Of a stretch of 64,000 bases of DNA, positions 1 through 64,000 are shown piece by piece. Under the pieces are notes generated by a model. The model saw only the letters and a list, made by a program, of their open reading frames with translations. It ran no database searches and was not told the origin of the DNA. The stretch comes from Phocicoccus schoeneichii (GTDB taxonomy: Bacteria; Bacillota; Bacilli; Staphylococcales; Salinicoccaceae), in assembly GCF_014635565.1 (NCBI RefSeq), contig NZ_BMDB01000001.1, positions 310,001 to 374,000 of the forward strand. Reading direction: 5' to 3'. Within the stretch, counting starts at the first letter, position 1. Each line of letters begins with the position of its first letter. The position numbers were made by a program, and so were the translations under genes.

Positions 1-63
1 GTACTCAATTATCTAATCTATAATCCATTATACAACACTGAAAAGATTTTTGATTGTGTGACC

Positions 64-80
64 TTATTTTCAGAAAATAA
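64..80. promoter_or_regulatory. CodY-like operator palindrome
   Basis: The 17-bp sequence TTATTTTCAGAAAATAA is a perfect inverted repeat around its central base. Positions 65-79 match the published 15-bp CodY consensus AATTTTCWGAAAATT at 13 of 15 bases. It lies 20 bp before the DUF2627 start. CodY is the branched-chain amino acid and GTP sensor of Firmicutes; binding here is inferred from sequence only. Confidence 0.55.
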
Positions 81-100
81 CAAAAATATGTGGTGATGAT

Positions 101-352
101 TTGAAAAAAATAATCGCGCTATTGATACTCGTTATCCCGGGTATTTTTGCAGCGTATGGAATTAAATTAATGAGGGATGCCATATTTGGTTTAGCCATCC
201 CACCCTTTTCTTCAGTAGCTCTACAATTCATTGTAGGACTTATACTTGCAGTACTTGGCATATGGTTTATTGCAGGTTACATACTCCATAGAGAAAAGAA
301 AAACAAACGTGCACAAGAACGTTTTATGAAAGAAAAAGACTCTAGCAAATAA
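101..352 (+). CDS. DUF2627 small membrane protein (YqzF-like)
   Basis: This 83-residue protein has two hydrophobic segments (about residues 3-20 and 39-62) and a strongly basic C-terminal tail, so it is probably a two-span inner membrane protein. It resembles the DUF2627 family (B. subtilis YqzF), whose function is unknown. The start is TTG at 101, preceded by a GGTGAT-type ribosome binding site. It converges on recN and its last codons lie inside a shared hairpin. In Bacillus this family sits beside branched-chain keto-acid catabolism genes, which fits the CodY-like site upstream; those genes would lie beyond the left edge. Confidence 0.75.
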   Translation: MKKIIALLILVIPGIFAAYGIKLMRDAIFGLAIPPFSSVALQFIVGLILAVLGIWFIAGYILHREKKNKRAQERFMKEKDSSK

Positions 353-366
353 TCATTTGCTAGAGT
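339..366. terminator. Bidirectional terminator shared by DUF2627 gene and recN
   Basis: A 12-bp perfect stem (ACTCTAGCAAAT with ATTTGCTAGAGT) has a 4-nt loop and T-rich sequence on one side and A-rich sequence on the other. It contains the last codons and stop codons of both converging genes. Confidence 0.8.
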
Positions 367-2017
367 TTATTAATTCTCGTGCGTTGTTGATTGCAGCATC
401 GTTAAGTTCAGAGCCACTTAACATACGTGCTATTTCATATGTGTGTTCTTCATCATTCAAGTATTTAGCGACAGAAACAGTTCTTCCATCAATGACTTCT
501 TTATATACATTTAAGTGATGGTCAGATGTTGCCGCTGCTTGTGGGAGATGTGAAATTGTAAATACTTGTCTTGTTTTAGACAGTAATTTCATTTTCTCTG
601 CCATCTTTGTAGCTACATAACCGCTCACACCTGTATCTATCTCATCCAGAATAACAAGTGCTTGATTCTCAAAAGTAGAGAAAATAGTTCTTAAAGCGAG
701 GTTTATTCTGGAAACTTCTCCACCTGAAGCAACTTTGTTTAGTGGCTTCATCGGTTCTCCTTTATTTGTTGAAATCAGGAATTCTACATTTGAAAATCCT
801 TTTTCATTAAATTGTCCTTCTTTAACACTGATTTCTATTTGTGAATGAAGCATATCTAGATCTTGCAGTTCTTTTTCAATTGAAGTTTCTAAGAAATCTT
901 TACGATCTATACGTAATTGATGTAATTCTTTCGCATAAGACTCCATTTTTTTGAATGCGTGTTCCTTTTTCTCTTGAAGTTCCTCATAAGATGCAGAGAA
1001 GTTTACGAGCGCCTCGATATCTCTTTCAAGATTACCTTGTAATTCGATTAGACCAGTGAACGTTTCGTTATATTTTCGTTTTAGGTAGTTGATAGAACTC
1101 AGCCGCTCTTGAATTTCGTTTAGCCTGTTTTCATCGAATTCTAAGCTTGTTATATCTCTATTGACTTCACTATTTAATTCTCTTAGTAGGTGGTAACTGC
1201 TCTCAAGCTGTTCACGATATGATTCATAATTCGGTGCGAATTGAACAATTCGATCGAGTGTTGAGTTAATTTCGTAAAGTTGTGTCTCAATACTCAATTC
1301 GGAATTAAACATAGATTCAATTGTTTGGAGTGATTCATGAACAGTTTCATAGTTCATGAGATATTCTAACTCTTCTTCCAATTCCTCTTCTTCATCCACA
1401 TTTTGTAGGTTCAGTGCACTAATCTCTTTTAATTGAAGTTTTAAATAATCTAATTGCTCTAATCTGTTGCGGTCTTTATATTCTAGCTCTTTAATGCGAG
1501 TACTAATTGAACGATAGTTCTGATATGCCATTTGATAATCTTTATATACTTGCTCTTCTTCAAGTTCAATAAAAAGATCTAGATAATTGAGTTGGTTCTC
1601 TTTACGCAGAATATCATCATGGGCATCTTGAGTATGTATCGTAAATACTTCAGCCATTATTTCTCTTAAAGCAGTAAGAGTAACAAGTTGATTATTTACT
1701 TTAATAATACTCTTCTTATTTTGCATAATTTCTCTACGGACAATAAACACTTCATCGATGGGAATATTATAATGATCAAGCACTTTATTTAACTTCTCTG
1801 TGTCTGGAAAATCAAACACACCTTCAATAACGGAACTTGAAGTTTCATAACGAATATCTTCTGTACTTGCACGCTTACCACCGAGGTAACCCATGGCTTC
1901 GATTAACATAGATTTACCTGTCCCCGATTCACCTGAAATGACGGTTAATTTGTCGTATAAATCGAGTTCTATATTTTCAAGTACAGCAAAGTTTTTAATG
2001 TTTAAACGAAGTAACAT
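353..2017 (-). CDS. recN: DNA repair ATPase RecN
   Basis: RecN is an SMC-like cytoplasmic ATPase that acts early at double-strand breaks during recombinational repair. The 554-residue protein has an N-terminal Walker A motif GESGTGKS at residues 29-36, a long central region rich in Glu, Leu and Lys that reads as coiled coil, and a C-terminal ABC signature (ASGGEVSR) followed by Walker B (VILDEIDTG). This is the normal RecN layout. It starts 13 bp after argR, so the two are probably cotranscribed, as in many Firmicutes. An AAAGGTG ribosome binding site supports the ATG at 2017. Confidence 0.95.
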   Translation of the reverse strand: MLLRLNIKNFAVLENIELDLYDKLTVISGESGTGKSMLIEAMGYLGGKRASTEDIRYETSSSVIEGVFDFPDTEKLNKVLDHYNIPIDEVFIVRREIMQNKKSIIKVNNQLVTLTALREIMAEVFTIHTQDAHDDILRKENQLNYLDLFIELEEEQVYKDYQMAYQNYRSISTRIKELEYKDRNRLEQLDYLKLQLKEISALNLQNVDEEEELEEELEYLMNYETVHESLQTIESMFNSELSIETQLYEINSTLDRIVQFAPNYESYREQLESSYHLLRELNSEVNRDITSLEFDENRLNEIQERLSSINYLKRKYNETFTGLIELQGNLERDIEALVNFSASYEELQEKKEHAFKKMESYAKELHQLRIDRKDFLETSIEKELQDLDMLHSQIEISVKEGQFNEKGFSNVEFLISTNKGEPMKPLNKVASGGEVSRINLALRTIFSTFENQALVILDEIDTGVSGYVATKMAEKMKLLSKTRQVFTISHLPQAAATSDHHLNVYKEVIDGRTVSVAKYLNDEEHTYEIARMLSGSELNDAAINNARELINSSK

Positions 2018-2030
2018 GGTTTACACACCT

Positions 2031-2483
2031 TTAAATTAAGTTAAAAATACGTTCTTTAATTGTCTGTAATGCTTCTTCCCCACGGCAAATAAGTAAGCAT
2101 GTATCATCACCACAGATCGTTCCAACGACTTCTTCCCACTCGAGTTGATCGAGGATTGCTCCTATGGATTGAGCGTTTCCTGGTAATGTTTTTAAAACAA
2201 GTAAGTTATCATGTGAATCTAATTTTACAAAGCTGTCCATTAAGTACCTTCCAAGCTTTTCCAGAGGATGATACTTTCTATCTTGAGGCATACTGTATAC
2301 ATATGAACCATCTGCAGTTGGTACTTTAAACAACTGTAATTCTTTAATATCTCGCGACACCGTTGCTTGAGTTACATCAAATTTTTGTTCGAGTAACTTT
2401 TCAACAAGCTCCTCTTGAGTTTCGATATTGTGACTAGAAATAATTTCTCTAATTTTAATTTGACGCACAGACTTATTTGACAT
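2031..2483 (-). CDS. argR: Arginine repressor ArgR/AhrC
   Basis: ArgR is a hexameric, arginine-dependent regulator of arginine synthesis and breakdown. The 150-residue length is typical. The N-terminal winged helix contains [10 protein letters not shown], and the C-terminal oligomerisation and arginine-binding domain contains the hallmark GDDT (in TICGDDTC). An AAAGGTGAT ribosome binding site precedes the ATG. The gene has its own promoter, overlapped by a 20-bp inverted repeat that resembles an ARG box, which suggests autoregulation. A RocB-like gene near 53 kb could be a distant target, but that is only a guess. Confidence 0.93.
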
Positions 2484-2506
2484 TAGATATCACCTTTCTT
2501 TAACAT

Positions 2507-2526
2507 GTATATTTATTCGAATATAC
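2507..2526. promoter_or_regulatory. ARG-box-like inverted repeat
   Basis: GTATATT and AATATAC form a perfect 7-bp inverted repeat separated by 6 bases. The minus-strand core GAATAAATAT differs by one base from the GAATAAAAAT core of the Bacillus ARG-box consensus. It overlaps the proposed -10 element of argR, so it is well placed for autorepression. Confidence 0.5.
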
Positions 2527-2537
2527 CACAACGTCAA
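2510..2537 (-). promoter_or_regulatory. Probable sigma-A promoter of argR-recN
   Basis: On the minus strand TTGACG (2537-2532) is followed after 16 bp by TAAATA (2515-2510). It lies between the tlyA terminator and the argR start, as expected for a new transcription unit. Confidence 0.5.
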
Positions 2538-2552
2538 TAAAGAATACAAATC

Positions 2553-2588
2553 AAAAAAATCACAGCAATTAAAACATTGCTGTGATTT
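2553..2588 (-). terminator. tlyA terminator
   Basis: A 12-bp stem (AAATCACAGCAA with TTGCTGTGATTT) with an 8-nt loop is followed on the minus strand by a run of seven T. The stem includes the final codons of tlyA. Confidence 0.8.
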
Positions 2589-3351
2589 CTTCTTCAGATA
2601 ATTTATTGTTTTTATGATCATTTTTAATATGCAGTAAAAATTCAGTATTACCTTTTGTCCCTTTAATTGGGGATTCAATAATTTGGTACGTACTAAAACC
2701 AATTGCTTCACACTCATCTACTACACGAATCACCGTGTTTTTTTGAGTTTCAGCGTTTCTAATAATGCCATCTGATTCACGTTCTTCTAAATAACTTTCA
2801 AACTGAGGTTTGATAAGTGCAATCACTTCATATTCATGATCGAAAAGTACTTTAATATGTCTTAAAATAGGAACGATTGAAGTGAAACTTACGTCAATCG
2901 TAAACGTATTTGGTTTGTCTACAATTTCATCTGTAATATCTTTAAAGTTTGTCTGTTCTAATACAATGACTCTGTCATCAACTCTTAAACTATAATCCAG
3001 TTGATTTGTACCAACATCTACAGCAAAGACACGTTTCGCACCATGTGTCAGTGCGCAGTCTGTAAATCCACCAGTAGAACTGCCAATATCAACGACGACT
3101 TTGTCATTAAACTCGAGGTTAAAGACTTGAATCGCTTCACGTAGCTTAAGCCCTCCACGTGAAACAAATTCTTTAATATTTTTAAAACGTATATCCGCTG
3201 ATTCTTCAATGATAATATCAGATGGTTTGTATACAGGTGCATTGTTATTTAATACTTTACCCGCCATAATCAATCGTTTAATATCTTCGATTGTACCTAA
3301 ATTATAGTTTTCATATAGATAAAGATCAGCTCTAGTTTTAGTTTTTTTCAT
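2569..3351 (-). CDS. tlyA: TlyA family rRNA ribose methyltransferase (YqxC)
   Basis: TlyA proteins are SAM-dependent 2'-O-methyltransferases of rRNA that were historically annotated as hemolysins. The 260-residue protein has an N-terminal S4-type RNA-binding domain (about residues 1-60) and an FtsJ-like Rossmann methyltransferase domain with the SAM loop [14 protein letters not shown]. The gene begins 14 bp inside the end of dxs, so translation is probably coupled. The dxs-tlyA order is conserved in Bacillales. Methyltransferase activity follows from the fold; the exact nucleotide modified in this group is not certain. Confidence 0.88.
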
Positions 3352-5215
3352 TGCTTATAATCTCTTCGATTTTGTTTACAATATTTTCTTTAGTGAGACC
3401 AACCTCTTCTAATAATTCAGGAACACTGCCTTGTTCAACATATTGATCATCAATACCGATACGTTTGACAGGCGTTTTTAGATCGTAATCCATAACGAAT
3501 GACTGAACAAGAGCACCTAGTCCACCTGCGAGCATTGCTTCTTCTACCACTAAAATCGGTTGGTTTTGTTCAGCTATTTTTGTAATTAATTCTGTATCAA
3601 TCGGCTTTATAAAGCGTGCATTTACAACATTAACATTAATACCTTTTGTTTTTAGTTCTTCACTTGCATCTAGCACATCAATTAAGGTTGGTCCATAGCT
3701 AATTACAGTGATATCTTTGCCTTCTTTTACAGTTTCCCATTTACCATATTCAATTGCTGGTCTCTCTTCATTCATATCTATACCTAAAACATTACCTCTA
3801 GGATATCTAAATGCGATTGGTCCTTCATAGTTAACGGCGAAGTCAATCATCATCTGTGCTTCTTTTTCATCTCTAGGCATAACAACTACCATATTTGGTA
3901 ATGGTAATAGGAAAGTTAAATCAAACACACCGTGATGTGTTTCTCCATCAGCACCTACTAAGCCACTGCGGTCGATTCCAAAGAACACATTGAGTTTTTG
4001 ACGGTCAATATCGTGTAAGACCTGATCGTATCCTCTTTGTAAGAATGTTGAATATATCGCAACATAAGGCTTCATGCCATAACTTGCAAGTCCACCAGCC
4101 ATTGTGACCACATGTTGTTCAGCAATACCAACATCAAAAAAGCGTTCAGGTAATTCATTTTGGAATTTATGAAGTTTAGAGCCTACAGGCATTGCTGGCG
4201 TAAGTGCAACGATTCTTTCATCTACTAAAGCATGGTCAAAGACTGAGTTTGACATAAACTCACTCCACGACATCGTGCTACCTGAGCCAAGTGATTCACC
4301 CGTTTCAATTTTATAAGGTCCAAGACCATGCCAAGTACCGACAGCGTCATTCTCCGCATGATGGTATCCTTTACCTTTTTTGGTAATGACATGAATTAGA
4401 ACAGGTCCATTTGCTTCATTCGCTGATTTTAATGCGCGTTCTAGATCTTGGAAATTGTGACCATCGACTGGACCAATGTATTTAATTCCAAGTTCTTCAA
4501 AGAACACACCATTTACAACTAAATATTTTAGACTATCTTTTACTCGATCTGCGACACCACGAATCGATGAACCCACAGTTGGAATTTTAGATAACAGTTC
4601 TTCTATATCATATTTAATACGGTTGTAGTTCGTATTAGTACGAATTCGACCGAGCATATTATGAAGTGCTCCAACATTTGGCGCAATACTCATCTCGTTG
4701 TCATTTAGGATGATTGTCATCTTAGTTTTATCTGATCCAATGTGATTTAACGCTTCTAACGCCATACCACCTGTTAATGCTCCGTCGCCGATGATTGGAA
4801 TGACCGAAAAGTCTTCTCCTTTAATATCTCTTGCTTTAGCGATCCCCATCGCTGCTGAGAGAGACGTTGAAGAGTGTCCTGCTTCCCAAACATCGTGTTC
4901 TGATTCACTGAGTTTAGGGAATCCGGATAACCCTTTATATTGTCTGAGTGAATCAAACTGATTGATTCTTCCTGTTAATATTTTATGAATGTATGCTTGA
5001 TGTCCAACATCAAAAATAATTTGATCCTTTGGTGAATTGTAGAATTTATGGAGAGCAAGTGTTAGTTCTACTACTCCTAGGTTTGCACCAATGTGTCCAC
5101 CTGTTTTTGCACATGATTCGATTAAAAAGTCTCTGATTTCTTGTGCAATTTCTTTCAATTCATCTTCACTTTTATTTTTTAAAAATGAGGGATCTTCTAT
5201 ATTATATAAATCCAT
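3338..5215 (-). CDS. dxs: 1-deoxy-D-xylulose-5-phosphate synthase
   Basis: Dxs condenses pyruvate and glyceraldehyde 3-phosphate using thiamine diphosphate; this is the first step of the MEP isoprenoid pathway. The 625-residue protein has the ThDP motif [15 protein letters not shown] in its N-terminal domain and the catalytic region [13 protein letters not shown] in the transketolase-like domain. I chose the ATG at 5215 (MDLYNIED) over an upstream in-frame start because AAAGGTGGG lies 7 bp before it. A terminator and a promoter separate it from ispA, so dxs-tlyA is likely its own unit. ispG and ispH of the same pathway occur elsewhere in the window. Confidence 0.95.
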
Positions 5216-5243
5216 ATAGCACCCACCTTTTTGTACTTTACTC

Positions 5244-5270
5244 ATTATATCATTTTAATATTAATCACAA
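5244..5270 (-). promoter_or_regulatory. Probable promoter of dxs-tlyA
   Basis: A perfect TATAAT is present on the minus strand (5249-5244). The -35 is weak: TTGTGA lies 15 bp away, or TTTTTG 18 bp away. Its position between the ispA terminator and dxs supports it. Confidence 0.45.
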
Positions 5271-5275
5271 AAAGA

Positions 5276-5304
5276 AAAATGATGACACATGTCATCATTT
5301 TGTT
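5276..5304 (-). terminator. ispA terminator
   Basis: AATGATGAC and GTCATCATT pair around a 4-nt loop, flanked by T-rich sequence on the minus strand. The hairpin overlaps the ispA stop codon and ends the acc-nus-xse-isp operon. Confidence 0.7.
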
Positions 5305-6164
5305 CTATTCACTATTAATTCTACAATTTCCATTAATTCAGATATTTGGATGTCTTTATCTAGCGTATTTAAAATGTCTTTCATTTCATTTGCTAAAGTT
5401 GTTTTCACTTCTTTTGCACCATCAAGTCCAAGTAAAGAAACATACGTCGTTTTATTGTTCTTCTCATCACTACCAATGTGCTTACCAAGTGTTTCAGTAG
5501 TTCCTGTTACATCTAAGATATCATCAGTAACTTGGAATAATAATCCGAGCTTTTCACCAAATAATTTAAGTGACTCAGTAACATGTGACTCACTGTTCGC
5601 AATAATTGTTGCTGCTTCTATTGCTGCGACAATTAATTCACCTGTTTTATTGCGATGTATTTCTTCTAATTCCAGAATAGTGAGTTCTTTTTCAGTTGCT
5701 TCAATATCGAGCATTTGACCACTGATCATACCGAGTTGACCTGCACACTTAGAGTATAAGGTAACGAGTTTTACTATTTGTTCAGGACTTAGCTTTGACT
5801 TTGTCAGTAAATTGAAGCTCTCTGTTAATAGATTATCTCCAGCTAAAATAGCAGTCGCTTCACCGTAAACGATATGATTCGTTGGTTTTCCACGTCTCAA
5901 TTCGTCATCATCCATTGCAGGTAGATCGTCATGAATCAGTGAATACGTATGAATCATCTCAAGAGAAGCTGCAGGAATAATGCCTAAATTTACATCTGTT
6001 CCTAGTGCTTTTAATGTCTGTAAGAGTAATAATGGTCTGAATCTCTTACCACCAGCATTAATTGAATATACGCTCGACTCTAGGAGTGATGTGTTTATTG
6101 TATTCAGTTTTAATTGTTCAATAATTTTGTCGACAACTTTGTCTAGTACTACATTATTCTCCAT
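5295..6164 (-). CDS. ispA: Farnesyl diphosphate synthase (polyprenyl synthetase)
   Basis: This enzyme builds farnesyl diphosphate from IPP and DMAPP for quinone and undecaprenyl synthesis. Both aspartate-rich motifs that bind Mg-diphosphate are visible, DDLPAMDDD and DDILD, and the 289-residue length fits the short-chain IspA/FPPS class. I chose the ATG at 6164 (MENNVV) because AAGGA lies 8 bp upstream; the next upstream ATG is too close to that site. The start overlaps the xseB end by 11 bp. The order xseA-xseB-ispA is standard in Firmicutes. Confidence 0.93.
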   Translation of the reverse strand: MENNVVLDKVVDKIIEQLKLNTINTSLLESSVYSINAGGKRFRPLLLLQTLKALGTDVNLGIIPAASLEMIHTYSLIHDDLPAMDDDELRRGKPTNHIVYGEATAILAGDNLLTESFNLLTKSKLSPEQIVKLVTLYSKCAGQLGMISGQMLDIEATEKELTILELEEIHRNKTGELIVAAIEAATIIANSESHVTESLKLFGEKLGLLFQVTDDILDVTGTTETLGKHIGSDEKNNKTTYVSLLGLDGAKEVKTTLANEMKDILNTLDKDIQISELMEIVELIVNRTK

Positions 6165-6360
6165 CAGAATCATCCTTAGTCAATTCTTCGATATTTAATT
6201 GTGCATTTTTTAAAATATCATCACATTCTTTAGTTAAGGTGACCCCTTCTTTATAGAGATTCAGCGATTCTTCAAGTGTGATATCATCGCTATCTAATTT
6301 AACAACAATTTCATCTATTCTTTTCATTTTGTCTTCAAACGATTGATTTTTATTTGTCAT
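6154..6360 (-). CDS. xseB: Exodeoxyribonuclease VII small subunit
   Basis: XseB is the small helical subunit of exonuclease VII, which degrades single-stranded DNA from either end. The protein is 68 residues and has the family-typical core DSDDITLEESLNLYKEGV followed by a short helical stretch. The ATG at 6360 (MTNKNQSF) has GAGGTGG 6 bp upstream; a longer in-frame reading from 6375 lacks a site. The start lies 11 bp inside the end of xseA, and ispA overlaps its own end, so the three genes are translationally coupled. Confidence 0.92.
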   Translation of the reverse strand: MTNKNQSFEDKMKRIDEIVVKLDSDDITLEESLNLYKEGVTLTKECDDILKNAQLNIEELTKDDSDGE

Positions 6361-7693
6361 TTTTCTCCACCTCAATAATTTTAGACCAAACTGTACCTTT
6401 ATTTAACTGTGTTTTCATCATATCATTTACTGAAACATCGTCGATATCAGTAATAACCTTGTCTTCTATAGTTGAATAAGAATATCCCCGTTTTAAAATT
6501 AAGAGTGGAGATAATGAATCTAAAAGATCTATATTGTTTTTTAGACGCAATTTATTTTTATCTGATTGATATTTAATTAATTGCTTCATCTGTGCATCTT
6601 GTCTATTCACATGTGTCTGATACGACTCAATTTTATTACTTTTTATTATATTAAAAATTTGCGACTTTCTGCTTTCAAAATAATGTTTTTTATCTGTAAA
6701 AATAGAATTGAATTTGTGTTCAAGTTGACCCGAATAGTGATCTAACTTTTGAACTTGTTGATCATACAATGATGATGGATTTTTAAACTTATAATAATTT
6801 TTAACACTATCCAACTCATTTAGTTTGCTCTCAAGTTTTAAATTCATGTGTTTTAAAATTGAGTATTCATAATTTCTAATCAGTTCGTATAATGAAATCT
6901 GGTCAGGCACTGCGTGTTCAATTGCTGCAGTTGGAGTCGTTGCCCGTAAATCACTTACATAATCAACAAGTGTCGTATCTGTTTCATGGCCAATACCTGT
7001 TATTACAGGTGTATTAAGCTCAAATACTGTTCTCGCGACATCTATATCGTTAAAAGTCCATAGATCCTCTATAGACCCGCCACCACGAGATAAAATGATT
7101 GTATCTGCATTTAGTGAGTCTGCAAACTTAAGATGTTCAATCACATTATTTTTACTCTTCTCACCTTGCATCAATGTATTTAAAATCGAAATTTTAACAA
7201 GTGGAAACCTTCTTTCAACGGCCGTTAACATATCTTTTACTGCAGCACTTGTTTTAGAAGTAATGAGAATAATGTGTCTTGGAAATTTTGGGATTGGTTT
7301 TTTATGTATCTCATCAAATAAGCCCTCACTTCTTAAGAGCTTAATGTTTTCATCTAGTTGTAAAAACAGTTGGCCTATACCATCTAAAATCATATTAGAG
7401 GCATTGATTGAGTATGTACCGTTACCTTTGTACACAGATACCCTACCATCAACAATGACTTTGTCTCCGTCTTTAGGTCTGAATTTTAACTTGTTGACCT
7501 GTGATTGGAACATAATTCCACGGATTTGGCTGTTTTCATCTTTTAACGAAAAATAAAGGTGGCCAGACGAATGCAATTTCGCATTTGACAGCTCACCTTG
7601 AACAAAGACCCGTTCAAGATACGGGTCTTTGACAAATTTTTCTGCAATATATGTTGTTAATGCGTTAACTGAAAGATACTTATCTTTAGTCAT
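6350..7693 (-). CDS. xseA: Exodeoxyribonuclease VII large subunit
   Basis: XseA is the catalytic subunit of exonuclease VII. The 447-residue protein has an N-terminal OB fold (about residues 1-100), a central catalytic domain with the conserved LSRGGGSIEDLWTFND and the GHETDTTLVDYV segment, and a helical C-terminal part that binds XseB. It lies 13 bp after nusB in the order nusB-xseA-xseB-ispA. No missing key residue was noticed. Confidence 0.94.
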   Translation of the reverse strand: MTKDKYLSVNALTTYIAEKFVKDPYLERVFVQGELSNAKLHSSGHLYFSLKDENSQIRGIMFQSQVNKLKFRPKDGDKVIVDGRVSVYKGNGTYSINASNMILDGIGQLFLQLDENIKLLRSEGLFDEIHKKPIPKFPRHIILITSKTSAAVKDMLTAVERRFPLVKISILNTLMQGEKSKNNVIEHLKFADSLNADTIILSRGGGSIEDLWTFNDIDVARTVFELNTPVITGIGHETDTTLVDYVSDLRATTPTAAIEHAVPDQISLYELIRNYEYSILKHMNLKLESKLNELDSVKNYYKFKNPSSLYDQQVQKLDHYSGQLEHKFNSIFTDKKHYFESRKSQIFNIIKSNKIESYQTHVNRQDAQMKQLIKYQSDKNKLRLKNNIDLLDSLSPLLILKRGYSYSTIEDKVITDIDDVSVNDMMKTQLNKGTVWSKIIEVEKNDK

Positions 7694-7706
7694 TTAATCA
7701 CTCTTT

Positions 7707-8072
7707 TTAATAGTTCTTTAAAACACCGTTAATAAATTTATAACTATCAGCTTCGCCATAAACTTTTGCAATTTTAATTGCTTCATTAATCGCAACTTTT
7801 TTAGGAATATCTGTACCTTCTATTTCAGCAATTGTCATGCGCAAGATATTGCGATCCACTTTACGAATGCGGTCAATTGTGTAGTTTGTTAGGTTACTAT
7901 TGATTGATGCATCAATTTCTTCTTGATTGTTTAAATAGTAGTTAACGATCTGTTTTAAATACGCTTCAGTATCTAACAACTCTTTAAACTTCACTTCGTC
8001 TAACATAACTAAACCTTTTTCGAGTTGGAATAAAATTTGAAATGCTTTAATTCTTATTTCATGTCTATTCAT
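7707..8072 (-). CDS. nusB: Transcription antitermination factor NusB
   Basis: NusB binds boxA RNA with NusE (S10) and supports antitermination on rRNA operons. The 121-residue all-helical protein has the family C-terminal region KKVAINEAIKIAKVYG followed by FINGVL. The ATG at 8072 is preferred: AGGTG is 6 bp upstream, and the GTG nine bases earlier is part of that site. It lies between an Asp23-family gene and xseA, as in B. subtilis (yqhY-nusB). Confidence 0.93.
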   Translation of the reverse strand: MNRHEIRIKAFQILFQLEKGLVMLDEVKFKELLDTEAYLKQIVNYYLNNQEEIDASINSNLTNYTIDRIRKVDRNILRMTIAEIEGTDIPKKVAINEAIKIAKVYGEADSYKFINGVLKNY

Positions 8073-8084
8073 TCTATACACCTA

Positions 8085-8435
8085 TTATTTAATAATATTC
8101 ACTATGTGAATATTAATTTCTGAAATGTTGATTTCAAGCATATTGTTCACAGCTGTCTTAATGTTTTCCTGAATTGTTTCAGCAATGCTATGGACATTTC
8201 TATCATCGCTCAGATTCACATATACAGAGATTTTTAAATTACCATCTACATCTTCAACACGAATACCTTTAGCGCGATACTTTTTACCTAATTTTTCAAT
8301 TGTACCACTCGCTAAGTTGTTGTTAAGTGAATGGACACTTTTTGTTTCGAGTACAGCAATACTAGAGATTACTTCTAACACTTCGTTAGAAATTGTAATA
8401 TCTCCTGTTGATTCTGTTCTAGATTGTATTAACAT
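8085..8435 (-). CDS. Asp23/Gls24 family protein (YqhY-like)
   Basis: This 116-residue protein belongs to the Asp23/Gls24 (DUF322) family. It shows the N-terminal segment GDITISNEVLEVISSIAV and the alternating beta pattern ending KISVYVNL. Such proteins are cytoplasmic; in Bacillales the copy between accC and nusB (YqhY) has been linked to acetyl-CoA carboxylase homeostasis. The position directly after accB-accC supports that link here. A GAGGTG site precedes the ATG at 8435. The molecular role remains uncertain. Confidence 0.87.
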   Translation of the reverse strand: MLIQSRTESTGDITISNEVLEVISSIAVLETKSVHSLNNNLASGTIEKLGKKYRAKGIRVEDVDGNLKISVYVNLSDDRNVHSIAETIQENIKTAVNNMLEINISEINIHIVNIIK

Positions 8436-8447
8436 GCTCTCACCTCA

Positions 8448-9797
8448 TCAGTTCATTATATCATGTTGTTCGAGGAAATTTGTATTATAATCGTTATTTA
8501 AAAAGTCTTCATTTTCAATAATTCTTCTGTGGAATGGAATTGTAGTATCAATTCCTTTAATTTCAAACTCATCTAGAGCACGTTTTGCAACTCTTAATGA
8601 ATCTGTTCTATCATCACCATAGACGATAAGTTTCGCAATCATAGAGTCATAATATGGTGGGATCAAATATCCTGCATATGATGCAGTATCTAATCTTACG
8701 CCAAATCCACCTGGTGCTAAAAAGTCTGTAATTTTCCCTGCTGAAGGCATAAAGTTTTTAAATGGATTCTCAGCGTTGATACGGAATTCAAAAGCATGTC
8801 CTTTAAATTCAATATCTTCTTGTTTAAATGGAATTGGTTCACGCATTGCAACTTTTAATTGCATTCTGACAAGGTCGATACCAGTAATCATTTCAGTCAC
8901 TGGATGTTCAACTTGAATACGTGTGTTCATCTCCATAAAGTAATATTCATTCGCATCTAAGTCATAGATAAACTCAATCGTACCTGCGTTTACATAATTG
9001 ATTGATTTAGCTGCACGCACAGCAGTCTCACCCATCTCTTTTCGCGTTGCTGCGTCAATAATTGGGCTTGGAGCTTCTTCAACTAATTTCTGCATTCTAC
9101 GTTGTACAGTACAATCACGTTCACCTAAATGAACCACATTACCATGATAGTCTCCTAAGATTTGAATTTCAATATGACGGAAGTTTGTAATATATTTTTC
9201 GATATATAAGTCACTGTTACCAAAAGCACTTTCTGCTTCTTGTTCAGTTAAACGATAATTTTGAACGAGTTCTTCTTCATTATGAGCAACTCTAATTCCT
9301 TTTCCTCCACCACCATGACTTGCTTTAATGATTAAAGGATAGCCAATTTCTTGACCAATTTGTTTCGCATGTTCAACAGATTGAACAACACCATCTGAGC
9401 CTGGAACTGTTGGTACATTTGCTTTAATCATTGTTTGTTTGGCAACATCTTTAACCCCCATAAGACTGATCGTTTCATGACTTGGTCCTATAAAAGCAAT
9501 ATTAGATGCTGCACACATTTCAGCAAAGTCACTGTTTTCTGCTAAAAACCCATATCCTGGGTGAATCGCGTCACAGTTTGTTTTTTCAGCAATTGTAATG
9601 ATGCTAATCATATCTAGGTAGCTGTCTTTAGAAAGCTTTGGACCAATACAGTAAGATTCTGTAGCGAGTTTCCGGTGTAAACTATCACGATCTGCTTCAG
9701 AATAAATGGATACCGTTTCAAGTCCAAGCTCGTGACATGCACGAATTATACGTACCGCGATTTCACCACGGTTTGCAATTAGTACTTTTTTAATCAT
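8448..9797 (-). CDS. accC: Acetyl-CoA carboxylase, biotin carboxylase subunit
   Basis: AccC carboxylates biotin on AccB using ATP and bicarbonate, the first half of the committed step of fatty acid synthesis. The 449-residue protein shows the N-terminal biotin carboxylase domain (KVLIANRGEIAVRI), the ATP-grasp glycine-rich loop KASHGGGGKGIRV, the catalytic region EMNTRIQVEHPVTE and a normal C-terminal domain. Its ATG overlaps the accB stop codon by 4 bp, giving tight translational coupling. accA and accD are not in the window. Confidence 0.97.
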   Translation of the reverse strand: MIKKVLIANRGEIAVRIIRACHELGLETVSIYSEADRDSLHRKLATESYCIGPKLSKDSYLDMISIITIAEKTNCDAIHPGYGFLAENSDFAEMCAASNIAFIGPSHETISLMGVKDVAKQTMIKANVPTVPGSDGVVQSVEHAKQIGQEIGYPLIIKASHGGGGKGIRVAHNEEELVQNYRLTEQEAESAFGNSDLYIEKYITNFRHIEIQILGDYHGNVVHLGERDCTVQRRMQKLVEEAPSPIIDAATRKEMGETAVRAAKSINYVNAGTIEFIYDLDANEYYFMEMNTRIQVEHPVTEMITGIDLVRMQLKVAMREPIPFKQEDIEFKGHAFEFRINAENPFKNFMPSAGKITDFLAPGGFGVRLDTASYAGYLIPPYYDSMIAKLIVYGDDRTDSLRVAKRALDEFEIKGIDTTIPFHRRIIENEDFLNNDYNTNFLEQHDIMN

Positions 9798-10234
9798 TTA
9801 ACTCTGAACAATGGTTGGTCAAATTCAACCATTTCTCCATCTTCAACTAAAATCTCAACAATTTCACCGGAAACCTCTGCTTCGATTTCGTTAAATAGTT
9901 TCATAGCTTCTAAAATACAAACCACTGAGTTGTTAGATACTTTATCTCCAACTTTTACATAAGCGTCTGCTTCTGGTGATGGTGCTTTATAGAAAGTACC
10001 TACCATTGGTGCTTTAATAAATGTTCCAGATTCTACTGGTGCAGATGTTTCAGCAATTTCTTGTGTCCCTACTGGTGCAGCCTGTTGAACTGTTGGCGCT
10101 GGTGCAGCCGTATAACTTACTTGTGGTGTTTCTTTTTTAAGAACAATATCTACTTCACTATCTTTATATGAAAGTTCTGTCAGTTGTGCTTTTTCCATTT
10201 TGTCTAATAATTGATCAATGTAATCTAAGTTCAT
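9794..10234 (-). CDS. accB: Biotin carboxyl carrier protein
   Basis: AccB carries the biotin that AccC carboxylates. The 146-residue protein has a flexible Ala/Pro/Thr-rich linker (about residues 35-70) and a C-terminal biotinyl domain with the EAMKL motif; the lysine to be biotinylated is residue 112. AGGAG lies 8 bp before the ATG. It is the first gene of the accB-accC-asp23-nusB-xseA-xseB-ispA operon, behind a good sigma-A promoter. Confidence 0.96.
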   Translation of the reverse strand: MNLDYIDQLLDKMEKAQLTELSYKDSEVDIVLKKETPQVSYTAAPAPTVQQAAPVGTQEIAETSAPVESGTFIKAPMVGTFYKAPSPEADAYVKVGDKVSNNSVVCILEAMKLFNEIEAEVSGEIVEILVEDGEMVEFDQPLFRVK

Positions 10235-10267
10235 TTTATTAACTCCTAAATAATATAAGATATTACT

Positions 10268-10296
10268 ATTTTACAGATGTGGTCGTACCAATTCAA
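10268..10296 (-). promoter_or_regulatory. Sigma-A promoter of accB operon
   Basis: On the minus strand TTGAAT (10296-10291), a 17-bp spacer and TAAAAT (10273-10268) form a good promoter 34 bp before accB. The spacer contains a small inverted repeat (TGGT-ACG-ACCA), but it is too short to call an operator. Confidence 0.65.
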
Positions 10297-10302
10297 TGTT
10301 TA

Positions 10303-10331
10303 ATAAAAAAAAGCAGATAGAATCTGCTTTT
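10303..10331 (-). terminator. efp terminator
   Basis: AAAAGCAGAT and ATCTGCTTTT form a 10-bp stem around AGA, with a T-run on the minus strand. It touches the efp stop codon and separates pepP-efp from the acc operon. Confidence 0.8.
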
Positions 10332-10888
10332 TATGCACGTGAAACATAGCTGCCATCATCTGTATTTACGACAAGTATCTCACCATTTTCAATAAATAAA
10401 GGAACTTGAATTTTTAAACCAGTTTCCATAGTAGCTGATTTTGTACCACCAGAAACAGTATCTCCTTTAAGACCTGGTTCAGTTTCAACTACTTGTAATT
10501 CAACTGATTTAGGAAGATCAACCCCAAGAGTTTCACCTTCATACATCATGATAGATACAGGCATGTTTTCTTTTAAGAATTGAATTTCATGTTCTAGTTG
10601 GCTTTTATTTACAGTGATTTGTTCATATGTGTTGTTATCCATGAACACATAGTCATCACCGTCATTGTACAAGTATTGCATTTTGCTGTTGTCAATTTGA
10701 GCACGGCCAACTTTTTCTCCTGCTCTGAACGTTTTTTCTTGGATTGCGCCAGTTCTTAAGTTACGTAATTTAGAACGTACAAAAGCCGCACCTTTACCTG
10801 GTTTAACGTGTTGAAAATCAATAACTCTCCAAATACCGTTATCTACTTCTATTGTTAAACCTGTTTTAAAATCGTTAACTGAAATCAT
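10331..10888 (-). CDS. efp: Elongation factor P
   Basis: EF-P binds between the P and E sites and relieves ribosome stalling at polyproline. The 185-residue protein has three beta-barrel domains: the N-terminal KOW-like domain, an OB domain, and a C-terminal domain with the EF-P signature [16 protein letters not shown]. The domain I loop tip reads VKPGKGAAF with Lys32 at the position modified in Bacillus EF-P. It follows pepP by 11 bp with an AGGAGG site, the usual Firmicutes pairing. Confidence 0.97.
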
Positions 10889-10899
10889 TCTTTTTCCTC

Positions 10900-11961
10900 C
10901 TAGTTATTTACAATAATGAAGTCTTTCGTTGAATGAGTTAATTTTTCTAGAACACTTTTAGTTACGATCGCATCATCTTCAATACGAACGCCACCAACAT
11001 TATCTACATAGATACCAGGTTCTATAGTAATTACCATGTTTTCTGTGAGAACAATGTCACTTGATTGGGCAAGTCCTGGTCCTTCATGTACTTCAAGTCC
11101 AAAACCATGTCCGAGAGAGTGTCCAAAGTTATCTCCATAACCATAAGACTTAATCACATCACGTGCGATACTATCGGCTTCTTCACCTGTCATACCAAGC
11201 TTTATTTCGTCTAAAGCTTTTAATTGACTCTCAAGTACAATATTATACACTTTTTCCATTTCGCTTGAAACTTCTTCTACAGCAAATGAACGTGTAATAT
11301 CAGAAGCATAACCTTCATAGTATGCACCGAAGTCTAGAGTGACCATATCACCACGTTCGATTACTTTGTTACTCGCCGCACCATGTGGCAATGCACCACG
11401 ATGTCCACTCGCAACAATTGTATCAAAACTTGGCTTTTCTGAACCCAGTTGAGCCATCTTATATTCAAGTTCATTTCTTACTTCAAGCTCTGTCATTCCA
11501 CTCTTAACAAATTTTAAAATGTGCATGTATGATTCGTCAACAATTTCACATGCTTTTTTAATTTTCTCGATTTCATCTGGTGTTTTAACCATACGAATTT
11601 TTTCAACTTCGCCTGTAAGAGGTACAAGGTCAAATTCATTTTTAAGAGATTCATAAATATTGTAATTTACATGTTCAGATTCAAAACCAATAGTCTTTAA
11701 ACCTTTCTCTTTCATAAATTCTACAATAAATGGAAGTAGACCTTTATCTTGTAGAACAAATTCAAAATCCACAGATTCATTTGGAGCTTGGTTTTTATAT
11801 CTAAAGTCCGAGATTAAAAACTTTTCGTTCTTAGTATAAACGACGGCACCACTTGAACCGCTAAATCCAGTAACATAACGTCTGTTATAGGGGCTCATAA
11901 TTAATAATGCATCTAGATTATTACTTTCTAATAGCTGATTTAATTTCTCGTATTTGATCAT
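10900..11961 (-). CDS. Xaa-Pro peptidase (M24 family)
   Basis: This 353-residue enzyme is a cytoplasmic proline peptidase of the M24 pita-bread fold that releases residues next to proline. It has an N-terminal creatinase-like domain (about 1-125) and a C-terminal catalytic domain with the five metal ligands in order: Asp and Asp in [15 protein letters not shown], His in GHSLGHGFG, Glu in TIEPGIY, and Glu in GVRIEDD. It lies directly upstream of efp. Whether it acts as aminopeptidase P or as a dipeptidase cannot be decided from sequence. Confidence 0.92.
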
Positions 11962-12037
11962 TTATGATATCCACCTTTCACACCATATTTTACCTTATTT
12001 TGTTAATTATTCATATGCTTTTAATTTTTAATGGTCA

Positions 12038-12058
12038 ATGTGTTAAACTAAAACACAT
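12038..12058. promoter_or_regulatory. 21-bp inverted repeat before lipoprotein gene
   Basis: ATGTGTT and AACACAT form a perfect 7-bp inverted repeat with a 7-bp spacer. It lies 26 bp before the lipoprotein ATG, between it and the divergent pepP, next to AT-rich sequence suitable for a -10 (TAATAT). It may be an operator; no regulator can be named. Confidence 0.4.
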
Positions 12059-12083
12059 AATATATTTACGAAGAGGATTAAAT

Positions 12084-12644
12084 ATGAAGCGTTTTTTACT
12101 CATTTTAAGCACAACTTTACTACTTGGTGCATGTTCATCTTTAAGTAAAGAAGATTCACATGCTGAAAAACAAGAACAAGTATCTGAATTACAAAAAGAA
12201 CTTCAATCAGCAGAAGTTGAAAATAAACAACTAAAAGCAGATATAGAGCACATTGACGAAGAAATTGCTAGAATCGAAAGAGATTCTAAGGACGAAAACA
12301 TAACAATCTATAAAGAAACTGTCGACCATTATTCGAAGTCACTTTCACGTGAAATTGATACATTAAAAGATCAGACGACTTATTACAAAAAAACAGATAT
12401 TATTAATTTAGAAAACATCAAAAATATAGAAGAAAACATCAAAGATATTGTCGATGATTATAATAAAGAAGTCGATAAACTAAAACTGTCTAACACATTA
12501 ACTAGACAAGACAAAAAGATTGCAGTATTCAACGACGCTTTAATAAAAAACATGGCCAACGTAACAAAAGCCTATGAAGAAAAAGACAAAGAAAAAATCT
12601 TGAAAGCTATTGAAGCATTTCAAGAAACAGTAAAATTTTTATAA
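12084..12644 (+). CDS. Predicted coiled-coil lipoprotein
   Basis: The true start is probably the ATG at 12084, with AAGAGGA upstream; longer in-frame readings include intergenic sequence. The 186-residue protein starts with a lipoprotein signal (KRFLLILSTTLLLGAC), with the lipobox LLGAC placing the lipidated Cys near residue 16. The rest is highly charged and helical, with heptad-like Leu/Ile spacing around residues 30-65, so it reads as a surface coiled coil facing the cell wall. I do not recognise a named family. It is followed after 11 bp by a small membrane protein gene, which suggests a two-gene operon. Confidence 0.75.
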   Translation: MKRFLLILSTTLLLGACSSLSKEDSHAEKQEQVSELQKELQSAEVENKQLKADIEHIDEEIARIERDSKDENITIYKETVDHYSKSLSREIDTLKDQTTYYKKTDIINLENIKNIEENIKDIVDDYNKEVDKLKLSNTLTRQDKKIAVFNDALIKNMANVTKAYEEKDKEKILKAIEAFQETVKFL

Positions 12645-12655
12645 GGGTGTACTAA

Positions 12656-12877
12656 ATGAAGAAAACTCTGTTTTATATGTTTATCGGTATTGGAGTTATT
12701 GGGCTCATTACGAATATCGGTAATATATTTGATTTTATATTCCAGACGATCATTTCAATTGTGATATTTATCGCTATACTTTACGCAATTTACTACTTCT
12801 TTATTCTAAGTGAAGATGAAAGAAAGTATAGAAAAGCGATGAGACAGACAAAAAGAAAAAGGAAGTTTAGAAAATAA
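12656..12877 (+). CDS. Small membrane protein with basic tail
   Basis: This 73-residue protein has two closely spaced hydrophobic segments (about residues 5-22 and 25-51) and a very basic C-terminus that includes KRKRKFRK. It probably spans the membrane twice with its tail in the cytoplasm. Function is unknown. It starts 11 bp after the coiled-coil lipoprotein gene, behind AAGGGTG, and probably shares its transcript. A terminator hairpin overlaps its final codons. Confidence 0.65.
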   Translation: MKKTLFYMFIGIGVIGLITNIGNIFDFIFQTIISIVIFIAILYAIYYFFILSEDERKYRKAMRQTKRKRKFRK

Positions 12878-12895
12878 TCTAAACTTCCTTTTTTA
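12861..12895. terminator. Bidirectional terminator
   Basis: GGAAGTTTAG and CTAAACTTCC pair perfectly around an 8-nt loop and are followed by TTTTTT on the plus strand. The hairpin serves the small membrane protein gene and, on the other strand, lies just beyond lipM. Confidence 0.75.
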
Positions 12896-12902
12896 TCTTT
12901 TT

Positions 12903-13721
12903 TTATCTTCTATAGTTCCATTCTCTAGAAGCATATTTTTCTATTAATAATTCTAGTTCTCTATGATCATCTTCAGTAAGTTCGTACTCGTTAGTAGTTA
13001 CGTTTAGACCATCTTCGAAGCCTTTTTTAAATGCATTGTACATATCATCGATTGTGATTTTTTTATCTGATATATCATTAATTGCAACTGCTTTTTCCAA
13101 AAATGTTGATTTCATTTTTTCTTTAAAGCGGTCGTTAGTAAATTTAAACATGTCAAATAGGTGATCGATATCGACGTCTAAGAGAATGGATCCGTGCTGC
13201 ATGATTACGCCCTCAGAGCGTGTCTGAGCGCTACCAGCAATCTTTCTTCCTTCCACGACTAATTCATACCAACTTGGAGTATCGAAGCACACACTGCTGC
13301 GCTCTTCTCTTCTCTCTTTCTTATCAGGGATGCTGAAGTATGCATCAAGACCAAGATTTTTGAATCCTTCTTTGATACCTTCAGAAAGAATTCTATAACT
13401 TTCTGTTACACTTTTTGGCATCCCTTCATAATCTTCAGGCAAAACTAAACTATATGTAAGTTCTTTATCGTGTAATACACCACGTCCACCAGTTTTTCTG
13501 CGAACAAGTTGATATCCATATTCTTCAACCTTAGGAATATCGATCTCTTTTTCCATTTTTTGGAAGTATCCAATTGATAAAGTAGGTGTTTCCCATTCGT
13601 ATAAACGAATCACTGGTGGAATTTCACCACGTCTGACTTTGTTCATTAATAGTTCATCTAAAGCCATATTAAAAAATGCATCTTGTTTTCCGCTTTTTAT
13701 ATAAAGCCATGTATTACTCAC
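12903..13721 (-). CDS. lipM: Octanoyltransferase LipM
   Basis: LipM moves octanoate from acyl carrier protein to the glycine cleavage H protein, the first step of lipoate assembly in Firmicutes. The 272-residue protein has the lipoyl-ligase fold motifs RRKTGGRGVLHD and GRKIAGSAQTR, with an upstream cysteine (SSVCFDTPSWYE) in the position of the LipM catalytic Cys. The start is GTG at 13721 after GGAGGT. A lipoate-protein ligase assignment is less likely because of the cysteine and length. Its closeness to the gcv genes, whose complex needs lipoyl-GcvH, fits. Confidence 0.85.
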   Translation of the reverse strand: MSNTWLYIKSGKQDAFFNMALDELLMNKVRRGEIPPVIRLYEWETPTLSIGYFQKMEKEIDIPKVEEYGYQLVRRKTGGRGVLHDKELTYSLVLPEDYEGMPKSVTESYRILSEGIKEGFKNLGLDAYFSIPDKKERREERSSVCFDTPSWYELVVEGRKIAGSAQTRSEGVIMQHGSILLDVDIDHLFDMFKFTNDRFKEKMKSTFLEKAVAINDISDKKITIDDMYNAFKKGFEDGLNVTTNEYELTEDDHRELELLIEKYASREWNYRR

Positions 13722-13744
13722 TAAAATACCTCCGAACTTTTACT

Positions 13745-13772
13745 TTTAAAACATTATGAAAACTACTATAAT
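13745..13772 (+). promoter_or_regulatory. Possible promoter of rhodanese-like gene
   Basis: TTTAAA (13745-13750), a 16-bp spacer and a perfect TATAAT (13767-13772) lie 34 bp before the rhodanese-like start. The -35 is weak. Confidence 0.4.
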
Positions 13773-13805
13773 TAAACTATTGTAACATATTGAGGAGAGA
13801 TTTTT

Positions 13806-14192
13806 TTGAGTACAACAACTATCGTACTACTCGTTATTTTAGTATTAATCATTGTCTTTATGATTGTTAATGCTCTATTAAGTGTTAAAGGTGTAAACAT
13901 CGTAGATGAGGAAGAATTTAGCAAAGATTTAAGACGCGTACAGCTCGTTGATCTAAGAGAAAAAGAGCCTTATAAGTATGGTCATATTTTAGGTGCTAGA
14001 AACATTCCAATGACTGTATTTAACCAAAGAGCAAAAGCGCTTCGTAAGGATCAGCCAGTCTATCTATATGATCAAAACGGTAGAACTGCACTACGAGCTG
14101 CTCGTATCTTAAAGAAACTAGGTCATACTGATATTTATGTATTAAAACGTGGTATCAGCAAATGGACTGGTAAGATTAACTCTAAAAATTAA
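13806..14192 (+). CDS. Membrane-anchored rhodanese-like protein without cysteine
   Basis: The 128-residue protein has one N-terminal membrane span (about residues 4-26) and a rhodanese domain (about 35-125) containing LVDLREKEPYKYGHILGARNIP. The active-site loop reads YDQNGRTALRA: the position of the catalytic Cys appears to be Asp, and the whole protein has no cysteine, so sulfur transfer is not expected. The start is TTG at 13806 behind GAGGAGAG. Its role is unknown; a regulatory or binding function is possible. It lies between lipM and the gcv operon, as its homologue does in Bacillales (YqhL). Confidence 0.82.
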   Translation: MSTTTIVLLVILVLIIVFMIVNALLSVKGVNIVDEEEFSKDLRRVQLVDLREKEPYKYGHILGARNIPMTVFNQRAKALRKDQPVYLYDQNGRTALRAARILKKLGHTDIYVLKRGISKWTGKINSKN

Positions 14193-14203
14193 TAGCAAAG
14201 ATA

Positions 14204-14235
14204 AAAAAAGGTCGATTTTCATCGACCTTATTTTT
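14204..14235. terminator. Bidirectional terminator between rhodanese gene and gcvPB
   Basis: AAGGTCGA and TCGACCTT pair around 6 nt, with A-rich sequence before and T-rich sequence after. Flanking TAGCA/TGCTA sequence extends the stem imperfectly. Confidence 0.75.
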
Positions 14236-14238
14236 ATG

Positions 14239-15723
14239 CTATTTTTTCTCTTCAATAATTTCTTCACGATCAAAACGTAGAACTGGTTGACGTGCTGCTT
14301 TTGTTTCATCAAGTCTACCAATTACAGTATCATGAGGAGCTTCAAGTACTAAATCAAGATCTTCCTCTACTTCTTTCGCAATATTTAACATGGCGTCTAT
14401 GAAGTTGTCTAAAGTTTCTTTAGATTCAGTTTCAGTTGGCTCGATCATAAGTCCCTCTTCCACGTTTAATGGGAAGTAAATTGTAGGTGGGTGGAAGCTA
14501 TAGTCTAATAGTCTTTTCGCTATGTCTAATGTTCTTGCACCTTGTTTCTTTTGTTTAGAACCACTTAATACGAACTCATGTTTACAATGTTGATCGTATG
14601 GAAGTTCATAAGTACCTTCTAATCTACGCATAATGTAGTTTGCATTTAATACAGCATCTTCAGAAACTTTCTTTAGTCCGTCTGGTCCCATTGTTCTAAT
14701 GTACGTGTAAGCACGTAAGTAGATACCAAAGTTACCAAAGTATGGTTTAACGCGTCCAATACTTTGTGGTAGATCGTAATCTAGTTTGAAAGTATCTTCT
14801 TCTTTAACAATTAAAGGTTTTGGTAAGAATTTTGCTAAATCAGCTTTAACCCCAATTGGACCTGAACCAGGACCACCACCACCGTGTGGACCAGTGAATG
14901 TTTTATGAAGGTTTAAGTGAACTGCGTCAAAGCCCATGTCTCCAGGACGTACTTTAGACATGATTGCGTTTAAGTTCGCACCATCATAGTATAGTTTACC
15001 ACCAGCTTCGTGAACGATATCTCTAATTTCTAAGATATCTTTTTCGAATAAACCTAAAGTGTTAGGGTTAGTTAGCATGATTGCAGCTGTGTCATCTCCA
15101 ACTACTCTCTTTAAGTCGTCGATGTCTACTAAACCTTTTTCATTTGATTTAACTGTTACTGTATCGAAACCAGCTACAGTCGCTGAGGCAGGATTTGTAC
15201 CGTGTGCTGAGTCAGGAACGATAACTTTTGTTCTCTTATGGTCACCATTAGCTTCGTGGTAAGCCTTAATCATCATTAACGCTGTCCACTCACCTTGAGC
15301 ACCTGCTGCAGATTGTAATGAAATTTCATCCATACCAGTAATCTCTTTAAGAGATTCTTGTAAGTCATGAACAATTTCTAATGAACCTTGGATTGCTTTT
15401 TCATTTTGAAGTGGATGAGATGTAGCAAATCCATCAATTCTAGCAACCTTTTCGTTAATTTTTGGGTTGTACTTCATCGTACAAGATCCTAATGGATAGA
15501 ATCCAGTGTCGATACCCCAGTTTTTATTTGAAAGTTCAGTGTAGTGTCTGATTAAATCTAACTCACTGATTTCAGGTAATTCTGCTTTAGTCTTACGGAT
15601 AAATTTATCATCTAATAAAGAGTTAATATCTTTAGTCTCTACATCCACTGGTGGAAGTGAGTAAGCAAATCTATCTGCAATACTTCTTTCGAATATTAAT
15701 GGGCTCGCATCTTTTCTAGCCAT
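14239..15723 (-). CDS. gcvPB: Glycine dehydrogenase (decarboxylating) subunit 2
   Basis: This is the PLP-binding half of the split P protein of the glycine cleavage system, which decarboxylates glycine and passes the aminomethyl group to lipoyl-GcvH. The 494-residue protein has the PLP lysine in [17 protein letters not shown], as expected for subunit 2. The ATG at 15723 (MARKDASP) has AGGTG 7 bp upstream and overlaps the end of gcvPA by 8 bp. It is the last gene of gcvT-gcvPA-gcvPB. Confidence 0.96.
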
Positions 15724-17059
15724 TATATTCACCTAACCTTTCAACAAATTCATCAATTTCGTCTTTAGTACGAAGTTCAGTAACTGCAACTAACATGTGG
15801 TTTTTATACTCATCAAAGCTTAGGCCTAAGTCGTATCCACCGATAAAACCACTGTCATATAACTCATCGTTGATTTCAGTTACGTCTTTATTTAATTTAA
15901 CAACAAACTCGTTAAAGTTCCGATCTTCTAATACTTCAAATCCTGCAGCTTTAAATGCTTCTTTAGCATAGTGAGATTTTTGAATGTTTGCTTCAGCCAT
16001 TTCAACTACACCATACTTACCAAGAGCACTCATTGCGATAGATGAAGCAAGTGCATTTAATGCTTGGTTAGAACAGATGTTAGAAGTCGCTTTTTCACGA
16101 CGGATATGCTGTTCACGTGCTTGTAGAGTTAATACAAAACCACGTCTTCCTTCGTCATCTGTCGTTTGACCAACTAAACGACCAGGCATTCTTCTCATTA
16201 GTTTTTTCGTTGCTGCAAAGAATCCACAGTGTGGTCCACCAAATTGTGCTGGAATACCAAATACTTGAGTATCACCAGTTACAATGTCTGCACCGAATTC
16301 ACCTGGAGGTGTTAATAATGAAAGAGCAAGAGGATTACTGTTTACAACGAATAATCCTTTACCTTTATGAGCTATTTTTTCGATTTCTTCCAAGTCTTCG
16401 ATTGTTCCGAAGAAGTTAGGATATTGTACAAGTACTGCAGCTGTATCTGCATCTACAAGTTCATCTAATTTTGTAATGTCAGTTTTTGTTCCATCAAGAG
16501 GTGCAACAACTACTTCAATGTTTTGACCCGCACAGTAAGTTTTAACAACTTCTAATGATTGTGGGTGAACTGATTCAGAAATTACAATTTTCTTCTTACG
16601 AGTTGCACCTGCTGCCATCGTAGCAGCTTCTGCGAATGCAGTTGGACCATCATACATTGATGAGTTTGCTACAGGTAGTGCCGTTAACTCAGAAATGAGT
16701 GTTTGGAACTCGAAGATTGCTTGTAATTCACCTTGTGAAACTTCAGGTTGATACGGCGTATAAGCTGTATAGAACTCTGAACGTGAAATAATCGAATCTA
16801 CTACTGATGGAATATAGTGATCATATACACCAGCACCTAAGAAAGATGAATGTGTAGTTGATGTGATATTCTTGCTTGCAATTTTGTTTAACTCTTTAAG
16901 TAAAGAGTACTCGTCTTTCGCAGGCTTAATGTTTAAATCACCTTCGAAACGAACTGATTCAGGAATGTCACTGAATAGTTCAGAGATATCACTTACACCA
17001 ATCGCTTGCAACATCTCTTGTTTGTCTTTTTCTGTTACTGGTAAATAACGATGACTCAT
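15716..17059 (-). CDS. gcvPA: Glycine dehydrogenase (decarboxylating) subunit 1
   Basis: This 447-residue protein is the N-terminal-type half of the two-subunit P protein found in Firmicutes. It has the aminotransferase-like fold with segments such as [13 protein letters not shown] and [20 protein letters not shown], and it lacks the PLP lysine, which is carried by gcvPB. AAGGAG precedes the ATG. It follows gcvT by 29 bp and overlaps gcvPB, so the three subunits should be made together. Confidence 0.96.
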
Positions 17060-17088
17060 ATTTACACTCCTTAAAAAATTAATTATAT

Positions 17089-18162
17089 TTATTTAAAGTT
17101 TTTAACAAATTTAGCTGGGACTTCCCTATTACGAACTTTAATAACAAATTCTTTGTCTAGTTCAAAGAAGTCATTGTCAACTAGAACAAAACCAAATGAT
17201 TTCTTAGTAGATGGTGATTGTGTACCACTTGTAACTTCTCCAACCTTGTTTCCGTCGTTGTCGAATACTTCATAACCAGTACGTGCAATACCTTTACCAG
17301 TGATTTCGAATTTACCACTGCGTCTTTTAACACCATTTTCTTTTTGATCTTTAAGTACTTCTTGACCAATGAAATCACCTTTGTCCACTTTAACGGCGAA
17401 ACCTAGTTTTGCTTCTAATGGAGTGATTTCTGGAGTAAGTTCTTGACCATGTAATGGTAAACCTGCTTCCATTCTTAAAGTATCACGTGCACCAAGTCCA
17501 CATTCTACTGCGCCTAGTTCTTTAAACTTTTTCCATAAAGGAAGAACATCTTCAGGCTTTGTATATAGCTCAAATCCATCTTCTCCAGTGTATCCACTTT
17601 GAGAAAGAATAACATTGAAACCATCAACTTCAACATCTTGTTTAAAGTTGAACATACCCATTTCACTGATGTCTTCATCAGTTAATGATTGAATTAATTT
17701 GCGTGCATTTGGTCCTTGAATAGCGATTTGTCCATAATCACTTGATACGTTTTCAACTGTTACGTCAAAACCATCAACCTTTTTAAGCCATTCAAAGTCA
17801 TGCTCTGTATTTGCAGCGTTTGGAACTAAAAGATAGTCATTTTCTGCAAGTTTGTAGATTACTAAGTCGTCCTCTACTCCACCTTTTTCATTACAAATGA
17901 ATGTGTATTGTGCTTTATCTAATGATAATTTTGTTACATCATTTGTAAGTGTGTAGTTTGCAAACTTTTCAGCATCTGGACCAGTTATTCTAATTTCACC
18001 CATATGAGATACATCAAATATACCAACGTCTTCTCTTACTGCATTGTGTTCATCTTTGATGCTAGTAAATGATACAGGCATTTCCCAACCACCAAAGTCT
18101 ACAAGTTTTGCACCGACTTCGTGATAGTAATCATTCAATGGTGTTTTCTTTAATTCACCCAT
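17089..18162 (-). CDS. gcvT: Aminomethyltransferase (glycine cleavage T protein)
   Basis: GcvT takes the aminomethyl group from lipoyl-GcvH, makes 5,10-methylene-tetrahydrofolate and releases ammonia. From the ATG at 18162, which has AGGAGG 5 bp upstream, the protein is 357 residues. It has the folate-binding domain with [11 protein letters not shown] and [12 protein letters not shown], and the GCVT C-terminal barrel. A longer in-frame reading runs into the terminator hairpin of the riboswitch leader and is rejected. It is the first gene of the gcv operon and is probably controlled by glycine. Confidence 0.96.
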
Positions 18163-18180
18163 AATATCCTCCTTAAATAT

Positions 18181-18212
18181 AAAAAACAGAACAATAACCA
18201 AATATTGCCCTG
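18181..18212 (-). terminator. Riboswitch expression-platform terminator
   Basis: On the minus strand CAGGGCAAT (18212-18204) pairs with ATTGTTCTG (18195-18187), including two G-U pairs, and is followed by six T. It lies between the glycine aptamer and gcvT. An upstream CCTG (18227-18224) could pair with the CAGG of the 5' arm and act as an alternative fold. Confidence 0.7.
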
Positions 18213-18225
18213 TTGAATTTCTTCA

Positions 18226-18320
18226 GGATTACGTCCCAGTGCCGTCCTTTTGCCTGAGAGATTCACCTTGCGGCTTGCTCCTTCGGCGACGAATAACGTT
18301 CTCTCCAGCACTGTTCATCC
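18226..18320 (-). promoter_or_regulatory. Single-aptamer glycine riboswitch
   Basis: The minus strand carries the conserved glycine aptamer elements in order: GGAGAG, CGCCGAAGGAGCAA, and AATCTCTCAGGCAAAAGGAC. They are closed by a P1 helix CAGTGC/GCACTG (18313-18308 with 18242-18237). An outer helix GGAT/ATCC (18320-18317 with 18229-18226) flanks it and looks like the P0/kink-turn support helix. Only one aptamer fits in the roughly 130-nt leader, whereas the well-known gcvT riboswitch of B. subtilis is tandem. Confidence 0.93.
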
Positions 18321-18346
18321 GTACATATTCTTTTGTATCCGTATAC

Positions 18347-18376
18347 ATTATATCTTTAATCTGTAAGGAATAGCAA
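18347..18376 (-). promoter_or_regulatory. Probable promoter of gcv operon
   Basis: On the minus strand TTGCTA (18376-18371), an 18-bp spacer and a perfect TATAAT (18352-18347) lie just upstream of the glycine aptamer. This would start the transcript about 20 nt before the riboswitch. Confidence 0.55.
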
Positions 18377-18392
18377 GCGAATTGAGTTTATA

Positions 18393-18878
18393 TTATTTTT
18401 TATGCATAAGTATATTGTGAATAATTTCATTAACACTCTCAGAACCATTAATAGAATAATCAGACAGCTCTTTATATAGAGGGATTCTATGCTCGAAAAT
18501 TTTCTTTAAATCTGATTTCTTAGACTTAGTTAAAGGTCTGTTTTCATCGTTTTTAATTCTGTTAAAAGAAATCTCAAACGGAATTTCCAAATAAAAAATA
18601 TCTTTAGAAATATTTTTTAGTAAATCGAAAGAATCTGGATATGTAATAATGCCTCCACCTGTAGAAATGATTGCATCTTTTTCAATTACATTTTTTAGGG
18701 TCTCATATTCTCTTTGTCTAAATCCCGCTTCACCAAACTTATTAAAAATATCTGGAATTTTCATATTATTTTCTAAAACAATTTGCTGGTCTAAATCAAT
18801 AAATGGTTTATCGAGAATTTTTGCAAGCTCTATTCCAACTGTTGTTTTTCCTGATCCCATAAATCCAATTAAAATCAT
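18393..18878 (-). CDS. aroK: Shikimate kinase
   Basis: Shikimate kinase phosphorylates shikimate in chorismate and aromatic amino acid synthesis. The 161-residue protein has the P-loop GFMGSGKTTVG near the N-terminus, the shikimate-binding DLD, the STGGG loop, and the LID arginine region RPLTK. AGGTG lies 5 bp upstream of the ATG. It sits between comGF and the gcv operon, the arrangement also known in staphylococci. No other shikimate gene is in the window. Confidence 0.92.
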   Translation of the reverse strand: MILIGFMGSGKTTVGIELAKILDKPFIDLDQQIVLENNMKIPDIFNKFGEAGFRQREYETLKNVIEKDAIISTGGGIITYPDSFDLLKNISKDIFYLEIPFEISFNRIKNDENRPLTKSKKSDLKKIFEHRIPLYKELSDYSINGSESVNEIIHNILMHKK

Positions 18879-19033
18879 TTAATCACCTAGTTAATATTTG
18901 TATAATTTCTTTTTCATATAACCCTATTATACTGTTCCTGACTTCTATCACCATTAAAACACGTGACATATACCAGAAAAATACACCTGTAATATAACTG
19001 AGTAAAAAGAAAGCAGAAATACTTACGAACCCA

Positions 19034-19513
19034 TCATTGTTTTTTAATAGCAATTTCAAATGTTTTCTTTCCTCCTACATTAACTCTGAAAACATCTTTT
19101 GTTTCTTCAACATCAAATTTTGATACATCATACATTAGAGTAATAAAACCATCGTTATTCACAGACTTTATTAGTCTTTTATCAAAATAACGATAGTTTA
19201 TTTTTCTTTTATCATTTTGTATTTGTATCTCTCTATCTGAAATTTTCTTAACATCATATTCTTCTGTTACATTTATTTCGCTATATATATCTAAAATAAA
19301 TATGTCTATATCAAAATTATCAGCAGGTACTTTTACTTTTAGAAAGAACTGCAAGATAATTGGGAATAACGTGATAATGACAGATATTAAAAATAATGAA
19401 ATGAGTACTTCAAGTAATGTGAATCCATCATTCTTTTTTAACTGATTCAATGCACCACGTCCCTTCTTTGTTACAAACATATCCAGATTTGATAAAATAT
19501 TTATTACTTTCAT
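19034..19513 (-). CDS. comGF: Competence pseudopilin ComGF-like
   Basis: The protein has a type IV prepilin signal KKNDGFTLLEVLISLF with the conserved Gly-Phe and Glu(+5), followed by one long hydrophobic helix. It corresponds in position and character to ComGF, a minor pseudopilin of the DNA-uptake pilus. The start is uncertain: ATG at 19513 has only a weak site, while TTG at 19450 would give a short leader typical of prepilins and has AAGGG upstream. It is the last recognisable com gene; I see no comGG before aroK. Confidence 0.78.
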   Translation of the reverse strand: MKVINILSNLDMFVTKKGRGALNQLKKNDGFTLLEVLISLFLISVIITLFPIILQFFLKVKVPADNFDIDIFILDIYSEINVTEEYDVKKISDREIQIQNDKRKINYRYFDKRLIKSVNNDGFITLMYDVSKFDVEETKDVFRVNVGGKKTFEIAIKKQ

Positions 19514-19769
19514 TAAAATCTAGACCTGAATTAAGGTCAATATACAGTGTTCTATAGAATTCTAACTTTTGAGAAGACTCTTCTTCCAAGCGATGTGCGC
19601 CAATTACTGCTGGAATGAGCAAAGAGACAATTAGACTTATGATAAATACAGACATCAAACTATCAACAAGTAAGAATCCTTTATTCGATCCGAAATCTAC
19701 CTTTTTGAATTTGGAATATAAGTTTTGAATTTTTATTTTTACAAGATAAATAAATTGTTCCAAATGCAC
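19428..19769 (-). CDS. comGE: Competence pseudopilin ComGE-like
   Basis: This 113-residue minor pseudopilin has the prepilin segment SNKGFLLVDSLMSVF, where Asp replaces the usual Glu at +5, followed by a membrane helix. Two cysteines near the C-terminus (VCNKEGTWC) could form a disulfide. The start is GTG at 19769, strongly supported by AAAGGAG 6 bp upstream, even though this makes an 89-bp overlap with comGD. The long leader before the cleavage site (about 30 residues) is unusual. Confidence 0.77.
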   Translation of the reverse strand: MHLEQFIYLVKIKIQNLYSKFKKVDFGSNKGFLLVDSLMSVFIISLIVSLLIPAVIGAHRLEEESSQKLEFYRTLYIDLNSGLDFNESNKYFIKSGYVCNKEGTWCIESVKKE

Positions 19770-20109
19770 TCGAATCTCCTTTATTATTAAATGTAAATTG
19801 AGTGAGGCTACCTTCTTTTAGTATGCAATGATTAATTTTTAATACCTCCCTAGAATTATCTTTTGTATCAAGAGAGGTTATTTGGTTGGTTTGATAATCA
19901 ATACGCACTAATACTAAACTCTCTTTACGCATCGCATCAAATTGCTTTTTCTCTAGGAAATACTTAATATTTTGAACTTCATCCAGACTATGATTATTTT
20001 CAAATTTTGGAATATGCACTATGGTAATAAAGAGAAGAATGCTCACGACAAATAGCGTGAGCATCGTTTCTACAAGTGTAAAACCATCATTCTCGAGTTG
20101 CTTGTCCAT
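19681..20109 (-). CDS. comGD: Competence pseudopilin ComGD-like
   Basis: ComGD is a minor pseudopilin of the competence pilus. The prepilin signal LENDGFTLVETMLTLF with Glu at +5 precedes a hydrophobic helix and a globular C-terminal part. I prefer the ATG at 20109 (MDKQLENDGF), which gives a short leader and a 23-bp overlap with comGC. An upstream in-frame GTG at 20139 also exists, and neither has a strong ribosome site. Processing needs a prepilin peptidase (ComC) encoded elsewhere. Confidence 0.78.
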   Translation of the reverse strand: MDKQLENDGFTLVETMLTLFVVSILLFITIVHIPKFENNHSLDEVQNIKYFLEKKQFDAMRKESLVLVRIDYQTNQITSLDTKDNSREVLKINHCILKEGSLTQFTFNNKGDSSAFGTIYLSCKNKNSKLIFQIQKGRFRIE

Positions 20110-20416
20110 TAACAATCGTAATAGAGTCTCCATTCGCACATGCAGTCTGGTTAGTAGTTAGATAATCCGGTACGAGTTGTGATATAGACGTTGGTGCGAT
20201 ACCTTCATTTAGTGTATAAGCTTCAATTTGCCCTTGTACAACTTTCACTTGAGCAGAGCATCCAGTTTCTTGAACATTCTTACTTTGCGCTGCAATATTA
20301 GGGATGATTAAAATAATAAGCACAGATATTACGAGAAGTACGAGTAACATTTCTATCAGAGTAAAACCATCATTTTTCTTTCCATTTAAAATTGCTTTTT
20401 TGAATACATTTCTCAT
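20087..20416 (-). CDS. comGC: Major competence pseudopilin ComGC
   Basis: ComGC is the main subunit of the competence pilus that captures DNA. The 109-residue precursor has a leader ending KKND, then GFTLIEMLLVLLVISVLI, the typical prepilin cleavage and assembly helix with Glu +5. Two cysteines in the mature part (ETGCSAQ and TACANG) match the intramolecular disulfide pair of ComGC. AGGAGG lies 7 bp before the ATG. It lies 11 bp after comGB. Confidence 0.9.
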   Translation of the reverse strand: MRNVFKKAILNGKKNDGFTLIEMLLVLLVISVLIILIIPNIAAQSKNVQETGCSAQVKVVQGQIEAYTLNEGIAPTSISQLVPDYLTTNQTACANGDSITIVNGQATRE

Positions 20417-20427
20417 TTAGAGACCTC

Positions 20428-21483
20428 CTAATTTAGTTGGGACATCATTTGGAATACTGGGAGCACAATGACTAGATATAAACAAACAATTAAAAGACCT
20501 ATCACAGAAAAAATAACAGGTTGAATTCTTGAAGTTGTTCTCTCAATTCTTAAAATCATATTTTCAATCGTGTACTCACTATATAAGAGAAGTTCTTTAC
20601 CTACATTAGAATTAATTTCTCCATGTTTTATAAAAGCATATATCTTATGATCTAAGTACTTTGTCTCGTTAACGGACTCAGAGAACGACAAGCCTTGTAC
20701 TATTCCCATTTCGATATGTTCTGCAATTATTTTTAAGTATGGATTTAGATCCTGTTCTTTAAAAATATCGATGATAACTTTTAGTTCAATTCCACTCTTT
20801 ATGAGGTATCCAACCTCTCGAGCAAATTTATGTGAAATATAATATTTAAAATAGGTTCTTAATATAGGTACTTTGCTTACAATTAAGAGAGTCTTATATT
20901 TATTCTTTTGATTTAAAATTAATGTGAAGGTGATAACTATGACTATGGCGATTAAAAAAGTGACAAGTGCAACTTTAGGTAAAGTATTTAAAATACTCAC
21001 AAGCACTTTTATTAGTGTTCCTTTTTCTGCATTCATAGATAAAAACAGGGAGTTAAATTGAGGAATAACCGTGTAGTTTAAAATCACAAGCATTACGACA
21101 AAGATAGAAAGCAAGATGAGAGGGTATTGAACAGCTTTCATTATATTTTTGATCGTCTCTCTTCTTTTTTTCAAATAAACACTAGTTTCAATCAGATTAG
21201 ATATAATTTCTCCATGAACATCTGCAAACTGTGTTTGTGAAATAACAGAGTTTCTAAACCCAAGAAACTTCAATACATCTGCCAAGCTATTTCCATTTTC
21301 AGCCATTTTGATGCCTATGTTTGTTTCAGACACTTTTAGCACATCATATTGTTTAAATAAAAATATAAGTGCATCTCTTTGCGTAAATCCATTTTGAAGT
21401 AATTCAGCAAGCTTTAACAAAAAGTCTGCATCATACTTTTTAAGTCTGTTCGAGTGTTTCTTTGAACGAGTGGTATTCTTCAT
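20428..21483 (-). CDS. comGB: Competence pilus membrane platform protein ComGB
   Basis: ComGB is the inner-membrane platform protein (GspF/PilC family) on which the competence pseudopilus is assembled. The 351-residue protein has three strong hydrophobic segments (about residues 116-138, 160-190 and 325-345) and two cytoplasmic T2SSF-type helical domains. Its start lies 44 bp inside comGA, behind GGGGTG, so translation is coupled to the ATPase. The com genes are silent in most conditions in related bacteria. Confidence 0.88.
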   Translation of the reverse strand: MKNTTRSKKHSNRLKKYDADFLLKLAELLQNGFTQRDALIFLFKQYDVLKVSETNIGIKMAENGNSLADVLKFLGFRNSVISQTQFADVHGEIISNLIETSVYLKKRRETIKNIMKAVQYPLILLSIFVVMLVILNYTVIPQFNSLFLSMNAEKGTLIKVLVSILNTLPKVALVTFLIAIVIVITFTLILNQKNKYKTLLIVSKVPILRTYFKYYISHKFAREVGYLIKSGIELKVIIDIFKEQDLNPYLKIIAEHIEMGIVQGLSFSESVNETKYLDHKIYAFIKHGEINSNVGKELLLYSEYTIENMILRIERTTSRIQPVIFSVIGLLIVCLYLVIVLPVFQMMSQLN

Positions 21484-22438
21484 GAGAAATCACCCCTTCT
21501 TTAAATAAGTCTTCTACTTTCGATGATATCGTTTTGATTTCAACATGCTCACCATTAAGTATTTTTGTGATTCCATCTTGATTAAGTGCTTCATACACAA
21601 TGAACGTTTCATTTTTGAAATGTAAAATGCGTTGATTAATAATTAGAGTTAGAGACTCTCTTAATTCTTCATTCAACAAATCAAATTCTTTTAAACGCAT
21701 GAGTGCACTGACGGCACTTTTAGAATGAAATGTTGAAATAACAAGATGACCAGATAGACTTGCTCGAACGAGTTCTTTTGCAATCTTTTTGTCTCGGATT
21801 TCTCCAAACATGATTACATCAGGATCACAACGTAAAACTCCACGTAAGAGTGGTCCGTAATCAAGTTGTGCTTTTTCATTAATCTCAACTTGAATTACAC
21901 GTTCTAAGTTAAATTCTATTGGATCCTCGATACTAATTACCTGTCTATCTCCAGTTGCAACAATTTCTTCTAATAAACGATACATAACAGTACTTTTACC
22001 TGAACCTGTTGGGCCAGTAAAGAGTATGAGTCCTTGTGTTTGCAACATTTGCTGTTTCAAAAATGTGTAGTCTGAAGAATCTCTAAATAATTCGCTTGAA
22101 GGAATATATTTAGCGCTGTTTAATATGCGTATGACTATGACTTCATTCATCAATGAAACGGGTAATGTAGAAATTCGTATATTCATAAGTTCATCATCTA
22201 CAGTGACTTCTAAGCGACCACTCTGTGGTACACGGTACTCATTAACATCTAGATCTGCAATGAATTTTAGATAGTTTATAAGTTTTTTATAAGACTCTAA
22301 ACTAAGCGTTTGTACATCAATCATTTTTCCTCTTTGTCTTGCGCGAATGATACCTACATCACTTTGATGTATAATATGAATATCTGTAAAATAATTGTCC
22401 TGTGCGTCTTTTAACAATGTGTTTAGTAATGTCTTCAT
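21440..22438 (-). CDS. comGA: Competence pilus assembly ATPase ComGA
   Basis: ComGA is a GspE/PilB-type secretion ATPase that powers pseudopilus assembly. From the ATG at 22438, which has AGGAGG 4 bp upstream, the protein is 332 residues. It shows Walker A FTGPTGSGKSTVMY, an Asp box (SIEDPIEF), Walker B region DVIMFGEIRD and a His box (HLVISTFHS). It is the first gene of comGA-GB-GC-GD-GE-GF. A ComK-type AT-box is present upstream. No other com genes are in the window. Confidence 0.92.
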   Translation of the reverse strand: MKTLLNTLLKDAQDNYFTDIHIIHQSDVGIIRARQRGKMIDVQTLSLESYKKLINYLKFIADLDVNEYRVPQSGRLEVTVDDELMNIRISTLPVSLMNEVIVIRILNSAKYIPSSELFRDSSDYTFLKQQMLQTQGLILFTGPTGSGKSTVMYRLLEEIVATGDRQVISIEDPIEFNLERVIQVEINEKAQLDYGPLLRGVLRCDPDVIMFGEIRDKKIAKELVRASLSGHLVISTFHSKSAVSALMRLKEFDLLNEELRESLTLIINQRILHFKNETFIVYEALNQDGITKILNGEHVEIKTISSKVEDLFKEGVISHEEYHSFKETLEQT

Positions 22439-22464
22439 ATGTCCTCCTATATACATATACTTAA

Positions 22465-22477
22465 AAAACATGCTTTT
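22465..22477. promoter_or_regulatory. Possible ComK AT-box upstream of comGA
   Basis: The sequence AAAACATGCTTTT fits the AAAA-N5-TTTT AT-box bound by ComK. It lies 27 bp upstream of the comGA ATG. A normal K-box needs two AT-boxes at defined spacing, and the second here is degenerate, so this is weak. Confidence 0.3.
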
Positions 22478-22588
22478 ACTTTTTTTAATAAAAATATTTG
22501 TATCATTAAAACTGAATTAGTATTTACAACACTCTTAGAGTTCATTATAATTAAGGTAATTAATAGGTTCAGGTGGGAGGACAACTCG

Positions 22589-22834
22589 ATGGATAAGGTA
22601 TTTAAAATGCTGGGCTTTTGGACAGCTATGTTTGCTATTTTGTTCTATATTGGTGATATGACAACAATGGCGTTCTTTTTCCTTGCACAAACTGGTTTCT
22701 TTGTATTACTTGGATATATGAAACTAACTGAAAGAATGTACATGTATGTATTCGCTGCATACTTAGTATTCTTCTTTGTAGGATTTACTTACTATTCAAC
22801 ATTCTTAATGGAACCAACATTTGGTAACCAATAA
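22589..22834 (+). CDS. DUF2626 small membrane protein (YqgY-like)
   Basis: This 81-residue, very hydrophobic protein has two or three membrane segments (about residues 8-22, 24-42 and 49-70) and resembles the DUF2626 family (B. subtilis YqgY), whose function is unknown. The ATG at 22589 is chosen because GTGGGAGGA lies just upstream; a longer reading from 22439 contains intergenic sequence. It is divergent from comGA and convergent with an MBL-fold gene, the neighbourhood also seen in Bacillus (yqgY-yqgX). Confidence 0.78.
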   Translation: MDKVFKMLGFWTAMFAILFYIGDMTTMAFFFLAQTGFFVLLGYMKLTERMYMYVFAAYLVFFFVGFTYYSTFLMEPTFGNQ

Positions 22835-22866
22835 AAATACACGTCCAACTCGGACGTGTATTTTTT
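22833..22866. terminator. Bidirectional terminator
   Basis: AAATACACGTCC and GGACGTGTATTT form a 12-bp perfect stem with a 5-nt loop and a following T-run. It separates the convergent DUF2626 and MBL-fold genes. Confidence 0.85.
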
Positions 22867-22871
22867 ATTTT

Positions 22872-23486
22872 CTATCTAATATATGGATTTTCATGCATTT
22901 CTTCTTCAATTGTCGTTGGCATTCCATGTCCTGGATAAACATCCATGTTTTCATCAAGTTTAAATAACTTCTCTTTAATAGAATGCATCAATTCTTTTTC
23001 GTTCCCCATATAGAGATCTGTTCTACCTACACCTTTATTGAAAAGAACATCTCCTGAAATTACGAAATCATCAAATACAAATGATTTACTACCTGGTGAG
23101 TGGCCTGGTGTACTAAGTACTTCAAACTTAAATGATTCTGTTTCAAATAGGCCATCTTCTAACTCTTCACGTTTTACATTCGTAGTCACTGTTTCACCAA
23201 AACGGCTAGAGCCATTTAAAGCAGGGTTTTGTACCCATTCATACTCTTCTCCACCTAAGTAAGTCGTAACGCCTAAATCCTTTGCTACGACGTCCAATGC
23301 ACCGATGTGGTCGAAATGAGTATGTGTGAGGAATATCGCTTCTACTTCTAGTCCTCTTGATTTAATTTCTGATAAAATTCTCTTACCATCATAAGACGGA
23401 TCGAACACAAGTGCTTTTTTGTCTTCGTTAAAAAGAATATAGCAATTTGTATCGAGTGGTCCAAGCGGTAATGTAATGATTTCCAT
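22872..23486 (-). CDS. MBL-fold metallohydrolase (YqgX-like)
   Basis: The 204-residue protein is a metallo-beta-lactamase-fold hydrolase of the glyoxalase II type. The metal-binding motif THTHFDHIGA is present, followed by the downstream ligands in TPGHSPGS, SGDVLFN and YPGHG. The ATG at 23486 (MEIITLPLGP) has GAGGTG 6 bp upstream; the GTG of that site mimics an earlier start. It corresponds to B. subtilis YqgX. The substrate cannot be told from sequence. Confidence 0.87.
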   Translation of the reverse strand: MEIITLPLGPLDTNCYILFNEDKKALVFDPSYDGKRILSEIKSRGLEVEAIFLTHTHFDHIGALDVVAKDLGVTTYLGGEEYEWVQNPALNGSSRFGETVTTNVKREELEDGLFETESFKFEVLSTPGHSPGSKSFVFDDFVISGDVLFNKGVGRTDLYMGNEKELMHSIKEKLFKLDENMDVYPGHGMPTTIEEEMHENPYIR

Positions 23487-23578
23487 GTATTTCACCTCAA
23501 ATTAATATAGACAATCTCTTGTTTCAATTATACAATATATATAAGTGATATGTTTATAAATGCTAAGGAGGATGAAAA

Positions 23579-23818
23579 ATGCCTTTCATTAATACGGGTG
23601 AGTTATTTAATATCGGTAACACGACGATTCACATTGGTGTAAACACACTTTCACTACTCATGCTTTTAATTGCAGTAGTTGCAGTATTTGCACTCGTGAA
23701 CTCAATTAAAGCTAAAAACATTTTAGCGATCATATTTAGTGTTGGTGCAATTGCAACATTTGGTTTCTTTGCACTTGCAACGATTTTCACATTTGGATAT
23801 CCAACTTTAGGACACTAA
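23579..23818 (+). CDS. DUF2759 small membrane protein (YqgW-like)
   Basis: This 79-residue protein has two hydrophobic helices (about residues 22-43 and 47-70) and resembles DUF2759 (B. subtilis YqgW), a family of unknown function. AAGGAGG precedes the ATG. It is divergent from the MBL-fold gene and convergent with the rhomboid gene. The grouping DUF2626, MBL, DUF2759, rhomboid, 5-FCL follows the yqgY-X-W-P-N order of Bacillus. Confidence 0.75.
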   Translation: MPFINTGELFNIGNTTIHIGVNTLSLLMLLIAVVAVFALVNSIKAKNILAIIFSVGAIATFGFFALATIFTFGYPTLGH

Positions 23819-23821
23819 AAA

Positions 23822-23853
23822 TAAAAACACGAACAAATTGTTCGTGTTTTTTT
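23822..23853. terminator. Bidirectional terminator
   Basis: AAAACACGAACAA and TTGTTCGTGTTTT pair over 13 bp and are followed by T residues on the plus strand. It lies between the convergent DUF2759 and rhomboid genes. Confidence 0.85.
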
Positions 23854-25276
23854 AATACCCTTTACTTCTCATATCTTCTTCTATTGCGCGAAGTTCATCA
23901 TCATAAATATGATCTCTGTCGATATTATCAATCAACTTTTTCATTGAATCGTAATCATTTGCTTTTCTTAACTCATACAATTTATACTTTAAAGCTAATT
24001 CATTCTCAGGATCTAGTTCAAAACTCTTATTATAATTTTCTTTTGCCTTTTCAAAATCACCAGAAATATCATAAAGTTTAGCTAAAATATAATATGTTGT
24101 GCTTGTCTCTTTATTGTACTGGAATGTCTCATTGACAGTTTCTAGCGCCTTATCGTACTGTTTTTCGTTCAGATATTTTAGTCCCACTTCGTCCACTGGC
24201 TGATAAGAATCATGTTTTAAAACGACGCTCCAGAGAATGATAGGAGTTGCGAGTAACAATACAAGTACTGGCAGTGAAATCTTCCAATCGATCCGTTTTG
24301 CTTGGAATAAAACACCGAGCATAAGACCGTAGATAAGTCCGCCGACGTGTGCATAATGGTTCACATTACTAAAGAAGCTTGATATCACACTGATTACTAT
24401 AAAAGTTAAAGCAATCTGTACGATGAGTTTTGTGTTGATCTTTCTATTGATGAGCATAAATATCACAAGTACTCCGAGTAATCCATATACTGCACCACTT
24501 GCTCCAAGTGATAGGCTATCTGTAATAAATGTCAATGACACAACGTTTGCGAGCAGTGCGGTCACGATATAAGTGATTAAGATATGTACATGTGAATATA
24601 TACTCTCAACAAACTTCCCAAGTATATAGAGTGCAAATATATTAAACAAGAAATGCTCTACATTGGCATGTATGAACGCGCTTGAAATGAGTCTATAATA
24701 CTCCCCCTGCACGACGTCAAAGTGTGTAAGACCAAGTTGATTTGTAAAGTGCATGGAATCTTTAATATGAATATAAAACAAGTTCATTAAAAAGATGAGT
24801 GTATTGATCATGATTAACACACTCGTCATTGGTGTGGATTTAATCATATACATCTCTAATGGATTCCCTGATAATACTCTTCTTTTATACCAATCATTTT
24901 GTTTTTGTTTCTTATATTTAGTATCAATCTTATAAAAAGGACTTAAAATAATTTCACCGATATTTTCAATACCATAGTGAGTGACACGTAATTTTTTTGA
25001 TTTAAATGTACGTTTCCCTTTAGCTGAATTTAAGTAATAAATTTTAACACGTTTAACATTAAATCCTGCAATTGTATCTAGACTATTTTTATTTGAAAAA
25101 ATAGATTCAGTAATACCTTCGACATGGATATTTTCAATCGGTGTTTCATTGATACACATGAGTGTACGAGTCGATTTATTCTTAAGCCATAAGGTATCCG
25201 TTTCACTTTCATAATATGCTGTTACATATTTTGTATACCGTATTATTTCATATGCTGCTTGCCATTTATTTGCCAT
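23852..25276 (-). CDS. gluP: Rhomboid intramembrane serine protease with TPR (GluP-like)
   Basis: This membrane protease cleaves substrates inside the lipid bilayer. The 474-residue protein has a soluble N-terminal domain (about 1-150), a rhomboid core with HANVEHFLFN, the catalytic serine in LGASGAVYG and the catalytic histidine in HYAHVGG, then a C-terminal TPR-like region (about 370-470). This is the GluP/YqgP layout. The ATG at 25276 overlaps the end of the 5-FCL gene. The ribosome site is weak, so the start is less certain. Confidence 0.87.
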   Translation of the reverse strand: MANKWQAAYEIIRYTKYVTAYYESETDTLWLKNKSTRTLMCINETPIENIHVEGITESIFSNKNSLDTIAGFNVKRVKIYYLNSAKGKRTFKSKKLRVTHYGIENIGEIILSPFYKIDTKYKKQKQNDWYKRRVLSGNPLEMYMIKSTPMTSVLIMINTLIFLMNLFYIHIKDSMHFTNQLGLTHFDVVQGEYYRLISSAFIHANVEHFLFNIFALYILGKFVESIYSHVHILITYIVTALLANVVSLTFITDSLSLGASGAVYGLLGVLVIFMLINRKINTKLIVQIALTFIVISVISSFFSNVNHYAHVGGLIYGLMLGVLFQAKRIDWKISLPVLVLLLATPIILWSVVLKHDSYQPVDEVGLKYLNEKQYDKALETVNETFQYNKETSTTYYILAKLYDISGDFEKAKENYNKSFELDPENELALKYKLYELRKANDYDSMKKLIDNIDRDHIYDDELRAIEEDMRSKGY

Positions 25277-25838
25277 TAGTTCTATTTTCTTTCGCAATAA
25301 TTATTTGTGTTGGTGTAATTAAAGTATCCACAGGTAAATCATGTGACTCCGTAATTACTTGACCAAGTTGCTCGTCAAATAATAGAGATACTGTTTCACC
25401 TTTAAAGTTTTCAAGGAAGCGGTCATAAAACCCACCGCCGTATCCAGTTCTGTATCCTTCTTCATTGAAAATAAGACCTGGTACAAGAAGCAAATCAACC
25501 TGGTTATTTTGTTCGTTAGAACTATCAGGAATTAGTATATTCTTTTCATCTTTCGTGATTTCATCTCGTGACTTGATTTCGTAAAAATCCATAGCTTTCG
25601 TCGTGTAAGTACACTTTGGACCATAAACTTTAACCCCTTGGTCAATAAAATGGTCGATGATTGGCCACGTATCAAGCTCATGGCTCATCGATAATACGAG
25701 ACCTACAGTTTCGTATGACTTACCTTCTAAAAAATCATATAAATTTCTGTAAAGGCTAGACTCTTTCCCTAACTTTTCACTAGGACTAAACCCTTGTAAT
25801 TTAGAAATCATTTGATTACGTAATTCTTTTTTATTCAC
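25266..25838 (-). CDS. 5-formyltetrahydrofolate cyclo-ligase
   Basis: The enzyme uses ATP to convert 5-formyl-THF to 5,10-methenyl-THF, salvaging a stored folate. The roughly 190-residue protein has the family motifs LVPGLIFNEEGYRTGYGGGFYDRFL. I choose GTG at 25838 (MNKKELRN) because GAGGTG lies 6 bp upstream; the GTG inside that site is the alternative at 25847. It overlaps the rhomboid gene, as in the yqgN-yqgP pair of B. subtilis. Confidence 0.88.
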   Translation of the reverse strand: MNKKELRNQMISKLQGFSPSEKLGKESSLYRNLYDFLEGKSYETVGLVLSMSHELDTWPIIDHFIDQGVKVYGPKCTYTTKAMDFYEIKSRDEITKDEKNILIPDSSNEQNNQVDLLLVPGLIFNEEGYRTGYGGGFYDRFLENFKGETVSLLFDEQLGQVITESHDLPVDTLITPTQIIIAKENRTNGK

Positions 25839-25882
25839 CGTATTCACCTCGTTATTTCTATTCTAACAAATAACAATAGAGA

Positions 25883-25914
25883 TAAAAATAAAAGAACCAT
25901 CAATAGATGGTTCT
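25883..25914 (-). terminator. pst-phoU terminator
   Basis: AGAACCATC and GATGGTTCT form a 9-bp stem with a 4-nt loop, followed on the minus strand by T-rich sequence. It reaches the phoU stop codon. Confidence 0.8.
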
Positions 25915-26548
25915 ACTTATATCTTTTACCTGTAAGCGTGAAGAAGATATGTTCTCCAATATTTTCAATATGGTCTCCGATACGCTCTAAATATTTTGCT
26001 GTCAGTTGAATCTGACCAGTAACAAATGCATCTGTTTCTTCATAGATATCAGACATTGTTACTTGAACAAATATTTGGTCTATATCGTTGTCTCTCTCAA
26101 TAATTTCATTTACTAAGCTGAGATCTTCCGTTTTCATTGCAACCATCGCATCATCTAGCATTAATTTAGCAAGACGAATCATTGTTGTTAAGCGAAGTAG
26201 AATTTGCTTATTCATAATTTGCGTACGTCTAGATACTTCTGCAATATTAGAAATGTTATCTCCGATTCTCTCTAAATCTTCTGCGATTTTAATGCATGAA
26301 ATAATTAATCTTAAATCCGATGCTACGGGTGACTGTGATGTAATGAGTGAAACGGACTGATCGTTAATCTTAACTTCCAGTTCATTTATGTCTACGTCGC
26401 GCTCGATTAGTTCTTTAGCAAGTGCTCTATCGTTGTTTTCAAGCACATTAACTAGTGAGTCGAATCTTTCCGATAATAACTGTGACATATCATAAATGTA
26501 CTGTTTCAGTTCTTCCAAATCATTTACAAATTTTACACGTGCAGACAT
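25913..26548 (-). CDS. phoU: Phosphate uptake regulator PhoU
   Basis: PhoU is a cytoplasmic negative regulator that links the Pst transporter to the PhoPR two-component system and limits phosphate uptake. The 211-residue all-helical protein has the two tandem PhoU repeats, each with metal-binding E/D-rich segments (ERDVDINELE and ERDNDIDQIF), and the conserved AEDLERIGDNISNI and YLERIGDHIENI. It is the last gene of pstS-pstC-pstA-pstB-phoU, only 1 bp after pstB. Confidence 0.95.
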   Translation of the reverse strand: MSARVKFVNDLEELKQYIYDMSQLLSERFDSLVNVLENNDRALAKELIERDVDINELEVKINDQSVSLITSQSPVASDLRLIISCIKIAEDLERIGDNISNIAEVSRRTQIMNKQILLRLTTMIRLAKLMLDDAMVAMKTEDLSLVNEIIERDNDIDQIFVQVTMSDIYEETDAFVTGQIQLTAKYLERIGDHIENIGEHIFFTLTGKRYK

Positions 26549-26549
26549 A

Positions 26550-27383
26550 TTAACCGAACCTACCAGTCACGTAATCTTCTGTACGCTTATCGTGTGGGTT
26601 CTCGAAGATGATGTTTGTATCGTTGTATTCAATTACATTTCCTTGATAGAAGAATGCAGTTTTATCAGATACACGTGCTGCTTGTTGCATGTTGTGTGTA
26701 ACGATAATGATTGAGTATTCTTTTTTAAGTTCTTGCATTAAATCTTCGATTTTAATTGTAGAAATTGGGTCTAACGCACTTGTTGGTTCGTCCATAAGTA
26801 CGATGTCAGGTTCTACAGCTAAAGTTCTAGCGATACAAATTCTTTGTTGTTGTCCACCTGATAATCCATAAGCATTATCATTCAAACGGTCTTTAACTTC
26901 ATCCCAAATTGCAGCTTGTCTTAAGCTTTTTTCAACCACTTGGTCTAGAGTCTTTTTATCTTTAATACCATGAATTCTAGGACCATAAGCGACGTTATCA
27001 TAAATTGATTTAGGGAATGGATTTGGCTTTTGGAATACCATCCCTACTTTAGTACGTAACTCTTCTACTGTCATATTCTTATCTAGAATATTCGTGTCAC
27101 GGTAAAGAATTTCACCTTCAGTTCTAACAATCGGAACCAGTTCTACCATACGGTTTAATGATTTAATGTAAGTTGATTTACCGCAACCTGACGGTCCGAT
27201 AATCGCACTGATTTCATTTTCATGGAATGAAAGGTTAATATTTTTTAACGCATGGTTATCTCCGTACCATAAGTTAAAGTTCTTTGAAGTAAAGATTTCT
27301 TTATTTTGCATCTCCATTGGCGAATGATTTAGATTTTTATTATCTATATGGATCGCACTTGTTTTTTCTTTAGTCATAATCAT
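26550..27383 (-). CDS. pstB: Phosphate ABC transporter ATP-binding protein PstB
   Basis: PstB is the ATPase of the high-affinity phosphate importer. The 277-residue protein shows Walker [13 protein letters not shown], the ABC signature LSGGQQQR, Walker [12 protein letters not shown] and a switch His (VTHNMQQ). The first 25 residues are a charged extension before the ABC core. AAGGTGG lies 7 bp before the ATG at 27383. It is 12 bp after pstA. Confidence 0.97.
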
Positions 27384-27395
27384 TTATAATCCACC

Positions 27396-28271
27396 TTAAA
27401 ATCTTTTTGAATACTTGTTTCGAATGATAATTGCAACGAAGTTCATCATAAGTAGTAATGCTAAAAGTACAATAATTGCTGCTGCTGTTAAGTTTTGGAA
27501 TTCAGCTTGTGGCATTTTTACCCAGTTATAAATCTGCATTGGTAATGCCTGGAAACTATCAAGTGGAGAACTTGGTGTTGTTAATAATGCTACCGGAATA
27601 CCGATAACAACGAGTGGTGCTGTTTCACCGATTGCACGAGAAATCGCTAAGATAATACCTGTAATAATCCCTGGAATTGCTGCTGGTAAAATAATACGCG
27701 AAACTGTTTGCCATTTTGATGCCCCCATACCAATTGAAGCTTCACGTACAGCAAGTGGCACTGTTCTTAATGCTTCTTGTGACGCTACTACGATTACTGG
27801 CATGATCATTAATGAAAGAGTTAAACTCGCTGCAATAACCGAGTTACCTAAACCAAACTGTCTCACAAAAATAGTTAAACCAAGCAGACCGAATACTACT
27901 GACGGCACACCTGCTAAGTTTGCAATATTTGTTTCAACAAACTTAGTAAATTTATTCTTTGGTGCATATTCTTCTAAATAAAGTGCAGTTCCGACTGATA
28001 AAAATATAGCAATCGGAGTAGTAAATGCCATGAGCCATAACGTACCAAGTATTGCACCTTTAATACCTGCTCTCGATGGTCGACTTGAACTAAAGTTAGT
28101 AAAAAAGTCTACAGTTAAATATTTCCATCCATCTAAAAGCGTAGTTCCAAGTAAAACGACAAGAACTACAAGTCCAATAAGAGTAGAGAAAAGGAATAGC
28201 ATCTTCATGAAACTGTTTTTCATGAGTCTTGGACTACGTTTTTTTTCAATTACATTTGCATCCAAAAGCAT
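27396..28271 (-). CDS. pstA: Phosphate ABC transporter permease PstA
   Basis: PstA and PstC form the membrane channel of the phosphate importer. The 291-residue protein has six predicted membrane segments and the cytoplasmic EAA loop EASIGMGASKWQTVSRIILPAA that contacts PstB. A hydrophilic N-terminal tail precedes the first span. GGGAGG lies 7 bp before the ATG, which overlaps the pstC stop by one base. Confidence 0.96.
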   Translation of the reverse strand: MLLDANVIEKKRSPRLMKNSFMKMLFLFSTLIGLVVLVVLLGTTLLDGWKYLTVDFFTNFSSSRPSRAGIKGAILGTLWLMAFTTPIAIFLSVGTALYLEEYAPKNKFTKFVETNIANLAGVPSVVFGLLGLTIFVRQFGLGNSVIAASLTLSLMIMPVIVVASQEALRTVPLAVREASIGMGASKWQTVSRIILPAAIPGIITGIILAISRAIGETAPLVVIGIPVALLTTPSSPLDSFQALPMQIYNWVKMPQAEFQNLTAAAIIVLLALLLMMNFVAIIIRNKYSKRF

Positions 28272-29188
28272 TAATATTCCTCCCTAAATCTCTTAGTAAT
28301 CCACTGTGAAATCATATTCATTGCTAGTGTAAAGATAAATAATGTCATACCTACAGCATATAAACTATAGTAAACATCTGTACCGAAAGCTGCGTCACCT
28401 GACGTTACTTGTACGATAAACCCAGTCATTGTCTGTAATGACTCCAAAATATTAAAACTTGAGTTCGGAGTAGAACCTGCTGCAATTGACACGATCATAG
28501 TTTCTCCAATTGCTCTTGAAAGACCAAGTACAACTGCTGCTCCTACACCAGAAATTGCTGCTGGTAATACAACTTTAGACACTGTTTCGAATTTAGTTGC
28601 ACCCATTCCGAGTGAACCTTCTCTCATTGAGTTTGGAACAGAAGATAACGCATCTTCTGTTAAACTCGCGATCATTGGTAAAATCATTATACCCACTACA
28701 ATACCCGGACTTAGGGCGTTAAAGTGGTTCAGTGGAGGTATGAAACTTTGTAAAAAAGGTGTTACGAATGTAATCGCAAACGCACCGTAAACAACAGTCG
28801 GAATACCTGCAAGCACCTCTAAGATGGGTTTAATAATTCTGCGCGTTCTATCAGATGCATATTCACTTAAATAAATCGCTGCACCAATACCTGTTGGTAC
28901 TGCGACAATTGCACCGATCACTACGATTTTTAAAGTTCCTAAAATTAACGGGAAAATACCCCAAGATGGTGTGCTACTAAAAGCGTTCCATTTAGTAGAT
29001 GTTAAAAACTCTACGATAGATACACGTCCGAAAAAGTGTACTGTTTCAACGATTAACGTATAAAGTATCCCAATAGTTGTTAAAACCGAAATGATAGTAA
29101 TAGAAAACAGTACGATAGGTACTGTTTTCTCTACTAGTTTAGATCTTTGATTATTGGCGATACGTTCACGAATGTTTAAATCAACCAT
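28271..29188 (-). CDS. pstC: Phosphate ABC transporter permease PstC
   Basis: This is the second permease of the phosphate importer. The 305-residue protein has about six membrane segments and the EAA-type loop GSLGMGATKFETVSKVVLPAA. The N-terminal 25 residues are hydrophilic. An AAAGAGG site precedes the ATG. It is 22 bp after pstS; this first gap in the operon is a usual place for differential expression of the abundant binding protein, though no hairpin is evident there. Confidence 0.96.
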   Translation of the reverse strand: MVDLNIRERIANNQRSKLVEKTVPIVLFSITIISVLTTIGILYTLIVETVHFFGRVSIVEFLTSTKWNAFSSTPSWGIFPLILGTLKIVVIGAIVAVPTGIGAAIYLSEYASDRTRRIIKPILEVLAGIPTVVYGAFAITFVTPFLQSFIPPLNHFNALSPGIVVGIMILPMIASLTEDALSSVPNSMREGSLGMGATKFETVSKVVLPAAISGVGAAVVLGLSRAIGETMIVSIAAGSTPNSSFNILESLQTMTGFIVQVTSGDAAFGTDVYYSLYAVGMTLFIFTLAMNMISQWITKRFREEY

Positions 29189-29210
29189 TCATACTGCCTC
29201 TTTCCTAAAC

Positions 29211-30173
29211 TTATTTAATTGAGTTAAGTTTGTCTTGCTCATCTTTTAGTTTTTCATCGTCAAGTCCAACGTATCCAGCTTCTTCAGCTGCTTCTTGTGA
29301 AATTTCTAAAGTGTATTCTAAGAAAGTTTTAACTGATTCATTTTCTTTTACACTCTTATTAGAAGCATAGATGTAAAGTGGACGTGATAATGGATATTCG
29401 AATGATTTAACATTCTCTTCAGTTGGTTCAACTGCTGAGTCATTATCAGGACCTTGAATTGAAATTGCTTTAAGTGTTTCTTGGTTATTTAAGTAGTAGT
29501 TGTATCCGAAGAATCCAATCGCATAATCGTCAGATCCTACTGCGTTTACTACTTGGTTAGTGTCTTGGATTAATTCTCCAACAACATCTTCATCATTCAT
29601 TACTTCTTCAACGAAGAAATCGTGTGTGCCGTGTGATTGATCTGGACCGTATACCTTGATTTCTTCATCTGGGAAATCAGAACGAACGTCCTTCCAAGTT
29701 TTAGCTTCACCACTATAGATTTTGTAAAGTTCATCGAAAGTTAAGTCTGTTGCAAAATCGTTAGCCATGTTAACAGCAACTGTTAAACCGTCTGTACCAA
29801 CTTGTAATTCAGTGTATTCAACACCTGCATCTTCAAGCGCTTTTTTCTCTTCATCTTTAATTCCACGAGAAGCGTTTTGGAAATCTGTTTCTCCAGCGAT
29901 GAATTTTTCAAATCCAGCGCCTGTACCAGATACTCCAATTTCTGCAGCTTTACCATATTCTGCATTGAACTCTTCGTTTACGATTTCAAGGATTGGGAAA
30001 ACTGTACTAGAACCGTCACCGATGATTTTTTCGTCTTTATTAAGTTCAGTAGTTTCTCCTCCGTTTGCAGTACCAGTTTCTTCTGAATCTGATTCTGTTG
30101 ATGAATTACCACAAGCTGCAAGTACAATACCTGCTAATAGAATTGCTAAAAAGCTAAATAACTTTTGTTTCAT
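29211..30173 (-). CDS. pstS: Phosphate-binding lipoprotein PstS
   Basis: PstS is the lipid-anchored phosphate receptor of the Pst importer. The 320-residue precursor has a signal peptide with lipobox VLAAC placing the lipidated Cys at residue 21, a Ser/Thr/Glu-rich linker, and a PstS domain starting at IIGDGSSTVFPI, which carries the phosphate-binding serines. GSGTGAGFEKF and DGLTVAVN are further ligand-loop motifs. GGAGGT lies 10 bp before the ATG. A PhoP box precedes the gene. Confidence 0.96.
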   Translation of the reverse strand: MKQKLFSFLAILLAGIVLAACGNSSTESDSEETGTANGGETTELNKDEKIIGDGSSTVFPILEIVNEEFNAEYGKAAEIGVSGTGAGFEKFIAGETDFQNASRGIKDEEKKALEDAGVEYTELQVGTDGLTVAVNMANDFATDLTFDELYKIYSGEAKTWKDVRSDFPDEEIKVYGPDQSHGTHDFFVEEVMNDEDVVGELIQDTNQVVNAVGSDDYAIGFFGYNYYLNNQETLKAISIQGPDNDSAVEPTEENVKSFEYPLSRPLYIYASNKSVKENESVKTFLEYTLEISQEAAEEAGYVGLDDEKLKDEQDKLNSIK

Positions 30174-30235
30174 GTCTGATGAGACCTCCGAAAGATTTAA
30201 TGATTTTTCTTACAGTTCTTATAATAGGCCCCTAA

Positions 30236-30274
30236 TATAAATATTAAATAAACGATTTGTAAAGAATATGTAAA
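30236..30274 (-). promoter_or_regulatory. PhoP box of the pst operon
   Basis: On the minus strand four hexamers repeat with exact 11-bp spacing: TTTACA (30274), TTTACA (30263), TTTATT (30252) and TTTATA (30241). They lie 63-101 bp upstream of pstS. This matches the PhoP-P binding pattern of Bacillales (TTHACA-like direct repeats spaced by about 5 bp). A TATTAT-type -10 follows about 12 bp downstream. Confidence 0.85.
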
Positions 30275-30284
30275 TATTAATTCA

Positions 30285-30322
30285 TAAAAAAATAAGACTA
30301 AGAGAAATCACTCTTAGCCTTA
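30285..30322 (-). terminator. Terminator after class B PBP gene
   Basis: TAAG-A-CTAAGAG pairs with CTCTTAG-C-CTTA around a 6-nt loop, with a T-run on the minus strand. It touches the stop codon of the PBP gene and lies just upstream of the pst promoter. Confidence 0.7.
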
Positions 30323-32506
30323 ATAAGAACCTTCTTTAATTCTTGGATAGAATTCATCTAGGTTATAATTGTATGGTTTTTTAGGTGCCTGTCCATATTC
30401 TAATTCATAATACTTCAGAACAAGATCTTGTCCTAAGAACTGTGCTGGGAAGAATGGAATTGTCATTGGCATTGTTGGCCATATAATAGAGAAAGCCATA
30501 TCTGGATGCTCAGCAGGCGCATATCCGAGGTATGTTTGGTTTAATACTGAGTGACCTTCTCTAAATGCTTCAGCTGTCCCAGTCTTACCTGCAGCTTTCG
30601 GTTCTAAATTATGGAATGCATCCCAGCCTGTACCATAACGGTCAGTCGCTTGGTCATGCGTATTGAATACGTCGTACATCCCTTTTTTCAGTTGCTCAAA
30701 CTCTTTATCATTAATTTGAACTGTATTTAATACATTTGCGTTGAATGTTTTAACAACAGGACCATTTGCATTTGCATCATACTCTCTCACTTCTTTAGCA
30801 AGATGTGATTGAATACGGCTGCCGCCGTTTGCAACAGTAGAAATATATTGTGACAACTGCATTGCAGAATACGTATCGTACTGTCCAATCGCTAGATCTA
30901 GATAGTTCCCTGGATTGTTTGTTAAAGCAGGAGCAATACCAGTTTCTTCATTAGGTAAATCAATCCCAGTTGATACTCCTAATCCAAATTGATTCAAACC
31001 GTTTCTTAGTTTATAACTGTTATCTGAGATATCAATGGGTAGTGGCATACCTTTCTCATATTCTAAACCGAGTAGTTTTAAAGCAATCTTCATCATATAT
31101 ATGTTAGATGAAACCATGATCGCTTCTTGGTCATCGACTGCGATACTATCATTTCTATTGAAGAAAGATGTTTTCTTCGTACCATCTTGGAATACTAACG
31201 GTTCATCCACAATGAATTCACCAGGTTCTAGTACATCATTTTGATAGCCTGTTACAACTGTACCCATCTTCACTGATGATCCTGGTACATAGGTTACTGC
31301 GAATGTACCATAATCGAAGTCTTCAACTTCGCCTTCTTCATTAATATGTTTACCGACCATCGCTAAGATCTCTCCATTATTAGGATCTTGAACAACGATA
31401 TTCACTGTGTCTATATATTCTGGATGGATATCCCAGTCTAAGTCATTATTTTCATCGTTTCGTTTTTTCGCATCTTCAGCTAACTTACGTAACGACTTTA
31501 GATGATGCTCTGCAAGCTTTTCAATTTCTTGTTGAAGTTCAATATCAATAGTAAGGTATAGATCATTCCCTGGTTTACCTGGGCGAACAACTTCTTGTCC
31601 AAGTATTTTACCTGAACGGTCTGTCGAATATTTCACTTCTTCTTTAGTTCCTCGTAAAATATCTTCATATTGAAATTCTAAATATGATTTCCCAACTCTA
31701 TCGTTGTTTGAGTATCCAAGAGATTTATAGTATTCCGTTAATTCTTTTGGTAGACCTTCTTCAGATGAACTCACGTCACCAAAAATAGTTCTTAACGTAC
31801 TGCCGTATTTGTAATCTCTGGTCCAATCCATTCCTGTAGTTATACCATCTAGCTTATCTAAATCTTGGTTAACTTTCGCAAACTCTTCTTCAGTGACGTC
31901 TTTTGCTTTTACAGCAACAGGATTGAGTTCTGATGCGACAATCATTCTTACATATATACTTAGAACATTTAGGTCATCATCTGTCAGCAATGTATCAACA
32001 AATTCTTCAGAAAGTTGATTATACGCTTCTTCATAAAACTCTGTTCTTGAAATCGCTCCGTCTTTTAATAGTTGAGCTTCATTTGGTAACTCTCTCAGCA
32101 CTTGCTCATAATAATTATTTAAAACAAAATCTTGTTTGTCACGAAGAGCAAGACGTTGGTCGTCTACGTTAATATAACTGGAAAGTTCATTAGCAAGTGT
32201 TAAAATCTCTTGGTTTGACATGTTTCTATGACGTGTAAAGAAAATCGCGCGTTCTGATTTGTTTCCAACTAATAGTTTACCGTTTCGATCAAAAATCTGG
32301 CCACGTGGGACGTTTTGGTTGATCTCAACATATTGTGCGTTCTCTACACGTTCTTGGTAGGAATCTCCTTTAATAATTTGGAGATATCCGAGACGCAAAA
32401 TAAGGATAAGACAAAGCAGAAATACAACTGCTAAGACTAAGCTTACCCTTGATTTGAAAACTTGATATTTAATTGCTTCAGAACTTTTCTTTTTTACACG
32501 TCTCAA
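30320..32506 (-). CDS. Class B penicillin-binding protein (transpeptidase)
   Basis: This enzyme crosslinks peptidoglycan. The 728-residue protein has a short cytoplasmic tail, one membrane span (about residues 20-43), a PBP dimer domain, and a transpeptidase domain with the active-site SSVK, the SSN triad and KTGTAEA. The absence of a glycosyltransferase domain makes it class B, like B. subtilis PbpA or S. aureus PBP3, which also neighbours sodA. The start is TTG at 32506 with TAGG upstream. The central region is Asp/Glu-rich. Confidence 0.9.
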   Translation of the reverse strand: MRRVKKKSSEAIKYQVFKSRVSLVLAVVFLLCLILILRLGYLQIIKGDSYQERVENAQYVEINQNVPRGQIFDRNGKLLVGNKSERAIFFTRHRNMSNQEILTLANELSSYINVDDQRLALRDKQDFVLNNYYEQVLRELPNEAQLLKDGAISRTEFYEEAYNQLSEEFVDTLLTDDDLNVLSIYVRMIVASELNPVAVKAKDVTEEEFAKVNQDLDKLDGITTGMDWTRDYKYGSTLRTIFGDVSSSEEGLPKELTEYYKSLGYSNNDRVGKSYLEFQYEDILRGTKEEVKYSTDRSGKILGQEVVRPGKPGNDLYLTIDIELQQEIEKLAEHHLKSLRKLAEDAKKRNDENNDLDWDIHPEYIDTVNIVVQDPNNGEILAMVGKHINEEGEVEDFDYGTFAVTYVPGSSVKMGTVVTGYQNDVLEPGEFIVDEPLVFQDGTKKTSFFNRNDSIAVDDQEAIMVSSNIYMMKIALKLLGLEYEKGMPLPIDISDNSYKLRNGLNQFGLGVSTGIDLPNEETGIAPALTNNPGNYLDLAIGQYDTYSAMQLSQYISTVANGGSRIQSHLAKEVREYDANANGPVVKTFNANVLNTVQINDKEFEQLKKGMYDVFNTHDQATDRYGTGWDAFHNLEPKAAGKTGTAEAFREGHSVLNQTYLGYAPAEHPDMAFSIIWPTMPMTIPFFPAQFLGQDLVLKYYELEYGQAPKKPYNYNLDEFYPRIKEGSY

Positions 32507-32524
32507 AATTAAAACCTACTTTAA

Positions 32525-32553
32525 TGTATAGAATATCTCATTCATTTTATCAA
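32525..32553 (-). promoter_or_regulatory. Probable promoter of class B PBP gene
   Basis: On the minus strand TTGATA (32553-32548), a 17-bp spacer and TATACA (32530-32525) lie immediately before the PBP gene and after the sodA terminator. Confidence 0.5.
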
Positions 32554-32569
32554 AGAATAGGCAAAATAA

Positions 32570-32600
32570 AAAGGCTGATGGTAGCCATCAGCCTTTTTAA
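32570..32600. terminator. sodA terminator
   Basis: GGCTGATGG and CCATCAGCC pair over 9 bp around TAG (32573-32593). Runs of A and T flank both sides, so it can work in either direction; on the minus strand it ends sodA. Confidence 0.85.
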
Positions 32601-32608
32601 TTAACTAT

Positions 32609-33211
32609 TTATTTAGCAGCTTGGTAAAGTTCGTTCACTTTGTCCCAGTTTACTACGTTCCAGATATTTTTAAGGTATTCTGGACGTTTGTTTTGGTATT
32701 TAAGGTAGTACGCATGTTCCCAAACGTCTACACCAAATACTGGTTTTTGACCATCCATTACTGGGTTGTCTTGATTTGGAGTTGAAACGATTTCTAATCC
32801 GTCGTTACCAATGATTAGCCAAGCCCAACCTGATCCAAAACGACCAGCAGCTGCTGCTTCAAATTTTTCTTTAAATGAATCTACAGAACCGAATTTGTCC
32901 TCGATTGCTTCTTTTAATTCAGCAGGAATTTCTTTTTGTTCAGGAGATAAAAGTTCCCAGAATAGTGAGTGGTTATAGTGACCGCCACCATTGTTGCGAA
33001 CTGCAGTTTGAATATCTTCTGGTAGTGATGATAAGTTTTCAACAAGTTCGTCTAATGACTTATCTGCAAATTCTGTTCCTTCTACTGCATTATTTAAGTT
33101 TGTAACGTAAGTGTTATGGTGCTTAGAGTGGTGAATCTCCATTGTTTCTTTGTCGATTGATGGCTCTAAAGCATCATAAGCATATGGTAATTTTGGTAAT
33201 TCAAAAGCCAT
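32609..33211 (-). CDS. sodA: Superoxide dismutase (Mn/Fe)
   Basis: SodA converts superoxide to oxygen and hydrogen peroxide. The 200-residue protein has the N-terminal metal-ligand segment [12 protein letters not shown], the central HYNHSLFW, and the signature DVWEHAYY with the last two ligands. The GWAWL segment is typical of Mn/Fe enzymes; the metal used cannot be fixed by eye. GGAGGAG precedes the ATG. It stands alone between its own promoter and terminator. Confidence 0.96.
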
Positions 33212-33247
33212 AATAAAATTCTCCTCCCAAAAATTGTTTACATCACA

Positions 33248-33276
33248 AATATATCAAGAAGATGGTAGAATAACAA
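33248..33276 (-). promoter_or_regulatory. Probable promoter of sodA
   Basis: On the minus strand TTGTTA (33276-33271), a 17-bp spacer and TATATT (33253-33248) lie 37 bp upstream of sodA. Confidence 0.5.
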
Positions 33277-33337
33277 TGTAAAAGCTTGCTATTCAATATA
33301 AATACGACTTCTGTCTGATATTAAGGATGTTATAAAC

Positions 33338-34063
33338 ATGAAATATTTTGAGTATTTAAAAAGGATTCTAACCTTTAAAAAATACCCTCTCTTTAGGACT
33401 GTACCCTTTAAGCAGGTACTTCTAAACGTATTAATTATCGGAATTATTCTTTCGGTTCCATCAATCACACATCAACAAGACACAACAGCTGCTATGGAAA
33501 AATTAAATCAAGTAGAATCTCAAATTCCTACTTTTGAAATAAAAAATAATACTTATTATGGCGAAAATAAAACGATAGATGAAAATGGCTTTTTGATAAG
33601 TTTTTCAAATAGTGAGGATATAGATACCAAAGTAGATATATCATTCCAAAAAAATGGAATATATATCAGCGGTTTCGAAGACCAAGTACTTCCATATTCA
33701 AACTTTGGAGAAATTGAAAATGATGAAGATTTAAAAGAATATGCGAACCAGCAATCAAAAGATAAGTTATTCTTTATGAGTGTATTCATCTCAATTCAAG
33801 TATTTGTACTCGCATCATTTGCTTTTATCATCCTACTTGTCTTATCATTTATATTTGATTTTATCTCTAAAAGATTAAATCGTAAGAGTGACTATATGAA
33901 CTGGTTAAAGCTAGAATCATTCGCATTTGTAGTGGCATCAATAGTGCAGTTATTTGTCCTAATAATATTCAGAGATACTACATTCATTGTTTATGTACTC
34001 ACGATTCCATTTCTAATATATTATTTTATGAAATTGCCTATTTTAAAGCGAAAGACAGTTTGA
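33338..34063 (+). CDS. DUF1189 membrane protein (YqgB-like)
   Basis: This 241-residue protein has one N-terminal membrane segment (about residues 27-43), an extracytoplasmic region (about 45-140), then three or four C-terminal spans. It resembles the DUF1189 family (B. subtilis YqgB), of unknown function; the N-terminal basic FKKYPLFRTVPFKQ is typical of it. It is divergent from sodA, and ispG follows after about 75 bp with its own promoter. The ribosome site before the ATG (AAGGATG) is moderate. Confidence 0.75.
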   Translation: MKYFEYLKRILTFKKYPLFRTVPFKQVLLNVLIIGIILSVPSITHQQDTTAAMEKLNQVESQIPTFEIKNNTYYGENKTIDENGFLISFSNSEDIDTKVDISFQKNGIYISGFEDQVLPYSNFGEIENDEDLKEYANQQSKDKLFFMSVFISIQVFVLASFAFIILLVLSFIFDFISKRLNRKSDYMNWLKLESFAFVVASIVQLFVLIIFRDTTFIVYVLTIPFLIYYFMKLPILKRKTV

Positions 34064-34067
34064 GTTC

Positions 34068-34096
34068 ATTACAAAAATTATATCTTCATGTATAAT
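34068..34096 (+). promoter_or_regulatory. Probable promoter of ispG
   Basis: ATTACA (34068-34073), a 17-bp spacer and a perfect TATAAT (34091-34096) lie 42 bp before ispG. Confidence 0.55.
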
Positions 34097-34137
34097 GAAA
34101 GTACTCTAATTTAGTATTATTATTGAGGAGATTATAA

Positions 34138-35259
34138 ATGTCTGAAATTACACATCGTAAAAATACAAGGCCAGTTCGAGTCGGAGACTTAGTGATTGGT
34201 GGTAGTGATGAGATTATCATCCAAAGTATGACAACAACTAAAACACATGACGTTGAAGCAACTGTTGCAGAAATTAAACGTTTAGAAGATGCAGGTTGTC
34301 AAATTGTCCGAGTGGCATGTCCGAAAGAAGAAGACGCACTCGCAATTAAAGAAATTAAGAAACGCATTAATATTCCACTTGTTGTGGATATTCACTTCGA
34401 CTACAAATTAGCGTTAATTGCAATAGAAGGTGGCGCTGATAAGATTCGTATCAATCCAGGTAACATCGGTCGACGCGAAAAAGTTGAAGAAGTTGTAAAA
34501 GCATGTAAAGCAAAAGGAATTCCAATTCGTATTGGAGTAAACGCAGGTTCATTGGAAAAACATATTATCAAAAAATATGGTTACCCTACTGCGGATGGTA
34601 TGCTAGAGAGTGCATTACACCACATCAAGATTTTAGAAGACTTAGACTTCTATGACATCATCGTTTCAATGAAAGCATCAGATAACAAGTTAGCAATCGA
34701 AGCATATGAAAAAGCGGCAAAAGCATTCGACTACCCACTCCACATTGGTATTACTGAATCTGGTACATTATTCTCAGGTACAGTGAAGAGTGCCGCAGGA
34801 CTTGGAGCAATCATTTCTAAAGGTATCGGTAACACAATGAGAATTTCATTATCAGCCGATCCAGTTGAAGAAATTAAAGTACAAAAAGAACTGCTTAAGA
34901 GCTTTGGCCTCGCATCAAACGCCGCAACATTGATTGCATGCCCAACATGCGGCCGTATTGAGATTGATCTTATCTCAATTGCGAATGAAGTAGAAGAATA
35001 CATTGCAGATATCAAGGCACCACTTAAAGTGGCAGTACTTGGATGTGCCGTGAACGGTCCAGGAGAAGCACGTGAAGCGGACATTGGAATCGCAGGCGCA
35101 CGCGGAGAAGGACTACTCTTCATGCATGGTAAGACAGTACGTAAAGTACCAGAAGAAACAATGGTAGAAGAACTCAAAAAAGAAATTGATATCTTAGCAG
35201 AAGCGCACTACGAAAAAGAACGCGAACGCAAGAAACAATTACAAGAAGAGAACAAATAA
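34138..35259 (+). CDS. ispG: 4-hydroxy-3-methylbut-2-enyl diphosphate synthase IspG
   Basis: IspG is the iron-sulfur enzyme that converts MEcPP to HMBPP, the penultimate step of the MEP pathway. The 373-residue protein has a TIM-barrel N-terminal part and a C-terminal [4Fe-4S] domain with CPTCGR and [10 protein letters not shown], which carry three cysteines, plus the usual Glu ligand region. GAGGAG precedes the ATG. It is a single-gene unit on the plus strand with its own promoter and a strong terminator. Confidence 0.96.
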
Positions 35260-35263
35260 AACG

Positions 35264-35308
35264 AATCACCCCTATTTCAGAGGAAATCTGATTACGGGGT
35301 GATTTTTT
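35264..35308 (+). terminator. ispG terminator
   Basis: AATCACCCC and GGGGTGATT form a 9-bp outer stem around a partly self-paired 23-nt interior, followed by TTTTTT. The same outer stem recurs after ispH. Confidence 0.85.
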
Positions 35309-35390
35309 AAAATTTTAAGATAGCGTTTACAATTACTATAGTTTATAATAAAGGGGATTACAACATTACCTTTATGTGGGAGATGTTCAG

Positions 35391-35558
35391 ATGAAACCTA
35401 ATCCTTATTATTACATTGCTCTAATCGTTTCGTGGGTTCTGTTTAGCATATATTTCCTAAACAATGAAAGTGTTTCAATGCTTCCTATGGTGTTGAATAT
35501 TCTAGTTATTGGGGCTATTGTGACAATCATTCCCAGAAGAGTTGAGAAGAGAAATTAA
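35391..35558 (+). CDS. Small two-span membrane protein, hypothetical
   Basis: From the ATG at 35391, with GGGAG 8 bp upstream, this gene encodes 55 residues. Two hydrophobic segments (about residues 7-22 and 28-46) are followed by a basic tail RRVEKRN. I do not recognise a family, and homology is untested. A TATAAT lies upstream near 35345. It converges on zur and shares its terminator with it. Coding status rests on the clear ribosome site and membrane-protein composition. Confidence 0.55.
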   Translation: MKPNPYYYIALIVSWVLFSIYFLNNESVSMLPMVLNILVIGAIVTIIPRRVEKRN

Positions 35559-35600
35559 AAAAGCAGTCTAACCATTAATTTAGGTTACACTGCTTTTTTT
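35557..35600. terminator. Bidirectional terminator between small ORF and zur
   Basis: AGCAGT-C-TAACC pairs with GGTTA-C-ACTGCT around an 8-nt loop, flanked by A-run and T-run. It separates two convergent genes. Confidence 0.8.
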
Positions 35601-36023
35601 CTACGCTATCTTTTTCTGACACTTCGTACATAGTCCGTAAAGTTCTATTTTATGACTATTAATTTTAACGCCTTCTAATTCATTCTGCCAAGTATCTACT
35701 GGACAGTAATGGACTACTTTTATGAGTCCACATTTTTCACAGATAAAGTGATGGTGATGATGGTCACTACAAGAAATTGTGTAATGTAATTCACCTTCAA
35801 ATGTGGATTGTTCTAATATATTCACTTCATACATTGTATATAGATTACGATAAATCGTGTCATAACTGATACCTGGATAGAGTGCATTCATATATTCATA
35901 CACTTCTTTTGGACTAATATATCTATTATGATCATTAAAATATTCAATGATACTCAATCTTTTTTCTGTAACTTTTAAATTATGACTTCTTAATACTTCT
36001 TTATAATTCACGTGCTCTGTCAC
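35601..36023 (-). CDS. zur: Zinc uptake repressor Zur (Fur family)
   Basis: This 140-residue Fur-family repressor has an N-terminal winged helix (GISYDTIYRNLYTM is the recognition region), a histidine-rich hinge SDHHHHHFICEKCG, and a second CxxC (LCTKCQ), giving the structural zinc site. I call it Zur rather than Fur or PerR because it is the third gene of an operon with zinc-type ABC transporter genes and a Zur-box operator. The start is GTG at 36023 with GGGTGG upstream, 23 bp inside the permease gene. Confidence 0.88.
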   Translation of the reverse strand: MTEHVNYKEVLRSHNLKVTEKRLSIIEYFNDHNRYISPKEVYEYMNALYPGISYDTIYRNLYTMYEVNILEQSTFEGELHYTISCSDHHHHHFICEKCGLIKVVHYCPVDTWQNELEGVKINSHKIELYGLCTKCQKKIA

Positions 36024-36849
36024 TTTGACCCACCCCTACTTTCTTAACTAAAAATGTAAGTGCTAATATGACTAACGCAACAAGTACGATTGTTCCTCCT
36101 GGTGAAATATCCAGATGGAATCCGAGGAATAATCCACTGATTACAGAGAGTTCTCCAAACAGGATACTCACAAAAATTAATTGCTTAAAGCTTGATGTAA
36201 TACGAATCGCTGCTGCTACTGGTAATGTCATCATCGCACTTACCAAAAGAATACCTACAATTCTCATTGACGCACTGATGACTAAAGCAACTAATACAAT
36301 AAAAATAATATGAATAAAACGATTAATCTTCATTACTTCACTGTATTCTTCATCAAACGATAGTAAAAACATCTCTTTATATAAAAGAATAATGAATGTA
36401 ACCACTACTACGCCAATAATGGAAATTAAAATTAAATCTCCCTTAGTCACTGCACTAATGCTACCGAATAAATATCCAAATAAATCTTGGTTAAATCCAT
36501 TTGAGAGACTTAAGAAAATTACGGATAATGCGATACCGAGACTCATGATAATCGGAATCGAAATTTCTGAGAAGTTTTTATATGCTGTACGCATCTTTTC
36601 TATTCCCAGCGCTCCGAGTACAGAGAACACAACTCCTGAAATTAACGGATTAATCACTAATCCTGTGAGACTTGTAATATAAAGTCCAAATGTAATCCCA
36701 CCTAATGAGATATGAGATAACGCATCAGCTATTAAGCTTAGACGCCTCACCACAATAAATGCACCTAATAACGGTGCAATCAGACCAACAATCAGTCCAC
36801 TAATAAATGAATATCTTATAAAATCAAACGTAAATAGTGCCTCAATCAT
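36001..36849 (-). CDS. znuB: Zinc ABC transporter permease
   Basis: This is the membrane channel of a manganese/zinc-family (ABC-3) importer. From the ATG at 36849 the protein is 282 residues with about eight hydrophobic segments. It has the family segments VVRRLSLIADALSHISLGG near the N-terminus and RIVGILLVSAMMTLPVA. AGGTGG lies 6 bp before this ATG, and longer in-frame readings run into znuC. It overlaps znuC by 8 bp and zur by 23 bp. Zinc specificity is inferred from the Zur context. Confidence 0.9.
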   Translation of the reverse strand: MIEALFTFDFIRYSFISGLIVGLIAPLLGAFIVVRRLSLIADALSHISLGGITFGLYITSLTGLVINPLISGVVFSVLGALGIEKMRTAYKNFSEISIPIIMSLGIALSVIFLSLSNGFNQDLFGYLFGSISAVTKGDLILISIIGVVVVTFIILLYKEMFLLSFDEEYSEVMKINRFIHIIFIVLVALVISASMRIVGILLVSAMMTLPVAAAIRITSSFKQLIFVSILFGELSVISGLFLGFHLDISPGGTIVLVALVILALTFLVKKVGVGQSDRAREL

Positions 36850-37639
36850 TGTGTGCCACCTCGCAACATTGACGGTCATGATCATGGCTGACGAGTTGAA
36901 GCGGGAATCCGTAAACTTTAGAAAGATCTGCTTCATTCAAGTTTCTGAACTCATTATTGGTTCCATGAAAGTGTAAGTGCTCATTTAAGCATGCTACTTC
37001 GTCAGCTTGATCGATGACTACCCCAATATCATGGGTAACAAGTAAAATCGTTGTCCCGGCTTCTTTTAGCTTTGTAAGCACTTCATAGAAACTGTGGATA
37101 TTTTTAGCATCAATACCTTCTGTTGGCTCATCAAGTACTAAAATTTCTGGATTATTAATTAATGCTCGTGCGATAAACACACGTTGCGTCTGTCCACCTG
37201 AAAGTAATGAAATGTTTTTATCTCTTAAGTCATCTATATCTAAGAGTTTTAACACATCATCAAGTCGAGCGTAATCTTCTTTTTTATATCTAGAGAATAA
37301 TCCACGCTTTTTAGTTAAACCAGCAAGTACAACCTCTTCTACTGTTGCTGGAAATCCTTTAGCAAATGATGCCGCTTTTTGCGACACGTATCCAATTTTT
37401 TCACTAAATGTAGATTCTTTAGGTTTCTTACCGTCGATTAAAATTTCACCTGTTTGTAGTTTTTTAATACCGAGGATCAGTTTTAGTAGCGTGGATTTAC
37501 CAGAACCATTTGGCCCCACAATTGCGACGAAATCGCCTTTATGAATTGTTAAGTTAATATCTTTTAATGCTGTTGTATGTTCTAACCGATCTCTATATTC
37601 ATAACTCACGTTATTAATTTCAAATACCGCTTCAGTCAT
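36842..37639 (-). CDS. znuC: Zinc ABC transporter ATP-binding protein
   Basis: This 265-residue ATPase powers the zinc importer. It has Walker A GPNGSGKSTLLK, the signature LSGGQTQR, Walker B ILVLDEPTEGID and switch His in VTHDIG. The C-terminus ends in a short metal-ligand-like tail, HDHDRQCCEVAHND. AAGGAGTG precedes the ATG. It is the first gene of znuC-znuB-zur. No substrate-binding lipoprotein is in the operon, so the receptor must be encoded elsewhere. Confidence 0.91.
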   Translation of the reverse strand: MTEAVFEINNVSYEYRDRLEHTTALKDINLTIHKGDFVAIVGPNGSGKSTLLKLILGIKKLQTGEILIDGKKPKESTFSEKIGYVSQKAASFAKGFPATVEEVVLAGLTKKRGLFSRYKKEDYARLDDVLKLLDIDDLRDKNISLLSGGQTQRVFIARALINNPEILVLDEPTEGIDAKNIHSFYEVLTKLKEAGTTILLVTHDIGVVIDQADEVACLNEHLHFHGTNNEFRNLNEADLSKVYGFPLQLVSHDHDRQCCEVAHND

Positions 37640-37662
37640 TACTTCACTCCTTAATCTATAAA

Positions 37663-37691
37663 ATTATAACGTAACCATTACGGTTTGTAAA
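37663..37691 (-). promoter_or_regulatory. Promoter of znuC-znuB-zur
   Basis: On the minus strand TTTACA (37691-37686), a 17-bp spacer and a perfect TATAAT (37668-37663) make a strong promoter. The spacer is filled by the Zur-box palindrome. Confidence 0.75.
37666..37686. promoter_or_regulatory. Zur box operator
   Basis: The 21-bp minus-strand sequence starting AAACCGTAATGG matches the Firmicutes Zur box (AAATCGTAAT-N-ATTACGATTT) with few differences and keeps the CGTAAT/TTACG half-sites. It sits between the -35 and -10 of the zinc operon, ideal for repression. Confidence 0.8.
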
Positions 37692-37702
37692 TGTAAAAAC
37701 AT

Positions 37703-37730
37703 TAAAAAAGAACGCAATATGCGTTCTTAA
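37703..37730 (-). terminator. nfo terminator
   Basis: AAGAACGCA and TGCGTTCTT form a 9-bp stem around ATA, with a T-run on the minus strand. It separates nfo from the zinc operon promoter. Confidence 0.8.
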
Positions 37731-37732
37731 TA

Positions 37733-38629
37733 TTAAATCATATTCGGATTAATTTTTTGAAGTAAATCTGGATCAAAGTGGCCAGATCTAATCATTTCAA
37801 TTTCATACTTGTATGGTGGTTGTTTATCGTTCTTATCTGGACCAACGAACGGTGTTTCTAATATTTTAGGAAGACCGTCAAATACTTCATGATGTAGGAC
37901 ATTCATTAGTGCATCGAAACCGATATGTCCAAAACCAAAGTTTTCGTGTCTATCTTTTTTAGCACCTGTTTCGTTTTTAGAGTCGTTAACGTGTACAACT
38001 TTAATACGGTCTAAACCTACAATTTTGTCGAACTCTGTTAAGACACCATCTAGGTCATTCTTGATATCATATCCTGCATCGTGAACGTGGCATGTGTCAA
38101 ACGTTACTGAAAGTCTTTCGTTATTAGTAACACCGTCAATAATTTGAGCGATTTCGTCAAAGTTTCTTCCGATTTCACTCCCCTTACCTGCCATTGTTTC
38201 TAATGCAATTTGGACATCATGGTTTTCTTGTAGTACAATGTTAAGTCCTTTTACGATAGACTCAATTCCGGCATCTGCTCCCGCACCTACGTGAGCACCT
38301 GGGTGAAGTACAATTTGTTTAGATCCAAGCGCTTCCGTACGCTTAATTTCTTCAATTAGGAATTCAACACCGTGGTCAAATACACCTTCACGTGTTGTGT
38401 TCGCAATGTTGATGATATACGGTGCATGGACAACAATATTTGAAATCCCATTCTCTTTCATGATCTCTTGACCACGTTCGATATTTAAATCTTCAATAGG
38501 TTTTCTTCTTGTGTTCTGTGGTGCACCTGTGTAAATCATAAACGTGTTTTCACCGTAAGAAGCTGCTGTTTCTGCTGATGCCTCTAACATTTTCTTACCG
38601 TTCATCGGTACATGTGATCCAATTAACAT
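37733..38629 (-). CDS. nfo: Endonuclease IV
   Basis: Nfo cuts DNA at abasic sites in base excision repair using a trinuclear zinc centre. The 298-residue TIM-barrel protein has the metal-ligand segments [46 protein letters not shown] and ILETPF. AGGAG lies 7 bp before the ATG. It follows the cshB helicase gene by 10 bp, the yqfR-yqfS order of B. subtilis. Its place beside the zinc uptake operon is conserved in Bacillales and may be coincidental. Confidence 0.96.
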
Positions 38630-38639
38630 TTAAATGCTC

Positions 38640-39962
38640 CTATCTCTGTTTTCTATTCTGTCTTTTTGTACGTACAGCATGTTTTTTACGTTCTTCACGT
38701 TCAAGCTTTTGTAACTTCGCTTGCATTTTTTTCTTGTACCCTGGTTTTACCTTTTTAGGCTTTCTTACTTTATAAGATAAATCCTGATCAAGTGACGCTT
38801 GTTGTTTACTTCTGTTCGTACGTTTTTTTCTGTCTTTAATTTCTTTTAACTCACCATGAATGAGATCTTCGTGAACAAATTTATATCCTTTTTGTTCTAA
38901 GATGTCCACTAAGTGTTGTTCGTCTGGTGTATAAAGCGTGATTGCGACCCCACTATATTGACCACGACCTACACGACCCACGCGGTGTGTAAAGAATTCA
39001 ATTTCTTTTGGAATATCATAGTTGATGACGTGTGAGGCACCATCAAAATCAAGTCCACGTGAAGCAAGGTCACTTGCAATCACCCAGTGATATTCTAAAT
39101 TTTCAATTTTCTTAATTTCTTTTTGACGTTCTCTTGGTTTTAATCCACCATGGAATAACCCTACGTTAATTCCGTTTTCTAATAGATATTCGAACAGTTC
39201 ATCCGCACGTTCTCTACTATTTGCGAAGATGATACCAATGTATGGTGTCACTGATTTTGTGATTTTAAGAATTTTATCTTTCTTATCTTGTCCTTTAACT
39301 GGAATCAAGCTGTAGTGAATAGACGTTTTATTCTTAGGCGTGTCAATCACAATAACTTCTGTATTTCCTACATATTTCTTTAAAAACGTTTGAAGCTGTT
39401 CTGGAATTGTTGCTGAGAAGATTAAGAACTGGGCATCTGAATTAATTGCGTTAGACACTTGGTCGATCTGTTCTAAAAATCCAAGGTCAATCATTAAGTC
39501 CGCTTCGTCAATAACAATCATTGTCGTGTCACTAACTTTTAATACCGAGTTATCGATTAAATTCTTCACGCGCGTTGGTGTACCAATCACAATGTGAGGT
39601 TGGCTATCAGCTCGTCTTAAATCTCTTTCTAATTCAGTTCCACCTACAAATACTTTTGCTTCGATTTCAGGGAATGAAACAAGTAGGTCTTTTGTCATTT
39701 GGTTAATTTGTCTCGCTAACTCTCTTGTTGGTGCGAGAATTATCGCTTGTGTTGATTTATCATCTTGAACAATTTTACTAATAATCGGTAATAAAAATGC
39801 ATGGCTCTTACCACTACCTGTCGCTGACTGTGCGATTACATTTTTACCTGATATCACTCTAGGAATAACTCTTTCCTGCACCATCGTCGGATGCGTGAAG
39901 TGGATATCATCAATTGCTTTTAATAACGTGTCATCAAAATTAAATCTTTTAAAAGCATTCAT
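38640..39962 (-). CDS. cshB: DEAD-box RNA helicase CshB
   Basis: This ATP-dependent RNA helicase acts in ribosome assembly, RNA turnover and cold adaptation. From the ATG at 39962 (MNAFKRFNF) it has 440 residues: Q-motif region, ATGSGKSHAF, PTRELA, the DEAD box, SAT, and in domain 2 RGLDFDGASHVINYD and HRVGRVGR. The C-terminal 70 residues are very basic, as expected for RNA binding. TAGGTG lies 5 bp upstream. Locus and length fit CshB (YqfR) rather than CshA. Confidence 0.92.
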   Translation of the reverse strand: MNAFKRFNFDDTLLKAIDDIHFTHPTMVQERVIPRVISGKNVIAQSATGSGKSHAFLLPIISKIVQDDKSTQAIILAPTRELARQINQMTKDLLVSFPEIEAKVFVGGTELERDLRRADSQPHIVIGTPTRVKNLIDNSVLKVSDTTMIVIDEADLMIDLGFLEQIDQVSNAINSDAQFLIFSATIPEQLQTFLKKYVGNTEVIVIDTPKNKTSIHYSLIPVKGQDKKDKILKITKSVTPYIGIIFANSRERADELFEYLLENGINVGLFHGGLKPRERQKEIKKIENLEYHWVIASDLASRGLDFDGASHVINYDIPKEIEFFTHRVGRVGRGQYSGVAITLYTPDEQHLVDILEQKGYKFVHEDLIHGELKEIKDRKKRTNRSKQQASLDQDLSYKVRKPKKVKPGYKKKMQAKLQKLEREERKKHAVRTKRQNRKQR

Positions 39963-40050
39963 GTTTTCACCTATTTCTATTTTAAACTCGTTAACCATTA
40001 TACATGATAAATAGCCCGATTCCTATTAATTATTCAGTATTTCGTTTGAT

Positions 40051-40078
40051 TTGAAATTCATAGAATATCAGCTATAAT
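40051..40078 (+). promoter_or_regulatory. Probable promoter of ispH
   Basis: TTGAAA (40051-40056), a 16-bp spacer and a perfect TATAAT (40073-40078) lie 21 bp before the ispH start, close to the AAGGAGGAGG ribosome site. Confidence 0.6.
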
Positions 40079-40099
40079 CATTAAGGAGGAGGCTTCTAA

Positions 40100-41062
40100 A
40101 TGAATATAATTAAAATTTCTCCACGTGGGTATTGTTATGGAGTCGTAGACGCTATGGTAATTGCTAGAAACGCATCTCTAGATAAAAACTTACCTCGTCC
40201 AATATATATTCTCGGTATGATCGTCCACAATAAACATGTGACAGATGCATTTGAAGAAGAAGGCATCATCACTTTAGATGGTCCAAACCGTTTAGAGATT
40301 TTAGAACAAATTGAAGAAGGTACGGTTATCTTTACAGCACACGGGGTATCACCAGCAGTTAAAGAACGTGCTAAAGCGAAGGGACTTACGTGTATTGACG
40401 CAACGTGTCCTGACGTTGAGTTCACACATGAACTTATCAGAAATAAAACTAAAGAAGGATTCGACGTTATTTATATCGGTAAGAAAGGTCACCCAGAACC
40501 AGAAGGTGCGGTTGGAGTTGCACCAGACAATGTGTTCTTAGTAGAAGACCTTGACGATATTAAAGAACTTCCAGAGCGTTTGAAAGACTCTAAGCTGATT
40601 GTGACGAACCAAACGACGATGAGTCAGTGGGACGTTAAACATCTAATGGAAGAATTAGAGAGAGTCTATCCAGATATCGAAGTTCATAGAGAAATCTGTT
40701 TAGCAACGCAAGTGCGTCAAGAAGCAGTAGCAGAACAAGCGAAAGATGCTGAGCTTCTGATTGTTGTGGGTGACCCTAAGAGTAATAACTCAAATAGACT
40801 TGCACAAGTTTCAAAAGAAATTGCGCACACAAACGCATACAGAATTTCATCACTATCAGAACTTAAACTCGAATGGTTAGAAGGTATTGAGACAGTTGCA
40901 GTAACAGCAGGAGCATCAACTCCAACACAAATCGTAAAAGAAGTCATTACATTCCTATCTAAATACGATGGAACAGACAATACACTACCAGAATCAACTG
41001 TACCGAGCCAAAAAATCTTACCAAAGATCAAAAATCCAGAACCAGTTAAAATTATGGAATAA
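40100..41062 (+). CDS. ispH: 4-hydroxy-3-methylbut-2-enyl diphosphate reductase IspH
   Basis: IspH is the last MEP enzyme and makes IPP and DMAPP from HMBPP with an iron-sulfur cluster. The 320-residue protein has its three cluster cysteines in RGYCYGV (Cys12), DATCPDVE and EICLATQ, and the substrate loop [17 protein letters not shown] precedes the ATG. Like ispG it is a single gene on the plus strand in a mainly minus-strand region. It is divergent from cshB. Confidence 0.96.
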
Positions 41063-41112
41063 AAAATCACCCCTTAAAGTTGGAATCTCAACTTGAGGGG
41101 TGATTTTTTTAT
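41061..41112. terminator. Bidirectional terminator between ispH and nif3-like gene
   Basis: AAAAAATCACCCCT pairs with a matching arm before TTTTTT, and AAGTTG/CAACTT extends the stem inward. The outer nine pairs are the same as those of the ispG terminator. Confidence 0.85.
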
Positions 41113-42176
41113 CTCTCAAACGGATCTGTCACTACAGTAGTTTCTACGACTTCAACATCTACTTCTTTTTCTAGTAATTCTTTTAATCCTTTGATCATCA
41201 GATATTCTAAATGGTGACCTGCGTCTATAATATTATAACCGTCTCTCTTTGCATCTAATGCTTCGTGATATTTAATATCTCCTGTGATTAAGCAGTCTGA
41301 TTTTTTCATCGCTTGACCTATATAGCTCGCGCCGCTTCCACCAATTATTGATACTGTCTTAACTGGCTCATCGTTTCCTTTAACTACCGAGTGTACTTTT
41401 CTCCCAAGCACCTTCTCGATATTTGTAACGAGGTCTTCCATCGAACCATTGAAGTTTGCATACACCCCTAATCCTTTTTCTACAGGTTTCTTAATTTCAA
41501 TCAGATCGTATGCTACTTCTTCATACGGATGTGCTGTTTCCATTTGACGCACCATATCCATATTTCCATCAAAAATTGCCTCTAAGACATATTCATCCAC
41601 ATATTCTATATTACCTCTCTCACCGATATATGGGTCTGCAGAATCTAATGGTTTGAACTGTCCTTTTACCGGATACTGATAAAAACACGCTTCATAGTTA
41701 CCTTGTTTTCCAAATCCAATTTTTATGAGTTCCTCTTTAAATGATTCAAGGTCTTGTTCTGGCACATTAACTCTCAGTTTCATTGAGTTTTCTATTTCTG
41801 GAATCAAAATTTGATGATTCATTAGTCCGATAGATTCAGCAATCATCGCACTTACACCGTCTGACTGAAAATCTAGATTTGTGTGTAGTGCAAATATATT
41901 AATATCATTCTTAATAATCTTTTTTAGAAGCCTGCTTTCAGCATTGTCTGTGATTGTTTTTATTTTAGAAAAAATGAGTGGATGATGCGCAACAATCGTG
42001 TTAATTTTTTTAGAGATTGCTTCGTCTACAACTTCATCTGTTACGTCGAGCGTCGTCATAATCCCAGTAACAGTGTCAGTTCTCTCTCCTATCAATAAAC
42101 CCGTATTATCCCATGATTCACTATCTTTAAATGGTGCAATCTTGTTTAAGACTTTAAATAAATCATTTATTTTCAT
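41109..42176 (-). CDS. Nif3-like dinuclear metal centre protein (YqfO)
   Basis: This 355-residue protein belongs to the DUF34/NIF3 family, often labelled GTP cyclohydrolase 1 type 2, though the true activity is not settled. Metal ligands are visible in VAHHPLIF, LHTNLDF and near the C-terminus in DAGHHLEYLMIKGL. A central insertion (about residues 125-230) corresponds to the PII-like domain of the long YqfO form. It begins inside the last codons of trmK (14-bp overlap), the yqfN-yqfO pairing of Bacillus. Confidence 0.87.
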   Translation of the reverse strand: MKINDLFKVLNKIAPFKDSESWDNTGLLIGERTDTVTGIMTTLDVTDEVVDEAISKKINTIVAHHPLIFSKIKTITDNAESRLLKKIIKNDINIFALHTNLDFQSDGVSAMIAESIGLMNHQILIPEIENSMKLRVNVPEQDLESFKEELIKIGFGKQGNYEACFYQYPVKGQFKPLDSADPYIGERGNIEYVDEYVLEAIFDGNMDMVRQMETAHPYEEVAYDLIEIKKPVEKGLGVYANFNGSMEDLVTNIEKVLGRKVHSVVKGNDEPVKTVSIIGGSGASYIGQAMKKSDCLITGDIKYHEALDAKRDGYNIIDAGHHLEYLMIKGLKELLEKEVDVEVVETTVVTDPFER

Positions 42177-42849
42177 TATCTAAAACCGCCTTTATACGTT
42201 TATATCTACTTTCTAGAACATCCAGACCTGACTTATTTTTACTCTTATTATTTATTGTTTCAATGACAGTATTTAAATGTTCTGCTTCACCATTCAGTCT
42301 TTCTAAGAACATTTCACTACGTTTTTCTAAATTGATTGGTCCAAAGTAAAACTCTTCTTCAGAATACTCTTCTTTACCATAATCCATCACAATCGTTTCG
42401 TAGTACAACTCTTTCTTTTCGTCTTTCACGATTGTCTCATCTACTACGTGATAACCTCGGTTTACGAGTACACGTCTAATCGGTTCTGCAAATGTATTTG
42501 CCGATAAAATGAATCGTGGCTTGTTAATTAATTTAACGAAGCCTTCTTCAATAATGTCAGCAATAAGTGGACCACCCATCCCGCAAATAGTGATAGTGTC
42601 TATTTTTTCATTATCTAGTACAAGAAGACCAGAGCCAAGTCTTACATCTATCTTGTCATCTAACATATTCAATCTGACATTTTTTAGAGAGTTCTCGTAA
42701 GGACCATTTACCACTTCACCACATATTGCATTTTTGACTAAATCATTTTGTACAGCATAAATCGCTAAATATGCATGGTCAGATCCAACATCAAGTAGAG
42801 TGTCTCCATTGATGTATTCACTTACTTTTAATAATCGATTATCTATCAT
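42163..42849 (-). CDS. trmK: tRNA (adenine22-N1)-methyltransferase TrmK
   Basis: TrmK methylates N1 of adenine 22 in tRNA using SAM. The protein is 228 residues from the ATG at 42849, which has GAGGT 6 bp upstream; the ATG six bases earlier is too close. It has the SAM-binding segment LLDVGSDHAYLAIYAV, the catalytic-side TICGMGGPLIADI, and a C-terminal helical coiled domain. It is coupled to the nif3-like gene. Its neighbour cccA gives the yqfN-cccA-sigA layout known from B. subtilis. Confidence 0.9.
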   Translation of the reverse strand: MIDNRLLKVSEYINGDTLLDVGSDHAYLAIYAVQNDLVKNAICGEVVNGPYENSLKNVRLNMLDDKIDVRLGSGLLVLDNEKIDTITICGMGGPLIADIIEEGFVKLINKPRFILSANTFAEPIRRVLVNRGYHVVDETIVKDEKKELYYETIVMDYGKEEYSEEEFYFGPINLEKRSEMFLERLNGEAEHLNTVIETINNKSKNKSGLDVLESRYKRIKAVLDNENK

Positions 42850-42881
42850 AATCATACCTCATCATTTTTAAGTATAAAAAA

Positions 42882-42914
42882 ATAAAACTCCCAACAGACT
42901 CGTGGGAGTTTTAT
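42882..42914. terminator. cccA terminator
   Basis: ATAAAACTCCCA and TGGGAGTTTTAT form a 12-bp stem around a 9-nt loop. It lies directly after cccA and before trmK on the minus strand. Confidence 0.8.
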
Positions 42915-42923
42915 TATACGTTA

Positions 42924-43298
42924 TTATTCAGTGAAATACTGATATAAAACTTTCATATCATCATCTGAAATTTGATCTTCTGAGTGTGCCGGCATAGCGT
43001 TTTTACCGTTTCTTACAATATCATGGAACTCGTCTTCAGATAAGCCAGTACCCTGTAATGCAGGCCCCATAGCACCTGAGTAGTCTTGACCGTGACATGA
43101 AGCACAGTTTTGTTTAGCGTAACCTTCAGCATCAAAGTCACCGCTTGAAGCTGCGTCTTCTCCGCCTTCTTGTTGTTGAGTTGCAACGTCTTCTCCGCCT
43201 TCTTCTGACTTGTTAGCGCCATATGAAGATAGTAAGAATACTAAACCAACACCAAGGAAAATAATAAGTAAAAATGGAATGATTGGATTTCTATTCAT
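42924..43298 (-). CDS. cccA: Membrane-anchored cytochrome c (CccA-like)
   Basis: The 124-residue protein has one N-terminal membrane anchor (about residues 7-25), a flexible Gly/Glu/Gln-rich linker with near-repeats GGEDVA and GGEDAA, and a cytochrome c domain with heme motif CASCHG and axial Met in NAMPAHS. It should face the outside of the membrane and carry electrons to a cytochrome c oxidase. GGGAGGG lies 7 bp before the ATG. It matches B. subtilis cytochrome c550 in type and place. It implies a System II cytochrome c maturation apparatus elsewhere. Confidence 0.9.
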
Positions 43299-43403
43299 TC
43301 ACTTGCCCTCCCTAATTGTTTCAAATATTCATATTTAATTGTATAGTACTTTTACGAAAATTCCAATGAGAATTTCAGTAAAACTCACAATTTGTTCACA
43401 TTT

Positions 43404-44510
43404 TTAGTCCATGAAGTCTTTTAATTTTTTACTTCTTGACGGATGTCTAAGTTTTCTGAGTGCTTTTGCCTCAATTTGACGAATACGTTCTCTTGTTACA
43501 CCAAATACTTTTCCAACTTCTTCTAATGTGCGAGTTCTTCCATCATCAAGACCAAATCTTAATCGAAGTACATTCTCTTCACGATCAGTTAATGTATCTA
43601 GTACATCTTCTAATTGATCTTTAAGCATTTCATATGCCGCATGTTCTGAAGGACTTTGAGCTTCTTGGTCTTCAATGAAATCTCCTAAGTGACTATCGTC
43701 TTCTTCTCCGATTGGAGTTTCTAGTGAAACTGGTTCTTGAGCAATTTTTAAAATTTCCCTTACACGTTCTGCTGGAATATCCATTTCTTCCCCAATTTCT
43801 TCAGGAAGGGGTTCACGACCCAAGTCTTGTAGTAATTGTCTTTGGATACGAATCAACTTGTTGATTGTCTCAACCATGTGTACTGGAATACGAATTGTAC
43901 GTGCTTGGTCTGCAATCGCACGAGTGATTGCTTGACGAATCCACCAAGTCGCGTATGTTGAGAATTTGAAACCTTTAGTGAAGTCGAATTTCTCAACTGC
44001 TTTAATGAGACCCATGTTACCTTCTTGAATTAAATCTAGGAATAACATACCGCGTCCAACGTATCTTTTTGCGATACTTACAACAAGTCGTAAGTTTGCT
44101 TCAGCAAGTTTGTTTTTTGCTTCTAAATCTCCCGCTTCAATACGCTTAGCAAGTTCTACCTCTTCTTGTGCTGTAAGTAAATCTACTCGACCAATCTCTT
44201 TTAAGTACATGCGTACAGGGTCATTAATTTTAATGCCTGCAGGTGCACTCATATCTTTTAAGTCTAGCTTCTCATCAGTGTCTGATGCATCTTTTTCATT
44301 TATTAATTGAATTTCTTGTTGATTTAACTCTTCAAAAAAATCATCCATAGCATCTGAGTCTAAATCAAAATTTTGTAATTTATCTGCAATTTCTTCATGA
44401 GATAATTGACCCTCAGCCTTACCCTTTTCTACTAGAAAATGTTTCACTTGTTCAAGTGATGTAAGATCGAGTTCTGCCTCGTCAGTAACTAAAGCTTTTT
44501 TATTAGCCAT
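43404..44510 (-). CDS. sigA: RNA polymerase primary sigma factor SigA
   Basis: This 368-residue protein is the housekeeping sigma factor. It has a region 1.1-like acidic N-terminus, region 1.2 ([13 protein letters not shown]), region 2 ([27 protein letters not shown] and [16 protein letters not shown]), region 3 and region 4 ([26 protein letters not shown]). The length is usual for Firmicutes SigA. GGGGG lies 6 bp before the ATG. It follows dnaG by 23 bp, the dnaG-sigA macromolecular synthesis operon. Confidence 0.97.
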
Positions 44511-44533
44511 TGTTATCCCCCTAAAATAATAGT

Positions 44534-46288
44534 CTACAATTTGTGCGCTTGATCGAGTTCTATAAGTTGCTGTAGAAGTTCTAGCTGACGATTCATGTCA
44601 CCTAAAAGTTCTGCTTCTTCAATTTCTTCTTGTAATTTCTCTCTATCCTTCATACTGTTCTTAATACCACTTAAGTCGTTGATGTAATCATCTAATTGAC
44701 TAATACTATCAATTATAGGTAGATTAATATTCATCAAGTCATTTATTATTGTCATTTGGTCTTCATCTAAGTATGAATAAAAGTGAGAAATATCAAAGAT
44801 TTCTTCGGCACTATAGTATTCGACTAACTTATTAAATATACCATAATTCCCAATTGAATTGAAAATTTCTACCTCATATCCTTGAATAAATCTGTCTAAA
44901 TATTCTTTTTCGTTGATAAAAGTTTTAAGAAGCATCTTTTCTTTAAAATCTCTAGGTGAAGTAGTTGTAATATTTCTCGTTAAGGAAGGATTTACTTGTC
45001 GAATCGTATTTCGTCTATTCGGTAATCGTTTAAAGATAACTTCACGATCCACTTCGAACATTTCTGCGATTTCCTTAACCAGTCTACTCTGTTCTATATC
45101 GTCATTAATATATTTTAATAGGTCAATGAGTTCTGTTAAACGTTCTGTAAATAGTAAATCATTGCCTTTTGCTTCTTTAATAGATTTCTCTGCAAGATAA
45201 AGAACGAATGATATTTTATTTTCATACACATACTTTTCAAAGGCTTCTACACCTTTCTCAACAATTAACTCATCAGGATCTTGTCCTTCACTGAGTGGTA
45301 TGACATACACGTTCAGTCCTGATTTAATTAAATTCTCTCCGATTGACTTTGTCGCTGTTTGACCCGCAGTGTCACCGTCGAACATCAATGTTACGTTATC
45401 ACATGAACGTTTTAATATTTCAACATGTTCATTTGAAAGGCTCGTCCCCATCAATCCAACGATATTCTTTACTTTCGTCGTTTTTACTTTTAGGACGTCC
45501 ATGTGTCCTTCCATCAAGAAAACTTCGTTTTTACTACGAATCATTTTAAATGCATCAAATAAGTTATAAAACAGTCTTCTTTTTTGGAAAAGATCAGTTT
45601 CTGGTGTGTTTAAATATTTAGGTGTTGATCCATCTAAACTCCGAGACGTAAACCCCACAAAGTTTCCTTTATGGTTTTTTATCGGAATCATAATTCGATT
45701 TCTAAATCTGTCGAAATACGAAAATGTTTCTTCGTTTCTAGATAAAATACCCGCCTGAAACATAGCTTCGTTTGAGTATCCTTTTTCACTTAATGCTTTG
45801 ATTGCAAAGTCATTCATATTAGGTGAAAGACCAATTTTTTCTTTTTTAATATCTTCTAATGTGAAACCTCTGTCAAGCATGTATTGTAAGGCCGCTTCGC
45901 CTTCGGTCGTCTGCACCAAGATATGGTGGTATAGCTCTATCATGATGTTATGCATAGCAATGAGCTGCATATCCTTCGAGTTCATCTCAGACTTAGAAAT
46001 TTCTACATCTACGCCCACTTTTTGTCCAAGTTTTTGAACTGCTTGCTGGAAATCAAGATGGTCCATTTCCATTACAAAATCAATCGATGAACCATGCGCT
46101 TTACATCCAAAGCAATGATAAAAGTCTTTTTCAGGGTTAACGTTAAAGGACGGTGTTTTTTCATTATGGAATGGACATAGTCCTAAATAGTTATTCCCTT
46201 TTTTCTCTAAATCAATGTATTCAGATATGACACTGACGATATCTGTCTTTTCACGAATTTCTTCAATTGTTTGTTTACTAATCGCCAT
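44534..46288 (-). CDS. dnaG: DNA primase DnaG
   Basis: DnaG makes RNA primers at the replication fork. The 584-residue protein has the N-terminal zinc-binding domain ([11 protein letters not shown] and HCFGCKAHG), the TOPRIM core with [10 protein letters not shown] and MFDGDTAGQ, and a shorter C-terminal helicase-interaction domain. No catalytic residue appears missing. It lies between ppsR (15 bp upstream) and sigA, the standard order in Firmicutes. Confidence 0.96.
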
Positions 46289-46303
46289 ATTTTTTCATAC
46301 TTT

Positions 46304-47110
46304 CTATATACCTAATATTTTCATTATCTCATTCGCTGATTCTTCAATCGCTTTATTTGAAACATTGATTGTCTGACATCCAAGCTTCTTAACAATCTGA
46401 TCAAAATATTCAAGTTCTTCAGAAATTCGTTCGCTTTTACCATAATTAGCTCCGTCTAATAGTCCCAGTTGTGATAGTCTTTCTTTTCTGATTCTAAAGA
46501 GCGGTTCACTGTCTATTTTTAGACCGATAATCTTACTTGGATCTATATTAAACAACTCTTTTGGTACAGCAACCTCAGGGACTAATGGTACGTTTACCAC
46601 CCTATACCCTTTATGAGCAAAATATTGCGATAATGGTGTTTTAGATGTTCTGGAAACACCAAGAAGGACAATATCTGCCTTTAAAAGACCACTTGAATCC
46701 TTGCCATCATCATATTTAACGGCAAATTCTATAGCATCAATTTTTTTGAAATAGTCTTCATCCAAGATATGAACGCGTCCTGGTTCGTAAAACGGTGTGA
46801 GTTCTGTTTTAGATTCAATCGCTGACATGATTGGTCCCATAACATCGACATGCGTGATATTTTTTTCGTTTAAGGTTTTTTGCACGTAGTCTCTTAATTC
46901 AGGGTGGATGATCGTGTATACAATAATAATGTCTTCGTCTTTATGCTGACGAATGACAAAATCAAAATCCTCTTTGTCTTTGATATGCGGGTAGCGTGTG
47001 AGTACTTTTTCATCAATTTCAAAATTGAATTGTGAAAGACCAGCTCTTGCAACGAACTCTCCAGTCTCTCCAATTGAGTCTGAAACGATGACTATTTTAA
47101 AAGAAGCCAA
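46304..47110 (-). CDS. PEP synthase regulatory-type protein (YqfL family)
   Basis: This 268-residue protein belongs to the DUF299 (PPPK/PSRP) family, bifunctional kinase/pyrophosphorylases that act on pyruvate phosphate dikinase or PEP synthase. The nucleotide-binding segment LLGVSRTSKTPLSQYFA and the N-terminal SDSIGETGE are characteristic. It lies upstream of dnaG-sigA, as yqfL does in B. subtilis, but its usual partner gene ccpN is not found beside it. It is divergent from glyS. The target enzyme is not in the window. Confidence 0.88.
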   Translation of the reverse strand: MASFKIVIVSDSIGETGEFVARAGLSQFNFEIDEKVLTRYPHIKDKEDFDFVIRQHKDEDIIIVYTIIHPELRDYVQKTLNEKNITHVDVMGPIMSAIESKTELTPFYEPGRVHILDEDYFKKIDAIEFAVKYDDGKDSSGLLKADIVLLGVSRTSKTPLSQYFAHKGYRVVNVPLVPEVAVPKELFNIDPSKIIGLKIDSEPLFRIRKERLSQLGLLDGANYGKSERISEELEYFDQIVKKLGCQTINVSNKAIEESANEIMKILGI

Positions 47111-47197
47111 AAAATCATTCCCTCGAAAAAATTTCTTTGATTAAATATTATATTATATTTTCTCTCATAATGGTATCATTCTTATTTACTAGTTTCC

Positions 47198-47226
47198 TTG
47201 CAATATTATTATTCTTTAATTATAAT
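47198..47226 (+). promoter_or_regulatory. Promoter of the glyS T-box transcript
   Basis: TTGCAA (47198-47203), a 17-bp spacer and a perfect TATAAT (47221-47226) give a strong sigma-A promoter just before the T-box leader. The 302-bp gap between ppsR and glyS is otherwise filled by this leader and the ppsR upstream region. Confidence 0.75.
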
Positions 47227-47232
47227 TACTTT

Positions 47233-47391
47233 GAAAGCGAGCTAAGGATGGTGAAAGCTTAGCGCACAAAAACTGGCTTAAAATTTTATATCTAAAAGTT
47301 GAGTATAACGTAAGTTTATATACTAAAATGGGTGGAACCGCGGGCTAGATGCTCGTCCCTGGATAACATATTTTGTTATCCAGGTTTTTTT
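47233..47391 (+). promoter_or_regulatory. T-box leader (glycine tRNA sensor)
   Basis: The leader has a Stem I with GATGGTGAAAGC, followed by the conserved T-box GGGTGGAACCGCGGG at 47330-47344, and then a terminator. The natural specifier candidate is GGC at 47275-47277 in the 3' side of Stem I, which fits glycine. The leader is short, so Stem I appears compact. Uncharged tRNA-Gly should stabilise the antiterminator and turn glyS on. Confidence 0.92.
47358..47391 (+). terminator. T-box transcription terminator
   Basis: CCTGGATAAC and GTTATCCAGG form a 10-bp stem with a 7-nt loop, followed by seven T. It directly follows the T-box sequence and is the conditional terminator before glyS. Confidence 0.88.
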
Positions 47392-47412
47392 ATGGAAAAG
47401 GAGAAGATTATT

Positions 47413-48807
47413 ATGGCAAAAGAACACATGTACACAATGGATGAACTTGTAAACTTCGCAAAAACACGTGGATTTGTTTTTTCTGGATCTGAAATTTATG
47501 GTGGCCTTGCAAACACTTGGGACTACGGTCCACTTGGAATTGAATTAAAAAATAATGTAAAACAAGCATGGTGGAAAAAATTCATTCAAGAATCACCCTA
47601 CAACGTAGGTATCGATGCCTCGATTCTTATGAACCCAAAAGTTTGGCAAGCATCTGGTCACTTAGAGAACTTCAATGACCCTATGATTGACTGTCGTTCT
47701 TGTAAATCAAGACTTCGTGCAGATAAACTGATTGAAGACGTTATGCACAAAGAAGACGATACTTTCGTGGCGGACGGTCTTTCATTCGATGCTATGAAAG
47801 AAATTATTGAAGAAAGAAATATTAACTGCCCTGTTTGTGGTAAGCACGAATGGACAGATATTCGTCAGTTCAACTTAATGTTCAAAACGAGCCAAGGAGT
47901 AACTGAAGGTTCTACTACTGATATTTATCTACGTCCTGAAACAGCTCAAGGTATCTTTGTTAACTTTAAAAACGTTCAAAGATCAATGAGAAAGAAATTA
48001 CCATTCGGTATTGGGCAAGTAGGTAAATCATTCCGTAACGAGATTACACCAGGTAACTTTACTTTCAGAACACGTGAATTCGACCAAATGGAACTTCAGT
48101 TCTTCTGTAAACCAGGAACTGAAATGGAATGGTTTAATTACTGGAGAGACTATGCAGATCAGTGGTTAAGAGATCTTGACATGGACATGGAAAACATTCG
48201 TATGCGTGACCACGATGAAGATGAACTCTCACACTACTCTAACGCTACAACTGACTTTGAATACAACTTCCCATTTGGTTGGGGTGAACTATGGGGTATC
48301 GCAAGTCGTACAGACTTTGACTTATCCCGACACATGGAACACTCTGGAGAAGATTTCAAATATCATGACCCAGAAACTAACGAGAAATATGTACCATTCG
48401 TTATCGAACCTTCACTCGGTTTAGACAGAATGACTTTAGCGTTCTTAGCTGATGCATACAAAGTAGAAGAATTAGAAGATGGACAGTCTAGAACTGTGCT
48501 ACAACTTCATCACAAGCTCGCACCATTTAAAGCGGCAGTTCTTCCTTTATCTAAAAAATTATCTCAAGATGCAATGAAAGTATACGAGCAACTTGCTGGT
48601 GAATTCAACGTAGAATTTGACGAGAGTCAATCTATCGGTAAACGCTACCGTCGTCAAGATGAAATCGGTACGCCATTCTGTATCACATTTGACTTCGATT
48701 CATTAGAAGACAACAAAGTTACAGTACGTGACAGAGATACAATGGAACAAGAAAGAATTGACATCAAAGACCTTAACGAATATTTAGAAGACAAATTTAA
48801 ATATTAG
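47413..48807 (+). CDS. glyS: Glycyl-tRNA synthetase (single-chain, class II)
   Basis: This enzyme charges tRNA-Gly. The 464-residue protein is the dimeric alpha2 type, found in staphylococci, and not the alpha2beta2 GlyQ/GlyS type of many other bacteria. Class II motifs are visible (FRNEITPG with [13 protein letters not shown]; motif 3 [13 protein letters not shown]), followed by an HGTP anticodon-binding domain. The ATG at 47413 (MAKEHMYT) with GGAGA upstream is the start; an earlier in-frame start lies inside the T-box. It faces the surrounding minus-strand genes. Confidence 0.96.
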
Positions 48808-48810
48808 TCA

Positions 48811-48853
48811 AAAAAATGCACATAAATCCTTTTTGGGTTTATGTGCATTTTTA
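48811..48853. terminator. Bidirectional terminator between glyS and recO
   Basis: AAATGCACATAAA and TTTATGTGCATTT form a 13-bp stem around a short loop, flanked by A-run and T-run. It ends both glyS and the recO transcript. Confidence 0.85.
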
Positions 48854-49591
48854 TATATCAAGCATTTTTCGTGCTTTAAAATATTCACCTGTATATTCTT
48901 GAAACAACATTTCAACAACTTTAAACATCTTTTTAGCAGTCTCTGTATTGATATCAATTGAGTTTAGATCATTTATTCTCACATGCTTTAAAAATGCTAT
49001 TAAATAAACAATACGATTTTCAATCAAAACTGAACGATTTATATTGTCTTCTGTTTGGCAATCCGTACAAAGAAGTCCATGAAACTTAAAACTATATCGA
49101 TTTAATTTTTGAAAATCATAGGTTCCACATTGAATGCATCTATCAAAATTTAGTGCTGCACCATATTTAGGAAATAGTTTAATGAGAACGAATGATAATA
49201 CTGCATACATCTCACTACCATCTTCTAGACGGTCAAATGCAACTTTACATAAGTCATAGAGGGTTTTATCAGGAAACTCCTCTTCTACAACCCGACTAAT
49301 TGCTTCTAACACATAACTTGCACCAGTGTATAAATCAAAGTCAGTATTCATATGTCTATATGGATGAATTACATCAACCTCAGTCAATGTCCCCATACCA
49401 CGATGTCTTGAATATGTGAAAAGACTATTTTGAAATCCTTGTCTCAAACTTGCAAATGGACTATTGGGTTTGTTAAACCCTCTAGCCATAAGTGGGACAC
49501 TTGCCCCATTTTCAGTCAATATAGTAATAATTCGGCTAGACTCACTATAGTTCGTCTGCCGAATCATTATCGCTTTATCTTGGTAAATCAT
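48851..49591 (-). CDS. recO: DNA repair protein RecO
   Basis: RecO helps load RecA onto SSB-coated DNA in gap repair. The 246-residue protein has an N-terminal OB fold (about 1-80) with the conserved SESSRIITILTENG, and a C-terminal helical domain with a zinc-finger-like pair CIQCG and CTDC. It follows era by 9 bp. The run era-recO continues the phoH-ybeY-dgkA-cdd-era order of Bacillales and stops at the glyS terminator. Confidence 0.93.
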   Translation of the reverse strand: MIYQDKAIMIRQTNYSESSRIITILTENGASVPLMARGFNKPNSPFASLRQGFQNSLFTYSRHRGMGTLTEVDVIHPYRHMNTDFDLYTGASYVLEAISRVVEEEFPDKTLYDLCKVAFDRLEDGSEMYAVLSFVLIKLFPKYGAALNFDRCIQCGTYDFQKLNRYSFKFHGLLCTDCQTEDNINRSVLIENRIVYLIAFLKHVRINDLNSIDINTETAKKMFKVVEMLFQEYTGEYFKARKMLDI

Positions 49592-49600
49592 TGACTCACC

Positions 49601-50506
49601 CTAATATTCTTCATCTTTATAGCCAAGGCTACGAATAAACTGTGTCTTATTTCTCCAGTCTTTTTGAACTTTTACCCAAAGCTCTAAGTACACTTTACTG
49701 CCAAGCAAGTTTTCAATATCTTTACGTGCTAATGTACCAATACGTTTAAGCATCTTACCGCCTTTACCTATAACCATCCCTTTTTGAGAATCACGTTCTA
49801 CATAAATCGTCGCTTGAACGTGCACTTTCTCTCCTTCGTTTTCAGCCTTCATCTTCGTCACTTCAACCCCAATTGAATGTGGGATTTCTTGTTCTGTTAA
49901 ATGAAGTGCTTTTTCTCTGATTAACTCAGAAACAACAAAGTGTTCTGGATGGTCAGTGACTCTATCTTTAGGATAATACATCGGCCCTTCAGGTAAGTGT
50001 GATTCAATCACTTTTAATAGTGAATCTACATTGTTTCCTTGAAGCGCACTAATCGGTACAATATCGCTAAACTCTAACTCATCTTTATAGCTTTCAATAA
50101 TTTCGATTATTTCATCAGGATGAATTAAATCAATTTTATTAATTACTAAAACGATCGGGGTAGAGTTATTTTTTAGCATATCTATGATGTATTTATCTCC
50201 AGGGCCTTTTTTCTCAGTAGCATTAACGATGAAGAGAATCACTTCACTCTCACGAAGTGTATTTCTCGCTACTTTCATCATGTGCTCACCAAGTTGGTGT
50301 TTCGGTTTATGAATCCCTGGTGTGTCGATAAAAATCATCTGTGCATGATCAGTCGTATAAACACCTTGAATCTTATTTCTTGTTGTTTGTGGTTTATCAC
50401 TCATAATTGCGATTTTTTGGCCGAGTACGCGGTTCATGAATGTCGATTTACCGACATTCGGACGACCTATGATTGTAATAAAACCTGATTTAAATCCATC
50501 AAACAT
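49601..50506 (-). CDS. era: GTPase Era
   Basis: Era is an essential GTPase that binds 16S rRNA near its 3' end during 30S maturation. The 301-residue protein has G1 GRPNVGKS, G3 [11 protein letters not shown]4 NKID, and a C-terminal KH domain with [13 protein letters not shown]. Its ATG shares one base with the cdd stop codon (TAATG), so translation is coupled. No unusual residue was noted. Confidence 0.97.
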
Positions 50507-50913
50507 TAATCCATATCCTTTCCAGAGAAGCCTAGTGGTAATAACTCATCAACGGTACGCTTAATAACACGACCGTCTTTAGAAGTCATATATACAGGCA
50601 TATCATCGTGTGTTAATTCTTTTAGTACTTGTCGGCACACACCACATGGACTTGCTGGGTCTTCCGCGTCAGTAATCACTACGATTGCTTTAAATTTAGT
50701 TATTCCATTCGCATAAGCTGAAACAAGCGCAGTTCTTTCCGCACAAATTGTAGCTGGATAAGATGCGTTCTCAATGTTCGCTCCATAGATATATTCATCA
50801 TCTTCAGTAATTAATAATGCACCTACATTAAACTCTGAATACGGTGTATATGCGCGCTTTTGTGCTTCTTTAACTTCTTCTAACCATTCTTCTTTAAAAA
50901 TACCATCTTTCAT
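50506..50913 (-). CDS. cdd: Cytidine deaminase
   Basis: Cdd deaminates cytidine and deoxycytidine in pyrimidine salvage. The 135-residue tetrameric form has the zinc site Cys and catalytic Glu in TICAERTA and the CxxC in PCGVCRQ. The N-terminal substrate segment [10 protein letters not shown] is typical. It lies between dgkA and era, as in many Firmicutes. deoC, near 60 kb, acts in the related nucleoside breakdown pathway. Confidence 0.96.
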
Positions 50914-50927
50914 ATTAATACTCCTTT

Positions 50928-51275
50928 TTAATTAAATAGTGATAAGATTTTTGGGATGAAAACAATCATGCCCACAACACCTGCATAAATACATGCTAAA
51001 AGAACTGCAAGTGCTGCAATATCCTTTGCATGTTTAGCAAGTGGGTGATATTCATTTGTCACGAGATCTACTGTTTCTTCTAAAGCGGTATTTAAAGTTT
51101 CTAAAATAAGTACAGCAAATATGGCTGACACAATAAACAACCACTCTACAGCATCTATTTTAAAAATGAATCCAAAAATGATAACAGCAACACTCGTTAA
51201 GAGATGTGCGATGAAATGATAATCCTTTGAAGTAATATAATAGAGACCTTCAAACGGGTATTTAAACCTCTTCAT
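50928..51275 (-). CDS. dgkA: Undecaprenol/diacylglycerol kinase family protein
   Basis: The 115-residue integral membrane kinase has three membrane spans and the family motif NTALEETVDLV, with downstream HPLAKHAKDIAALAV. In Firmicutes this enzyme phosphorylates undecaprenol for cell wall carrier recycling, rather than diacylglycerol as in E. coli. The ATG at 51275 has AGAGGA 7 bp upstream and starts 4 bp after ybeY ends. An upstream in-frame start would overlap ybeY and lacks a site. Confidence 0.91.
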   Translation of the reverse strand: MKRFKYPFEGLYYITSKDYHFIAHLLTSVAVIIFGFIFKIDAVEWLFIVSAIFAVLILETLNTALEETVDLVTNEYHPLAKHAKDIAALAVLLACIYAGVVGMIVFIPKILSLFN

Positions 51276-51279
51276 TGTC

Positions 51280-51741
51280 CTATCCTCTAGGAATACCAAA
51301 ATCATCTAAGATTTCTTTTTGAATACCAAACATCTCTTTTTCTTCTTCTTCATTCATATGGTCAAATCCGAGTAAGTGTAAAAATCCGTGTAAAGATAAA
51401 AACAGAATTTCTCTCTCATAAGAATGTCCATACTCTGCTGATTGTTCTCTAGCACGATTCGTATTGATGATAATATCACCGAGTACTGATGGCATACCTT
51501 CAATCACCGGTTCATCTTCATCATCTAAAAAAGCGAACGAGATCACATCTGTCACTTCATCTTTTTCACGATAATCGCGATTAATTTCTTTAATCTCAGA
51601 GTCAGAAACAAACGATACAGATACTTCCGCTTCGTCTTTTAATTCAAGATGTGAATATGCAAAGTTCAGTAGTTCATTGATTTGTTCTTCTTCTACTTCT
51701 GTAATGTAATTATCTCTGTCTGTAAAATCGATTGTTATCAT
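51280..51741 (-). CDS. ybeY: Endoribonuclease YbeY
   Basis: YbeY is a metal-dependent RNase involved in 16S rRNA 3' end maturation and ribosome quality control. The 153-residue protein has the zinc motif HGFLHLLGFDH and the conserved YREKDEVTDVISF segment. GAGGGG lies 7 bp before the ATG at 51741 (MITIDF). It overlaps nothing essential of phoH beyond the usual close spacing. The functional link with era, which binds the same rRNA end, fits the shared operon. Confidence 0.95.
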   Translation of the reverse strand: MITIDFTDRDNYITEVEEEQINELLNFAYSHLELKDEAEVSVSFVSDSEIKEINRDYREKDEVTDVISFAFLDDEDEPVIEGMPSVLGDIIINTNRAREQSAEYGHSYEREILFLSLHGFLHLLGFDHMNEEEEKEMFGIQKEILDDFGIPRG

Positions 51742-51745
51742 ATTT

Positions 51746-52687
51746 TTACCCCTCATATGCTCGAATTATTTTTGTAACAAGCGGGTGTCTCACTACGTCT
51801 TCAGCTTTGAAATGATTAACCCCAATACCTTTAATACCCTCTAACATACGGACACTCTCAATCAGGCCACTTGGAGTGTTCTTCGGTAAGTCAATTTGAG
51901 TCTCATCACCAGTAACTACCATTTTTGAACCAAATCCAAGTCTTGTTAAGAACATTTTCATTTGCATGCTTGTAGTGTTCTGTGCCTCATCTAAGATAAC
52001 AAACGCATCATTCAACGTACGTCCTCTCATGTATGCGAGTGGTGCAACTTCGATGATGCCACGTTCGACCAATCGATCTGTCGTTTCCACTCCTAGTACA
52101 GTGTGAAGACCGTCATATAGAGGTCTTAAATACGGATCTACTTTTTCTTTTAAGTCCCCAGGTAAGAAACCGAGATTTTCTCCTGCTTCTACAGCTGGTC
52201 TTGTTAACACAATACGCTTAATTTTATTGTCTTTAAGCATTTGACAAGCAAGGACAACAGCTAAGAAAGTTTTACCTGTTCCAGCTGGACCTACTCCAAA
52301 TGTTAAATCGTACCGCTCAATCATTTCAATATACTCTCTTTGACCACTTGTCTTTGGTCTGATTGGCTTACCTTTAAAATCTTTAGCAATTGTTTCTTTA
52401 TATAAGTCTTCAAGGTACTCTAACGTGTCTTTACGTGACATTTGAATCGCCGCTTCAACGTCACGTAATCCTATTGTATTTCCTTGATGCATAATTTTAA
52501 GTAAATTTTCTAAGATCGTCTCCACTTTAGAAACGTCTTCACTGTTATCACCTTTCACGCGAATTTCATTTCCGAGGGTATGAATTGTGACTTCAAATTC
52601 TGATTCGAGGGCTTTTAAATGAGCATCATTTGCTCCAATTAATTCTTGTGCCTCGTCTAAATTATTTAAATGTATTACATTAGTCAT
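51746..52687 (-). CDS. phoH: PhoH-like ATPase
   Basis: PhoH-family proteins are cytoplasmic P-loop ATPases related to superfamily 1 helicases; in this operon position they are thought to work with YbeY in RNA metabolism. The 313-residue protein has an N-terminal KH-like region (about 1-90), Walker A GPAGTGKTFLAV, and Walker B FVILDEAQN. It is the first gene of the phoH-ybeY-dgkA-cdd-era-recO run. Despite its name, nothing here shows phosphate control. Confidence 0.93.
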   Translation of the reverse strand: MTNVIHLNNLDEAQELIGANDAHLKALESEFEVTIHTLGNEIRVKGDNSEDVSKVETILENLLKIMHQGNTIGLRDVEAAIQMSRKDTLEYLEDLYKETIAKDFKGKPIRPKTSGQREYIEMIERYDLTFGVGPAGTGKTFLAVVLACQMLKDNKIKRIVLTRPAVEAGENLGFLPGDLKEKVDPYLRPLYDGLHTVLGVETTDRLVERGIIEVAPLAYMRGRTLNDAFVILDEAQNTTSMQMKMFLTRLGFGSKMVVTGDETQIDLPKNTPSGLIESVRMLEGIKGIGVNHFKAEDVVRHPLVTKIIRAYEG

Positions 52688-52756
52688 GCACTGACTCCTT
52701 TATATTCTACTGATTTAAATTTACCATAAATCCTATTGTCTAGCTAAGATTAAAGG

Positions 52757-54361
52757 CTATTCTACCGTGTTTTTCATATAACAATTTTTAATCACGGATT
52801 CTAGGATATGAGGGAGTTCGTAAAATGCACTCTCCTTAAGAAGACGTTCACTGACTTTATGTGCATCTTTACCAATTGGACCAATATTGATTATAGGAGC
52901 AGAAATTTCCCTGATACTTTCAAATGGAATAGCATACGAACGTCCGAATGAAGGTGTATTTTCTTCATACATCGCATCACTTAAATTGTTCGTTGTATAT
53001 TTAACATAACTCAAATCACAAATTCCGTTGAAATATCTAACTTCTTCAGAGATTCGACCTATTTCCGAAGCAGATCTAATAACTTCTGCGACTGCAAGTC
53101 GTACTTCTAAATCGTCGGAACTATTTGCTGCAGGATAATATGGTGGTGTGTAAAAACTAATCACTGCGGGTCCCATACTTCTCATAGTTGCCATCAAGTC
53201 ATCAACGATTTGAACACTCTTCATATGTGATTCTGTCACTTTTTCTTCTGCTCTAGTAATAATCGTATCTACTTTTTCTTTACCAATCTCATGCACAGCT
53301 TTTTTGTATAATTCACCATATGTCATGACTGGAATAGAAAGTTCATTTGAATAGAAGCCTGTATCAAACTGTTTATTTAATACCTTTGTGCAATCATCCA
53401 CAGCTTCTTTTACAATATGATTAAACGTTTCAAATACCTCTTTTGCATTTCTGTTAAAGATGAATGCATTATATAGACTCACTGATTTAAACGGTGTTTG
53501 AACATCATAATGATCTTTTATATCTCTCATATATAACGAGACTAAAGGTGGCGTGGTTTCATCTTTGTACGTTTCAATAAATTCAGTGTTATATTCTAAT
53601 TTTTGGTTGATGTAACTCATAATATAGTTCGAACTTATCCCATTTAGAGCATTACCGACATGTGTTTCTAGACCATGAACAAACACTGCAGGCATTATTT
53701 TTCCAATTGTTCCTGAGTACACATAATGGTTCGTATCACTGCCCTCTTGTTGGAAAGTAGGTTCACTATTTAGATGCAAGCGTATATTCAAGTCTTTCTC
53801 TTCTTTTAGTGTTTTTAATACTTCAATTGCTGCTAACATTCCTTTAGATCCAACTTCTTCGTCTGGCACGGTGACGAGGATTAAGTTAATATCCCACTCT
53901 TCTATAATCGCTTTTTCAATTAAAGAGATATGTAACATGAGACCCGCTTTCATATCCATTACACCTCTACCAAAGAGATATTCAGATGAATTTAAATCTT
54001 CTATAGCATCAGGATCTAAGTATGCGTTATTTTTCTTAAACCGCTCCGTGATTTTATCGGCATCAAATGCGAGATTCTTGTACTCTGCATAATCATCAAC
54101 ACCAACGGTATCAAAGTGATTGATTAACACAATCGTATCTTTATTTTTAACACCCTCATAATGAGCGATTAATGCGCGGCGGTTATCATCAGTATGTGCA
54201 AAATGAATACGTTTACTTTCTTTGAAATAGGGTAATTGTTCTAGAGTCTTTTGTACAAGATTAACAAAAGTCTTCTCACCGTCCGAATGTGTTACTGAGT
54301 GGTGCAAAACAAATTGTTTGAGTAATTTTTCTCTATCTTTACTCGTTTGCCAAAGTCCCAT
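52757..54361 (-). CDS. M20-family peptidase, RocB-like
   Basis: The 534-residue protein is an M20-type zinc hydrolase. It resembles RocB, a protein tied to arginine degradation in Bacillus whose reaction is not established. Visible ligand regions are LINHFDTVG, RGVMDMKAGL and VPDEEVGSKG. It is longer than typical M20 peptidases, as RocB is. The ATG at 54361 has GAGGTG 6 bp upstream. It is divergent from an alanine/glycine symporter gene, which hints at an amino-acid use function. I do not see this gene as part of the usual phoH-floA neighbourhood. Confidence 0.75.
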   Translation of the reverse strand: MGLWQTSKDREKLLKQFVLHHSVTHSDGEKTFVNLVQKTLEQLPYFKESKRIHFAHTDDNRRALIAHYEGVKNKDTIVLINHFDTVGVDDYAEYKNLAFDADKITERFKKNNAYLDPDAIEDLNSSEYLFGRGVMDMKAGLMLHISLIEKAIIEEWDINLILVTVPDEEVGSKGMLAAIEVLKTLKEEKDLNIRLHLNSEPTFQQEGSDTNHYVYSGTIGKIMPAVFVHGLETHVGNALNGISSNYIMSYINQKLEYNTEFIETYKDETTPPLVSLYMRDIKDHYDVQTPFKSVSLYNAFIFNRNAKEVFETFNHIVKEAVDDCTKVLNKQFDTGFYSNELSIPVMTYGELYKKAVHEIGKEKVDTIITRAEEKVTESHMKSVQIVDDLMATMRSMGPAVISFYTPPYYPAANSSDDLEVRLAVAEVIRSASEIGRISEEVRYFNGICDLSYVKYTTNNLSDAMYEENTPSFGRSYAIPFESIREISAPIINIGPIGKDAHKVSERLLKESAFYELPHILESVIKNCYMKNTVE

Positions 54362-54499
54362 TAGTGTCACCTCAAAATTATTTCTATAATTTTAGATTAC
54401 ACGTGTTTAAAATTTATTACTACAGTTTTTGAAATATTCTAGCTATATGTTTTTTTATGATTTATTATGTATTAAAATACTAAAAAGATGAGGTGTAAT

Positions 54500-55855
54500 A
54501 TGGAGACAGTTGTTAAGTTTACAGATTGGTTGTGGGGATACCCTATTGTTATCCTGTTATTCGCTGCAAGTATTTTTCTTAGTTTCTATTTAAAAGGAAT
54601 TCAATTTAGGCATTTCTTCTATATTATTAAGCAAACGTTTTTCAGCATAAATAAACCTGTTAAAGGCGAAGGAACGATTACACCAAGACAAGCACTCACG
54701 TCTGCCCTATCGTCCACTGTAGGTGCTGCTAATATCATTGGGGTACCAGTTGCTATTGCACTCGGTGGTCCTGGTGCTGTTTTCTGGATGATTTTTATTG
54801 CATTCTTTGGTATGGCATTAAAGTATAGTGAAGTTGTTCTCGGTGTATTTTATCGTGAGAAGAATGCTGTTGGTGAATTTGTTGGTGGACCGACATACTA
54901 CATGAAAAAAGGAATAAAGAATAAGAAACTTGGTACATTTTTAGCATCATTTTTTGCAATCGCTATCGTCATAGAGATTATTCCAAGTGCGATGGTTCAA
55001 GGAAACTCAGTTGCATCTACGATTGAAGATACATTTAATATTGCACCGTGGATTACTGGTGTGGTTGTCGCTATCGTCGCTGCTCTTGTTGTTTTTGGTG
55101 GTGTAAAACGCATTGCTAGTGTGACAGAAATTATCGTACCGTTTATGGTTTTCTTTTATCTTTTATTTGGATTTATTATTATCATTATGAATATTACAGC
55201 TATACCTGAAATTGTAATGCTCGTGATTGAAAAAGCATTTAAACCAGATGCTGCTGTCGGAGGTGGAGTCGGAGCTGCACTTGCTACAACAATACGTTGG
55301 GGATTTGCTCGAGGCATCTACTCAAACGAAGCAGGTATGGGGACGTCTCCTATCGCGCATGCCGCAGCTAAAACCGATCATCCCGTTCGACAAGGATTCT
55401 GGGGCGTTGCTGAAATCATCGTAGATACAGTGATTATCTGTTCAACAACAGCATTCGTTGTGTTACTGTCAGGACTTTACGATACAGAAGAAGCACAAGT
55501 GAATCCAGGCGCACTCACAGCACGCGCATTCGGAGATGCATTTGGATCATGGGGGAGTATATTAGTATCTATATCACTCACATTCTTTGTTATATCAACA
55601 ATTATAGTCATCATTTTCTACGGTTCAAGAATGGCAGAATATCTCTTTGGTCTCTGGGCAGGTAAAGTGATGAAATTTGTATATGTAATAGCGATAGTAC
55701 TCGGAGCACTGAGTCTAGGAAATACAGTATGGAGTCTACTCGACTTAACACTCGCCTTTGTACTCATACCAAACATTATCGCAGTAGTATTACTCGCACC
55801 AAAAGTAAAAGAATTGACAATAGACTTCTTTAAAAACGTAAAACCAAATGACTAG
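54500..55855 (+). CDS. Alanine/glycine:cation symporter (AgcS family)
   Basis: This inner membrane transporter imports alanine or glycine with Na+ or H+. The 451-residue protein has about 11 hydrophobic segments and the family signatures GPGAVFWMIFIAFFGMALKY and the internal FARGIYSNEAGMGTSPIAHA. The ATG at 54500 has GAGGTG 4 bp upstream. It is divergent from the RocB-like gene across a 138-bp intergenic region. Substrate choice between alanine, glycine or glutamine cannot be fixed by eye. Confidence 0.9.
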   Translation: METVVKFTDWLWGYPIVILLFAASIFLSFYLKGIQFRHFFYIIKQTFFSINKPVKGEGTITPRQALTSALSSTVGAANIIGVPVAIALGGPGAVFWMIFIAFFGMALKYSEVVLGVFYREKNAVGEFVGGPTYYMKKGIKNKKLGTFLASFFAIAIVIEIIPSAMVQGNSVASTIEDTFNIAPWITGVVVAIVAALVVFGGVKRIASVTEIIVPFMVFFYLLFGFIIIIMNITAIPEIVMLVIEKAFKPDAAVGGGVGAALATTIRWGFARGIYSNEAGMGTSPIAHAAAKTDHPVRQGFWGVAEIIVDTVIICSTTAFVVLLSGLYDTEEAQVNPGALTARAFGDAFGSWGSILVSISLTFFVISTIIVIIFYGSRMAEYLFGLWAGKVMKFVYVIAIVLGALSLGNTVWSLLDLTLAFVLIPNIIAVVLLAPKVKELTIDFFKNVKPND

Positions 55856-55856
55856 A

Positions 55857-55949
55857 AAATTAAAAACACACTTGCTTTTTTGGGGCGTCTGCAAAAGACT
55901 GTAGTCTTATGCAAATGCTTCTCCCCTAGGAGTCAAGTGTTTTTAATTT
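55857..55949. terminator. Long nested hairpin, probable bidirectional terminator or repeat element
   Basis: The outer arms (55857-55874 and 55934-55949) pair over about 14 bases with one bulge. Inside are GGGG/CCCC (55882-55885 with 55923-55926), TGCA/TGCA (55890-55893 with 55910-55913) and AAGAC/GTCTT (55895-55899 with 55904-55908). At 93 nt it is two to three times longer than the other terminators in the window and lies between convergent genes. Confidence 0.6.
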
Positions 55950-55969
55950 CTTTTATATTTTACTTGCTA

Positions 55970-56692
55970 TTAAATGATCAAATAAATTCCACACCATACG
56001 GTTACCCAGATGGCATGAAATATCTCCATAATACCTAATTTCTTTGGTGTCCATCCTCTTCCATATACATAGATTGCGCGGATCATTCCGAAGATGAAGG
56101 CGACTCCAAGTAACCAGTGCATAAATAACATACCAACAAATACGAGTGTGTTATATCCAAAACTTAAATTCTTATACACTGGGTTATTCTTCTCGCGAAT
56201 AACTGTCTTAACTACGAATGTGACTCCCATAAAGTATAAAAACGATACAACAAATGCAAATAATACACCAAAGTTTATTTCATGTGCATTTAAAAATGAT
56301 ACAGTAGCTCCAGCCATTGAGAAGATTATGATCGCTGAAACATCGTTAAGTATATTTCTTTCATCTTTCTTCTTAGAAAAATATGCATTAATGAAACCAA
56401 ACGGAATCATAAGTAAAAAGAAATAGATGATTCTGTAATCCACAATTAAAGGGTAAATAAATAGAATTGCAGCAATGCTAGCGAATAGAATCGCTGATTT
56501 TATATATCCATACTGTTTTCTTCTTAATGTTTTTATGAAGAACAGGACTTGATCTGCTGAAAAAAATATGAGTAACCATCCGATTATAAAAAGAACCTGT
56601 GATATATTAAAACCATTTGCGAGTATACCAATGATTGGTGGCATAAACACCATTGCCCATGCACCATGTTGGTTTTGCTTTTTAAACTTCAT
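55970..56692 (-). CDS. YwiC-like membrane protein
   Basis: The 240-residue protein has about seven or eight membrane spans and begins with the YwiC-family signature QHGAWAMVFMPPIIG. The family has no established function. The ATG at 56692 has GAGGTG 6 bp upstream; the GTG of that site mimics an earlier start. It lies in the accessory-looking stretch between phoH and floA and is convergent with the symporter gene. A terminator of the next gene upstream separates the two. Confidence 0.78.
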   Translation of the reverse strand: MKFKKQNQHGAWAMVFMPPIIGILANGFNISQVLFIIGWLLIFFSADQVLFFIKTLRRKQYGYIKSAILFASIAAILFIYPLIVDYRIIYFFLLMIPFGFINAYFSKKKDERNILNDVSAIIIFSMAGATVSFLNAHEINFGVLFAFVVSFLYFMGVTFVVKTVIREKNNPVYKNLSFGYNTLVFVGMLFMHWLLGVAFIFGMIRAIYVYGRGWTPKKLGIMEIFHAIWVTVWCGIYLII

Positions 56693-56767
56693 GATAGACA
56701 CCTCTCACCTATAATTATAGCGAGATAAACACATAAATCATGGCCAATTTTTCACATATTTGTGAAT

Positions 56768-56799
56768 TAAAAAGAAACGAAGAAATTATCTTCGTTTCT
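56768..56799 (-). terminator. Terminator after charged membrane-anchored protein gene
   Basis: AGAAACGAAGA and TCTTCGTTTCT form an 11-bp stem with a 5-nt loop, with T-rich sequence on the minus strand. It overlaps the end of the gene at 56786 and closes the nfeD-floA unit. Confidence 0.75.
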
Positions 56800-57418
56800 G
56801 TCTTGATTTAGGTGGTCCTAGTATTTCATTCATGATTACACCATTAACAAACGCCTTTTCATCAAAAGAGATATTGCCGACATCAAATGTAGGGTGTACG
56901 TTTGGTTTTTTAGAGTTTTTTGTAACACCTACTACAGGTTTATCAACTTTGACATTTGATTCAGCTACTTCTGCAACATGAACTTCTGGCTTAGCGACTT
57001 CGGGACGTTTACGTGTTCTTTCTTCTGTACGTCTAGCTGTCTGTCTTGCAGCTGTCTTAGAACGCTCCAGTGCGTTTTTCATGTCTTGTTCTAATCTCTT
57101 AGACTGTTGTTTAGGAGAATATGGTTGTCTCTCAGTAGTTTGTCTTGGCTGCTCTTTTCGTTGTTCCTCTTGTTCCAGCTTTTGATACTCTTCTTTAAAG
57201 TCATCAACAAGGGTTTGCCAAATACTTTTACCATTTTCTGCTTGATTCTCGTTATTCATAGGCTTTTGTTTTGGTAATGGTGTATTCTTAGGTTTTGGTC
57301 TTTCCAGCTTATCTAAATCAATATTTCTTTTTTGTTTCTTTTTAGATTCTTGAGCAGATTGTACTGCTGAAAAGGCAATACCTATACCAAAAATGAGTAG
57401 TGGAACTAAAAATTCCAT
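56786..57418 (-). CDS. Uncharacterised membrane-anchored charged protein downstream of floA
   Basis: The 210-residue protein has one N-terminal membrane span (about residues 3-18), a long low-complexity stretch rich in Lys, Glu, Gln, Arg and Pro (about 25-170) that looks disordered or coiled, and a conserved-looking C-terminal helix ending NEILGPPKSRQKRR. No function is known to me. It is 11 bp after floA and shares its transcript, so a role at flotillin membrane assemblies is possible. Confidence 0.7.
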   Translation of the reverse strand: MEFLVPLLIFGIGIAFSAVQSAQESKKKQKRNIDLDKLERPKPKNTPLPKQKPMNNENQAENGKSIWQTLVDDFKEEYQKLEQEEQRKEQPRQTTERQPYSPKQQSKRLEQDMKNALERSKTAARQTARRTEERTRKRPEVAKPEVHVAEVAESNVKVDKPVVGVTKNSKKPNVHPTFDVGNISFDEKAFVNGVIMNEILGPPKSRQKRR

Positions 57419-57429
57419 GTGATCACATC

Positions 57430-58437
57430 CTACTCTTTATCGTTATATTGAGTTGGGTTCGTCAACTTGTTAATTGAGTCTCTCATGTTTGTATCTGCTT
57501 CAATATTTTTAAGGTCGTAGTATTCTGATACTGTAATATGACCTTCTTCTAATGCTTTCGCGAATGCAAGTGGTACTTTAGATTCTGCTTCTACCACTTT
57601 CGCTCTCATTTCTTGTACACGTGCTTTCATTTCTTGCTCTTGTGCTACTGCCATTGCACGACGTTCTTCTGCTTTCGCTTGAGCAATGTTTTTATCTGCA
57701 ACCGCTTGTTCAGTTTGAAGATCCGCACCGATGTTTTTACCAACGTCAACGTCTGCAATATCGATTGAAAGAATTTCAAATGCAGTTCCTGAATCCAGAC
57801 CTTTGTCTAAAACCGTTCTAGAGATTCTGTCTGGATTTTCTAAAACTGATGTGTGGTGTTGTGATGAACCGATTGTAGATACGATACCTTCACCAACACG
57901 TGCAACGATTGTTTCTTCACCCGCACCACCGACAAGTCGTTCGATGTTTGCTCGAACTGTGATTCTTGCTTTTGCTTTAACTTCGATACCGTTCATTGCT
58001 ACACCTGCAATAAATGGTGTTTCAATTACTTTAGGGTTAACAGACATTTGTACAGCTTCTAGTACGTCACGTCCAGCTAAGTCGATCGCCGCACATCTTT
58101 CAAATGTAAGACTGATATCTGCACGTTGTGCTGCAATTAATGCGTCAACAACGCGGTCAACGTTACCACCAGCAAGGTAGTGTGACTCAAGTTGGTTCGT
58201 TGTTACTTGAATCCCTGCTTTTCTCGCTTTAATTAATGGCTCAATAACTCGTTTTGGTCTAACACGTCTTAATCTCATCCCAATGAGTGAGAAGATACCT
58301 ACTCGAACTCCTGCAGCGAGTGCAGAAATCCATAAACCGATTGGTACAAATGAAAGAATAATCGATAAAATAATTAGTCCAATAATAAGAAAGAAGACTA
58401 ATGCGATTGCTCCTCCAGAAAGAAATCCAACTGTCAT
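57430..58437 (-). CDS. floA: Flotillin-like protein FloA
   Basis: FloA scaffolds functional membrane microdomains. The 335-residue protein has an N-terminal hydrophobic hairpin (about residues 3-50), a PHB-type domain, and a C-terminal region with Ala/Glu-rich repeats ([20 protein letters not shown]) that forms coiled coil. The ATG at 58437 has AGGAG 8-9 bp upstream. It follows the nfeD-type gene by 15 bp, the yqeZ-yqfA pair of B. subtilis. Confidence 0.94.
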
Positions 58438-58452
58438 ATAAATCACTCCTAA

Positions 58453-59097
58453 TTAGTTTACAGGCCTAACAACGATCCTAGTTCCTTCCACATATACTAC
58501 TTTGACATCCACGTTGGCATTGATGAATGTACCATCTGCAACTGCGTCTATTCTTTTATCATCAATTAAGACTGTTCCAGATGGTCTTAAAGGAGTCACT
58601 GTAACTCCCACTTCACCGACGAGGTATCCTCTATCGTCAAACGACGTATAGCCACTTTCAGTGTCTGTAGCATCCGTCAAAATTAAGCGTTTCCAGAGTG
58701 GAACTCGTTTTTTCTTCATTTTAATAAATACACCTACTTCAATTACCGTGATGACAAGGACTATCAGAAGTACAATTCCGTATACTGTAGGATCAGTTGT
58801 GACCATTATCATGCTGAATATGATCATCGCTAACCCAATTGCACCAAGAATTAACCCAATAACAAAAAACTCTAATGTGAGTAGTATGACACCAAAAAAT
58901 AGTAATGCCAATGACATAAAAGTAAACCCACCATTAAAGAAGTGCCCAATGTAATAGACACTAATTGAGATGATTGCCAATAGTGTAGAAACATTGATTC
59001 GTTCAGAAAATACTTGGTAGACGATACTCGAAAAGAATATCAACAGTAATATACCAGAAGTCACAGGATATGTAATAAATGATACTAAAGATTCCAT
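58453..59097 (-). CDS. NfeD family membrane protein (YqeZ-like)
   Basis: NfeD proteins partner with flotillins or stomatins at membrane microdomains. The 214-residue protein lacks the N-terminal protease domain of long NfeD forms. It has four or five membrane spans (about residues 5-135) and a C-terminal OB-fold domain with GEVGVTVTPLRPSGTVLIDDKRIDAV. The ATG at 59097 has GGAGG 8 bp upstream. It is upstream of floA in a probable three-gene operon. Confidence 0.89.
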   Translation of the reverse strand: MESLVSFITYPVTSGILLLIFFSSIVYQVFSERINVSTLLAIISISVYYIGHFFNGGFTFMSLALLFFGVILLTLEFFVIGLILGAIGLAMIIFSMIMVTTDPTVYGIVLLIVLVITVIEVGVFIKMKKKRVPLWKRLILTDATDTESGYTSFDDRGYLVGEVGVTVTPLRPSGTVLIDDKRIDAVADGTFINANVDVKVVYVEGTRIVVRPVN

Positions 59098-59115
59098 GTT
59101 GCTAGCCTCCTTTTC

Positions 59116-59145
59116 AGTATACATGAATCAACTTCAATTAAACAA
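59116..59145 (-). promoter_or_regulatory. Probable promoter of nfeD-floA operon
   Basis: On the minus strand TTGTTT (59145-59140), an 18-bp spacer and TATACT (59121-59116) lie between the rpsU terminator and the nfeD-type gene. The short distance to the gene implies a short leader. Confidence 0.45.
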
Positions 59146-59153
59146 TGATATAT

Positions 59154-59182
59154 AAAAAAAGAGACGATAAAATTATCGTCTC
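59154..59182 (-). terminator. rpsU terminator
   Basis: GAGACGATAA and TTATCGTCTC form a 10-bp stem, followed by seven T on the minus strand. It ends the dnaJ-side operon before nfeD. Confidence 0.85.
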
Positions 59183-59239
59183 ATGATATATAGTCATGTT
59201 ACTCGAGGGAGCTTACACTATACTATATAAATAAATTTA

Positions 59240-59416
59240 TTATCTAAATTTACGTTTACGTGCTGCTTCTGACTTCTTCTTACGTTTTACAGAAGGTTTT
59301 TCGTAAAATTCTCTTTTACGAGCCTCTGCAATTGTACCGTTTTTAGAAACTGTACGCTTGAAACGACGAAGTGCATCTTCGATTGATTCGTTTTTTCTGA
59401 CTACTGTCTTACTCAT
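59240..59416 (-). CDS. rpsU: 30S ribosomal protein S21
   Basis: S21 is a small subunit protein needed for translation initiation. The 58-residue protein starts [20 protein letters not shown] and ends in a very basic tail, as the family does. The ATG at 59416 has GGAGGGAGGG upstream; a longer in-frame reading from 59446 adds residues not found in S21. In many Bacillales rpsU is followed by yqeY, but here the next gene is nfeD. Confidence 0.96.
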
Positions 59417-59520
59417 AAGTGTGTCCCTCCCTCCGAAATAACACATAGAACATTAATAAAGGTACAAGAGTACCATAGAAGTATTATATTATATATTAAC
59501 AATAATGGTCAACTCTTTAT

Positions 59521-60186
59521 TTAATAATTAGAGTCACTAACCTCGTGATTAACGATTTTTACACCACTTGATGCTCCGAGGCGAGTCGCACCTTTTTCAA
59601 TCATTGAGATTGCATCTTCATAGCTGCGAATACCACCACTTGCTTTCACACCTAAGTCTTCTCCAACTGTCATTCTCATGAGTGCGATAGCTTCCACTGT
59701 TGCACCGCCACCATTAAATCCGGTTGATGTCTTAACGTAATCTGCTCCAGCTTCTTTTGAAAGTTCACATGCTTTGATGATTTCATCTGAATCAAGCATT
59801 GATGATTCAATAATTACTTTTACTAATGCGTCACTTTCTGCAGCGTCACACACAGCTTTAATATCGTTGTATACGAGATCGTAGTTGCCAGACTTTAATG
59901 CTCCGATATTGATAACCATATCAATTTCATCTGCACCATTATCTATGGCATTTACAGTTTCAAAAGCTTTAGTTTCGCTTGTGTTTGCTCCGAGTGGGAA
60001 ACCAATTACCGTACAAACTTTTGTACTAGAGTCTTTAAGTACATCTGCACATGTACTTACCCATGTTGGATTTACACAAACACTGAAAAACTCATGTTCT
60101 TTTGCTTCTTCGCATAGTTTAAAAATATCATCTTGTGTTGTTTCTGGTTTTAATAAAGTATGGTCTATATAGCTTGCTAATTTCAC
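59521..60186 (-). CDS. deoC: Deoxyribose-phosphate aldolase
   Basis: DeoC splits 2-deoxyribose 5-phosphate into glyceraldehyde 3-phosphate and acetaldehyde in deoxynucleoside breakdown. The 221-residue TIM-barrel protein has [12 protein letters not shown] at its start, the Schiff-base lysine region DYVKTSTGF and the second lysine in [14 protein letters not shown]. The start is GTG at 60186 behind GGAGGAT. It follows mtaB by 15 bp and probably shares its transcript. Confidence 0.95.
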
Positions 60187-60201
60187 GACTGTATCCTCCG
60201 A

Positions 60202-61572
60202 TTAAATCTCAATTTTATTGATTAATTTACGGTCAAGATAGGCATATTCTTTAACCATTGGTTTTTCTAACACTCTAACTACTTCACCTTTAGACACTGG
60301 GTATCCAGGCTCTGTAATCTTAACTTTAACAAGTTCACCTGTTAATGACTCGTCTCCATCAATCTCCACTTTCAGGTAGTTATCAGAGTGTCCAATTAAC
60401 TTACCATCTTTTGAAGTTTCAGGAATAATCTCTAACACGTCATCTCTAAACCCTTCAGCATAACTTGTTGCAAGTCTGTCTGATAAGTCAATAAGTCTAG
60501 ATACACGCTCATGCTTAATTGTCTCATCAACTTGATCTGTCATACGTGCAGCTGGTGTACCTGTACGAATTGAATAAGGGAACACATGTAGTTCTGAAAA
60601 ATGGTGTTTCTCGATAAAGTCATACGTCTCCATGAACTCTTCTTCAGTTTCACCCGGGAATCCTACGATTACGTCAGAAGTAATTGCAACACCTGGCATG
60701 ATGCTTTTAAGCTTTTCAATGCGAGACTCAAAGAACTCCATCGTATACTTTCTTCTCATGCGTTTTAAAACTGAATTACTTCCTGATTGAATTGGAATGT
60801 GTAAGTGTCTTACAATTTTATTCGACTTATCGATTACGTCGATAACTTCATCTGTTAATTGGCTCGCTTCGATACTTGAGATACGTAGACGGTTTAGACC
60901 TTCTACTTCTTCAAGATCCCGTAAAAGTTGTGCTAAGTTATAATCTTTTAAATCTTCACCATATCCACCAGTGTGAATACCTGTAAGCACGATTTCTTTG
61001 TACCCTTCGTCCACGAGTTTCGTTGCTTGTTCGATTACTTTTTCTGGATCTCTTGAACGCATAAGTCCACGTGCCCAAGGAATGATACAGAATGTACAGA
61101 AGTTATTACATCCTTCTTGAATTTTAAGTGTCGCACGTGTTCTGTCTGTGAAGTATGGTACATCCATTTCTTCATACGTACGTTTTTTCATGATGTTTTT
61201 TACACCATTGATTGGTTCACGTTCTCTATGATATTGTTCAACATAACCAAGTAACTTATCACGATCCTCCGTACCGATAATAATATCAACACCAGGGATT
61301 GCCATAATTTCTTTAGGTGCAGTTTGTGCATAACATCCTGTTACTGCAATCACAGCTTCTGGATTTTTACGGATTGCACGACGAATCACCTGACGACTTT
61401 TTTTGTCACCAGTATTCGTTACTGTACATGTATTGATAACGAAAACGTCTGCATTTGTATCGAAATCGACACGCTCATATCCGTCTTCTTTAAATATTTG
61501 CCACATTGCTTCAGTTTCATAGTGGTTCACCTTACAACCGAGCGTATGAAATGCAATTGTTTTTTCATTCAT
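60202..61572 (-). CDS. mtaB: tRNA t6A37 methylthiotransferase MtaB
   Basis: MtaB adds a methylthio group to t6A at position 37 of ANN-decoding tRNAs. The 456-residue protein has the N-terminal UPF0004 domain with three cluster cysteines (TLGCKVNHYE, NTCTVT and VTGCYAQ), the radical SAM motif CNNFCTFCIIP, and a C-terminal TRAM domain (about residues 375-440). Its C-terminal type and place next to rsmE match B. subtilis YqeV (MtaB) rather than MiaB. Confidence 0.94.
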   Translation of the reverse strand: MNEKTIAFHTLGCKVNHYETEAMWQIFKEDGYERVDFDTNADVFVINTCTVTNTGDKKSRQVIRRAIRKNPEAVIAVTGCYAQTAPKEIMAIPGVDIIIGTEDRDKLLGYVEQYHREREPINGVKNIMKKRTYEEMDVPYFTDRTRATLKIQEGCNNFCTFCIIPWARGLMRSRDPEKVIEQATKLVDEGYKEIVLTGIHTGGYGEDLKDYNLAQLLRDLEEVEGLNRLRISSIEASQLTDEVIDVIDKSNKIVRHLHIPIQSGSNSVLKRMRRKYTMEFFESRIEKLKSIMPGVAITSDVIVGFPGETEEEFMETYDFIEKHHFSELHVFPYSIRTGTPAARMTDQVDETIKHERVSRLIDLSDRLATSYAEGFRDDVLEIIPETSKDGKLIGHSDNYLKVEIDGDESLTGELVKVKITEPGYPVSKGEVVRVLEKPMVKEYAYLDRKLINKIEI

Positions 61573-61628
61573 GAAATCAAATCTTTCCTACTTAAATTTA
61601 GACTCATTCTAGCATAAAACCACTATAC

Positions 61629-62357
61629 TTACAATGTACGTTTAGTCCACAAAGCATCTATAACTGACAGCATATAGAGTGGTGCAGTCTCTGCTCGAAG
61701 AATTCTTTCACCCAGTTTCACAAAAGATAATTCATCAAGTTTGGTTTCTTTTTCTGAAAATCCGCCTTCAGGTCCGAAAATGATAGATACAGCATCAATT
61801 TTCTTATTTTTGTTAAGCGTTTCGATAAGTGACTCTGATTTTTTAAAGCTTAAGTCTTCATATGCAAATAGATTTACATCAAATCTCGTTAAGTCAATGG
61901 TGTTTAATTTACCTACAAATTCAATTGTGGGTACCGATAAACGCTTAGACTGTTCACTGGCACCTTGAATAATCTTTTCAAAACGAGTTAATCGATTTTT
62001 TCTTTTCTTATCATCCAATTTTACAACGGCATGCTCCGCTTCATAAATTAAAAATGCATCTGCACCGAGTTCAGTTGCTTTTTGAATCATAAAGTCGAAT
62101 TTCTCACCTTTTAAGAGTGGACAAATTACTGTCTTATGTAGCTGATTATCGATGACTTCAACTTTTTCAAATGTCTTGTATGTAAGTGGTGAAATATTTG
62201 TGAGTTCTGCTTTAAAGACATTTTTGTTTTTATCTACAACACGGAATGTATCACCTAAAGACATACGCATCACATTTAACATGTGATGCGCGTCTTTTTC
62301 TAAATCAGTGTAATATTCATTTAGATTTAAAGCTTCGAAAGAAAAATATTGTTGCAT
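61629..62357 (-). CDS. rsmE: 16S rRNA (uracil1498-N3)-methyltransferase RsmE
   Basis: RsmE methylates U1498 of 16S rRNA. The 242-residue SPOUT-fold protein has an N-terminal PUA-like domain (about 1-70) and the knotted SAM-binding C-terminal part with IIFGPEGGFSEKE and LGERILRAETAPLYMLSVI. AAAGAGG precedes the ATG. It is 2 bp after prmA, part of dnaJ-prmA-rsmE-mtaB-deoC. Confidence 0.94.
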   Translation of the reverse strand: MQQYFSFEALNLNEYYTDLEKDAHHMLNVMRMSLGDTFRVVDKNKNVFKAELTNISPLTYKTFEKVEVIDNQLHKTVICPLLKGEKFDFMIQKATELGADAFLIYEAEHAVVKLDDKKRKNRLTRFEKIIQGASEQSKRLSVPTIEFVGKLNTIDLTRFDVNLFAYEDLSFKKSESLIETLNKNKKIDAVSIIFGPEGGFSEKETKLDELSFVKLGERILRAETAPLYMLSVIDALWTKRTL

Positions 62358-62359
62358 GA

Positions 62360-63295
62360 TTACGCCTCTTTCTTAGCGAGTATACTTACCCAACCATTAT
62401 CTTCTAATATTTCTAGTACAGTAAATCCTGTTTCTTTTAATTGAGCGAGTATATCGTCTCTCTTCTCCACGATAATACCACTAGAGATAAAGTAACCGCC
62501 AGTATTTATACAATCATATGCATCAGTAATCATCATCTCAATAACATGAGCGAGAATATTTGCGATGACGATGTCATATTTACTTGTTTCATTCTTCAGT
62601 AAGTCAGCACTATGCACATCTACACCATCAATGTCATTTAATTCTAGATTCTCTTTTGCAACTTTTAATGATAACTCATCGATATCGGTCGCAGTTAAAT
62701 CTCGAGCACCCATCAAATGAGCACCAATCGTAAGAATTCCAGAGCCTGTTCCTACATCAATGATTTTATGTTCCGGCTTAACAATTTTTTCAATGTACTT
62801 TAAACACATTGAAGTAGTTGGATGATCTCCTGTGCCAAAAGCCATTCCTGGATCCAATTTGATTAATCGATCATCTAGTTTAATTTCGTGATCATCAAGT
62901 TCCCAAGAAGGAACAATAACAAACGTATCAGAGACTCTAAAACTATGGAAATACTTCTTCCACTCATTTTCCCAATCCGTCTCTTGTACGACTGTTTGAG
63001 TGATTTTAACATCTTCTTTATCACTTAAATTTGTAGTTTCTCTAACAAACGACTCTATTTGAGATATTTTTTCATCAACTGACACACTTTCATCATAGTA
63101 AACGGTTAATCTGATATCCGAATCTGGATAGTCGTCTGGATTCAGTCTAAATTTATTGTCAAAATCTTCAACACCAGATTTCATAATATCCATAGAATAG
63201 TCGACAGATATACCATTAGATATTTCTGTTAAGAATTCAGTAAATACTTCTTCATTATCCACACTTGTATGAATTGAAATTTTGTGCCAGTTCAT
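62360..63295 (-). CDS. prmA: Ribosomal protein L11 methyltransferase PrmA
   Basis: PrmA methylates lysines and the N-terminus of ribosomal protein L11. The 311-residue protein has an N-terminal ferredoxin-like L11-binding domain (about 1-100) and a SAM-dependent methyltransferase domain with PGMAFGTGDHPTTSMCL, DVGTGSGILTIGA and ANILAHV. AAAGGAG lies upstream of the ATG. It follows dnaJ by 3 bp, the conserved order in Firmicutes. Confidence 0.95.
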   Translation of the reverse strand: MNWHKISIHTSVDNEEVFTEFLTEISNGISVDYSMDIMKSGVEDFDNKFRLNPDDYPDSDIRLTVYYDESVSVDEKISQIESFVRETTNLSDKEDVKITQTVVQETDWENEWKKYFHSFRVSDTFVIVPSWELDDHEIKLDDRLIKLDPGMAFGTGDHPTTSMCLKYIEKIVKPEHKIIDVGTGSGILTIGAHLMGARDLTATDIDELSLKVAKENLELNDIDGVDVHSADLLKNETSKYDIVIANILAHVIEMMITDAYDCINTGGYFISSGIIVEKRDDILAQLKETGFTVLEILEDNGWVSILAKKEA

Positions 63296-63298
63296 ATT

Positions 63299-64000
63299 TT
63301 ATTCTCCTTTAAAGAATCTTTTAGCCTTTTCAGTAAAGCTTTCATTAGATTCTTTGATTGTTTGTCCATTTAATTGTGAGAGTTTTCTAAATAGGTCTCT
63401 TTCTTCTTCAGATAGTCTTGTAGGCGTTTGAACTTTAACTGTTACAATCTGGTCACCGTATCCAAATCCATTGACATTCTTAATACCTTTTTCTCTCAGT
63501 CTAAACTTACGTCCAGATTGTGTTCCGCCAGGAACTGTTAATGAGACTTTACCTTGTAGAGTTGGAATTTCTATCTCATCACCAAGTGCTGCCTGAGAGA
63601 ATGTAATTGGAAGTTCGTAATGTACATCATCTCCATCACGTTCAAACCTACTATCTGGTTTTACTCTAAATACAATATATAAGTCTCCTGCAGGTCCACC
63701 ATTGATTCCAGGTTCACCTTGACCTTGTAGTCTAATTTGCTGCCCGTTATCGATACCTTCAGGAACAGTCACTTCAATTTCAACATTTTTAGTGATTGTA
63801 CCTGCACCATGACATTTATCACATGGGTGTTCAATTTCTTCACCAGTACCGCCACATGTAGGACATGTACGTTGAGTATGAATTTTTCCGAATGGAGTGT
63901 TTTGTTCAACAGTGACTTGACCAGTACCTGAACATGTGTGACATGTCTTTTTAGATGTACCTGGTTTAGCCCCTTCACCGTGACAGACGTCACAAAGCAC
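63299..64000 (-). CDS. dnaJ: Chaperone DnaJ, C-terminal part (cut by window edge)
   Basis: The visible 233 residues are the C-terminal part of DnaJ, the Hsp40 partner of DnaK. The zinc-binding region shows all four CxxCxGxG repeats ([24 protein letters not shown] and CDKCHGAG). Two beta-sandwich substrate-binding domains follow, with [17 protein letters not shown] and the C-terminal dimerisation tail. The J domain and start lie beyond position 64000. It is the upstream end of the prmA-rsmE-mtaB-deoC run. Confidence 0.96.

Follow-up and report, generated by a model that had tools for sequence, protein, structure and literature searches.

The gcvT leader in the window (the whole stretch of 64,000 nucleotides that was analysed) is a textbook type-1 singlet glycine riboswitch, a kind that has already been described, from a lineage that usually has singlets. 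We are highly confident that it controls gcvT-gcvPA-gcvPB by transcription termination and that it does so as an ON switch, the direction predicted below. The value of the assignment lies mostly in annotation.

A lone aptamer, here and across the order

The first-pass annotation had counted a single glycine aptamer in this leader and proposed a covariance search as the check. That search, an Rfam scan of the 64-kb window, gave one RF00504 match on the minus strand (18318-18232; E value 2.8e-13), whose 72.8 bits exceed the gathering score of 32. By cmscan the match spans the full model, positions 1-94, which makes the element a member of the glycine aptamers. A permissive Rfam scan of the 801 bases around it returned no second RF00504 match at E<=10 (an overlapping match from the same clan, with a lower score, was omitted), and an Rfam search of the 1.78 Mb assembly, which is about 92% complete, returned no further glycine aptamer elsewhere. 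The count of one therefore stands, and two aptamers in a row are not found in the gcvT leader. A hidden second aptamer there is ruled out by the permissive scan up to an E value of 10; the distance from aptamer to ATG is only about 70 nt, too short for another complete aptamer and a terminator. The span originally annotated, 18187-18320, does cover the aptamer, but the strand was missing from it, and of the four bases in the 5' strand of P0 it left three (18323-18321) outside. The layout of the locus, all on the minus strand, is as follows.

18347-18376, minus: promoter-like element TTGCTA-N18-TATAAT (consensus scan and family conservation)
18320-18323, minus: 5' strand of P0 (the kink-turn C-stem), UACG, pairing with 18233-18230 (comparative counts)
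18315-18319, minus: putative kink-turn loop GAU (18319-18317) and first GA of the tandem G.A pairs (18316-18315); GA in 82 of 84 leaders, kink-turn by analogy to the tandem leader-linker
18232-18318, minus: single glycine aptamer, RF00504 (cmscan, 72.8 bits, model 1-94)
18307-18313, minus: P1 5' strand, pairing with 18243-18237 (98.9% of cells paired in 80 distinct leaders)
18237-18243, minus: P1 3' strand (pairing counts over leaders and fold)
18234-18235, minus: second GA of the tandem G.A pairs (75 of 84 leaders have GA, 8 have AA and 1 has something else)
18230-18233, minus: P0 3' strand, CGUA (comparative counts and fold)
18209-18227, minus: ghost-aptamer P1 hairpin, a proposed antiterminator, made of CCUG (18227-18224), a loop and CAGG (18212-18209) (conservation, and the place of aptamer-2 P1 in tandems)
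18185-18214, minus: intrinsic terminator stem-loop, its 5' arm including the CAGG strand of ghost P1 (terminator scan and fold, -12.5 kcal/mol)
18181-18186, minus: terminator T tract, its first bases also in the stem (sequence)
18167-18174, minus: ribosome binding site AAGGAGGA (sequence)
17089-18162, minus: gcvT, start ATG at 18162, the listed ORF starting at an upstream TTG (TIGR00528, 396.1 bits)
15716-17059, minus: gcvPA (ORF; NF001696, 660.9 bits)
14239-15732, minus: gcvPB (ORF; NF003346, 781.1 bits)

NCBIfam identifies the genes 3' of the riboswitch as GcvT, GcvPA and GcvPB, which gives the glycine cleavage gene downstream that is expected of a type-1 singlet. By the account of Crum and colleagues (2019; PMC6944388), glycine cleavage genes are what type-1 singletons regulate in 93% of cases. 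On its own the consensus scan for promoters was close to chance (5 sites against 4.1 expected in the region). A spaced motif of the TTGCTA-N18-TATAAT type recurs at the matching place in 32 of the 33 family leaders, the sole exception lying at a contig end with just 58 bases upstream. From this motif the transcript would be expected to start near 18341-18339. Directly upstream of the gcv leader is a shikimate kinase-like gene (18393-18878, minus; 111 bits against an NCBIfam cut-off of 204), and upstream of the gcv operon is what appears, from ORF translations only, to be a comG-like competence pseudopilus operon (19034-22471, minus).

Genomes of this order normally have just one glycine aptamer, while two or more are found in most of the relatives sampled outside the order. 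Exactly one glycine aptamer match was found in all 33 genomes of the source family, which we take to include Jeotgalicoccus, Salinicoccus, Lacicoccus and Nosocomiicoccus. Across the order 147 of 157 genomes gave a match, and in 146 of these it was exactly one, under stricter filters that weak second aptamers could escape; the remaining 10 gave no match above cut-off. Outside the order, at least two aptamers were found in 98 of the 111 genomes with a match in the class sample. The annotation had offered the tandem leaders of Staphylococcus as a contrast; since 146 of the 147 matched genomes of the order have one aptamer, Staphylococcus leaders are probably not tandem and the contrast falls away. 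The order's only genome with two adjacent glycine aptamers (L057, G046; 47.9 and 69.7 bits) was excluded from every singlet count. For the comparisons that follow we read the leaders of 84 of the 146 singlet genomes, the family's 33 in full plus 51 from elsewhere in the order, picked for their score and for breadth; the remaining 62 were only counted.

The outer helix and its probable kink-turn

An outer helix, GGAT/ATCC, had been described as kept in this leader and as resembling the kink-turn support found with singlets. GGAT (18320-18317) is complementary to ATCC (18229-18226) here, and a fold of the longer stretch 18360-18172 picks GGAU/AUCC as P0; a fold from the predicted start picks UACG/CGUA, by a margin of 0.4 kcal/mol. 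Relatives give a clearer answer. Over 80 distinct leaders (the 84 after collapsing), the UACG/CGUA stem has 89.1% of its cells paired against a shuffle mean of 76.2%, a score that none of 500 shuffles reached. The GGAT/ATCC helix has 55.6% of its cells paired; the shuffle mean is 58.8%, and 494 of 500 column shuffles match or beat the real leaders. Slid registers of the UACG/CGUA stem pair in 6.9 to 43.4% of cells, and P1, our positive control, in 98.9%. All four C-stem pairs are present in 26 of the 33 family leaders (55 of the 84 overall), GGAT/ATCC being fully paired in just 9 of the 33, and the relatives' leaders hold a compensatory series in the C-stem: UACG/CGUA, UGCG/CGCA and UUCG/CGAA. 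Shuffling within genera, which let 36 of 1000 trials reach the score of the kink-turn stem, gives it modest support. The conserved P0 is thus probably UACG/CGUA and not GGAT/ATCC: a singlet with a kink-turn P0 was rightly anticipated, in the wrong register.

Some details of the count bear on how it should be read. Two poor rows were retained in the P0 comparison, L075 (where the match is cut differently) and L049 (which has no kink-turn stem at that place). In a first tally of GGAT/ATCC the ghost was unplaced in eight g8 and g9 leaders and misplaced in L067, and these were scored as unpaired; in the tally of 80 distinct leaders the ghost was placed in 84 of 84, and its counts are preferred for the P0 comparison. 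GGAT/ATCC, rejected as the conserved P0 on the pairing counts over relatives, is retained as a possible alternative state. A further copy of GGAT, close to where the transcript is predicted to start, was also considered as the partner of ATCC, but it is present in some genera only: g6 leaders with the repeat tend to have AUUCC, and g6 leaders with AUCC are without it.

The C-stem, the three-base loop GAU and the tandem GA/GA next to P1 are all found in this leader, and together they make up the layout of the leader-linker kink-turn in tandem glycine riboswitches. The leader-linker P0 of the gcvT leader would, by its letters, form such a kink-turn. Excerpts of a study of the Bacillus subtilis tandem gcvT leader (PMC5666159) report the leader-linker kink-turn for tandem riboswitches and state that breaking it abolishes regulation.

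Ghost P1, the terminator and the predicted direction of switching

An adjacent terminator had been annotated, with a CCTG on the aptamer side able to compete for the CAGG of the terminator arm, the whole giving a compact expression platform. All of this was borne out. The hairpin 18214-18185 with its T tract is the one terminator-like hairpin found, where shuffled sequence would give 0.2. The complement of CCTG (18227-18224) is the CAGG (18212-18209) of the terminator 5' arm, and the two strands are nearly invariant: CCUG with CAGG in 76 of the 84 leaders, UCUG with CAGA in 6 and UCUG with CAGG in 2. A ghost stem lies 3' of the aptamer in all 84 leaders, as type 1 would have it, by motif placement. 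The terminator fold re-uses the ghost 3' strand in 84 of 84 leaders, and all four of its bases in 76. Conservation, not covariation, is what supports ghost P1, its pairing score being reached by 219 of 500 shuffles.

Because the CAGG strand is common to both, ghost P1 and the terminator are mutually exclusive, and a ghost P1 that shares CAGG with the terminator 5' arm should act as an antiterminator. As isolated hairpins in this leader the terminator has -12.5 and the ghost -4.2 kcal/mol, with family means of -16.7 and -5.0. Constrained folds of the whole leader give -43.1 kcal/mol for the terminator state and -37.3 for the ghost state, a gap of 5.8, in energies that leave ligand docking and timing out. 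On this modelling, termination is the default state. The terminator being far more stable than the ghost hairpin, read-through would have to come from ligand docking and timing.

We propose the following mechanism. When glycine is absent, CAGG (18212-18209) would quit ghost P1 and enter the terminator at 18214-18185, so that transcription would halt before gcvT. Glycine on the aptamer would hold P1 and the kink-turned P0 (UACG/CGUA), and ghost P1 (CCUG/CAGG) would then dock on the aptamer. Once docked, ghost P1 would withhold CAGG from the terminator and RNA polymerase would read through to the glycine cleavage genes. Glycine is thus predicted to raise read-through, switching ON by antitermination. 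The direction follows from a default of termination, in which glycine would have to hold the ghost, and from the leader anatomy taken with the homologous tandem gcvT leader of B. subtilis, which is an ON switch with the terminator in its off state according to excerpts of its description (PMC5666159). It also agrees with what would be expected of type-1 singlets, given how often these control glycine cleavage genes. If so, what has become of the second sensor, a small hairpin, probably serves to keep the genes expressed at high glycine.

The GGAU/AUCC pairing set aside above could be made to tell the opposite story. It is perfect in this leader, is chosen by the 18360-18172 fold and overlaps CCUG by two bases, and one can picture glycine stabilising it, removing CC from CCUG and freeing CAGG for the terminator, so that the same singlet would be an OFF switch. 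We consider this very improbable: the pairing is missing as such in most relatives (the 9 full cases in 33, the 55.6% of cells and the 494 shuffles given above), and such a switch would shut down glycine breakdown just when there is much glycine to break down, the reverse of the direction measured for the B. subtilis gcvT leader in the excerpted report (PMC5666159). A somewhat better case, though still an unlikely one, can be made for the same kind of pairing as a third, ligand-free leader-linker helix (GGAU/AUCC here, GAAU/AUUC or GGUU/AAUC in relatives) that would be incompatible with both the kink-turn and a complete ghost P1 and favour the terminator. One register over from GGAU/AUCC, where many relatives have GAAU/AUUC, 251 of 320 cells are paired, a score reached by 2 of 1000 free shuffles, and with the better of the two leader-linker registers 42 of 80 leaders are fully paired, which 4 of 1000 free shuffles reach. 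Both signals fade in within-genus shuffles, where 99 of 1000 reach the score of the single shifted register and 144 and 192 of 1000 that of the better register, and the helix requires a register to be chosen clade by clade. Were it true, the kink-turn loop bases would pair with the linker before the ghost, and the singlet would toggle between two exclusive leader-linker helices besides ghost and terminator.

That one of the two usual aptamers is left might also suggest a riboswitch decayed beyond function. We find this scarcely credible, since the full model is matched at 72.8 bits, all 33 examined family genomes keep one aptamer above cut-off, and the platform motifs are conserved across the 84 leaders. 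The ON switch by antitermination is the reading we carry forward.

Singlets, tandems and a probable remnant of aptamer 2

Singlet glycine riboswitches with a 3' ghost aptamer were reportedly described by Ruff and colleagues in 2016 and by Torgerson and colleagues in 2018, the latter work being said to concern helical switching of a singlet on a finely tuned energetic landscape. Set beside the type-1 singlet, our leader is alike in its one aptamer, its 3' ghost stem, its glycine cleavage genes and its terminator platform, and we found no essential difference. With the type-2 singlets and the sodium:alanine symporter OFF switches it has one glycine aptamer in common; in those, as excerpts of Crum et al. 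have it (PMC6944388), the ghost lies on the 5' side of the aptamer and a transporter gene is the target, whereas our leader has a 3' ghost and precedes gcvT.

The tandem gcvT riboswitches of B. subtilis and other Bacilli are alike in aptamer 1 and the kink-turn leader-linker P0. The gcvT target is common to the B. subtilis tandem and our leader, and in the Bacilli tandems, as here, the terminator 5' arm and the second P1 (its 3' strand) have bases in common. What differs is that the aptamer-2 body is absent here and a 19-nt P1-like hairpin is left. In the tandem leaders we sampled from other Bacilli, several of which were confirmed by Rfam to have two aptamers, the linker GACGCA continues into CUCUGGAGAG of aptamer-2 P1. 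That P1 (CUCUG...GGACAGAG) occupies the place of the ghost, and its 3' strand GGACAGAG leads into the terminator where the printed stretch extends (for example L174-L177, L096 and L101). Several singlets of family f3 keep CUCUG/CAGAG as their ghost. Because aptamer-2 P1 sits in the ghost's place in tandems and the f3 ghosts keep these letters, ghost P1 looks like an aptamer 2 eroded to its P1, the rest of which would have been lost in this lineage.

In excerpts of Crum et al. (PMC6944388), a degradation model has singlets as worn-down tandems. The order offers a clean natural series for that published view: nearly every leader is without the aptamer-2 body and keeps its P1 as a probable antiterminator, and some still hold the tandem letters CUCUG/CAGAG. 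The leader in our window, some 160 nt long and with its ghost, kink-turn and terminator defined, is also compact enough to be handy for in vitro transcription.

Two side observations concern other genomes. The tandem leader of an Alteribacillus contig (L096, 1227-1407) has as its best Rfam match RF03166, glycine-GGAnGA, at 111.8 bits. In family f3, where L186 and L187 represent genera g8 and g9, the singlet riboswitch of L186 (1-4718) precedes not gcvT but an operon of the glycine reductase type, with GrdX, thioredoxin reductase, thioredoxin, a GrdE/GrdG-like subunit, selenoprotein A and selenoprotein B; in L187 (1-4732) GrdX and a GrdG-like subunit were confirmed.
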